Assembly: GCF_002443295.1 (NCBI RefSeq)
Contig: NZ_BAOS01000034.1
Coordinates: 88,642-130,084 of the forward strand
Direction of reading: 5' to 3'
DNA length: 41,443 nucleotides
DNA from: Candidatus Scalindua japonica
GTDB lineage: Bacteria > Planctomycetota > Brocadiia > Brocadiales > Scalinduaceae
Made by a program: the position numbers and the translations under genes. Of this stretch, positions 1 through 41,443 are shown piece by piece (positions within the stretch are counted from its first letter, which is position 1; every line of letters starts with the position of its first letter). The notes under the pieces are model-generated. The model saw only the letters and a program-made list of their open reading frames with translations, did not search any database and was not told the DNA's origin.

Positions 1-780
1 ATGAGAGACCTTGTGCGGTTAATCCGTGAGGAATATAGTGAGACAGTCACGATAATAGTCAGACTTGATAGTGGATTTTTTGATGAGAAAATATTACAAG
101 CATGTGACAATCTTGGAGTAGGATTTATCTGTACTGGCAAGATGTATAAGGGAGTAAAGGAGTATGTAGGTGTCCAGTTAGAGGACCAATGGGATGTCTA
201 CAGCAATAGGAATCAAGAGTGGAAGTATTTGGAGTTTGGTTATAGATGTGATTCGTGGGAGAGGTTTTATCGTGCAATATACACCAGATTGAGTCATGAT
301 GGAGAACAAAGGTTATTGGACTTTGCGCGGCCAGATAATGTAATTCTCACGAATATAGGAGTTAATCCAAAGGTGTTAGCCAACTGTAGTACTCAGGAGG
401 AAGAGAGAAGATTGTTGCATACAGAAACAATTATAGAGAGCCATCATATGAGAGGAGCAGATGAATTACCGCATAGAGGGTTAAAGGATTTTGGATTTGA
501 AGAATTACCGTTTAAGAGATTTGTACCAAATAGTGTAGTATATTATTGCATGCTCATATCATATTTTTTGTTTGAAACATATAAGGAAGATGTATTAGAC
601 GGAGTAATGCCAATCGGCAGCTATGCAACAACTGTAAGGAGAAAGGCATTAGACTTTGCAGCAAAGATAATAGGCACTGGCAGGCAGTTAATCCTTAAAG
701 TAACACAGGCAGTAATGGACAATTTGCACTTTGATATATTATGGCAACGAAGTCAAAAACCCATACCAATAATCATATAA
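1..780 (+). CDS. IS1380-like DDE transposase, C-terminal part (cut by window edge)
   Basis: The reading frame is open from the first base of the window, so the ATG at position 1 may be internal and the N-terminal part of the protein is probably outside. The visible 259 residues carry the catalytic-core signature RLDSGFF near residue 21 and a later block with ESHHMRG and ELPFKRF. Both are typical of IS1380/IS4-type DDE transposases, where the Asp of the first block and the Glu of the second are catalytic. I did not find a convincing terminal inverted repeat in the 280 bases after the stop, and the other end is not visible. Family assignment is from motif recognition. Confidence 0.75.
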   Translation: MRDLVRLIREEYSETVTIIVRLDSGFFDEKILQACDNLGVGFICTGKMYKGVKEYVGVQLEDQWDVYSNRNQEWKYLEFGYRCDSWERFYRAIYTRLSHDGEQRLLDFARPDNVILTNIGVNPKVLANCSTQEEERRLLHTETIIESHHMRGADELPHRGLKDFGFEELPFKRFVPNSVVYYCMLISYFLFETYKEDVLDGVMPIGSYATTVRRKALDFAAKIIGTGRQLILKVTQAVMDNLHFDILWQRSQKPIPIII

Positions 781-1061
781 GCGTGACAAGAAGTTGAAAA
801 CAAGGTTATCTGTGGGAGAGGTATGTCCATGTTCCGGAAAATTGTACTAAAAATGCATTTCTAAAAGAATTTTTTTAGTAAGCGAAGGTTTATTGCCAAA
901 CCGAAACAATTTTGGCTAGAAAAAATTGAATATATTTCATTCATAAATTCCCGCCTTTCTTAAAAAAATTACTTATTATAAGAAATACTGTGACATGATT
1001 ATGAAAGCAATTGTTTTACCGTAGACTCAATCAGATCCTCATTCAACATGCTTCTAAGAGT

Positions 1062-2024
1062 CTATTGTATCATTTCCTTGGCTTTAGAAACCGCAATCTT
1101 AACCGCATCCTTGAATGGTGTTCTGTTAATGGGAACATATCTGGTAATACTGTCATCCAGACATATAACCTCATTTTTTAATCCTTCTATAAGGGGATGT
1201 GCTATGCCTGATGGTACTGGTGTTACAAAGTCTACCCAGTAAGATGCAAGGTGTGGTGATAAAACCGGCGCACGGAAAATAATCCTTCTGCGAATTCCTA
1301 CAGCCTCTGTATACTGCTGCATCATTTCCCTGTAGGTCAGGACATCAGGTCCTCCAATATCAAATTTTTTTCCTGCTGTGTCCGGGTTAAGCAGACATCC
1401 GGTAAGATATGCCAGGACATCCTTTACAGCAATTGGTTGAATCCTTGTGTCTATCCATTTCGGGCATATCATAACAGGCAGCCGTTCCACAAGATATTTC
1501 AGCATTACAAAGGATGCTCCTCCTGCACCTATAATAATGGCCGCACGAAGTACTGTTGCTTGCAGCTTACCTGAAGAGAGTATTTCGGCAACCTCTTCTC
1601 TGCTTCTGAGATGTTCTGACAGACCTTTTCCTGTCTCCCCAAGTCCGCCGAGGTAAATTACTCTTTTTACGTCGGATTCATCTGCTGACGAAATAAAGTT
1701 TTTTGCGGCATCTTTATCCATTCTGGCAAATTCAGTAGTTTTAAACATACTTTTTCCGCCCATTGAGTGTACAAGGTAAAACGCCGTATGGATTCCACGT
1801 ACAGCTTCCTTAAGTCCTTCTCCTTTTACAATGTCACCTTTTACAATCTCAATATCTTTGTTCTTTAGAAAATCTTCAGGAACTTTCGACGGGTTTCGTA
1901 CGAGTAGTCTGATTTTGATTTGTTTAGCGGTAAGTTCAGAAACCAGTCTTTTTCCTATAAATCCGGTTCCCCCAAGAATTAATACTCTATCGTCGGTATT
2001 AAAAGTTAAATTTTTCATTTTCAT
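1062..2024 (-). CDS. NAD(P)-binding SDR-type epimerase/reductase
   Basis: A 320-residue atypical short-chain dehydrogenase/reductase. The N-terminus has the dinucleotide-binding strand-loop-helix VLILGGTGFIGKRL (GxxGxxG) around residues 14-27, followed by LLVRNPSK. The segment YLVHSMGG near residue 85 belongs to the group of NmrA/NDUFA9-like SDRs with a Rossmann fold and weak catalytic motifs. Substrate cannot be read from the sequence; relatives include sugar epimerases and quinone-handling reductases. ATGs at 2024 and 2018 are both possible and no clear ribosome binding site separates them. The gene stands alone, convergent with the transposase remnant and divergent from the pentapeptide gene. 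Confidence 0.8.
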   Translation of the reverse strand: MKMKNLTFNTDDRVLILGGTGFIGKRLVSELTAKQIKIRLLVRNPSKVPEDFLKNKDIEIVKGDIVKGEGLKEAVRGIHTAFYLVHSMGGKSMFKTTEFARMDKDAAKNFISSADESDVKRVIYLGGLGETGKGLSEHLRSREEVAEILSSGKLQATVLRAAIIIGAGGASFVMLKYLVERLPVMICPKWIDTRIQPIAVKDVLAYLTGCLLNPDTAGKKFDIGGPDVLTYREMMQQYTEAVGIRRRIIFRAPVLSPHLASYWVDFVTPVPSGIAHPLIEGLKNEVICLDDSITRYVPINRTPFKDAVKIAVSKAKEMIQ

Positions 2025-2333
2025 ATTATATCAAATATAAAAATAGAAGTTAAGAATTTAATATTCTGTGTTTATTTTATTTCCATCACTTGTTGCCGGT
2101 TAATTTAACCCGATTATAAAAAAAGTAACATTTCTTAAGAATTAATTTAAACCTTATTTTTTATAGAACTGCTTCCTGTTTTTAAAAATTCAGGTTGTTA
2201 ATTTCTGAACCAGGAACCATACCCACTCATAATCATGTTGTATAATATAAAGTAATTTGGCAAGTTATTATCTTCTTAAGTTTATATGAGATAATTTAAA
2301 CGTTTTTATCAGGTCAAAAGTGGGAGGTTGATT
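2025..2333. other. AT-rich intergenic region between divergent genes
   Basis: No reading frame with coding character is visible. It separates the divergent SDR and pentapeptide-repeat genes and so must hold promoters for both. A TATAAT-like hexamer lies near 2239-2246, upstream of the pentapeptide gene, but I could not pair it with a confident -35 element. Confidence 0.4.
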
Positions 2334-2861
2334 GTGAATAGTCCCGGAAGAGTATTTAATATAGTTACATTTGTATTTACTGCAGTATATATTCAGATTG
2401 TGTTTTTTTCACTATCACAACCGGTATATGGATATGATGATGTTGAATTAATAGAACTATTGCAGACAAATAATTGCAAGAATTGTAATCTTCAAAGTGC
2501 TGACCTTAGAGGTGTAAACCTGATTGGCGCTTGCCTCATAAGTGCTAAACTTATGAATGCCGACCTTGAGGGAGCAGACATCTCTACTGCCAATCTGATT
2601 GGTGCAAACCTGAATGGAACAAATCTTAAGTATGTGAACTTTGAAGGTGCGAACCTTATGCATGCAAAACTTGGAGGAGCTGATCTGAGTGGGGCAAACC
2701 TGGCAGGTGCTGATTTGAGAGATGCAAGTTTGAGAGGAGCCAATTTTAACAATACTAACGTAAAAAGCGCAGACTTTATGTGGGCAAAGTATCTTAATAA
2801 CGAACAGAAATATTATCTCAAAAAAAATGGTGCTCTCAATGTTTCCGGATTGACAATGTAG
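2334..2861 (+). CDS. exported pentapeptide-repeat protein
   Basis: A protein of about 175 residues. I place the start at GTG 2334 because a strong ribosome binding site, GGGAGG at 2322-2327, lies six bases upstream; a TTG at 2328 in the same frame directly abuts that site and is unlikely. A hydrophobic N-terminal segment (about residues 9-33, ending QPVYG) looks like a signal peptide or anchor. From about residue 47 to 150 the protein is built of A(D/N)LxG repeats, for example ADLRG, ANLNG and ADLSG. These form a right-handed quadrilateral beta-helix. No enzymatic function is implied. The family includes gyrase-protecting proteins, but most exported members have unknown roles. Confidence 0.8.
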   Translation: MNSPGRVFNIVTFVFTAVYIQIVFFSLSQPVYGYDDVELIELLQTNNCKNCNLQSADLRGVNLIGACLISAKLMNADLEGADISTANLIGANLNGTNLKYVNFEGANLMHAKLGGADLSGANLAGADLRDASLRGANFNNTNVKSADFMWAKYLNNEQKYYLKKNGALNVSGLTM

Positions 2862-2968
2862 CTACGTGTTGTGAAAAGTTGCCAACTATCTGGAGGAAGA
2901 TCATTGCGAATGATAAACGGGAACCAGCTTATTCAACAGGGTCTAACATCACAGTAAATAAAACTTTT

Positions 2969-4135
2969 TCAAACTTCCCGGAGTGAATCTACAATATTCA
3001 TTCGTGATGCTCTGAAAGCAGGAAGGAGCCCTCCCGCAAAACCCATGAAAAGAGAGAATGTCATCGACTTGATGATAATTCCCGGTGTGATAGAAAAACT
3101 GAAAGCAAGCTCTGAAAATGTCTGAAAGTTCATGGTGGAAACAGTTACCAGTTGCAGTAGTGACGCAAAAAGCAGACCGGCACATCCTCCAAAAAAACCG
3201 AGAATAAGAGATTCCAGTAAGAATGCAAAAAGGATACTCTTGCGTTGAAAACCAAGGGCTCGCAGGGTACCAATTTCAGCCGTACGATTAGCCACAGCTG
3301 CAAACATTGTTATCATGGCTCCAACCACTGCACCAATAGAGAAAATGAGTGTTAATGAAATTCCCAGTATGCGAAGGAATGTGGACATTGTTTCCGACTG
3401 TTTCAGGTAATAATCTTTCTCCCGCAGGATACTCAGGGTTAATCGTGGATCTTTTGAAATAAAGGTTTTTAACTCTTTAAGCAGATCAGGATTTCGTAAC
3501 CGGAAGATGATAGAAGAGTATGTCTGGCGTCGGAATGACTGCATGAGCTGATCCGCATCACCCCAGATTTCTGAACTGAACCCCGTATCTCCGGCATCGA
3601 AGATACCGACAATGTTCCAGGATCGCATGGCAAAGGAAAGAGTCTGCTGTAATCCCGTATTTTTGAAGCGTTTTGCAACACTCTGACCGACAATGATTTC
3701 AGATGTACCTCGTCTTGGTATCCGCCCCTTAATTAATTTTACTTGAGGCCGTAAAGAAAGTGAATGTTTGCCTGTTCCTCTTATAATAACATTAGCAATA
3801 CCGTCACTGTGTTTTTTCTGCATAGTGATGAGAACCAGAAGTTCTTTGGCAAAAATTCTCTGCCCATCTTCGCCAAGGGCAATCTCCGGAAGGGTTTCCA
3901 GAATGGATGCCTGGTATCTATCTATCCTGCTCTGTACCTCAGTTTCTGCAGACTTTCTAAGAGTAACTACGTTGTTACTCGATCCTGTTTCGACAAGGGT
4001 TTTTTTCAGTCCTTCTGCAAGCATAATGATAGAGGCAAAGACAAAGACCACAAGGGCCATACCCGATGCGGTAAGTATTGTTGTTAATCGCCTTGTGAGG
4101 AGATTACGCAGACTATAGAAAAACAGGAGACTCAT
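2969..4135 (-). CDS. ABC transporter permease, MacB/FtsX type (second permease)
   Basis: A 388-residue permease with one N-terminal transmembrane helix (about residues 16-40), a large extracytoplasmic domain, and three C-terminal helices in the FtsX domain (about residues 260-380). The loop TAEIGTLRALGFQRKSI is the usual ATPase-coupling segment (EIGxxRAxG). Its ATG follows the TAG stop of the upstream permease with no spacer, so translation is probably coupled. It is the last gene of the four-gene export operon and pairs with the 4136-5290 permease, presumably as a heterodimer. Confidence 0.88.
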   Translation of the reverse strand: MSLLFFYSLRNLLTRRLTTILTASGMALVVFVFASIIMLAEGLKKTLVETGSSNNVVTLRKSAETEVQSRIDRYQASILETLPEIALGEDGQRIFAKELLVLITMQKKHSDGIANVIIRGTGKHSLSLRPQVKLIKGRIPRRGTSEIIVGQSVAKRFKNTGLQQTLSFAMRSWNIVGIFDAGDTGFSSEIWGDADQLMQSFRRQTYSSIIFRLRNPDLLKELKTFISKDPRLTLSILREKDYYLKQSETMSTFLRILGISLTLIFSIGAVVGAMITMFAAVANRTAEIGTLRALGFQRKSILFAFLLESLILGFFGGCAGLLFASLLQLVTVSTMNFQTFSELAFSFSITPGIIIKSMTFSLFMGFAGGLLPAFRASRMNIVDSLREV

Positions 4136-5290
4136 CTACCCTATCCTCCTGAGCCCTTCGGCAATACGAACGGTAACAGCCCTGTAAGCAGGAAATATTC
4201 CTGCTAAAAGTCCAACGGTAACGGTGACTGCCAGGTCCAGACACATAGTTTCCCATGTTATATTGAATACCGGAAAGAACCTTCCGACTGCCATTGAAAA
4301 TCCCATGGCAGCAGGGAACGTCATGATAATACCGGTGATCCCGCCAAAAACGGTAATTACCATTGATTCACCTATAATGAGTAAACTTATCTGCCTGGTA
4401 CGAAAACCCAGGGTTTTAAATACAGCATATTCTCCAATTCTTTCACGTACGGACATGCCCATGGTATTCGCCACTACAATAAGGATAATGAAGATGACGA
4501 CAAGCGATATAAGCTGAATGGCCTTGATAATGGCCTCACTCATGGCTACGAATCCGAGCTGAAATGCTTTTTCTGTTTCAGTGAGTGTTTCTGCAAGAGA
4601 ATTTTTGAAGGATTCGTCTACCGCTTCTGATGTTTCGGCCGCAATATAGGGGTTTTCTATTCCAATAATATAAAAACCAACATGGTCTTTCAAAGTGGAC
4701 TGAAGTTTTTTTATTGATTCATTAAGATAGTTCCAGTGGAAGAAAAACAGTGTTTCATCTATGTTCTTGTTCCTGCCTTCATAAATACCGCGTAAGATAA
4801 AATCCCATTTACCGGGAAAAATAGTTCCGGTAAGCGTGATAGTATCTCCTAAATTCCATCCGAACCGATCTGCGAGTTTTTTTCCCACCAGGCAACCTTT
4901 TCTATCACTTGTGAACTTTACTTTCTGGCCGTCGGGGATTACATATTCAGGATAAAGTTCAAGGTAGCTATGTGGTTCAACGGCAAAGTTGGCAAAAAAA
5001 TCTTTCTGATCAATATAATATCCACCAAACCAGTTTCCATAAGAGACAGTTTCAACGCCATCAATTTGACGAATTGTGTCTCTATAAGAAAGGGGCAGTC
5101 GAAAGATCAGTGATATTGAGTTTCTTGTTACCAGACGGGTTTCAGAAGAGGCTTCTACCCCAATGTACCATGCGTCGATTACCGTACGAAGTAATCCAAA
5201 GGAGAGGATCGCTACTGCCATACCACACACGGTTAGAAAGGTGCGCAGCTTATGGCGAAAAGCGTTTCGAAAAAGGATCTTAAAGATCAT
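4136..5290 (-). CDS. ABC transporter permease, MacB/FtsX type (first permease)
   Basis: A 384-residue permease with the same plan as its downstream partner: an N-terminal helix, an extracytoplasmic MacB-like domain, and three C-terminal helices with the coupling motif [18 protein letters not shown]. The frame is open further upstream to 5353. I prefer ATG 5290, which begins [16 protein letters not shown], the standard start of this family, and has AAAGG about ten bases upstream. That start overlaps the end of the ATPase gene by 11 bases, which suggests translational coupling. Confidence 0.88.
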
Positions 5291-5969
5291 GGTTGAGTAC
5301 GCCTTTATCAAGATGTTCCATAGAATGTGCTCGTTTTCCCGCCCATGGGTCATGCGTTACCATGATGATGGTTTTGCCCAGGTCACTATTCAGGCGATCC
5401 ATAAGATCGAGCACATTTTCTGCAGATGTTCTATCAAGATCACCTGTAGGTTCATCTGCTACTAAAATAGCCGGATCAGTCACAATTGCTCTGGCAATAG
5501 CGACACGTTGTTGTTGGCCGCCGGAGAGCTGGTTTGGATAGTGATCAATCCGGTCTTCCATATTAACTACACTCAAGGCGGCAGAAACATGCTCCTGCCG
5601 TTCAAGCTTTGATAGTGGGGTCAGGAGCAGTGGTAATTCTACATTCTCAAAGGCAGTGAGTACTGGAATAAGATTGTAGAATTGAAAAATAAAACCTACA
5701 TTAAACGAACGCCAGTGGGCTAGATCGGTTTCGGAAAGTGTTGTAATATTAATACCGTCAACTTCAATTGTACCATTATCCACGTGGTCTATTCCTGCGA
5801 TGAGGTTCAGGAGTGTGCTTTTACCGGAACCTGAAGGGCCCATAAGTGCAAGATACCCTCCATTCCTGATTTCAAGTGAAATATTTTCCAGTACCCGTAT
5901 TATCTGAGTATTCCTTTGATAAGACTTGTATACGTTATTAATTGATACAATGAGTTCCTTGCTCTGCAT
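5280..5969 (-). CDS. ABC transporter ATP-binding protein, LolD/MacB type
   Basis: A 229-residue ATPase with all the family motifs: Walker [10 protein letters not shown] near residue 45, Q-loop [17 protein letters not shown], signature [14 protein letters not shown], Walker [13 protein letters not shown] and the H-loop VTHD. The signature and the PTGDLD box place it in the MacB/LolD/FtsE group, which drives mechanotransmission rather than classical substrate import. It starts one base after the adaptor gene ends, and its 3' end overlaps the first permease. Confidence 0.92.
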
Positions 5970-7187
5970 TTACTCCTCAATGATTTTTACTTTTTTCCCA
6001 TTTTTTAATCTGTCCATGGGAGAAAGTGCTATTCTGTCTCCTGTTTCAAGTCCCGATATGATTTCGACCATTTTATCGAGTCTTCTGCCTGTAGTAACCT
6101 TTTTTTTCTTCACACGGTTACCCATAAGAAGATATACTGCATCATATCCGTCGTTTGTAACGAGAGCAGAAGCAGGTACGGCTCTAACTGGTGTATGTTC
6201 GTTTTCAGCAATTTTTCGCTTGAGAAATGCTACCTTGGCACTCATTTCCGGAAGGATGCTGGATTCTTTATCTAAAAATGCGACCTTGACCAACACTGAT
6301 GCCTTACTCCTGTCGGCTGTAGGCACGATCATGTGTACTTTCCCTCGAAATCGTTTGTCCGGTAATGCATCCAGTTGAATTTCACACGGTTGATCGGCCT
6401 TAACCTGTTCTATGTTAGATTCGGAAACATCTACCTCAACTTGCAGTGAGTCCATGTCAGCAATTGTTACTACAGATGCACGTGCGTTGGCTGCAGCACC
6501 CACAGGTGTTACGATATCGCCTATATCTGCATTTTTTGTAAGAACAACTGCATCAAATGGTGCCCGTAAAAGGCTATATTCAAGATTGACTTCAGCTTCT
6601 TTTAATGCTGACCCGGATGCTTCCAGTGCTGACTTTCTGGCAGCAACAGCCGCATTGGCGCTTTTGTGTCGCGCTTCCGAAATATCGTATTCAGATGCAG
6701 AAGCAACCTCTTCTTCCAATAACTCTTTAATTCGGTTAAAGGCAAGAACCGTTTCTGTGAGTTCGGCTTCTGCCTGGTCAAGTTCAAAACGGGCAACTTC
6801 CCTGTTTGCTTTTGCTTTATCAAGTGCTGCCACAACATCCTTGTTTTCCAATGTTGCAATGATATCTCCTTTTTTTACTATACTTCCTTCCTCCACGAGA
6901 AGGGATTCAAGCCAGCTGGTAATTTTCGAGGAAACGGCAGATCTACGCTGAGCTACTACGTAACCACTTGCATTGAGCAGAGTAAACGTTTGAGAAGGGT
7001 ATATTGTAGTGACGTTGGTAACCTCTACCTTGGTAGAAGGCCTCAAGACACCTGTCGCATACAAAATCCCGGAACCGGCAGAGAGTGAAAGTATAATAAG
7101 CAATAAAAAATACTTTTTTCGTTTTTTATGATGTGTCTGGTATTTTGTCCTGTCAATCCGAAGCCGTGAAAGATCATCAGTGCTCAT
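5970..7187 (-). CDS. periplasmic adaptor (HlyD/MacA family)
   Basis: A 405-residue membrane-fusion protein. One transmembrane anchor (about residues 27-47) follows a basic cytoplasmic tail. A lipoyl/biotinyl half-motif (VEEGSIVKKGDIIATL, about residues 97-112) leads into an Ala/Glu-rich alpha-helical hairpin, then the second lipoyl half (LLRAPFDAVV) and a beta-barrel domain. It is the first gene of the operon adaptor-ATPase-permease-permease. No TolC-like outer-membrane channel is encoded nearby, so one would have to be supplied elsewhere. The substrate cannot be inferred; lipids, peptides and lipoproteins are exported by relatives. Confidence 0.88.
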   Translation of the reverse strand: MSTDDLSRLRIDRTKYQTHHKKRKKYFLLLIILSLSAGSGILYATGVLRPSTKVEVTNVTTIYPSQTFTLLNASGYVVAQRRSAVSSKITSWLESLLVEEGSIVKKGDIIATLENKDVVAALDKAKANREVARFELDQAEAELTETVLAFNRIKELLEEEVASASEYDISEARHKSANAAVAARKSALEASGSALKEAEVNLEYSLLRAPFDAVVLTKNADIGDIVTPVGAAANARASVVTIADMDSLQVEVDVSESNIEQVKADQPCEIQLDALPDKRFRGKVHMIVPTADRSKASVLVKVAFLDKESSILPEMSAKVAFLKRKIAENEHTPVRAVPASALVTNDGYDAVYLLMGNRVKKKKVTTGRRLDKMVEIISGLETGDRIALSPMDRLKNGKKVKIIEE

Positions 7188-7212
7188 AAATCTATTTTGT
7201 TCTCAAAAGAGA

Positions 7213-7399
7213 TAGTTATACCCATCACGAATTGGTTTTCGGTTTTCATTACCAGATTTCACCAGAACTTATAGATTTTTCTCAATCACAAAATCCTCGA
7301 CTTAGCATTGCTAAGCCTCTGGTTTTGTTCAATCGACAAATCAAAATTTCAGGCAAACTCCTGCCCTGAAATTCCTAAAACAACTTCGTAATGGATATA
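7213..7399. repeat. MITE-like imperfect palindrome, about 187 bp
   Basis: The outer about 26 bases at each end (7217-7242 and 7374-7399) are inverted repeats matching at 21 of 26 positions, by my hand alignment. Pairing continues inward through several shorter matched blocks to a perfect central stem, CTTAGCA/TGCTAAG, at 7301-7315. Nested stems also form on each arm, for example ATTTCAGG/CCTGAAAT at 7346-7372. There is no reading frame inside. The architecture fits a non-autonomous mobile element or a large folded RNA. It lies immediately upstream of the export operon adaptor and could influence its expression. Confidence 0.6.
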
Positions 7400-7572
7400 C
7401 AACAATTTTCTCAACTTAAATCCTCCCCTGACCTCTTTATCAGCGAAGAGGAATCGGATTTTCAGGGGTTAATTCATTTCCGTTCTGCTTATTTAATCTA
7501 ACCATACTCATGTATGTACTGCAAGAGTAAATTTAATGTCATAACGAACACTTTTAAGTCCTTTATTGTAAA

Positions 7573-7697
7573 GCATATGCCCAGTTGATAACTCAGGAGA
7601 TGGGGGAAGCCAGTTACGGATGCGAGAGCTGAGGTTGAAAAGTGTACCGGAACGGCAGAATTTTATGCGGAAAAGAGTGAAGAGTAGCTGCAGGATG
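7573..7697 (+). pseudogene. aldehyde dehydrogenase relic
   Basis: Translating from 7573 and moving one base at the run of five G at 7611-7615 gives AYAQLITQEMGKPVTDAR followed by AEVEKCTGTAEFYAEKSEE. The EMGKP and RAEVEKC blocks are diagnostic of NAD(P)-dependent aldehyde dehydrogenases of the succinate-semialdehyde type. A TAG at 7685 ends the frame, and neither the N-terminal nor the catalytic C-terminal part is present. It is a dead fragment of about 40 codons. A perfect 8-bp inverted repeat (CGAACCGG at 7741, CCGGTTCG at 7771) lies just downstream and is unexplained. Confidence 0.6.
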
Positions 7698-7846
7698 ATT
7701 ATCTTTTCTGTTCATATCATTTGGGTGGCCTGCCTGTGCGCGAACCGGAAAATTCGGTTGGCTAAAACTCCCGGTTCGTACATGTTGGCAATACATTCCA
7801 GACTATTCAATAATGATTCAAAATCAGATAGGGAACTTATTAAAAA

Positions 7847-8287
7847 CTACGCTTCCTCTTCACGAAGGGCGGTACCGATATTAAGCAGTTCAGGGGCATT
7901 TTCAAACGTGAGGTATTCAACAGGTTCATCGTGAGGATTATGAAGCTGGTGCCATGCCCAGACAGGTACTTCAAAGATATCACCTTCTTCATAATCTATT
8001 TTATGCCCCTCTATTTCCACATAACCTTTTCCCTTGGTAATAATTGATATCGCGTGATAAGTATGTCTGTGCTTTCTTCCTTGAGATTTGGGTGTTATTC
8101 CGGAGAAAGTAACACTATACCTTGTTGATGGCAAATCAGCCATTGCAATAGGATGTCGTCTCTCAGCAGAAAAATCTTTGTCCACACCTGTTTTTCTTAC
8201 CTGTCTATGGATCAACGAATTCATATCTTCAGGAAGCTGAGGTGTAAGGTTTTTCGGGACCTTTGGAAAATCTTTTGACGTAAACAT
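7847..8287 (-). CDS. cupin-domain protein
   Basis: A protein of about 146 residues. I take ATG 8287 as start because AAGGAGAT lies at an ideal distance upstream; an in-frame ATG at 8332 lacks such a site. The single cupin barrel shows motif 1 as HRHTYHAISIITKGKG with two metal-ligand His residues, and motif 2 as GDIFEVPVWAWHQLHN with the third His. A motif-1 Glu is not at its classical place. Such small cupins range from dioxygenases to metal-binding sensors and the substrate is unknown. No operon partner is evident. Confidence 0.8.
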   Translation of the reverse strand: MFTSKDFPKVPKNLTPQLPEDMNSLIHRQVRKTGVDKDFSAERRHPIAMADLPSTRYSVTFSGITPKSQGRKHRHTYHAISIITKGKGYVEIEGHKIDYEEGDIFEVPVWAWHQLHNPHDEPVEYLTFENAPELLNIGTALREEEA

Positions 8288-8728
8288 AGAGTATCTCCTT
8301 TTAATTAAAGTTGTTAATGACTTAAACCACATACGCTTTGACTTTGTCTAAAAATAGCAGAAACACCAGGTTTGTCTGTTTAGCAGTACAAAAATTCTGC
8401 CTTAAAAGTATTGTCTATTTTAATTTACCTTCATTAGGTGTGCTTAAAGAAAGGAATATACAACATGAATAGACATTATAAAATGATATCACACACATAA
8501 ACTGAATGCAAATACGATATGGATATTTGTTGCAAATGGATATTCTTTACAGGTACAAAATAAACAGAGAAAGTACGGCTTATCCAGATAACGGGATGTG
8601 ATTTAAACAATACAGGTTTGTTTCCTTAAATAGAAAATGTTATAATAAATTTCAAAATGTCTTTTTTATTTTACAACAAAGATTGAAATGTTTGCTTCCA
8701 TATAATTTATATTTGAAAGGAAAATGCC
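8288..8728. other. AT-rich intergenic region, no gene recognised
   Basis: This lies between the divergent cupin and SUMF1-domain genes and has no sustained reading frame. It presumably contains both promoters. The only clear signal is the ribosome binding site AAAGGA at 8716-8721 for the downstream gene. Confidence 0.4.
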
Positions 8729-9469
8729 ATGAAAATGTTGCTTTTTACTGCTTTATTGTTACTTTTGTGTTCCCATAGAGTTATTGCGGAACCAGAAATG
8801 GTGTTTGTCAAAGGTGGATGTTTCAAGATGGGAGATATTTTCGGAGAAGGGGACAGACATGAAAAGCCCGTACATGAGGTATGTGTAGACAATTTTTATA
8901 TTGGAAAATATGAGGTGACACAAAGGGAATGGGTAGAAATAATGGGTAAAAATCCATCTAATTCTCAATATCGTGATGACTGCCCGGTAGAGAATGTGAG
9001 TTGGAAAGACATTAGAAAGTATTTAGTTAAACTAAAGAAAAAGACTGGCAAGAAGTACCGATTACCAACAGAAGCGGAATGGGAATATGCAGCGAGAAGT
9101 GGCGGTAAGAAGGAACTCTGGGCAGGAACCAGCAATACGGTTAATTTAAGAGCTTATGCATGGTTTAGAGATAATTCACATAAACAAACACACCCAGTAG
9201 GTATGAAAAGACCAAATGAACTCGGTATATACGATATGAGTGGGAATGTACAAGAGTGGGTTTATGATGCATACGATGCGAATTATTATCAAACAAGTCC
9301 TGATGATAATCCAAAAGGAGTCCCATATGAACCTAACATTGTACGTGTTTACCGTGGTGGTTCCTCGTTAAGTGACCCATGGATGCTACGTACAACCAAC
9401 CGTGCCAGGAATAAGCCATATGTCAAGGGCCCCATGCTTGGGTTTCGTCTGGCACTTTCCGTCCAGTAG
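8729..9469 (+). CDS. exported SUMF1/FGE-like domain protein lacking catalytic cysteines
   Basis: A 246-residue protein with a signal peptide (about residues 1-20, ending VIAEPE) followed by a full formylglycine-generating-enzyme-like fold: MVFVKGGCFKMGD, KYEVTQREWVEIMG, YRLPTEAEWEYAARSG, NELGIYDMSGNVQEWVYD and the terminal GFRLAL. True FGEs use a Cys pair in the segment after RGGSW. Here that segment reads RGGSSLSDPWMLRTTNRAR and has no Cys, so sulfatase-activating oxidation is not expected. It may bind a ligand or partner, as SUMF1-like domains in diversity-generating and protein-kinase contexts do. Start ATG 8729 has AAAGGA seven bases upstream. Confidence 0.85.
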   Translation: MKMLLFTALLLLLCSHRVIAEPEMVFVKGGCFKMGDIFGEGDRHEKPVHEVCVDNFYIGKYEVTQREWVEIMGKNPSNSQYRDDCPVENVSWKDIRKYLVKLKKKTGKKYRLPTEAEWEYAARSGGKKELWAGTSNTVNLRAYAWFRDNSHKQTHPVGMKRPNELGIYDMSGNVQEWVYDAYDANYYQTSPDDNPKGVPYEPNIVRVYRGGSSLSDPWMLRTTNRARNKPYVKGPMLGFRLALSVQ

Positions 9470-9506
9470 TTATGTACTAGTACTATAATTATTCCAGACC
9501 ACATCG

Positions 9507-10256
9507 CTATTTTGCTGGTGTGGCAATTTGGTTAACGAACTCTTCTATTTTTGGTTTGTAGATATCAGAGAAATTATGCAGATCATTTAAATGAACTCCG
9601 TCTGGTAAGGCCAGAGTGTATAAATCAAGATGTTTTTGTTGTATAAAGACATTATCAATAAATGAGGGCGGTACCAGAGGATCTTTCCCGCCGCGAACAG
9701 ATAAAACTGGAAATTTTTCGGGTAACGATTCTATATGAGTAAAAATATGCTTTTCAAAATTTCTTCCAAAACTATAAAAACTAATCATGGAAACTGCTAA
9801 TCGTAATAGCTTATTTGAAACATGTGACTCTTGGGTAAAGTACCCCCATGAAATTTTCCAACCCAGTCCCGAAAAGGGGCCACCATCACATACTATACCA
9901 GCAATGTCTTTTCGTTTTTTCTGGTACAATGCCTGAAAAACAGAAAAAATTGGCATCGAAAAACAAAATACTATTTTGTCACCGTCTATTTTATCTAAAC
10001 CATCATTGATTTGCTTTTCCCAATACCCAATCATTCCGGTTTTTAAATTTTTTAAACTAGTTATATCATAAAGCAAATTTTTGTTTACCCATGTGAGGGG
10101 AATGACACTGGCATTAAAGCCTAGTGAATTTACAAAATAAACGTGAGCTTTTAACGATGCAATCTTAGCTCCGTACCAGGGAATTAAAACTACGGATTCT
10201 TTAAATAGAGGTTTTTTTACATTATAATTTATTTTTATGCCCCGTGAAATTTGCAC
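9507..10256 (-). CDS. alpha/beta-hydrolase-fold protein
   Basis: A 249-residue protein with the features of a serine hydrolase: the strand VVLIPWYGAK near residue 22, a nucleophile-elbow-like CFSMP with Ser100, the acid residue in VRGGKDPLVPP (Asp192), and a late His in PDGVHLND (His222). The elbow is not the canonical GxSxG, so activity is uncertain. The only start I can find is GTG 10256 and it lacks a clear ribosome binding site. It is the last gene of a minus-strand run with the thiol protein and the cyclic-nucleotide-binding protein. Once that neighbour's frameshift is corrected, the gap to it is only 25 bases. Confidence 0.65.
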   Translation of the reverse strand: MQISRGIKINYNVKKPLFKESVVLIPWYGAKIASLKAHVYFVNSLGFNASVIPLTWVNKNLLYDITSLKNLKTGMIGYWEKQINDGLDKIDGDKIVFCFSMPIFSVFQALYQKKRKDIAGIVCDGGPFSGLGWKISWGYFTQESHVSNKLLRLAVSMISFYSFGRNFEKHIFTHIESLPEKFPVLSVRGGKDPLVPPSFIDNVFIQQKHLDLYTLALPDGVHLNDLHNFSDIYKPKIEEFVNQIATPAK

Positions 10257-10281
10257 TTATTTAGTTTAATTCAGGATTTAT

Positions 10282-10915
10282 TTAAACCATCTTTAATTTT
10301 CTTACCAGGTCATGACTGATAATTGTTTGAAATGCACCGCGGAGCAGAGGGTCTTCTGAAAAATAACTTTTTTAGTTTGTCCGCTTGCATTGAAAAATAC
10401 TCGGTTGGCTGTTCAGCTACAACGCTTGCATTTATTGGCTCTGATGTCAAAAAACTTAGTTCACCAACGAACTGTCCTTCTCCCAGCCTGGCGAGGCAAT
10501 TTCCATTTTTTTCGACAACCAGTATTCCAGAAGTGATTAATAAAATTCTATCTAAAACTACTTTTTCCGGAAAGACACACTGGCCTTTTACCGCGACCTT
10601 CCATTCCCCTATATTCAGCAATTTAGAAAACTTCCAGGGACTTATAGAGCGAAAAATAAGGTTGTACAATGATTGTTCTTTTTCTGTAAAATGTACGGGT
10701 CTTCTCTCCTGATGGAGAAGATAAATGCGGTAAATATTGATTAAAGAAAAAAGAATATTCCAACAAATTGGTGCCCACAATGGTTGAGGTTGAAAATAAA
10801 AATATGGTATGAGAAAACACATTGCAAGCATTGTAAGAAGTCGTAATGCAAAGATATCTTTAACCGAGTAAGAAAAAAAATAGAGGATGTTTGCAATATG
10901 AATGAGATAGTCCAT
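10282..10915 (-). CDS. membrane-anchored cyclic-nucleotide-binding (Popeye/POPDC-like) protein, frameshifted near C-terminus
   Basis: Three hydrophobic helices (about residues 5-65, including the typical PLWAPICWN) are followed by a cyclic-nucleotide-binding beta-barrel with LARLGEGQFVGELSFLT and NASVVAEQPTEYF. This arrangement matches prokaryotic Popeye-like proteins. The frame as read stops early at 10310 with the unrelated tail PSAPRCISNNYQS. Removing one base from the run of five A at 10359-10363 restores LFSEDPLLRGAF and then SHDLVRKLKMV, the expected family C-terminus, ending at 10282 with 210 residues. It is either a one-base assembly error or a recent mutation. It starts three bases after the thiol-protein gene. 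Confidence 0.75.
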
Positions 10916-10918
10916 TTT

Positions 10919-11518
10919 TCACCACTTACCGCAATACGGTGCGGTATCTTTCATCAGAAGCAGATAAATAGAATCAACGAGGTCAGTCATTTCTGCATAT
11001 TCAGTTAGACTTTTATTCCGATGACAGAAAACTATTCGTTGATCTTGATCTAATAAAATAGTGCCACCTTGTTGAAGTAGATCTCCTTCAAGAGAGTTTT
11101 GAAAATGTCCGTGAATTACTGCGCGAATAATACCGCGAACTGCGTTCCATCCAAACGTCGCCCATATTGAACGCCTCATTTCAACCGCACGGTATGACTG
11201 TAGTGAAGGGTCTGTTACAATAACAACTTGACTATCTTCAAGTTTATAGCGTTCTATAAAACCCTGAATATACTGAAATTTTCCATTTCCAATAAGTACA
11301 ATTTTCAGACCAAGTGATTCGAGTTCTGCCAATCGGTTTGTTAACTCCGCCATCTGTACACTACAACCAATACAGCCGAAATGTCTCAGGAATATAATGA
11401 GCGTAGCTCTCTCTCTGCACAACACGGAACTCATTCTAATGGACTTGCCATTCTGGTCTAGAACTATTAACTCAAGAAAATTACTTGGAAGTTTTTTGTC
11501 AATCTTCATTCTTCTCAT
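10919..11518 (-). CDS. AhpC/TSA-like thioredoxin-fold protein (PRXL2/FAM213 type)
   Basis: A 199-residue thioredoxin-fold protein. The active-site region IIFLRHFGCIGCSVQMAEL has a CxxC placed as in the AhpC/TSA_2 family, with the typical later segment KIVLIGNGK and the conserved GGTILLDQDQRIVFCHRNK. It probably acts as a cytoplasmic thiol peroxidase or reductase; there is no signal peptide. Start ATG 11518 has AAAGG six bases upstream. It begins the operon with the cyclic-nucleotide-binding protein (3-base gap) and the hydrolase, and overlaps a short gene remnant upstream by 20 bases. Confidence 0.8.
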   Translation of the reverse strand: MRRMKIDKKLPSNFLELIVLDQNGKSIRMSSVLCRERATLIIFLRHFGCIGCSVQMAELTNRLAELESLGLKIVLIGNGKFQYIQGFIERYKLEDSQVVIVTDPSLQSYRAVEMRRSIWATFGWNAVRGIIRAVIHGHFQNSLEGDLLQQGGTILLDQDQRIVFCHRNKSLTEYAEMTDLVDSIYLLLMKDTAPYCGKW

Positions 11519-11630
11519 GTAGACCTTTGGTAGCTTTTTCTATTGCACTGTTTTTGAATTCATGTAGATTGGGTAAAGTTCCACAACACCCATCAATAAT
11601 TGCAATAAGTATAGTGTCATTCTGCTTCGC
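11499..11630 (-). pseudogene. 3' remnant of an unrecognised gene overlapping the thiol-protein start
   Basis: An open frame of 43 codons with no usable start codon encodes NDTILIAIIDGCCGTLPNL and then EFKNSAIEKATKGLHEKNED. It has coding-like composition and its stop overlaps the next gene's ATG, as in a coupled operon. A TAA at 11631 closes it on the 5' side. I read it as the tail of an upstream operon gene whose 5' part was lost. The family is not recognised. Confidence 0.3.
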
Positions 11631-11749
11631 TTAAAGGATTATACCAAAAAGAAAGACCGAAAAGCAGATAATCTTAAGTAGTAGTATAAAATTATAAAGA
11701 TAATGTATTCAAAACTTATGAAAAGTTACAATGTACACAGGTGCAAAGA

Positions 11750-13330
11750 TTATTCTCTGGCTTCAAGTTCTTCCATGATAAGTTTAAATGAATCCGGGAT
11801 GGAATCAGGCTTAAGCAAGCAGCCTATTTCTACAGGTGGGAATATCTGATCGTATCGTACTATGCGGTTTAAGTCGACTCTCCGATTGACATGGCGCCTT
11901 TCTATTTTTTCCACGGAATCCAATCCTGCAGCAGCCACCATTTCCACAAGAGTTTTCACGGTTCCACCATGGTAACTCGCTACCCGGTTCGTTTTGTTCT
12001 TCACATTTAATCCCTTTACCAACTCGGGCTTTTGTGTCGTAATACCAGTGGGACAGGTGTTTTTATTGCATTCCAGGGCTTGTATGCATCCAAGCGCCAA
12101 CATCATGGCACGGGCACAGTTACATGTGTCGGCACCCAAAGCCATAGCCCGAAACATATGAAAACCAAAAACTATCTTTCCGGAAGCAATTACTTTTATC
12201 TCTCTTTTCAGATCGAAACCTCTTAAAGTATCTACTACGAAAGCAAGTCCGTCTCTCAAGGGCATACCTACGGCATCAGTAAACTCCATAGGAGCGGCTC
12301 CTGTACCCCCTTCCCCTCCATCTACGGTAATATAGTCTGGTTTAATACCGGTACTCAGCATTGCCTTGCATAAGGCAATGAACTCACTCTTTTTCCCTAC
12401 GCACAGTTTAAAACCAACAGGTTTTCCACCAGAAAGTTCACGAAGCTTCTGGATAAATTCCATCAATTCCACCGGATTAGTAAAGGCAGTATGGAATGGT
12501 GGTGAGTTCACTCTTTTATACGGTTCTATTTGCCTCATTTCAGCAATTTCAGGAGTATTTTTTTCCGCGGGCAAGATACCGCCATGACCTGGTTTTGCAC
12601 CTTGTGAAATTTTAATATCTATCATTTTTACCGTTTTGCCGCAGGCATTTTCAGCAAAATTCTCGGGAGAAAAATTACCTTCTCTGTCACGGCATCCAAA
12701 ATATCCTGTACCGATCTGCCAGATCAGATCACCACCCGGCCTGAGATGGTATTCGCTGATGCCTCCTTCTCCGGTGTTCTGAGCAAACCCTCCGATTTTT
12801 GCCCCTCCATTTAGCGCCAAAATAGCACTCTTGCTGAGTGAACCATAACTCATGGCAGAGATGTTAAGAATACTTGCGGAATATGGTTGTTTACAATCCC
12901 GGCCACCTATCATCACTCTGGGTGATTGATCAAGCTTTTCACCGTCTAAAGGGTAAATGGAATGCTCCATCCACTCGTATCCCGTTTTATAAACGTCCTG
13001 TGGGGTACCAAAGGCTTGTGTGTCCAGCTCTTTTTTTGCACGCTGATAAATAATAGATCTGAATTTCCGGTGGAAAGGCCGGCCTTCGGAATCGGACTCA
13101 ATGAAGTACTGGTTTACTTTCGGCCCCATACTTTCAAGTATATAACGTCCTCTCCCGAGCAAGGGAAAATTACGCTTTATAGCATGTCGGGTCTGAAACA
13201 TATCATATACCCCCATCAGAATCAAGGGGCCGAAGATGATAAATGCCCAGAGCATCGGCGGCCAGAACCACCCTATGCCACCAAAAACAAGAATAATGGC
13301 AATACTATGAATGATAAATTGTTTTCGCAT
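11750..13330 (-). CDS. FMN-binding glutamate-synthase-domain protein, membrane anchored
   Basis: A 526-residue protein of the glutamate-synthase central/FMN domain family. Two N-terminal hydrophobic helices (about residues 6-42) anchor it. The TIM-barrel FMN site is seen in SAMSYGSLSKSAILAL, KISQGAKPGHGG and VDGGEGGTGAAP. The cysteine cluster CNCARAMMLALGC...CNKNTCPTGI resembles the 3Fe-4S ligands of GltB. There is no amidotransferase domain, so it is not a complete glutamate synthase; archaeal-type and single-domain relatives have electron-transfer or unknown roles. It lies downstream of a PII gene, which suggests a link to nitrogen status. Confidence 0.88.
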   Translation of the reverse strand: MRKQFIIHSIAIILVFGGIGWFWPPMLWAFIIFGPLILMGVYDMFQTRHAIKRNFPLLGRGRYILESMGPKVNQYFIESDSEGRPFHRKFRSIIYQRAKKELDTQAFGTPQDVYKTGYEWMEHSIYPLDGEKLDQSPRVMIGGRDCKQPYSASILNISAMSYGSLSKSAILALNGGAKIGGFAQNTGEGGISEYHLRPGGDLIWQIGTGYFGCRDREGNFSPENFAENACGKTVKMIDIKISQGAKPGHGGILPAEKNTPEIAEMRQIEPYKRVNSPPFHTAFTNPVELMEFIQKLRELSGGKPVGFKLCVGKKSEFIALCKAMLSTGIKPDYITVDGGEGGTGAAPMEFTDAVGMPLRDGLAFVVDTLRGFDLKREIKVIASGKIVFGFHMFRAMALGADTCNCARAMMLALGCIQALECNKNTCPTGITTQKPELVKGLNVKNKTNRVASYHGGTVKTLVEMVAAAGLDSVEKIERRHVNRRVDLNRIVRYDQIFPPVEIGCLLKPDSIPDSFKLIMEELEARE

Positions 13331-13372
13331 TTTATTAATAAAATACCAATATTACTAACCACTCACATTGAA

Positions 13373-13477
13373 TTATGAAAAAGAAAATACGGAAAGAGCT
13401 TCAAATGCTACGATACCAACAATCAGTGGCAACCACAAGAATGTATTTGTAGGAAGCATCTTTCTATTAATAGCCAT
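13373..13477 (-). CDS. possible 34-residue single-span membrane protein
   Basis: ATG 13477 opens a short frame encoding MAINRKMLPTNTFLWLPLI and then VGIVAFEALSVFSFS before TAA at 13373. One hydrophobic helix covers most of it. It sits between the PII and glutamate-synthase-domain genes in the same orientation. The ribosome binding site is weak (AGG about 12 bases upstream), so it could be a chance frame. Confidence 0.3.
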   Translation of the reverse strand: MAINRKMLPTNTFLWLPLIVGIVAFEALSVFSFS

Positions 13478-13539
13478 ATGCTAAATTTACCTGACAGTTT
13501 AAATATCTTAAATAGAACGATAAATATAGTGTGGGTATA

Positions 13540-13878
13540 TTAAATTGCAGTATTGCCCTGCTCACCTGTGCGGATTCGGTATGCGTTTGATACGTCGGAG
13601 ACATATATCTTTCCATCTCCAAGGCTTCCGGTTTGAGATGATGAGATAATGGTCTGTACAACTTTATCTAAGGTTTCATCCGCAACGAAAAGTTCAATCT
13701 TTATCTTTGGCAGTAAATCCATCCTGTATCTCTCTGTCTTATATACTTCCCGTACGCCTTTCTGACTACCGTGTCCTTTTACCTCTATGACTGAAATCCC
13801 TGTATATCCCTCTTCCTCAAGGGCATCTTTGGTTGCGTCAAATTTCTCGTGGCGAACGAATGCCTCAACTTTTTTCAC
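13540..13878 (-). CDS. glnB: nitrogen regulatory protein PII
   Basis: A 112-residue PII signalling protein, the normal family length. The T-loop carries Tyr51 in KTERYRMDLLPKIKIE, the site of uridylylation in proteobacterial GlnB/GlnK. The B-loop is seen as TGSLGDGKIYV and the C-loop as RIRTGEQG, so ATP/ADP and 2-oxoglutarate sensing is expected. The start is GTG 13878, fixed by AAGGAGG eight bases upstream. GlnB versus GlnK cannot be decided: there is no amtB beside it; instead the FMN glutamate-synthase-domain gene follows. Confidence 0.9.
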   Translation of the reverse strand: MKKVEAFVRHEKFDATKDALEEEGYTGISVIEVKGHGSQKGVREVYKTERYRMDLLPKIKIELFVADETLDKVVQTIISSSQTGSLGDGKIYVSDVSNAYRIRTGEQGNTAI

Positions 13879-14024
13879 AAGGTTTTCCTCCTTCTTTAAA
13901 AACTTTCCATGTAATAATGATTGTTACGATCTAACTGTCTGTTTGAACATAAGCTCTAGCTTTACTTGGTTAAATTAATCTAATTCCTGATATTGAATCA
14001 GTTCATTAGTTATAGTGGCTATTA

Positions 14025-16415
14025 TCAGATCTTTTCCCCACTATCAAAGCGGTCAAGGTTCATCACCTTGGTCCAGGCATGAACGAAGTCGTGCACAAAC
14101 TTTTCTTTCGAATCATCAAATGCGTAGACTTCTGCAACCGCACGCAACTCGGAGTTTGCACCGAAGATCAGATCAACAACAGTTGCTGTCCATTTAAGCT
14201 TACCTGTTTGGCGATCAATCCCTTCATAAATACCCTCAGATTTGTCTGCCTTTTTCCACTTCGTGGACATATCAAACAGGTTCACGAAAAAATCATTGCT
14301 CAAAACTCCAGGCCGGTCGGTAAACACGCCATGCTTAGAGTGACCGGAATTGGCATTCAGCGCACGCATACCGCCCACCAGAACCGTCATCTCAGGAACG
14401 CTCAGATTTAACAGGCTTGCCTTTTCAATCAGCATATCTGCCGGGGAACGATAGTTATCCTTACCGAAGTAATTCCGGAATCCATCTGCTGCAGGCTCAA
14501 GAACGGCAAAAGATTTTACATCGGTCTGTTCCTGTGTTGCATCTGCACGGCCCGGTTTGAAGGGGACTAAGACGTCAGAGCCTGCATCCTTTGCCGCTTT
14601 CTCTATGGCGGCAATTCCACCCAGGACAATCAGATCAGCAACAGAAACTTTTGTATTATCAGAGCGTGCGTTATTGAATTCTTTCCGGATTTCTTCCAGG
14701 CGCTTCAGTACCTTCGCCAGTTCTTCCGGGTTGTTAACTTCCCAATTTTTTTGTGGCTCAAGTCGCAGACGTGCTCCGTTTGCACCGCCACGCATATCGC
14801 TGCCGCGAAAGCTGGCAGCTGATGCCCAGGCGGTTCTCACCAGCTCCCGCACAGTCAGACCCGATTCAAGAATTTTAGATTTCAGATTATTAACGTCTTG
14901 TTCACTAATCAACTTATGATTGACTTCTGGAATGGGATCTTGCCAAATCAGTTTTATGCCCGGAACATCCGTGCCGAGATAGCGTGCACGTGGCCCCATA
15001 TCACGGTGCGTCAGTTTAAACCAGGCTCTGGCAAATGCATGTTCAAAATCTTCCCTATTCTTCAGGAAGCGCTTCGCAATCTTACTATATTCAGGATCAC
15101 GTTTCAGAGCAAGATCCGTGGTAAACATAATCGGATGATGAAACTTACCATCAATGTGCGCATCAGGCACCATTTCAGGAGCAGTTTCATTTGTCGGAAT
15201 CCACTGAATCGCACCGGCAGGGCTCTTTGCCTGCTTCCATTCGAAGTGGAATAAATTCGCCAGATACATCATAGTCCACCTATCTGGTGCAGATGACCAT
15301 GCGCCTTCTAACCCACTGGTGACTGTATCTTCGGCATTGCCCTTACCACATTTGTTTTTCCAGCCGAATCCCTGTTCTTCAATAGGCGCACCGGCAGGCT
15401 CGACTCCTACGCATTCAGACGGATCATAAGCTCCATGCGCTTTACCGAAAGTGTGCCCTCCTGCGATGAGTGCCACAGTTTCTTCGTCATTCATCGCCAT
15501 GCGGCCAAAAGACTCACGAATAGCCTTTGCGGCTGCAAGCGGATCATGGTTTCCTCCCGGCCCCTCCGGATTTACGTAGATAAGACCCATCTGAACCGCA
15601 GCAAGAGGTCCTTTTAATTTCCCGTCTTTGTCGCGGCGTTTAGCATCAAGCCACTTCGTTTCAGGGCCCCAATAGACCATGTCAGGTTCCCAGTCATCCT
15701 CACGACCACCCGCAAAGCCAAGGGTCTTAAAGCCCATATTTTCCATCGCAACATTGCCTGCTAAAATCATCAGGTCTGCCCATGAAATCTTTTTTCCATA
15801 TTTCTGCTTGACCGGCCAAAGCAACCGCCTTGCTTTATCAAGGTTTGCATTGTCAGGCCAACTATTGAGAGGATCAAAACGCTGTTGGCCCCCTCCAGCT
15901 CCGCCACGCCCATCAAGTGTGCGGTAGGTACCTGCGCTGTGCCATGCCATACGAATAAATAAGGGGCCATAGTTTCCGTAGTCTGCCGGCCACCAGGCCT
16001 GTGATTTGGTCAACAAGGTATCAATATCCTTCTTCAAGGAATTAAGATCGAGCTTTTTAAATTCTTCTGCGTAGTTAAACGATTCACCATAAGGATTTGA
16101 CTTTGTATCATGCTGGCGGAGAGGGCTGAGATTCAGCTGCTCAGGCCACCAGAATTGGTTTGGCTTTGCTTCGCCTTTACTCAAATCAGAGTTTACCATT
16201 GCTTCTGCTACTTCCTTCATCTTTGCTTCGGCCTCCACCTTAGCTGTCGCTTCTTTTTCTGCCTCGACTCTTGCTTGAGCTACTGTCTTTTCCTTCTCTT
16301 CGGTCTCTGCTACCGCTTTAACCTTAACCTCTTCCTTTGCCATTGCTGTAGTTGAAAGCGAAAAAACCATTAAACCTGCCATAGCTGTAGTAATTAATAA
16401 GTTACGTTTTTTCAT
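14025..16415 (-). CDS. katG: catalase-peroxidase KatG with signal peptide
   Basis: A bifunctional heme catalase-peroxidase of 796 residues. I take ATG 16415 ([14 protein letters not shown]), which has GGAGAA nine bases upstream, over the longer open frame to 16520. Residues 1-26 form a Sec signal peptide ending TTAMA. Residues 27-75 are a Glu/Lys/Ala-rich, probably helical linker that most KatGs lack. The catalytic half shows distal Arg155, Trp158 and His159 in [11 protein letters not shown], the IYVNPEGP Tyr of the Met-Tyr-Trp adduct, and the proximal His in [11 protein letters not shown]. The C-terminal duplicated half is present ([12 protein letters not shown]). It follows the Ni-SOD gene by 55 bases in the same operon and would remove the peroxide that enzyme makes. 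Confidence 0.95.
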
Positions 16416-16470
16416 GGTTAATATTCTCCTTTCAGGTTCCAGGTAAACTTGCATTGTTATGTGGTTTTCT

Positions 16471-16938
16471 CTAATGCTTATGCTCAGGATAGTAAGATGA
16501 CAGGGCCTCAATGCTATCATTTAGTTTTGTCGCATATTCCACATCAGCATTTTGCTTGGCTTTCATTGCTGCAATAATTACTGCATGGTGCTTTATTAAA
16601 CGTTCAGCATAGTCTTTTTGATTCGGTTTGACCCGTTGTGTCAAAAAGTAGTTACTTATTGTAGAAATGATATTTTGTGCATGTTTTTCTTTATTCACCA
16701 CCCAGCGAACTATTTGGTTTTGAGATTGCGCATCTGACTTACGTGCCAACTCAGCAATCAACTTTGCTGACTTTTCTATGGTAGCGGCATCTTCAAACAT
16801 TGATTGAACTCGTGCATTGTCATCATAGATTCCACATGGGATCTGGCAATGAGAATGAGCACGTTGAGTTAAAACCATACTGGATACTACAATAGTTAAG
16901 GCAATTAATAACATTACATTTCTAAACCTTTTCATCAT
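16471..16938 (-). CDS. sodN: nickel superoxide dismutase with Sec signal peptide
   Basis: A 155-residue precursor. Residues 1-29 form a Sec signal peptide ending RAHS, and the predicted cleavage leaves [11 protein letters not shown] at the new N-terminus. That is the nickel hook of NiSOD: His1, Cys2, Cys6 and Tyr9 of the mature chain, with Pro5 and Gly7 also in place. The remaining about 115 residues are helical, as in the four-helix-bundle fold. In Streptomyces the leader is removed by a dedicated peptidase (SodX); here an ordinary signal peptidase could expose His1 and export the enzyme. GGAGG lies just before the tandem ATG codons. The gene is upstream of exported KatG. Nickel loading would have to happen outside the cytoplasm or during export. 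Confidence 0.9.
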
Positions 16939-16962
16939 TGGTTCCTCCTTTTATTGACATTA

Positions 16963-17091
16963 CTTTTAGAATATAAACAACCAGGATGTATAGACCTGAT
17001 TCTCATCTATATTCACATAAATATAAAATGTTCTTCTGTTGCTTCTGTATATTGAAAGATTTTATAGCATATCTGAATTGTTTCAAGCTTT
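16963..17091. repeat. decayed copy of the pyrimidine-dimer glycosylase gene start
   Basis: About 125 bases closely match 33953-34077, including the shared block CCAGGATGTATAGACC. On the minus strand it would encode MRIRSIHPGCLYSKS, clearly the first codons of the glycosylase gene at 33568-33996 (MRIWSIHPGYLDSKG), plus the leader upstream of it. The rest of the gene is gone and replaced by the NiSOD gene. NiSOD transcription may now use this inherited leader. Confidence 0.7.
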
Positions 17092-17156
17092 ATATCAAAA
17101 TAGCATAATCAAGTTAATATTTGCGAGTAACAAACTCTTTTTTAATCATGAAAATC

Positions 17157-19337
17157 TCATCGATTTAATTTCCAATCATAGTAAATATATTCAAAGGCAA
17201 GATCTTTAGACTTCTGCCTGAGAAACTCTCGTGTCTTCTCCTCAGCAAGATAATCAAAAATGAAATCAATAACACCTGATCTACCGCCAAAATCTGATTC
17301 ATACCAGCGGAATATTTCAGAAAGCATAATTTTGTCTTGCTCAGGTAAGACAACTACTTCCGAGGAATTGACAAAACTCATCGCAGCTTCACTCAGTTGA
17401 TCATAGATTTTTTTCGAATCATAATAGTCAATGGGAGGACAAGATCGCGAGCCACATACCATTGCAAAGTGAATACGGGGATCCTCTGGAAGAATGACCC
17501 ATTTTCTTCGTTTATCCCTGTGACCGAACTGCTTAAAGGGACGGAACCAGGGGCGCTTGTTTCCCCTTAGAATACCGTGTTCTATATCATCCGGGGAAAA
17601 CAGGTATCCTCCAATATCGTACTTCACAGAGCTGAAGAAACCAGGAACCTCTTTTACAGACTGCCGGATGCCAAGTTTTGTGATACCATCTACAACAATC
17701 GTATTGTAAAGGTTTACCCAGAAAGCTATTTTTTCACGGTGACCCAATAAACTGGAAGGATCGAATTTTTGAAGACCATTCGAAAGAAGACGATAGGTAC
17801 GATATGCATCTGAATCAGCAAGCTTATGGTAATCGACACGGCCTCGCGTTGTATCGTAAAACATATCCCTGAGTCTCCTGATACTTTGCATGAGTTCAGA
17901 ACTAAGATTTTTATCAGGTACATCAGACATATACTTGCCATCGTTGAGGACTGTACCTCTGGATATTTCTGCTTTCAATTTTTTTGCCAGCCCAACACCC
18001 TCCTTTTTCTGAGAGGCATAGAATTCTTCTACGATATCAATGAACAGAGCTGCTGTCCAGCTAAAGTTGTCTGTGCCGTATCCGGTACCATCAAATGAAT
18101 CAAAATACTCATGAAACCCATGTCTTATCGGAAGTTGGATCAGATCTTTTTGAAGAGAATCGGCCTTCAAGGTATATCCGTATCTTCTTAAGCCGTGGGC
18201 TAACATCCAGTTTATATTTATCCAGACTGGACCTCTCCAGTAATTAGACCGGTCAAAACCTTCTTTTTGAGTATCGTAATTGGGAATCGTGAAACAATTA
18301 TCCTGATTGAGTGCACAGAATGACGTTGAATTCATTCTGTTGTAAATCTTTTGAGCCTGTTCGCGTGTTGCCGCGCCGGCAAAAATAGGTAAAAAGCCCG
18401 CAGACGTATCCACTTCAATAAATCCATCGACAACAAGATCATATGCATCAAATACATCGTGTTCTTTCTGCCATAACTTATCCCTGATAGCTCCAGCTGT
18501 TTTTTCAGTCCACTTCTTTGGTGTTTCCGTATCCTCACCGATCAATTCAGCAATATGAACAAGCGATTCATTCGCACGACAGAGGATTGAGTTAAATAAT
18601 GGGTCCTGAATAAGAAAGGGACAGTCTGTGCTGATGCGGGCTTCGTCGTATTCGTTTTTACGAAAAAGATCAACCAGATATACGTAGCGGTCATAGTCAT
18701 CATCACTGGGACGCATCTTTGGATCGACACCGTGTTTTAGGTCTTTTCGTTCATAAGAGGGGAGCAGTGTTTTGTCTACTGTTATTCGCTTGAGAGGTAC
18801 GTCCCACGTCGGTGAATTGTCGATCCCTGATTCCCATGGATGCCGGATATAAACAAGCCCTTCATTTTTCGGATCTCTCTCCCGATACAGATACTCATGA
18901 AGCTTCAATAGCCTGGGGTAGATGCGTTTCAGGAATGGAAGGACCAGCTGGAGTTTCCTCGCGTTCATGTATATTTTTTCAGCGGCAATAGCATGCACAG
19001 GCGGCATGGTAATTCCAGAGGTGAGATGTGTCTCAGGAGCATGGGGAGATAATTCTGTTAACCAGAAATCGGGTTCAGGAAAGTAATGACCGAGGGCCTC
19101 TCGATTGAAAACGATCTGAGGAACCATGCCATTGGACCATTGCGCCTTGAATAGTGTTTCTACTTCCTGAATAGCCCGTTCAGTATCATAGTGTGACCTG
19201 CCGATGGCAATAAAGGCGGAATCCCAGTTCCACTGGTGCGGGTAAAGGAAAGGTGAGGGCTTTGTTGATGAACCCAACCAGTTATCATCGAGAATTTTTT
19301 TAGCCTTCTCAATATAATCAAAAAATATGCGTGACAT
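17157..19337 (-). CDS. GH63/MGH1-like glycoside hydrolase fused to DUF547
   Basis: A 726-residue two-domain protein without a signal peptide. Residues about 1-435 form an (alpha/alpha)6-barrel hydrolase of the trehalase/GH63/mannosylglycerate-hydrolase group: PHQWNWDSAFIAIG near the start, WESGIDNSPTWD around residue 168, NYWRGPVWININWM around residue 368 and TDNFSWTAALFID near 425. Asp and Glu residues in these blocks are the usual acid/base candidates. Residues about 470-726 match DUF547, with ALLGHREKIAFWVN-like SLLGHREKIAFWVNLYN, CGSRSCPPI and the terminal YIYYDWKLN. The substrate may be a compatible solute such as glucosylglycerate or mannosylglycerate, which would fit a marine organism, but this is inference. 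The fusion is unusual to my knowledge. Confidence 0.85.
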   Translation of the reverse strand: MSRIFFDYIEKAKKILDDNWLGSSTKPSPFLYPHQWNWDSAFIAIGRSHYDTERAIQEVETLFKAQWSNGMVPQIVFNREALGHYFPEPDFWLTELSPHAPETHLTSGITMPPVHAIAAEKIYMNARKLQLVLPFLKRIYPRLLKLHEYLYRERDPKNEGLVYIRHPWESGIDNSPTWDVPLKRITVDKTLLPSYERKDLKHGVDPKMRPSDDDYDRYVYLVDLFRKNEYDEARISTDCPFLIQDPLFNSILCRANESLVHIAELIGEDTETPKKWTEKTAGAIRDKLWQKEHDVFDAYDLVVDGFIEVDTSAGFLPIFAGAATREQAQKIYNRMNSTSFCALNQDNCFTIPNYDTQKEGFDRSNYWRGPVWININWMLAHGLRRYGYTLKADSLQKDLIQLPIRHGFHEYFDSFDGTGYGTDNFSWTAALFIDIVEEFYASQKKEGVGLAKKLKAEISRGTVLNDGKYMSDVPDKNLSSELMQSIRRLRDMFYDTTRGRVDYHKLADSDAYRTYRLLSNGLQKFDPSSLLGHREKIAFWVNLYNTIVVDGITKLGIRQSVKEVPGFFSSVKYDIGGYLFSPDDIEHGILRGNKRPWFRPFKQFGHRDKRRKWVILPEDPRIHFAMVCGSRSCPPIDYYDSKKIYDQLSEAAMSFVNSSEVVVLPEQDKIMLSEIFRWYESDFGGRSGVIDFIFDYLAEEKTREFLRQKSKDLAFEYIYYDWKLNR

Positions 19338-19455
19338 ATGGTCAGCCCCTGGTTTTTTTTCTTTACCCTTTTGTTATTAGTTTGTAGATAGACTAAAACC
19401 TTCACTGATTTGCTTTTCACAATCATTCCAGATTTTAATTTTTTTCCAAACTAAT

Positions 19456-19491
19456 AATAAAAAGCAGGTACGCAAAGTTTTTTGCAACACC
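19456..19491 (-). terminator. Rho-independent terminator
   Basis: On the minus strand the hairpin GGTgttGCAAA-aaac-TTTGCgtACC (19491 to 19467) is followed by TGCTTTTTATT. It would stop transcripts coming from the ISKra4 side, or terminate the candidate RNA, before the hydrolase gene. Confidence 0.5.
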
Positions 19492-19680
19492 CACCTTCAT
19501 GAGGAGGCTTAAGGTAGATGCAGACCGTACGCACCCGCTTTATAAAAACAGGTCCGAAAGGCTCATTTACACCGTACAAACTTCCCTCTCATAACATAAA
19601 CCGTTAAAAGGTCGCTTGCAGGTCTTGCGCACCTGACATAATATATAACAATGTTTTAATTAATTTGGTTCCTCAAACCA
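19456..19680 (-). ncRNA. candidate structured RNA or leader ending in an intrinsic terminator
   Basis: This 225-base gap between the hydrolase gene and the ISKra4 element has no good reading frame but several paired segments on the minus strand: GGTTtgagGAACC, CAGGTgcgcaagACCTG, a long GU-rich hairpin pairing CATCTACCTTAA with TGAAGGTGGGTG, and finally a terminator. The heptamer GTACGGT occurs twice. It matches no RNA family I can name. It could be an independent small RNA or a regulated 5' leader of the hydrolase gene, whose start is about 118 bases further on. Confidence 0.3.
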
Positions 19681-19742
19681 TGAAAATTAAAAATTGATGA
19701 TTTACATATAATGATTGTTTGAATGTGTTAAGTGATGCGATG

Positions 19743-19776
19743 AGCTACAAGGGGAGTATTCCCATTTTTTTGTAAA
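19743..19776. repeat. left target duplication and terminal inverted repeat of the ISKra4 element
   Basis: AGCTACAAG (19743-19751) is the target duplication. The next 25 bases, beginning GGGAGTATTC, are the inverted repeat. On the minus strand the flank continues as CTTGTAGCTCATCGCATC, which resembles the cbiX codons for LVAHGS. Confidence 0.85.
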
Positions 19777-19777
19777 T

Positions 19778-21193
19778 TTATTTAACGAGTCGGAGACTTT
19801 TCCTAGATTTTTTGTTTTTAATTCTTTCTTGGTCGTCTTTTTTGTATTTTTCGATAATTTTATCGTACGTACCGTTATATTTCGCACATCTGATCTTGAG
19901 CATGTTATTAGCATTTTGGGCATACCACCAAGCTCCTGATCGTTTAAGCCTTGTATGGCTAATGAATTTATTAGCGCTTTCAATCGCACCGCTACCAATG
20001 TGATACCCTCCTCGCTTGGTGGTATCGTAATGCATCTTTTCGCAATGATTTGTAAGGTAGGTATAAAACTTATCAATTTTATCCTGAACCTCTTGAGTTT
20101 GCGCTTTCATCTTTCCAAGACCGCCAAGCACATCTTCGTGGTCGCCAAAATGTATTCTTGTCAAAGTCGCCTCGCACCACTGGCGAGACTCTCTTGTCTC
20201 TTTTCCATAATGTGCGTTACCCACACCATGTACATACTCTGAGCAATGGTAGTAGTCGAGGATTTCTTTTGCTGAGGGAAATATCTCTTTGCAACGGTTC
20301 CAAATCCAGTGAGCTCCGTCTCCTATGATTCCCAAGCGTATCTCCGCTTCGGGGATAAGACCTGCCTCCTTGATCTTCACTAGATCTTGAGCTAATTCGT
20401 GATCTTCGCAGACCTGATGCCAGCTGATTAAATGATTAATGCTTGTACCATCGATGAGATAAAGCCTAAAACCTTTAATCTCTTTCCATTCTCCTTTTCC
20501 TCTTTTCTCTTTGCGGCGGTGAGGGCTGGGCTCTGGACGCATCGGGCCGTGGGCTCCATCCAGGGCGAGCATCATAATGGGACGACGAAACTTATTCTTT
20601 GAGATGTTTTCTATCTTTTTGTGAATCTCTTCTTTAGACGGACAGATATCTAAAATCCCCACTTCCTGACCTATGGTATTCGTGGCCTCATGCATATGAT
20701 GTTCGCTTAGCTTTACACCAGTTATCCTCTCGTAGGTCTCGCTGGCCGTCTCATAAGCGGTTTCGCTAGACAACCAGGCTTCAACATCCTGTATATCATA
20801 CTGTTTCGAGGATCGAGACAACCCAAGGGCTTCATCTAATGGATAATTTCCAAAACTGCACGCTCTGCAATAAAAATAAGGTCTCTCCAATTCAAATTGA
20901 CCCGCAAGGGTCTGGATTGTCCTGGATAATTTGTCGTGCCTTTGCATGCTTTTGCCGCAATCGGGGCAGTCACAATTTTGCTGATTCAATAAATGACCGA
21001 ACTTCCTCTTTATCAATCCAAGGATCATCTGACCCAATATTTCGGATCTTTCCTGAAAAACAGCTTTTGAGATTTCTCCTAAATCTTCCATTGGGTACTC
21101 TCGCTCAATCTTGTCAAGTCGCTTGTCCAAAAAGTCATAAAATAAAGTTCTCCAGTTCTCTGATGACTCTGCTTTTCTCGCCGCAAAACCCAA
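19778..21193 (-). CDS. ISKra4-family transposase
   Basis: A 471-residue transposase. An N-terminal region carries a zinc-binding pair (CPDCG near residue 76 and CRAC near 109). The catalytic core shows ALDGAHG (about 214), GDGAHWIWN (about 289), LDYYHCSEYV (about 310) and GSGAIESANK (about 412); the Asp, Asp and Glu of these blocks form the DDE triad. The C-terminal RLKRSGAWWYAQNANNML is the usual family ending. The start is TTG 21193, chosen because GAGGAG lies six bases upstream. It begins 23 bases after the methyltransferase stop, so both genes are probably translated from one transcript. Confidence 0.9.
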   Translation of the reverse strand: MGFAARKAESSENWRTLFYDFLDKRLDKIEREYPMEDLGEISKAVFQERSEILGQMILGLIKRKFGHLLNQQNCDCPDCGKSMQRHDKLSRTIQTLAGQFELERPYFYCRACSFGNYPLDEALGLSRSSKQYDIQDVEAWLSSETAYETASETYERITGVKLSEHHMHEATNTIGQEVGILDICPSKEEIHKKIENISKNKFRRPIMMLALDGAHGPMRPEPSPHRRKEKRGKGEWKEIKGFRLYLIDGTSINHLISWHQVCEDHELAQDLVKIKEAGLIPEAEIRLGIIGDGAHWIWNRCKEIFPSAKEILDYYHCSEYVHGVGNAHYGKETRESRQWCEATLTRIHFGDHEDVLGGLGKMKAQTQEVQDKIDKFYTYLTNHCEKMHYDTTKRGGYHIGSGAIESANKFISHTRLKRSGAWWYAQNANNMLKIRCAKYNGTYDKIIEKYKKDDQERIKNKKSRKSLRLVK

Positions 21194-21216
21194 AAATATC
21201 TCCTCTTAAAATATTT

Positions 21217-21881
21217 CTATTGTTCCCTGACTATATCCATCGCAGAGAGTAACGCCTGGCGCTCTAATATTGGCATTGATTGAAGTCTCGCCGTCCACCT
21301 TTGTGTTTTTCTCTTTATCCGTTCTCGTTCACGAAAGTTATTGCCAAGATAACGATATTCATGTACTTCCACCGGAATATTATAGTTCATCCATAGCCAC
21401 TCTGTCGCCACACCATGGTGACAGGCCGCCTGATAACTATGTGTATGCCATCCCTTCGAGACTCTCTGTATAAAAGCGACTCATAACCGGATATCATCAC
21501 CATGCAAGGAAGTGATTTCAATAATTCCAAAAGTACCGTGTGGACTTTATGGCTATATTCATATTTATAGAGCCGACCACTCTTCCTTCTTGTCTCACGA
21601 ATGTACGGTGGGTCACAATATATCAGCTCGTTGCCAGTGAAAGGATAATCATTCAGATAATTAATTGCGTCATCATGGACCAATTCAAAACCTGGTGGTT
21701 TAACATTCGTCCACATTTCAACAACATCCTGGTCTAATTCTATCCCAATATTACTTCTGGCAGGACGTTTGTTCCGCATAACTGCGCCACCGCCCAAATG
21801 TGTCTCTATGTAGACATCATGGGGTGGCATAAGATTGATTAACTTTTGGAATACTCCTCCTTTGCCTCCTGGATAATTCAT
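21217..21881 (-). pseudogene. D12-class N6-adenine DNA methyltransferase (Dam-like), frameshifted passenger gene
   Basis: The first 150 codons from ATG 21881 encode the AdoMet site NYPGGKGGVFQKLINLMPP, THLGGGAVMRNK and the catalytic motif IYCDPPY, as in Dam and phage D12-class enzymes. Around 21455-21462 the frame shifts by one missing base. The continuation in the other frame reads HHGVATEWLWMNYNIPVEV, HEYRYLGNNFRERERIKRK and LERQALLSAM, the normal family C-terminus. Adding one base gives a 221-residue product. The gene lies inside the inverted repeats of the ISKra4 element, so it travels with it. There is no restriction endonuclease nearby. Methylation could regulate transposition, as Dam does for IS10, but this is speculative. 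Confidence 0.8.
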
Positions 21882-21931
21882 AAAAGCAGTATCGCTGAAA
21901 AGAAAGAGGATGTCAAGATGTTTTTTTATAT

Positions 21932-21965
21932 TTTACAAAATAATGAGAATACTCCCAGCTACAAG
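21932..21965. repeat. right terminal inverted repeat and target duplication of the ISKra4 element
   Basis: The inverted repeat at 21932-21956 ends AATACTCCC and is followed by AGCTACAAG, the second copy of the 9-bp target duplication. The duplication is also the first part of the duplicated cbiX leader. Confidence 0.85.
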
Positions 21966-22052
21966 TAATAACGCTTTCATAAATAATTCCTAAGATTAAT
22001 ATGTTGTTTTAAATAAAAAGGTTCTGCTAACAAGTGGAGCAAATTGTTGGAC
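21957..22052. repeat. duplicated cbiX start and leader (relic copy)
   Basis: About 96 bases match 34424-34521 closely. On the minus strand both encode the cbiX start MKALLLVA followed upstream by the same leader. Here the gene continues only across the ISKra4 insertion, as LVAHRIT and a stop, so this copy is dead. Similarity to the intact locus ends exactly after GTTGGAC at 22046-22052, where the recombinase/IS91 segment begins. Confidence 0.75.
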
Positions 22053-22156
22053 GAAGCCGCTATCGCGGAGAACAAAATCGGAAATTTATTATATAATGTA
22101 ACCTCACACCCTCAACGGGAGGGTGAATCTATTAACAAATAGGAGGTTACAGGTCT

Positions 22157-23063
22157 ATGAAAACATTATCTCAATCCGATTTCAACAAAAATTACCAAAC
22201 GCATCTAAAGCACCTACGCTTGAAAGGACTCCGGCCAAAAACAATCGAGGCTTATTCACGTGCCATCCGACGGATCGGTGATTATTTTGACAATCAGATA
22301 CACGATCTATCTGAACAGCAACTACTTGACTATTTTTCCAATCTCCTCAATACCCATTCATGGAGCGCAGTCAAATTAGACCTCTACGGACTAAAGTTTT
22401 TCTACACTCATGTGCTTCATAAGCGTTGGGAGCAAGTAAATCTTATTAAACCACCCAAAACGCAACGTTTGCCCGATATTGTCACCATTAATGAAGCCCA
22501 CCAACTTTTCCAGGTGACGAGAAAACTCAGTTACCGGGCCTTCTACGAGGTTCTTCACAGTCTTGGTTTCCGCCTGGGTGAAGGACTACGTCTTGAGGTT
22601 AGCGAGGTAGATTCTCAGCGAATGCGGGTGCATATCCGCGATAGCAAAGGCAATAAAGACCGTTTCGTACCCCTGGCAAAGGTAACCCTGAATGTCATAC
22701 GCCGTTTTGGGCTTGTTCATCGCACTCCACTCTTTATATTTCCAGGCCGTCATGGGGGCTTGAAATCAGCCCACCTGGCAAAAACACCTCGAATAGAAAT
22801 GGCGTTCAGGCCACTCTGCGTAAGGTAGCCCGGGAGTGTGGAATTAAAAAAAAATTACACCACACAGTCTGCGACACAGATACGCAACCCATCTGATTGA
22901 GGCGGGTGTTGATCTGCTTGAAGTACAAAAAATCCTCGGCCACCACAGTATTTTAACCACTGCCAAATATACCCACCTGACCTCTCATACAAATCGTAAT
23001 GCCTTGCAATTAATTAATGATTTGATGAATGGTTTTTCCATAGAATGGGGGAATGTTATATGA
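22157..23063 (+). pseudogene. tyrosine recombinase (XerC/phage-integrase type), two frameshifts
   Basis: An N-terminal SAM-like DNA-binding domain (LRPKTIEAYSRAIRRIGDYF) and a catalytic domain are present. The frame breaks twice, each consistent with loss of one A: in AAA at 22797-22799 and in the run of nine A at 22846-22854. Restoring both gives a 302-residue protein with the active-site blocks HSLGFRLGEGLRL (first Arg), [20 protein letters not shown] and the nucleophile in AKYTHL. Both breaks lie in A tracts, so sequencing error is as likely as decay. Its TGA overlaps the next gene's start as ATGA. The ribosome binding site AGGAGG lies near 22140. Confidence 0.75.
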
Positions 23064-24178
23064 TATCTCTCTCCTCTATAATTGAGACCTTCATTGCTGA
23101 CTTTATCACTCTTTATCATGGTTCGATCCTGCCAAGTCAATTCAAAGCCCTGGCAGCCATGAAGGATTGTCGCACTACGCAAAGCCGCGTCATGCTGGTC
23201 CAATGTAATGACTGTGAAAAACAGGTTTTTGTACCGCACTCCTGCGGTAACCGCAATTGTCCTCATTGTCAGAGTCATGAGTGTCAGCAGTGGTTGGAGC
23301 GTCAACTGAAAAAAGAAGTGCCTGCTGACTATTTTATGCTCACCTTTACTATACCCAAAGAGCTTCGATCATTAGCATGGCAGCATCAACGCTTGCTTTA
23401 CTCGATAATGATACAGTGTTGTTGGGAAACCGTAAAAACCTTTGTCCAAAATGACAGCGTATTACAAGGAAACGCTGGAGCCATCACTGTTTTGCACACC
23501 CACTCTCGCTCTCTCGATTACCACCCGCATATCCATCTGGTAATGCCAGCCGGGGCCATCAATCAGAAGAAAAAGCTTTGGAGCTTCAAAAAAAGCGAAG
23601 GAAAGACGCGGTACCTTTTCAATCACAAAGCGCTGGCTAAAGTGTTTCGAGCAAAAATGCTCGATGCCGTGAACAAAGCGGCTCTTACGCTTCCAGTTAA
23701 TTATCCCAAAACATGGGTCGTCGATTGCAAATTTGTCGGCAACGGTGAAAAGGCACTGGTCTATCTTGGTCGTTATCTCTACAAAGGGGTCATTCAAGAG
23801 AAAGATATTATTACGTGCAAAGATGGTCAGGTGACCTTTCGTTACCAGGATAGTAAGAGCAAAAAAATGCTCACAAGAACACTTCCCGGCCCGCAGTTTC
23901 TCAGGTTGATTCTCCAGCATGTTCTACCCAAAGGTTTCAGGCGAACACGGAACTTTGGTTTCCTCCACCCTAATAGCAAACGCTTGATTGCATTGCTTCA
24001 GTACCTTACCGGTATCAACCCGAATAAGTCGTCAGCCTGGTTCAGAGAGCGTCCAAAGCTTACGTGCAAATGCTGTGGAGGAATAATGAAGATCATAAAA
24101 ACGATGATACCTCCATCACACAAATCCAGGTCTTTCCCCTACAAGTTAACAAAAGAGGAGGCTGTTCTGGTTATGTAA
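23060..24178 (+). CDS. IS91-family HUH transposase
   Basis: A 372-residue rolling-circle transposase. An N-terminal zinc-binding region is seen in CNDCEKQVF and [10 protein letters not shown]. The HUH motif [13 protein letters not shown] supplies the metal-binding His pair, and YLGRYLYKG has the two Tyr residues used for strand cleavage in Y2 enzymes. A later [16 protein letters not shown] block is family-typical. I prefer ATG 23060 over 23045 because it overlaps the recombinase stop as ATGA and is preceded by a G-rich site. Confidence 0.88.
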
Positions 24179-24413
24179 TCGAATCCGCTATGCATCTAAG
24201 ATTTGCAAAAACGGCATTATCGGGTCGAGATGGCCCCCGTTTGCCCAAATTTGAGGTAAAATGGCCGAAAAACCATGTTCTGTAGCTCCTAAAGCATGAC
24301 GACAGCAATTGAAAAATCCACTTCTTTGGCTTCATAGCTTCTGCGGTAAAAAAGAGAAGCAATCTTCATAAGATATTTTCTTATACAATGTTTAGCACCC
24401 AAACAACGGGCTT

Positions 24414-24474
24414 GTCCAACAAACGGTTCAGATTGTGGTTCGTCCCTCACACAATCTAACCTTATTCGTTAGAC
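24414..24474 (+). other. attC-like integron recombination site
   Basis: A 61-bp element bounded by GTCCAAC (24414-24420) and GTTAGAC (24468-24474). These match the attC end consensus RYYYAAC/GTTRRRY. Between them GGTTcAGATTGTG (24425-24437) pairs with CACAATCTAACC (24450-24461), with one unpaired C in the left arm, like the extrahelical base that sets attC polarity. By that criterion the site reads on the plus strand. The stop of the lipocalin gene, on the minus strand, lies only three bases away. No integron integrase (IntI with its extra helix) is in the window. Confidence 0.6.
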
Positions 24475-24476
24475 AA

Positions 24477-24989
24477 CTACTCATGTTCTACATATATTAG
24501 TTTATTCGTATCAAAACCCAATGCTGCAGCTTTTGTTAAAAGGCGATCTTTTGTCTCTTCTTTGATTTTTGGGCTTCTCGCCAGAAGCCAGAAATAGGAT
24601 TTGTTGGGACCGGATACAAGTGAATATTGATAATTCTCATGGTCAAGTTCAAACACGATATAAGAACCATAAAAGGGGCCAAAGAAAGAAACCTTCAGAT
24701 AACCCTGATCAGACCCTTTTACAAAATAGGCCTTCCCTTCAGCTTCCTTCCATCTGTTTTCTTCAGCAGAATAACCGCGGTTTAATACTCTGACACCACC
24801 GTCATCCCGCAAACTGTAATCTGCTGTTATTCTGACCAGGCCTCGTTCAAATGAATGGTCCAGTCTTGCAATTTCGTACCATTTACCCAGATATTTTTCT
24901 AACTTGAAATTATCAACGGGCTGCACATTTTCAGGTATCCCAACACACCCCATCAAGAATAAAACCAATGCCATTGATATTTTTTTCAT
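24477..24989 (-). CDS. blc: outer-membrane lipocalin (Blc type)
   Basis: A 170-residue lipoprotein. I start at ATG 24989 (MKKISMALVLFLMGC); TTG 25001 and GTG 24992 are open but less likely. The lipobox LMGC gives a lipidated Cys. The lipocalin signature KYLGKWYEIARLDHSFERG follows, and FFGPFYGSYIVFEL plus YFWLLARSP are the later conserved strands. Blc-type lipocalins bind lysophospholipids or fatty acids. The gene follows the CIA30 gene with a gap of 8 bases and ends against the attC-like site. Lipocalin genes are frequent integron cassettes, which supports reading the site as attC. Confidence 0.88.
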   Translation of the reverse strand: MKKISMALVLFLMGCVGIPENVQPVDNFKLEKYLGKWYEIARLDHSFERGLVRITADYSLRDDGGVRVLNRGYSAEENRWKEAEGKAYFVKGSDQGYLKVSFFGPFYGSYIVFELDHENYQYSLVSGPNKSYFWLLARSPKIKEETKDRLLTKAAALGFDTNKLIYVEHE

Positions 24990-24997
24990 CACTGTTC

Positions 24998-25624
24998 TCA
25001 AGGAAAGTTGAAATTATCTTGCTTCTGTGTATATGCTTTAATCCAATCAATCTCAAGTTGAAATTCACCTGCTTGTTTATTGGATATCAGGAAACCAATC
25101 TGTTGAATTTCTTCAGGACGAATAGGTTCTACGTCTTCAAGAATACGCCCTCTGAAAACCGGTACACACTCATGAAATGGAATGGATACTTTCATCCAGG
25201 TATCAGCTTCTGTTGCGAACGGATATCGATAAGATACTCCATCGAGGCGGTCACTTGTTCGTAACCGTAATTGGTATATTCTCCCATCTCCTTTTACTCG
25301 AAGCAGAATCCCATTGTAGCCATCCAAATCATATGGACGAGGTATTGTTCGCGTTGATGCAAAGCCACCGTTATTCTCAAGAGAAACGGTTCCTTTAAAA
25401 ATGGCTGTGTTGCTGTCGCTATAATCGATTTGGCTTTGTGAGAGCCCACCCATAACTCCATCGTTTAGAATCCGCCAATCTTCAGTTTCATCTGAATTAT
25501 TGAAGTCAAATATGAGACATTCCTGATTATCCATGCTTTTGTATGCTTCTTTTGCCAAGGTTTCTGGTTTAAAAGATAAGAGTATTATTACAATTAGTGA
25601 AAAATAAAACATAACTCTTTTCAT
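24998..25624 (-). CDS. CIA30-family exported protein
   Basis: A 208-residue protein. The frame is open to 25744, but ATG 25624 (MKRVMFYFSLIVIILL) begins a clear signal peptide ending TLAKEA. The body is a CIA30 (complex I intermediate-associated protein 30) beta-sandwich: DWRILNDGVMGGLSQSQ near residue 50, GYNGILLRVKGDGR, and IGFLISNKQAGEFQLEIDWI. Bacterial members are not complex I assembly factors by proof, and the fold resembles carbohydrate-binding modules. It is cotranscribed with the lipocalin just downstream. Confidence 0.85.
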   Translation of the reverse strand: MKRVMFYFSLIVIILLSFKPETLAKEAYKSMDNQECLIFDFNNSDETEDWRILNDGVMGGLSQSQIDYSDSNTAIFKGTVSLENNGGFASTRTIPRPYDLDGYNGILLRVKGDGRIYQLRLRTSDRLDGVSYRYPFATEADTWMKVSIPFHECVPVFRGRILEDVEPIRPEEIQQIGFLISNKQAGEFQLEIDWIKAYTQKQDNFNFP

Positions 25625-25785
25625 AGTTGAATACTCTATTATTCTGATAATAATTATATAAAGCGTGTCAATGGCACGAATAGAATAATGAAATGATTCC
25701 CGTAAAGATGTTATAACCATAAGATGAATATTTGTGAGGGTCAATCGTTTTCAGTTTCTTTTTTGCTTGAAAAGCTGCACTCTGA

Positions 25786-25886
25786 TTATACTCCCTGTGT
25801 CTTGACAAGTAAATTGACAATAATTTTGGATTCATGGTATGTAAACCAGTCTTTTTTAAATTTCTCCCTAGCCAGCAAATATAGGT
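25786..25886 (-). pseudogene. relic of a cytochrome-like gene C-terminus
   Basis: On the minus strand this gap encodes LAREKFKKDWFTYHESKII then VNLLVKTQGV and a stop. It is clearly related to the end of the diheme gene at 26757 (LAKNKLKKKWFGRQESEMI). Nothing upstream of about 35 codons survives, because the lipoprotein gene begins to overlap it. It is a decayed duplicate. Confidence 0.55.
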
Positions 25887-25897
25887 GATATCGCTCC

Positions 25898-26548
25898 TTA
25901 TTTGAAAGAAGTTTCTGTCTCTTCGCTAAAATTTATAACTTCGTCTCTGATTGATTCAGGTGATATGTCCAGTTTAGATAAAATATATTTTTGAATAACA
26001 TTCCATTCAGGAATTTGTGTTATCCTCAACTCAGGTTTTTGTGATAAGGGAATGAATTTGCCTGCATAAGGATAGGCATAGGTTGTTAAATATGCAACTT
26101 TGGAAGCCTCGTTTTGCTTAAGGTTTATCTTCATTGTCCCAAAATTTACTACTGTATCAGAAGCATCAATATTAATTCCGGAACTCTGATGTACAGGAAA
26201 ACCAAAATTTCCTAGGGAATGGCGAAATTCAATCGATGAAATGTAATATTGACCTTGATCTAGTGGTATGTATACAAATCCATTTTCATCAAGTTTAAAA
26301 GCTCTGAGTTTTTTATCTGACCTTTCTTTAAAAAAGATGGTAAACCCTTCACTATTTCCTAAAGGTATGTCGTTATGAAGGAACACAAAACGTCCTGTGA
26401 GTATCTTCTTTCCATTTAAGTCAGAGGATTGCTTAATGTTTAATGCTGTTGTGCTGCAGCCAAACAGAAAAGTTGCCAGAGCTGAAAGAATCAGTATTTT
26501 TTTAAAAGACGCTATGACGGGACGTTTATTTTTATGAGAAAAATTCAT
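25898..26548 (-). CDS. uncharacterised lipoprotein
   Basis: A 216-residue protein. ATG 26548 is chosen because GGAGG lies eight bases upstream; an ATG at 26563 is also open. The N-terminus ends in the lipobox LFGCS near residue 31, so it is probably a lipoprotein. The body is beta-rich with LTGRFVFLHNDIPLGNSEGF and LDENGFVYIPLDQGQYYIS, suggesting a carboxypeptidase-regulatory-like or immunoglobulin-like fold. I do not recognise the family. Confidence 0.65.
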   Translation of the reverse strand: MNFSHKNKRPVIASFKKILILSALATFLFGCSTTALNIKQSSDLNGKKILTGRFVFLHNDIPLGNSEGFTIFFKERSDKKLRAFKLDENGFVYIPLDQGQYYISSIEFRHSLGNFGFPVHQSSGINIDASDTVVNFGTMKINLKQNEASKVAYLTTYAYPYAGKFIPLSQKPELRITQIPEWNVIQKYILSKLDISPESIRDEVINFSEETETSFK

Positions 26549-26756
26549 AATTTCAGCCTCCATGATTTATATAAAAGGTTAATATGCTATTTGATTATTC
26601 AGGAATGAGATTCATTCTCTAAGACGTAAACAAAACGGAACTAAGTTTGTGTAATTGATATAATGAGTTCAGTTTTCAATAGTTTCCAAATTCTAAAATG
26701 AACTGATTTTTTCAATTAGATCAGTTTATTGAAAGCAGTTTAATTCTCCTCATTAT

Positions 26757-27325
26757 TTAGAGACTTTGTATCTTGAAAAGTAAATCTACAATCATTTCAG
26801 ACTCTTGTCTCCCAAACCATTTTTTCTTCAATTTGTTTTTAGCTAACCTGCGCATTTCAGTAACGGTTTCTTCCCAGTCCAGTCTAGATTTGCGTTCCAT
26901 AAAAATCCTGTTTCCATCATGACATATCAGACATTTTTTAACTATTTTTTGAGCTACAACATCACCACGGAAAATCGATCCTCTTTTATTAAGATACTTT
27001 GCTATGACATATAGATCTTGGTTACGAAATAGCTCTGGAGCCTTATCTATCATCCTTTTTATAATTCTCAGCCACTCTCTTCTGGTTTTCTTTGTTATAA
27101 GAATTCTGTTTAAAGAGTGACACCCCGTACACCTGTCGATAACGAGCAATCGAGCATCAGCATATTTTTTCTTCTTAGGAAAAGAGGCTATTACATCATT
27201 TTTGGTTTCAAGGATTTATAGATTATCTGCTCTCCTTCATCAGGTGTTATCCAGTAGGGGCACTTCTGGACCATTCTGATGATACAGGATCTCCACTCTT
27301 TTCCAATCATATAAAAACAGCAAGG
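26757..27325 (-). pseudogene. degraded multidomain c-type cytochrome with two CxxCH sites
   Basis: The open part (26757-27149 and a little upstream) encodes RCTGCHSLNRILITKKTRRE and, later, CLICHDGNRIFMERKSRLDW, two repeated heme modules each with CxxCH and a WxxxIxxM-type helix. It lacks an initiation codon and a signal peptide, which a c-type cytochrome needs. Upstream, in another frame, GKEWRSCIIRMVQKCPYW and then ITPDEGEQI look like a third module that ends in a stop. I read it as a broken gene. The modules resemble the heme domain of quinohemoprotein amine dehydrogenase alpha subunits, by eye only. Confidence 0.5.
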
Positions 27326-27339
27326 AAATAATCGGTCTT

Positions 27340-27612
27340 TCAGGAATATCTACCAGAAATCAAACCGATAATAAATATTACAGACCAGAGCAATGTACGT
27401 ATCCAGTTTGTTAATACCAATCTTTTAATTACTTCAATTGACTTACCTTGCTTTTGTAGTCTTTTATGAGAAGGAACTGATAAGGCAAAAGTAGATAACC
27501 AGCAACATATTACCATGATTGCACCTGCACTCTCTAAAGCTTTTAGTTCTGTAAAACAGTTTTTATGGCTTATTAAACTTTCATAAAATACATAATAGAG
27601 AATGATAGTGCA
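27340..27612 (-). pseudogene. C-terminal remnant of a small membrane protein
   Basis: An open frame without a proper start encodes ALESAGAIMVICCWLSTFAL, VPSHKRLQKQG and then LVLTNWIRTLLWSVIFIIG. The two hydrophobic helices with HKRL and LVxTNWxRT between them resemble a family of about 150-residue conserved integral membrane proteins. The first half is missing, cut off at the terminator hairpin. It fills most of the space between the cytochrome pseudogene and the peroxidase-like gene. Confidence 0.35.
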
Positions 27613-27652
27613 GGTGACCGACCTCCATTTACAAGGAGATCAGTCACCTGCA
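27609..27652 (-). terminator. strong hairpin after the multiheme operon
   Basis: TGCAGGTGAC at 27609-27618 pairs with GTCACCTGCA at 27643-27652, and inner bases ACCTCC/AGGAG extend the stem. It starts seven bases beyond the stop of the YVTN/peroxidase-like gene on the minus strand. There is no U tract after it, so it may protect the mRNA 3' end rather than terminate alone. Confidence 0.55.
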
Positions 27653-27658
27653 ATTAAT

Positions 27659-29731
27659 TTATAAAGCTTTCATAAACTCGACAAGATCCTGCAACTCCTG
27701 GTTAGACAGATGTGATGTAATACCGTGCATATCAGTTGTTGTGCAAGTGTTATCAATAGTATTCATCAAAGTCTGCGCACTACCATCATGGAAATATGTA
27801 CCTGAAGCGTAGATATCTCTCAATGTTGGAGTATCAAACTCTTTTACAAGATCAAGTCCGATAATTGGCACATCGTACTCTTCACTATAAGGCTCTACAC
27901 CTGATTCAAGAACAGTAGTATTAAAAACAGCTCCAGGTGTTGTCCTGAAACCATCTCTACCGACTCTTCCGGTTCCGACATCATGAGTCTGAGCATCACT
28001 AAACAGAGCCCTTGGATTCTTAGGATCTCCAGGATGACACTCTATGCAGCCAACCTTTGGATCACTAAATACTTTCCATCCTCTTTTCTGAGCTTCAGTC
28101 AACGAACCATCATCATTTCTGAACGGACTTCCTGTGAACTCTAAAGACCTGATGTAAGCAATCAAAGCCTCAAGTCTTTCAGGAGAGAAATTCTCACTTC
28201 TGAACACAAATCCAGGGTCACGACCACATACCCTGTCAATTGATGATGTTGCACCAACGATTTCATCAGGATGTCCTGTGAAACCTTCGTGTCTGAACGG
28301 AGGAAGATACCTTCCACCCCTGATGTACTTCGTGTTCTTCCAGCTACCCCAACCTTCATCACCAAGGTCCCAGATCGTGCCTGTTGTCTGACCTCTTTCA
28401 TAGTGGCAGCTTGCACATGAATACTCACCCTGCAGCGTCCATGATGCTTCATTAAACAAAAACTGTCCATATCGTACTAATTCACTCTTATATGGAGAGT
28501 GCTTCACTCTGTAATGTACTTCTGGAACTGTTAAAGGCTCACCTCTTTCGAGTGGCTCCCAATCAGGACCTGTTTTTATTGTAGCTATTACTACAGGCTC
28601 TTCACCTACCTGAATAACTGATACACTGTTTGTGAAATAGTTAGCAGTGTACAATGTTTTACCATCCGGTGAAAGAACAACTGAACTTGGACCCAGACCA
28701 ACATTTACTCTGTCTACCAGATAGTCAATCATAAGAGTCAAGTCATTCTTCATATCGTCAAGCTCTTCTTGCGTGCTTGAAACAACGATGTCCAACAGCT
28801 TTTCCAGATCAAGAATTGTTATCCTGTGCATACTTCTAACACCTATAAAAGCATACTTTCCGTCTGGTGATACTGTTACACCATATGGATTTCCGTCATA
28901 GTTGTTGTGCTCATCAAGCGGCATACTTGCTACCTTACCACCTTTTTTTGTCTCTACAACTGCAAGGTTGTTAGAGAAAATCTGAGCATTTTCTGCTTCA
29001 CAAACAGGCAACCAGTTCTTTGGCTGTTCCATTGTGACAAGAACGTACTTTCCATCAGGTGTGTACTCTACACCCCTCAGGTTACAACTCTGATAGATAT
29101 TTCTGTGCTCAATAACCCTTCCTGTTGCAAGATCAACGAAATCAACACCCCTGTTGATCTTACCTGTTGTATCCAGGATTACAGCACCAGTTTTTCCATC
29201 AGGTGAGATAGCGATATCTCTTGGACCGTAATCAGTAGTTCTGATTTCACCTACTTTGTTGTTCATAGCGGTGTCGATAATATCTACCGTATTCCACATA
29301 CTACCTGAACAACACACATAAGCCTTTGATCCGTCTTTTGACAGCTTTACACTACAAGGCCAGTCACCAACTTTAATTGTTTTAACAACAGCCTTATTAC
29401 CTACATCTATAACGGAAACAGTGTCACTTTCAGCATTACAGACATATAAAGTGCGACCGTCCTGTGTATAAACACTAGCTTCCGGCTGTACCTGTACAGG
29501 CACCTCTCCGGTCACCTTTCTTGACCTCGCATCAACAAACGTCACGCTATGTCCCGACTGATTACAGAGGGCCAACTGGCCTCCATCAGGCGAAACTGCT
29601 ACGTGGAATGGGGATGGATGCTCTGTCCTTACCCTTGTGCCCTGTATAAAGCCAGCACCAGCACTTTGAACCAGCGCCAAGCTTAGTATTCCCGCACTCA
29701 GGAATCCCAATATCCAAGCCTTTTTATTCAT
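27659..29731 (-). CDS. YVTN beta-propeller fused to diheme cytochrome c peroxidase-like domain
   Basis: A 690-residue exported protein. Signal peptide about residues 1-26 (ending QSAGA). Residues about 40-385 are YVTN-type propeller repeats (VAVSPDGGQLAL, ISPDGKTGAVI, LSPDGKTLYTANYFTNSVSVI). Residues about 410-690 are a MauG/CcpA-like cytochrome domain with heme sites CASCH (439-443) and CIECH (562-566) and the end motif TPTLRDIYASGTYFHDGSA. It may act as a peroxidase or, more likely in this setting, as an electron-transfer or cofactor-modifying partner of the octaheme protein encoded 31 bases upstream. GGAGG precedes the ATG. Confidence 0.9.
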   Translation of the reverse strand: MNKKAWILGFLSAGILSLALVQSAGAGFIQGTRVRTEHPSPFHVAVSPDGGQLALCNQSGHSVTFVDARSRKVTGEVPVQVQPEASVYTQDGRTLYVCNAESDTVSVIDVGNKAVVKTIKVGDWPCSVKLSKDGSKAYVCCSGSMWNTVDIIDTAMNNKVGEIRTTDYGPRDIAISPDGKTGAVILDTTGKINRGVDFVDLATGRVIEHRNIYQSCNLRGVEYTPDGKYVLVTMEQPKNWLPVCEAENAQIFSNNLAVVETKKGGKVASMPLDEHNNYDGNPYGVTVSPDGKYAFIGVRSMHRITILDLEKLLDIVVSSTQEELDDMKNDLTLMIDYLVDRVNVGLGPSSVVLSPDGKTLYTANYFTNSVSVIQVGEEPVVIATIKTGPDWEPLERGEPLTVPEVHYRVKHSPYKSELVRYGQFLFNEASWTLQGEYSCASCHYERGQTTGTIWDLGDEGWGSWKNTKYIRGGRYLPPFRHEGFTGHPDEIVGATSSIDRVCGRDPGFVFRSENFSPERLEALIAYIRSLEFTGSPFRNDDGSLTEAQKRGWKVFSDPKVGCIECHPGDPKNPRALFSDAQTHDVGTGRVGRDGFRTTPGAVFNTTVLESGVEPYSEEYDVPIIGLDLVKEFDTPTLRDIYASGTYFHDGSAQTLMNTIDNTCTTTDMHGITSHLSNQELQDLVEFMKAL

Positions 29732-29762
29732 TTTTTCCTCCTATTAAAAATTATCTAAAAAT

Positions 29763-31589
29763 TCAATCTTTCTTTCTCACTCTGAAGACTACGACAAATC
29801 CAGCGAGTACAAGTCCGGCGAAAACAATAATACCGCCAACCAATCCCGCAGATCTTTTTCTTTCATTTTTACCTAACAACTTGTCAGTTTCCAGAGCACG
29901 ATAAAGCTTCTGTGCCTCACTTTCCATTTCGTTTACTCTCTGGAATACTTTTGATGCACCGTACCACCATGAAATATCCTGTTGAACGTGTGCGGTACCT
30001 TTATAAGCATGAGCCTTATCACCAAACCACAGGTTTGTGTATATATTCTCAATGTGAGACGGGTTATTTCTTCCCGCCATAAAGACAGTGTATACACCGA
30101 GAATTGGACCATATACAGGCACTTTTCCTCCAGTGGTTTTAAACGCATTATAAATACCTTCACCCAGCAATCCAGGGCCCAGCGCGTCCGCAAGGACTTC
30201 GCCCATCGGGAATGGATCACGTTCTGATACCGGAGGGTCAAATGCATTGGCCGCAGCTAAACCATCCATAATCAGATGCGCCCTGTCCTGCATCTTCCAC
30301 ATCTCAAACATCATGTCGTCCAGATTCTCAAGATAGAGCCTGCCCCATCGTGGACTATGACAATTTGAGCACATCTCAATCCACTGTTCTCTCTTCTTTC
30401 TATTTGCTTCTGAATATATATCAAGCTTGTAATCGAGAGGCGGTAGCTTTACTCCATAAGGATAATCCTTTAATGAAGATTTAAATTCCACACTTTTTGG
30501 CGGAACGGTACCCATTCGCCATATACCTTTTGCGGCAAGTGTATGAGTGAATTTTCCTTCTTCCTGATACATATGGCAGTATTGACAGGTCGGTGTCCTG
30601 TAATCCTTACCTGGTACTATCTCGCCGAGCGGCTTATCCCAGTCCCACTCCTCTCCTTCCATATGATAAATCATTCCCATCTTTGACTCCATATATGACT
30701 CAGCGTCAGGATGGTCAAATCCCATATGGCAGCTGACACACGCTTCCGGTCTTCTTCCTTCTGCGGCAGTAAACTTATGCCTTGTGTGGCATATATCACA
30801 TTTTTCAGTTGTCCCGTGACAGTAGTCACAACCGAACATTGATGTCAGATAACCCTGCCTGGCTAATTCCGGATACCATGGTGGTACAACATTAGCAGTA
30901 AAGGTGTCTACATGATTAGGACGCCCATACTCCATTTCATCTAAATATTCATTTACCTGTTTAGGATGACAATTACCACAGATATCCGGTGTGGGCATAT
31001 GAAGCTCGTTATGGTCTTTACCGTGACACTCGCTGCAATCAACTTTATCCAGATCTCTCTCAATAAGCTCTTCAATCTGCCTTGTTCTTATAGCAAAAAA
31101 GTCGCTCTTTTTCGGATCAGCATGTGTTGATGCCCTCCAGTCATGAACAATACCAGGTGTGACCTTTTCGTGACACTCAATACACTGGTCAGCCTTGTAC
31201 TTTTCAAGAAGTTGATCATAATATGTCCCTTCCGGTCTTACATAATGCCTTGAAGGGAACCAGTACATATGTAACGGCTTAGGCTTGTAAAAATCCTGCC
31301 AAGGTCCCGCACCTTTTTCCAATCCAACATGGTCACTATACAGAGCTCTTGCCGCAGCAGATGGATAAACCTCGCTATAATAATTCCTGGCCCTTTCATG
31401 CATTTCCCTGGTAATAGGCTCTAACCCGGGACCTCCAATACCGTCTGCGGATGCTTTGTCGGCTTCAGCGCCTGTATATTCCAATTCACCTAAATAATCC
31501 GGTTCTGTTGATGCACTTGCATTTCCCGCGTGCAACACACAATAAACCGAAAAGAAAACTACTAACGTACACGTTTTTAGAAGATTCAT
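29763..31589 (-). CDS. hydroxylamine-oxidoreductase-like octaheme cytochrome c with C-terminal anchor
   Basis: A 608-residue exported multiheme cytochrome. Signal peptide about residues 1-26. Eight CxxCH sites begin at Cys136, 185, 204, 254, 264, 284, 335 and 407, with the two-heme cluster GCDYCHGTTEKCDICH typical of the HAO family. Residues about 583-603 form a transmembrane helix followed by RVRKKD, so the protein is membrane-tethered. The HAO fold tail is seen in HAYKGTAHVQQDISWWYG. I cannot confirm by eye whether the Tyr that crosslinks to the catalytic P460 heme is present, so direction (hydroxylamine/hydrazine oxidation or nitrite reduction) is open. AAAGGAGG precedes the ATG. Confidence 0.9.
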   Translation of the reverse strand: MNLLKTCTLVVFFSVYCVLHAGNASASTEPDYLGELEYTGAEADKASADGIGGPGLEPITREMHERARNYYSEVYPSAAARALYSDHVGLEKGAGPWQDFYKPKPLHMYWFPSRHYVRPEGTYYDQLLEKYKADQCIECHEKVTPGIVHDWRASTHADPKKSDFFAIRTRQIEELIERDLDKVDCSECHGKDHNELHMPTPDICGNCHPKQVNEYLDEMEYGRPNHVDTFTANVVPPWYPELARQGYLTSMFGCDYCHGTTEKCDICHTRHKFTAAEGRRPEACVSCHMGFDHPDAESYMESKMGMIYHMEGEEWDWDKPLGEIVPGKDYRTPTCQYCHMYQEEGKFTHTLAAKGIWRMGTVPPKSVEFKSSLKDYPYGVKLPPLDYKLDIYSEANRKKREQWIEMCSNCHSPRWGRLYLENLDDMMFEMWKMQDRAHLIMDGLAAANAFDPPVSERDPFPMGEVLADALGPGLLGEGIYNAFKTTGGKVPVYGPILGVYTVFMAGRNNPSHIENIYTNLWFGDKAHAYKGTAHVQQDISWWYGASKVFQRVNEMESEAQKLYRALETDKLLGKNERKRSAGLVGGIIVFAGLVLAGFVVVFRVRKKD

Positions 31590-31693
31590 TATGAAATCCT
31601 CCTTTACATTTATCTAAAAAAATAAAACATTAAAAATGATCTCTTTGTGCCTTTTAATTATTAAACAGTCAAAAACTATATAACTGCTTGACT

Positions 31694-32215
31694 TCATTTG
31701 ACAAATATTGTTTTATCCTTAGGGAGTTCATGGTAAATCTCTTCTGCGCCATCGCTCTGCCTCTTCTTCTCTGCCTCGCTTACAATACGCTGATACTTCG
31801 GTTTAAACCATTCATAAGGATCATGCTCTTTACTCTCTCTGAAAAATTTCACTCGTATCTCATGTCTCCTGCTTCTATGGCAGCCTTCTGTTCCTCCACA
31901 TTTGTTATAGGCAGGAGTGATTTTAGCAATCTTCTGACCCTCAGTTGCCTGACCTCTATCCATAAAAAACGCATATACCTCACCTGGACCGTGGCAAGCC
32001 TCACAGGTAATACCCTCTTCTTCATATGTTCCCGTCTCTTTATTGTAGCCGCTAGTGTGGCATTCATAACATTTCTTCCTATACTCCTCGTCTCCTTTGA
32101 TGAAATCAGGAGCTTCTTTGATTACATTAAAGCTTTCGAATTTTACCCTCTTCCATCTTTCGACATACGGAGCGGTAAGCCCTGTGTGACACCTGATGCA
32201 TTTCCCGCTACCCAT
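31694..32215 (-). CDS. tetraheme-type cytochrome c (c554-like), apparently lacking its signal peptide
   Basis: 173 residues with CIRCH (residues 6-10), CYECH (about 49) and CEACH (about 72), plus CGGTEGCH, which spaces the fourth Cys pair by five residues instead of two. Such proteins pass electrons from HAO-like enzymes. A c-type cytochrome needs export, yet the ATG at 32215 lies five codons from the first heme and a TAG closes the frame eight codons upstream. An ATGAAAAAG at 32228 in another frame may be the original start, separated by a frameshift. Treat it as 5'-damaged or mis-sequenced. It is 104 bases upstream of the octaheme gene. Confidence 0.75.
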   Translation of the reverse strand: MGSGKCIRCHTGLTAPYVERWKRVKFESFNVIKEAPDFIKGDEEYRKKCYECHTSGYNKETGTYEEEGITCEACHGPGEVYAFFMDRGQATEGQKIAKITPAYNKCGGTEGCHRSRRHEIRVKFFRESKEHDPYEWFKPKYQRIVSEAEKKRQSDGAEEIYHELPKDKTIFVK

Positions 32216-32834
32216 GTAAATTTCTTTTTCATTCGTCTATTTCTTTCAAATAAAGTGAGAAAATATTCCGAATAGGTTGATATGCTCAAAGAATAATGTT
32301 CAGGTAAAAACTCTTACTTTTGCGGTAACCCTTTTACGCCGTAAAATATGTTCTAACAAGGAATTTATAATATCTGCTATTTTGTATTGAATCCTTTGAT
32401 TTATCATGGAAGGGAGCCTCCAATATAAAAATTACTTAAAATAAGTGAATAGACATCATTTTCTATTCTTTACTACAAGAATAACAAGATCAATGTTTCT
32501 TAATAATGATTATTGACTAAATAAATTTCCAGTTTCTTGATAAAGAATGTGTTGGGGCAATAAAATTATTGAGTAACTTCCACCTGTTTTTCATCAGACG
32601 TTAAACATTTTTTAAAATATCCCGCTTATGATGTAAACCATTAGTATTCTTCTTTACCGTAGCGATAAGTTTTATACCTTCCATGAAATTAGTGATATTT
32701 TTTTAATATGCCAGATTATCCTGATGTTTTCGTATATTTTTTCTATTGCTTTTATTCAACAATTCTTCTATCCTTCCGCTATATATAGCAAATTATCTCA
32801 TCATCATAGTCACATACACCATTAGTTAAATAAA
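32216..32834. other. AT-rich region with one gene relic
   Basis: Apart from the DUF1722 relic at 32585-32715 I see no coding signal. It separates the minus-strand cytochrome operon from the plus-strand PAS-like gene and should hold promoters for both. Several stop codons interrupt every frame. Confidence 0.4.
32585..32715 (-). pseudogene. relic of a DUF1722 gene
   Basis: The minus strand encodes ITNFMEGIKLIATVKKNTNG, closely matching IRNLMEGLKLIATVKKNTNA of the gene at 40446-41397. DNA similarity extends over about 130 bases (compare 40612-40735). It then runs into stop codons. It is a second, dead copy of part of the DUF523-DUF1722 gene. Confidence 0.65.
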
Positions 32835-33389
32835 ATGACTAGATATAGGGATTATAAATACGAATATAGAATTGATGATAAAGATGCAATTACTTTTGTT
32901 GACCAGGATTGGTTACAATTTGCTCAAGAGAACGAAGCGCCTGATTTGACATTGGAGAAAGTTATTGGCAGCAATCTGTTGGGCCATATAGAAGATGATG
33001 CAACACGAAGTTTATACAAGAACCTCTTCGACCGTATACGTACATACGGCATTTCTACATTAATACCTTATAGATGCGATTCTCCAACCTTAAGAAGGGA
33101 ATTTGATCTTATTATCCAGCCACTTGAAAACTGGGGTATTAAATTTAAAAGTAAAATTTCGAGTATTACCATTAGTGACTACAATCCACTGCTGGACATT
33201 TCTGTGCCAAGATCAAAACAAGTTTTTGAGATATGCAGCTGTTGTAAAAATGTTCTGTTTCCAGATAAAACATGGAAGTCGCTTGAAAGAGCTTTAACCA
33301 GGGTTAATTTGAGTGATTTAATAGTACCTGAAGTTACCAATAGTGTTTGCCCTAAATGTACACAATTATTGCAGGAATGGATTAAATGA
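32835..33389 (+). CDS. PAS-like sensor domain with C-terminal cysteine pairs
   Basis: A 184-residue soluble protein. Residues about 8-120 have the alternation of a PAS fold (YEYRIDDKDAITFVDQDWLQ, later LRREFDLIIQPLENWGI). The last 55 residues carry CSCC and CPKC, four Cys that could bind zinc or a cluster. There is no output domain, so it may work through protein contact. It is transcribed opposite to the multiheme operon and could sense redox state or a ligand for it; that is speculation. The family is not one I can name. Confidence 0.6.
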   Translation: MTRYRDYKYEYRIDDKDAITFVDQDWLQFAQENEAPDLTLEKVIGSNLLGHIEDDATRSLYKNLFDRIRTYGISTLIPYRCDSPTLRREFDLIIQPLENWGIKFKSKISSITISDYNPLLDISVPRSKQVFEICSCCKNVLFPDKTWKSLERALTRVNLSDLIVPEVTNSVCPKCTQLLQEWIK

Positions 33390-33567
33390 GGTTAATTTCA
33401 ATCTATAGATCAGTTTTTATTATGAATCCTTGTTGTTTGTATCTTCCTTAAAGAAGGAGTCCTCCAGCTATCCACCTCAATCAATATCACACCAGTAATA
33501 TCACTGGTTCATTATCTAAAAATTGTCACTATTGCTTTCAATGAAGTAGTTCGTGTGTTAGATCTGG

Positions 33568-33996
33568 TTACAATATTTCCCATTCTTCAATACTTCCTTT
33601 TATCTTTTTGAAAATCGGATGGATTTTGATTCTACGAATTATTGTTAACTGATTATATAAATAAGGGTCTCTTTCTTTTAGTTTTCTTAATAGATGCTTG
33701 AATTCATAATCAACCTGACCACTTGTGACAATAATTTGATTTTTATTTCGTCTCGTTCCAATTTTGCTTCGGTTGAAGTTATAACCTCTTCTGTCGGCCT
33801 CATCTGCCACATAGGTTAAATAACATGCAATGGCGCCAATTGGATTATTGGTGTTTTTAAACCTGGTTAATTGAGGATGGTTCTTATATCCCTTCGTATT
33901 TCCCTGTAAAACATTCTGGGCAAGAAGGCATTCTCTCCATAGTGCTATCAATCCCTTAGAATCTAAATAACCAGGATGTATAGACCAGATTCTCAT
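33568..33996 (-). CDS. pyrimidine-dimer DNA glycosylase (T4 endonuclease V-related family)
   Basis: A 142-residue protein. The N-terminus MRIWSIHPGYLDSKGLIALW is the signature of the bacterial pyrimidine-dimer DNA glycosylase family, followed by RECLLAQNVLQGNTKGYKNH and the central YVADEADRRGYNFNRSKI. These enzymes cut the glycosyl bond at UV-induced cyclobutane dimers and then nick the backbone. Length is normal. It follows cbiX on the same strand with a 76-base gap. A decayed copy of its start lies at 16963-17091. Confidence 0.8.
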   Translation of the reverse strand: MRIWSIHPGYLDSKGLIALWRECLLAQNVLQGNTKGYKNHPQLTRFKNTNNPIGAIACYLTYVADEADRRGYNFNRSKIGTRRNKNQIIVTSGQVDYEFKHLLRKLKERDPYLYNQLTIIRRIKIHPIFKKIKGSIEEWEIL

Positions 33997-34077
33997 CTAT
34001 AATTGTATAAATATAACATGTAGTCCTGCCGTTACTATATAACGAAAGATTTTAAAGCGTATATGAATTGTTTTAAC
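33953..34077. repeat. intact counterpart of the 16963-17091 repeat
   Basis: It covers the 5' end of the glycosylase gene, its leader, and the last bases of cbiX. About 125 bases are shared with the relic upstream of NiSOD, with scattered substitutions and one or two indels in my hand alignment. Confidence 0.7.
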
Positions 34078-34447
34078 TTTGCTTTGTTGAATTAGCTGAT
34101 GCAATCAACAACTCCATCATTAAATCTGAAGCACCAAGGTGGGGAGCAATTCTAATATCAACATCAGGGTGATTTTTAATGGTGTCGTTGACAATATTTG
34201 GAATGTCTTCAATTACATGTCTACCTGAATTTAGAAAATATGGTAAGACAACAATAGACGATGCTCCTTCATCGATACATTTTTTAATTCCATCAGGTAT
34301 TAAAACTTCTGCCAGTTCTAGAAATGCGGCATTAACGATATCGTAGTGCATAAAACATTTCTTTCTCAGTTTATCTGCAAGTAAAACAACTTCATCGTTA
34401 GACTGTTGACGTCGGCTGCCGTGAGCTACAAGTAATAACGCTTTCAT
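34073..34447 (-). CDS. cbiX: CbiX/SirB-type sirohydrochlorin chelatase
   Basis: A 124-residue single-domain chelatase of the short CbiX type. The metal-binding residues expected for the family are visible: His9 in LLLVAHGSR, a Glu in AFLELAE, and His77 in FLNSGRHVIEDIP. It inserts Co(II) or Fe(II) into sirohydrochlorin; iron would serve siroheme or heme d1/heme b by the alternative route, cobalt would serve cobalamin. Anammox-type cells need much heme, but which metal is used cannot be told. A dead copy of its start flanks the ISKra4 element near 21957. Confidence 0.85.
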   Translation of the reverse strand: MKALLLVAHGSRRQQSNDEVVLLADKLRKKCFMHYDIVNAAFLELAEVLIPDGIKKCIDEGASSIVVLPYFLNSGRHVIEDIPNIVNDTIKNHPDVDIRIAPHLGASDLMMELLIASANSTKQS

Positions 34448-34521
34448 AAATAATTCCTCAGAGCTATATGTTGTTTAAATAAAACAGTACCTTTTTTAAT
34501 AAGCGGAGCAGGTTGTTGGAC
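34424..34521. repeat. intact counterpart of the 21957-22052 repeat
   Basis: It covers the first codons of cbiX and about 75 bases of leader, ending in GTTGGAC at 34515-34521. The sequences upstream of that heptamer are shared with the relic; beyond it they differ completely. Confidence 0.75.
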
Positions 34522-34530
34522 ATTGGTTAC

Positions 34531-34617
34531 TCACACTTTTATGTCGCTTAAAACAATTGACGAAACTAAACATCCCATTATGCTCAAAGCCAACGTTATT
34601 AATATTTTTTTCTTCAC
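34531..34617 (-). CDS. possible 28-residue lipoprotein signal fragment
   Basis: GTG 34617 opens a frame encoding a basic start, a hydrophobic stretch and the lipobox IMGC, ending with a TGA after SDIKV. It resembles a lipoprotein leader, including that of the lipocalin. It is more likely the cut 5' end of a lost gene than a functional peptide. The rest of the 34448-34766 gap holds the cbiX leader repeat and no other coding signal. Confidence 0.25.
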   Translation of the reverse strand: MKKKILITLALSIMGCLVSSIVLSDIKV

Positions 34618-34766
34618 TTTTTTTACCTAAGATGCCTGCAAAATTAGTTGAGGAATGCATATATAGTAACAAATAAATCTATAAAATGATATTTTCTAAT
34701 TTATTTATTGCTGTCTTGTCGAAAGATGTAATCTTAAACTGCTATTAATAAACACTTCCATGTTTT

Positions 34767-35417
34767 TTACTTTTTGCCTCCACACAATATGATTAAATGG
34801 CTAAGTGCCTTTGCTATATTTTCTGCTTCTGCTTCGTTAGTTGTATATAACATGCAGTTTTGAGCTTCATAGTGCGATGCAGGGTGATTTTTACCAGTTT
34901 GATTGAACATTGAAGTTACTTGTTCAATGTTGTTTTTGTAGACCTTCCATTTACTTGCAGGTTTTGCTTTAATTTTGATTTTTATGTGTGGTGGGTATAT
35001 TGCCTTCATTACGTCATCACCTTCTGTAGGATTTATTTTGTAGGTCAGGGTAATCTTTGGGTCCAGATTTTCCATTTTTATCACTTCTGTAATTTTGGAT
35101 TGTGATTTTGATAATGACTCATTGTCTTTCGTGGTTATTGCAGACCTGGTATTATTTTTTTCAATTATTATTAATTCCTTGTTCACAATTTTCAATTTGT
35201 AATTTTCCTGCTTCGTTCCCACTACCTGCCTGCCCATTAATTTTGCCGAAAAATAGGTTTTTATGCCAGTTGCTTCCGGTATCGTTCCTTCCAGATAATT
35301 TATCGTTTCATCAAGTGCCGGTTTTTCAATAGCAATTGCTGTTTGCAGTTTGGGTGTTATTATTAATACCATCAAAATATATATTAATATTTTTGTTTTT
35401 TTTCTCATCACATTCAC
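34767..35417 (-). CDS. exported protein of unknown function
   Basis: 216 residues with an N-terminal signal peptide (basic start, hydrophobic about residues 9-24, ending TAIA). The body is Lys-rich and beta-prone, with EGTIPEATGIKTYFSAKLMG and HIKIKIKAKPASKWKVYKNN, and three Cys near the C-terminus. GTG 35417 has AGGG at suitable distance; ATG 35408 is the alternative. No family is recognised. It stands alone on the minus strand, divergent from the photolyase pseudogene. Confidence 0.6.
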   Translation of the reverse strand: MNVMRKKTKILIYILMVLIITPKLQTAIAIEKPALDETINYLEGTIPEATGIKTYFSAKLMGRQVVGTKQENYKLKIVNKELIIIEKNNTRSAITTKDNESLSKSQSKITEVIKMENLDPKITLTYKINPTEGDDVMKAIYPPHIKIKIKAKPASKWKVYKNNIEQVTSMFNQTGKNHPASHYEAQNCMLYTTNEAEAENIAKALSHLIILCGGKK

Positions 35418-35657
35418 TTGATCCCTGATAAGTTCTATGGCACTGATTTGGTTAGTTTAAAAGTGTAGAAATTATTTACAAAAAATAACAGAAAAAATAT
35501 TTTCTTTACTTAACATGTTGCATGCAAATGAACATTGCTTAAAACAAGCAGGCAGACAATATGATTAATTTTATTACTACTTAGTATTACAAATCAATTG
35601 TGGTATATGTTTCAAAATTATTATTATTGTTGAATTGAAATCATTACATCTGCATAA

Positions 35658-36323
35658 TATAGTTTTAATTCTGAGGGTTTGAAAGAAGTTGAAAAGACAC
35701 TTTCAGAAAAGAATATTAATTTTTTTCTGATTACCGGTTTACCAGATAAAAAAATTCCAGAATTTGTAGAAAAACATAAAGTTGGGATACTCATTACAGA
35801 TTTCAGTCCATTACGTATATCAAAAGAGTGGAAGAAAGAGATAGTACAGAGAATTGGCATACCATTTTACGAAGTAGATGCACACAACATTATTCCATGC
35901 TGGATTGCTTCATCAAAACAGGAATATGGAGCATATACCTTGCGCCCAAAGATACACCGCGCATTACCAGAATTTTTAGAAAATTATCCAAAGCTGAAGA
36001 GACACCCTGTCACCTGGAAACGGAATAAAGTAAAAACGGATTGGAAGCGAAGCATGATGACGTTGAAAATAGATAAAACCGTTCTTCCTGTAGATTGGTT
36101 AAAAGCAGGTGAGAAGTTTGCGCAAAAAGCCCTCCTCAATTTTGTAAAGAATAAGCTGCCGTTATATGATAAAGAGAGAAACGATCCGAACAGAGACGCA
36201 CAATCTAATCTGTCTCCGTATATTCATTTTGGACAGATATCTGCTCAACGTATAGCACTTGAAGTAATAAAAAGTTCTATAGAGCCTCCGCATAAACTCG
36301 CACGAAAAGCGCTTGATGCAAAA
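35658..36323 (+). pseudogene. phr: class II CPD photolyase, middle part (5' truncated, IS-interrupted)
   Basis: The frame reads EGLKEVEKTLSEKNINFFLI, then PCWIASSKQEYGAYTLRPKI and DAQSNLSPYIHFGQISAQRI, the antenna-binding and early FAD-domain blocks of class II deoxyribodipyrimidine photolyases. About the first 100 residues of the family are missing; a TAA at 35655 closes the frame and only a weak TTG exists. At 36318-36323 (GCAAAA) the IS interrupts it after ARKALDAK. The remainder resumes at 38314. Light-driven repair by this copy is therefore lost. Confidence 0.85.
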
Positions 36324-38313
36324 ATTTTTTTCAATCGTACTTCAAAATTACGTTAAAAGAAGACAGTATAAAACTGCACAGCACCAACAATGGAGATAAT
36401 TTGCAAATTTGAAAACACCTCTCCTACGGTTTTTTGTTTTTTACTTTAAAAATCACCAATTTAATTCTGTAACAACAGATGAAAAGCAATCATCGTCTTG
36501 TCCAGGTATGCCTGAAACGCAAGATTCCCTCTCTTGCTTAAACGATCATCACCAATATCACACTTCAAGCGCTTTATCATCCGCTCAACTGAAGGACGAC
36601 GTGTCATTATTGCCTTGAATCTCTTTGCCATTGGAGGATCTTCCGTGTCTATGTGGGGTAATAACCCAAATGATATATTAATCATCCTGCCAGTTAACGA
36701 ATTGGGACAACACTCTACCTGATGCAAGCATGTTGAACACACCGGTTCACCATCTGTATCCGTTGGCGCATGGTAAATGAATTTTTCTTTTTCATAACGC
36801 ATTCCTTTGTAATCCATCTCATGGCCACCATTGCATATTACCACACCATACGGCGTTATCTTCTCCATGCCACGCGGCAAACCATCTGTTATTCCATTCT
36901 TGCGCCTTGGATTTAAAGATGCCTTTAATTCTAAGCCGAGTTTGTCCATAAACTTATCTTTCAAATCTCTGCTATCACACGCGCTATCATACAACGCTCT
37001 TTTAACCGATTCTTCAATCACCGGATATGTATCAAATACCTTTTCTACATGTGGAAAATATGTCTCTCCATCATGTGTCGGTCCATCCAACACTGCTCTT
37101 GCATCCAGAGGCACGCCTTGACGTGGAAAACCTACAATACTTGCTTTGTGCCCCCAATACATCTTTGTTATGGATTTCACGATTGTCCCCGCTCCTTCAT
37201 CTGCCAATACCCAGTCATGTTCACACTTGTCTCTGTCCTGACAGCGACACCTCTTAGTCAGCTTTGATTGCGACTTCTTCTGCTCCTCCTTACCATCTTC
37301 GTCCTTATACTTTACTGTCTCAAACCCTGAATATGCATAATAGTGAGTTGTATCTCCTACTACTTCCTTTTCTATTTTAATCGCACCTGTCTCTATGTTC
37401 TCAGTTACCAGCGCAATCTTCATCTTATCCCATAGCCCCCACTCACTCATGATCTGGTCAAATTGCTGCAGTTTACGCTCACTTGGTATATGCCTGCTAC
37501 AATACTCATCCCTTTCCCCCTTCGGTGCAAATCCACATACTCGCACAAAACTCGGATTACTCTTCAATAACATGGACACTTTTTCCGGCTCGCACGGAAA
37601 TCCCATTAGAGCTGTACCCAAAAAACTTTTTAACAACGCAAAAAAACATTTTGGCCTCTTACCTCCCAATCGAAATGGCACTACCCCGGGAGATATACTC
37701 AGGGGACTTACCATCCGCTGCTTTGATTCAGCCGCTACTTCATAAAGCACATCACCTCTCTTCTCCTTGTCAACTTGCATTGTTGCTCTATTAAACAAAA
37801 GCTCCTGTCTTGCATCTTCTTTGCTCTGAGATAATACTACTTGCTTTTGGGGTTGATTTTTCAGCCTCTTTCTCTCTTCTCGTTTATTAAATTCATAAAG
37901 TGCATCGTAGTACTCAGCACCGAAATTACGGTGTTTCTCCCAGGGAAAATAATATAAAGCCCGAAACCATTCCGCATCTGGTGTATTAAGCAGTACTTTG
38001 TCATCTTCGTGAACAGTGTGAATTAGTAGCGGTTTTTGGTTGATTTGAATTTGTGATATTGGTAGCATTCTAGCGTGTCCTTTCTTGTATAGTAGTTTGT
38101 GTTATTGTGTGACTTCTATTATACAAGTTGGGCACCGTATTTTGTAATTCTACTATTGGATTTTGTAAATTATTTCACAAAACCCTTTAAAATACGGCTT
38201 ACTGGCTCGTTGGCACATTATTCTTGTCGCTCCTTTTACAAAATATTGCCTCTAACTCTTTTTATAACTCTTTTACTATCAACATCTTTGTAAGTTTATG
38301 CGTCTGCTCTATA
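36324..38313 (-). mobile_element. insertion sequence inside the photolyase gene
   Basis: The 1990-bp segment is bounded by GCAAAA on both sides (36318-36323 and 38314-38319). Removing it and one GCAAAA rejoins the photolyase exactly in frame as [14 protein letters not shown], which fixes the insertion point. I see no matching terminal inverted repeats at these coordinates, which is odd for a DDE element. The ends may have eroded, or the duplication may be of a different length. Confidence 0.8.
36461..38068 (-). CDS. DDE-type transposase of the inserted IS (family unassigned)
   Basis: 535 residues. The C-terminal third is transposase-like: GHKASIVGFPRQGVPLDA, ALYDSACDSRDLKDKF with a candidate Asp, and RRPSVERMIKRLK with the final Glu of a DDE triad. 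A Cys-rich insert (CRCQDRDKCEH, CSTCLHQVECCP) may bind zinc. It resembles IS1182/ISNCY-type proteins, but I cannot fix the family by eye. It reads antisense to the photolyase. The gene looks intact, so the insertion may be fairly recent. Confidence 0.75.
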   Translation of the reverse strand: MLPISQIQINQKPLLIHTVHEDDKVLLNTPDAEWFRALYYFPWEKHRNFGAEYYDALYEFNKREERKRLKNQPQKQVVLSQSKEDARQELLFNRATMQVDKEKRGDVLYEVAAESKQRMVSPLSISPGVVPFRLGGKRPKCFFALLKSFLGTALMGFPCEPEKVSMLLKSNPSFVRVCGFAPKGERDEYCSRHIPSERKLQQFDQIMSEWGLWDKMKIALVTENIETGAIKIEKEVVGDTTHYYAYSGFETVKYKDEDGKEEQKKSQSKLTKRCRCQDRDKCEHDWVLADEGAGTIVKSITKMYWGHKASIVGFPRQGVPLDARAVLDGPTHDGETYFPHVEKVFDTYPVIEESVKRALYDSACDSRDLKDKFMDKLGLELKASLNPRRKNGITDGLPRGMEKITPYGVVICNGGHEMDYKGMRYEKEKFIYHAPTDTDGEPVCSTCLHQVECCPNSLTGRMINISFGLLPHIDTEDPPMAKRFKAIMTRRPSVERMIKRLKCDIGDDRLSKRGNLAFQAYLDKTMIAFHLLLQN

Positions 38314-38835
38314 GCAAAAGAGCTGAAAGATTCATTTTTAGAAGAACTTATTGTCAGACGCGAATTAGCTGATAATTTCTGTTATTACAATCGGGATTAT
38401 GACACTATTAAGGCATTTCCCCGTTGGGCAACCGAAACATTAAGTAAGTACAGGAAGGACCGGAGAGAATATCTTTGTACCCGGGACCAACTTGAATATG
38501 CTCATACGCACGACCCCCTCTGGAATGCTTCACAGATGGAAATGGTGAAACGGGGAAAACTGCATGGTTACATGAGGATGTATTGGGGCAAGAAAATTAT
38601 GGAGTGGACTTCATCTCCTGAGCAGGACCTGAAGATTGCAATTTATCTCAATGATAAATATGAGCTCGATGGAAGAGATCCAAATGGATATAGCGGTATT
38701 GCCTGGTGCATGGGTGGGGTACATGATCGTGCATGGAAGGACCGTAGCATTTTTGGGAAGATACGCTATATGAATTATAATGGCTGTAAATCAAAATTTG
38801 ATGTTCAGACGTATATTGAAAAATGGCTTGGTTAA
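38314..38835 (+). pseudogene. phr: class II CPD photolyase, C-terminal part
   Basis: Continuation of the gene broken at 36323. It encodes [65 protein letters not shown] and the terminal [15 protein letters not shown]. These FAD-binding and electron-transfer-Trp blocks are strongly conserved in class II photolyases and show little decay, again suggesting a recent disruption. Frame upstream of 38314 (from about 38224) is IS sequence and not part of the enzyme. Confidence 0.88.
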
Positions 38836-38938
38836 TGTGTGAAATTTGTTTATAGTGTCAGCCGTTTTTCTTACAATCTATCGAATAAAACATGTACTTA
38901 TAATAATGCAAATACACATAAACAAGTTCTGAAACATT

Positions 38939-40261
38939 TCAGGCACATTGCGCAACGTTACTCAGTTTTGCTCTTCTGGTTTTAACTGTTGCACCCAGCT
39001 GGTTTAATAAATTATATAATCCAAAATAGGTTCGATTAATATAAATGCTATGCTTCGAGCCCCTTCCCTTTTTAGAATTGCGTACTTCCTCCATGTTCGA
39101 AATCTGTTCACTCATCCGGTAAATACTCTGAAAATACTGATCGTTACTGAAATCAAACTCCCTCATATGAAATGGCTTACCAAGTAGTTGTATTAACTGT
39201 TTGTACAGCCTGATGAATAGTGATTTTTCTTCGGGAGTGTCTTCAGGATAAACAAATTGCAGATCATAGAAAATCTGTTCGAGCTCTGCTTCACGGCTAA
39301 TTATATCCTTATTGAGAAGGCGAAAATACTTTGAATGGAATTCTTCAGGGATAACCTTTACACATCCAAAATCCAATATGCCAAGCTTTCCTCCCGGCTG
39401 CACTATGAAATTACCGGGATGAGGATCTGCATGTACTTGTTTCAGGTCATAAATCTGGTAATCATAGAAATCCCATAAAGCCTGCCCTAATTGATCTCTT
39501 AAAACCTGGTTGGGACTGGTCTGGACGAATTCACTGAGGTGCAGGCCGTCAAGCCAATCCATAGTTATAATCTTTTTATCTGAATACCTGGGGTAGTAGG
39601 CCGGAAAAACCATATTATCAAAAGGTGAACAGCTTGCAGAAAGTTCTATTGAACGCTGAAGTTCCAGTTCGTAGTCTGTTTCTTCCAATAATTTGCTTTC
39701 TACTTCTTCCATGTAATGATCAAGGTCTTTTTTGCTGATATTCAATAACCGAACTGCAAAAGGTCTTATCATTTTCAAATCTGATCTTACACTATCTGCA
39801 ACTCCTGGATATTGAATCCTTACCGCCAGCTTTCTGCCATTAAGTGTTGCCTGGTGAACCTGTCCTATGGAAGCTGCATTTATTGCCGATTTGGTAAATG
39901 TATCAAAAATTTGATCCGGTTCTTTCCCGAAATATTTTTTAAATGTCTTTATAACCAATGGGTATGATAATGGTGGCGCACAGTATTGTCCCATGGCGAA
40001 TTTGTTCTGGTAAGCTTTTGGAAGCATGTTTTTATCCATGCTCATCATTTGGGCGACCTTTAGAGCGCTGCCTTTCAATTCACTCAGCGTATTGTAGATG
40101 TCTTCAGCATTTTCTTCGTGAAGGTTGCTTTTGTTGACCTCTTTATAGAAAACTGTTTTACCATAATGTTTAAGATAATTGCCTCCTACCTTAACACCCG
40201 TTTGAAGTACACGCGATGCTCTCTGAACTTTAGAAACCGGTATTTTTGATTGTTCTTTCAT
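38939..40261 (-). CDS. ABC1/UbiB (COQ8-like) atypical kinase family protein
   Basis: 440 residues. The KxGQ-like N-terminal motif appears as ALKVAQMMSMD. The nucleotide-binding strand is AVRIQYPGV, where an Arg occupies the place of the usual catalytic Lys. The catalytic loop HADPHPGNF and the metal-binding ILDFGCVK are intact. UbiB-like proteins support quinone biosynthesis through ATP-dependent activity on lipids; the Lys-to-Arg change could reduce or alter activity. It lies downstream of a 43-codon gene (6-base gap) and the DUF523-DUF1722 gene on the same strand. Confidence 0.88.
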   Translation of the reverse strand: MKEQSKIPVSKVQRASRVLQTGVKVGGNYLKHYGKTVFYKEVNKSNLHEENAEDIYNTLSELKGSALKVAQMMSMDKNMLPKAYQNKFAMGQYCAPPLSYPLVIKTFKKYFGKEPDQIFDTFTKSAINAASIGQVHQATLNGRKLAVRIQYPGVADSVRSDLKMIRPFAVRLLNISKKDLDHYMEEVESKLLEETDYELELQRSIELSASCSPFDNMVFPAYYPRYSDKKIITMDWLDGLHLSEFVQTSPNQVLRDQLGQALWDFYDYQIYDLKQVHADPHPGNFIVQPGGKLGILDFGCVKVIPEEFHSKYFRLLNKDIISREAELEQIFYDLQFVYPEDTPEEKSLFIRLYKQLIQLLGKPFHMREFDFSNDQYFQSIYRMSEQISNMEEVRNSKKGRGSKHSIYINRTYFGLYNLLNQLGATVKTRRAKLSNVAQCA

Positions 40262-40267
40262 AGTAAT

Positions 40268-40399
40268 TCAGGTCCTGCTTTTAATATAGAATTTTGCAAA
40301 ATCAATTACAGAATCAATATAGTACCGTATTATCTCCTCCTTCATGTCGATACTTTTTTTTGTTTCCTTTTGTTTTGTCTGAGTAACTTTTCTTGCCAT
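40268..40399 (-). CDS. 43-residue basic protein, operon partner of the ABC1 gene
   Basis: ATG 40399 has GGGAG about ten bases upstream and opens a frame of MARKVTQTKQKETKKS, then MKEEIIRYYIDSVIDFA and a basic end. A Lys-rich tail followed by one amphipathic helix is predicted. It stops six bases before the ABC1 gene and starts 46 bases after the DUF523-DUF1722 gene. No homologue is recognised, but position, start signal and composition support a real gene. Confidence 0.5.
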   Translation of the reverse strand: MARKVTQTKQKETKKSIDMKEEIIRYYIDSVIDFAKFYIKSRT

Positions 40400-40445
40400 G
40401 GTGTTTTAACTCCCTTTTAAAGTGGAAAGTTATGTGTGGTTCTAT

Positions 40446-41397
40446 TTAAACATGATTTCTCAACATAAGTTCCACTGGATGAGGTTTCAGATAGTATTGT
40501 CTTTTCAGATAAGATATATTGTATTTTCTCACATAGTGGTTAAGCAGGGTAACAGGAACAACAAGGGGTATAAATTCTTTATGATAACTTTCTATGGTTC
40601 CACGCAACTCTTGTTTTTCGTCAGAGGTTAAATGTTTTTTAAAATACCCCTGAATATGTTGTAACGCATTGGTATTCTTCTTTACCGTTGCAATCAGTTT
40701 GAGGCCTTCCATTAGATTTCTGATATATTCTGAGAGCAGATTTTCACGTTTGTTTTTTTGGGTATTTGCTATTAAGCTACCAAGGAGTGAATAATGTTTT
40801 GGACTGTGTGCCATAATAAGAAGCTTGTGATCTGTGTGAAAATCTATCAGGCCTTTCATGGAGGCACCTTTCTTTTTTAATTTCTGCCATCGTTTTAATA
40901 CGAACATTCTCTCAATAAAGTTTTCTCTGAAGCGGGGATTATGGAGCCTTCCATCATCTTCTACCGGGATCAGAGGAAAATGCTTAATAAAAGCCCCTCC
41001 AAATAAGCCTTTACCCGTTTTCGTTACACCACCAGATGGGGTATACACTTTGACACTCCCTATCCCAGAGCTTGGTGATCTGCTCTTGAAGATAAAACCG
41101 CACAGATTTTCCTTTTCAAGTTTTTTCAGCTTTTTTTCTGCCCACGTTGACATCCTTTCCGTGTAATCTATGCCGGTTTTAATTGTCAGGAGGCGAGGAG
41201 TTTCAGCGCTTCCGAACAGATGCATCGGTTCTCTGGGTATTGGAAGACCAATCTCTACTTCAGGACATATAGGGATAAACTCAAAGTACTGCCCGAGTGT
41301 ATCAGTGATAAACCGTGTCCAGCTGATGATTTCCATCGTAACGTACTTTATCTCCCAGCAAACAGGAACTTATTCCAATTTTGATTTTTTCAGCCAT
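40446..41397 (-). CDS. DUF523-DUF1722 (YbgA-like) protein, frameshifted near N-terminus
   Basis: From ATG 41397 the frame reads MAEKIKIGISSCLLGDKVRY then DGNHQLD, the exact DUF523 start, and then fails. From 41336 on, the correct continuation RFITDTLGQYFEFIPICPEV is in another frame. Deleting one base from GACACGG (41313-41319) joins them into a 316-residue protein: DUF523 (SSCLLG and CPEVEIGLPIPRE cysteines), then DUF1722 from about residue 185 (KGLIDFHTDHKLLIMAHSP). Relatives sit beside photolyase genes in many bacteria, as E. coli ybgA does beside phrB, and probably share a DNA-damage or light response. It is either mutated or mis-sequenced. Confidence 0.8.
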
Positions 41398-41443
41398 AGT
41401 TATGCAGTTTCTTTCTACATTAGTAAAAGCTTACTTTATGTGA

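Follow-up and report, generated by a model that had tools for sequence, protein, structure and literature searches.

The stretch of DNA analysed here, 41,443 nucleotides of contig NZ_BAOS01000034.1 of Candidatus Scalindua japonica and referred to as the window, harbours an HlyD-ABC-FtsX export operon that is transcribed from the minus strand. The gene for the HlyD-family adaptor extends from 5970 to 7187 (minus strand), and a self-complementary element is located outside this gene, 29 bp upstream of its ATG start codon at 7187. The initial annotation had placed this segment at 7213–7399. Comparison of copies gives sharp ends at 7217 and 7399 (183 bp including a TA dinucleotide at either border), and only the first four bases, 7213–7216, had to be given up as flanking DNA, being absent from most copies. 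The gene relic that had been suspected on the other side of the element was not confirmed: the next open reading frame is 447 bp off and represents a cupin-domain gene (7847–8332, minus strand). A 104-aa open reading frame at 7620–7934 (plus strand) had no match in Pfam. Just to the right of the element, at about 7422–7470, a second small imperfect hairpin (CCCCTGA...TCAGGGG) was noticed by eye. The window also contains a DDE_Tnp_1_4 transposase gene that is cut by the window start (1–777, plus strand) and a gene for a UPF0236 protein of mobile-element type (19781–21193, minus strand), both of which are unrelated to the element.

The element begins with TATACCCATCACGAA and ends with TTCGTAATGGATATA. 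A left TA (7217–7218) and a right TA (7398–7399) enclose a body of 179 bp (7219–7397) that is common to full-length copies with differing flanks and that is the unit expected to be excised. The left terminal inverted repeat, TATACCCATCACGAATTGGTTTTCGG, comprises positions 7217–7242 on the plus strand, and the right one, which reads TATATCCATTACGAAGTTGTTTTAGG in the inward direction, comprises positions 7374–7399 on the minus strand; counted on the printed sequences, the terminal 26 bases of the two ends are identical at 21 positions. The centre is formed by a perfect 6-bp stem with a loop of three bases (CTTAGC-att-GCTAAG; 7301–7315, plus strand). A repeat finder that relies on exact seeds (9-base seed, 12-base minimum) detected no inverted pair within the element, and the palindrome is therefore an imperfect one. 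As far as visible, the element carries no gene, as had been claimed: the longest open reading frame wholly inside it has 45 aa (TTG start, 7232–7369), and a one-base length difference between the copies of the own genome and other copies (alignment column 56) falls inside this frame. No promoter-like sites were listed within the element, and one terminator-like small hairpin was found on its plus strand, compared to 0.6 expected from shuffled sequences.

Both strands of the element fold beyond chance. A folding energy of −43.5 kcal/mol was calculated for the plus strand (mean of shuffled sequences −25.6; z −5.0), and −22.4 with DNA parameters (z −3.85). The minus strand of 7217–7399 pairs from end to end as a single long hairpin of −62.5 kcal/mol (shuffled mean −35.8; z −6.6). 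None of 200 shuffled sequences was as good in either orientation. Together with the terminal repeats and the perfect central stem, these values bear out the initial description of the segment as self-complementary.

The element is repeated. The own genome (G000), an assembly of 4.81 Mb and 47 contigs, has five full-length and four partial matches, of which the one on contig C1 is an internally deleted derivative of 82 bp with both ends present. Among the 59 genomes searched the repeat was matched in six, the own genome counted, with full copies in Ca. Scalindua isolate Arabian9_MAG_63 (G012, a member of the same genus as the own genome) and Ca. Scalindua sp. SCAELEC01 (G016) and pieces in G004, G007 and G015; related copies are present in Ca. 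Scalindua genomes of two genera. SCAELEC01 has at least 40 strong matches, a lower bound like all copy numbers for this genome, as 40 of 258 candidates were scored. A pattern for the core of the element matched 49 times in SCAELEC01 (reversed control pattern, 0) and a pattern for its end motif 257 times (control, 5). The end-motif sites that were examined, from 20 taken, include truncated copies, mini-derivatives of 36 bp and other sequences, and a complete insertion sequence (IS) was not seen among them. Two of these mini-palindromes (L277, 384–419, and L262, 484–519) consist of hardly more than the two ends of the element. Of the 23 stretches detected in a scan of genome contigs, 22 belong to Ca. 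Scalindua records, and the remaining one is a full copy in a 4.3-kb contig that is binned as Maribacter (JAAETN010000592.1) and is possibly a misbinned Scalindua contig. The viral contigs searched with the end pattern gave no match. There is little sign of insertion inside genes: when the flanks of 38 correctly bounded copies (the deletion derivative L008 being left out) were joined, no open reading frame of at least 90 aa ran across the junction in 35 of them, and a frame of 91–154 aa spanned it in three (L049, L053 and L131). The genome-wide copy search proposed in the initial annotation, in which single-copy occurrence, along with a lack of compensatory changes, would have counted against the proposal, reveals a multi-copy repeat at unrelated sites in the own genome and in relatives.

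Comparison of 22 copies showed that the flanks differ and that the tips TATA...TATA are kept with few exceptions, such as L043, which starts with CTTA. A TA borders the element on either side in 44 of the 55 copies; one outer TA is altered or wrongly placed in the other 11. For eight copies the flanks were joined by one TA and aligned to element-free relatives of the site, and six of these comparisons are gap-free at the junction and have a TA there. The copy L053 on contig C101 of SCAELEC01 is situated in duplicated sequence, and the element-free other copy of that sequence, elsewhere on the contig, agrees at 90 of 92 positions, without gaps and with the TA included. For L109 of SCAELEC01 the own genome provides the empty site (65 of 80 positions identical), and the copies L243, L250, L252 and L129, which reside inside another repeat of about 120 bp, are likewise gap-free at the junction. 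The alignment for L249 has gaps at the junction, and that for L126 was uninterpretable and does not belong to the six clear cases. Five copies in SCAELEC01 (L250, L249, L252, L129 and L243) apparently occupy the same TA within the 120-bp repeat, which reflects either preferential insertion at this site or the inheritance of composite copies. The single TA at the empty sites indicates that the mobile unit has about 179 bp (7219–7397) and that a 2-bp TA target duplication is generated upon insertion, which answers the question for target duplications raised in the initial annotation. The element is short and without a transposase gene, has terminal inverted repeats and dispersed copies, and shows a target-site duplication at empty sites; these are the features of a miniature inverted-repeat transposable element (MITE).

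A search with the DDE_3 model brought up an IS630-type transposase fragment of SCAELEC01 that runs directly into CCTAAAACCATTTCGTAATGAGTATA, a sequence that differs from the MITE right end by few changes. Relatives of this transposase were matched in 27 of the 59 genomes. An intact partner IS is present in G042; it has 1122 bp with the ends TATACCAGTCACGAA and TATACCCATTTCAAA and codes for a transposase of 343 aa that is recognised by the NCBIfam model NF033545 (IS630; 225 bits at a cut-off of 100) as well as by the Pfam DDE_3 and HTH models. G004 has a copy of 1134 bp with ends of the same kind that is frame-shifted (two frames). Six contigs of SCAELEC01 are broken off within the transposase gene and share the same right end with six different flanks; we interpret these breaks as the result of a collapsed multicopy repeat, their usual cause. 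The own genome contains pieces of the transposase on contigs C30 (up to the contig end, with the left end TATACTCGTAGCGAA), C19 and C17. An intact transposase gene with these ends was found neither in the own genome nor in SCAELEC01, both of which gave only pieces and contig breaks, and no transposase was matched in G012 and G007, where the repeat is present as copies or pieces.

The relation between the MITE and this IS becomes apparent from their ends. Of the terminal 32 bases at the right end of the window copy (7368–7399), 28 lie beyond TATA, and 22 of these are identical to the SCAELEC01 IS right end. For the IS right ends of other genomes 21–22 of 28 positions agree in four of five cases and 17 of 28 for G002, and 18 of 28 agree for the end on contig C17 of the own genome; in each of these comparisons none of 2000 shuffled sequences was as good. 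The IS left ends agree with the window ends at 13–16 of 28 positions (0 to 19 of 2000 shuffles as good), and an unrelated IS630 of the own genome, used as a negative control, at 9 of 28 (690 of 2000). Both ends of the MITE resemble the right end of the IS, and the MITE is therefore not a simple internal deletion of a known IS. This arrangement would fit a MITE that was built from two copies of the IS right end; alternatively, the end that is bound better may have been selected. The unrelated IS630-family element of the own genome, which has a length of about 1120 bp, was considered as partner and rejected since its ends (TATTAACCCGGCAATTAAATA...) do not match; this separate element is present in four near-identical copies (L110, L112, L114 and L116) with unrelated ends. 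G004 has a different MITE-like family of 152–175 bp (L071 and L085), the ends of which, TATACCAGTCACGAA and TATACCCATATCAAA, resemble those of the local IS630 copies.

Taken together, we are confident that the segment represents one copy of a MITE, a non-autonomous DNA transposon of about 179 bp, which very probably depends on an IS630-family transposase. The suggestion of a MITE in the initial annotation was right in view of the multiple copies, the TA target with its empty sites and a transposase-bearing partner with matching ends. A palindromic intergenic repeat in many copies could also be of the REP/REPIN type that is moved by a RAYT (Y1) transposase, or a single-stranded element of the IS200/IS605 type. 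The TA duplication at empty sites and the ends that are common to a DDE-type IS630 element make such an origin highly improbable, and REPINs are not known to have target duplications of this kind. The MITE is very probably moved in trans by the IS630-family partner transposase, judging from the shared ends. This enzyme would bind to the inverted repeats, cut the element out and insert it at another TA, as presumed from the anatomy of the element and the mechanism of ISY100 and Tc1/mariner elements. Transposases of the IS630 and Tc1/mariner type cleave the DNA at either end of the element and use TA as the insertion target, and mini-elements of ISY100 that retain 30 bp from each end are as mobile as the complete element (PMC2170065).

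The IS630, ISY100 and Tc1/mariner elements share the TA target duplication with the present family, and their transposase, which binds the ends, combines HTH motifs in its N-terminal part with a DDE domain in its C-terminal part (PMC2170065); they encode their own transposase whereas the MITE encodes none. The nearest published parallel that we found is the pair of RUP and IS630-Spn1 in Streptococcus pneumoniae. RUP is a short, AT-rich MITE, the terminal repeats of which resemble those of an IS630-family element; its copies number around one hundred, with 110 in one genome, and its transcript is predicted to fold with paired terminal repeats (PMC3049150). RUP has 107 bp in contrast to about 179 bp here and occurs in a different host phylum, and the likeness is one of described features. 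Correia elements and ERIC, again compared by description, are prokaryotic MITEs with folding transcripts, as predicted here, and processing by RNase III (Correia) or RNase E (ERIC) is reported in a review (PMC10969869). QMITE2 of Coxiella burnetii is a MITE of 150–190 bp with a very stable predicted transcript hairpin, as in the present case, but has direct repeats of 7–11 nt and variable sequence where the MITE described here has TA (PMC5896051). In the titles and abstract openings inspected on MITEs and repeats in Scalindua or anammox bacteria, neither this family nor any MITE of Scalindua was reported. The MITEs described here form a new family within a well-known kind of element, and the likely source of their transposase is identified.

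The position of the element in front of the export operon invites a different interpretation, namely that of a cis-acting structured RNA leader, a riboswitch-like element or an attenuator, and the initial annotation had considered a large structured RNA. A very stable hairpin on the strand from which the operon is transcribed, 29 bp before the HlyD start, is what such a leader would look like. However, copies of the element adjoin other genes and do so in both orientations, and a search of Rfam with positions 6900–7700 of the window gave no match up to an E-value of 1. Moreover, the HlyD gene and its upstream DNA are matched in G010, G009 and G008 (82, 80 and 78%, respectively), and the element itself was matched in none of these genomes. 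With the flanks of the window copy joined, the match to G009 extends five bases past the insertion point, and those to G010 and G008 end near the start codon; as the right flank has diverged in each of these genomes, the empty site is a one-sided one and weaker than the other empty sites. The presence of the HlyD gene without the element in three relatives implies that the element is not a conserved leader and that the gene does not need it. A dedicated RNA leader of the operon is thus very unlikely and the corresponding suggestion is not supported; the place of the MITE before the export operon is the result of an insertion and not that of a conserved regulatory leader. The window copy presumably landed 29 bp upstream of the operon by transposition, and transcripts that arise by read-through would have the long hairpin of the minus strand in their 5′ leader. 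An effect on operon expression, if there is any, would be secondary.

The two strands of the MITE differ in their folding. The minus strand folds better in all 38 aligned full-length copies, and RNAalifold gave −37.2 for the minus-strand alignment versus −2.67 for the plus-strand alignment, which has almost no consensus structure. When the copies were aligned to their own fold-back with G-U and A-C treated alike, 307 G-U cells were counted on the minus strand versus 58 A-C cells. At the column pairs of the RNAalifold structure, which was fitted to the minus strand, 97.8% of the minus-strand cells are standard, compared to 85.2% of those of the plus strand. Variation was counted in 55 full-length copies, 52 of them distinct. 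At 66 pairs with Watson-Crick as the commonest state in the 52 distinct copies, one-sided variant types that give G-U outnumber those that give A-C by 43 to 15 (p = 3e-4), whereas the same directions at unpaired columns amount to 9 versus 19 (Fisher p = 3e-4). Variants present in at most two copies follow with 27 versus 12 (p = 0.024), and singletons within a cluster, counted in the one cluster that was large enough (47 of the 52 copies), with 18 versus 7 (p = 0.043; control 2 versus 7). A>G changes relate to T>C changes as 26 to 4 at paired and as 8 to 8 at unpaired sites (p = 0.013); the unpaired control columns hold a single C, so that the C>T and G>A part is uncontrolled and the contrast is mainly one of A>G over T>C.

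The asymmetry of G-U over A-C on the minus strand suggests, as a lead, a constraint on the family that acts on a single strand, be it RNA or DNA. It is conceivable, though we consider it rather unlikely, that the minus-strand hairpin is itself selected, either as RNA that arises by read-through or from an own promoter, or as single-stranded DNA; this would add to the explanation as a MITE. The uniform behaviour of the copies, the RNAalifold difference and the excess of G-U among cells, variant types, rare variants and singletons speak for such a selection. Against it, the copies are related, most of them in one cluster, and the counts are not independent; the strand was picked after the folds had been seen; the control columns hold their single C; and transversion mismatches, with 52 types at paired sites, are as common as those that give G-U. 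Compensatory changes, which the initial annotation had proposed to look for in relatives, are present on the minus strand, and the 21 cells with a double change exceed the value of all 500 shuffles (9.5 in shuffles), but the number of pairs concerned (5 versus 3.3 in shuffles) was reached by 44 of 500. Further pair types on the minus strand (40 versus 39.2) were reached by 180 of 500 shuffles. The plus strand has 8 pairs and 30 cells with double changes; being as many there, the double changes speak for the palindrome and not for one strand. If read-through from the host were the reason, copies should favour one orientation relative to their neighbours; a simple open reading frame heuristic for the 55 copies gave 18 with both neighbouring frames in the minus-strand direction and 13 with both in the opposite direction, and thus no clear bias. 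Two sequences of the related MITE family of G004 do not share the strand preference (minimum free energies of −62.5/−60.9 and −48.3/−39.5). A strand-biased mutation process is another possible cause of the asymmetry. The idea that these MITEs are strand-specific hairpin modules of RNA or single-stranded DNA, in which the surviving variants at paired sites keep a minus-strand G-U and folding affects the survival or spread of the element itself, is accordingly a tentative one that we regard as somewhat doubtful.

The MITE described here adds a high-copy family with a likely source of transposase to the Scalindua-type anammox bacteria, and this family accounts for recurrent intergenic hairpins in Scalindua genomes. 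If the idea of strand-specific modules is true, the hairpins of this family would not be mere by-products of its inverted repeats. Should the strand asymmetry hold, the family would offer a direct test of whether hairpins of bacterial MITEs are under selection as RNA, one that goes further than arguing from their folding energy.
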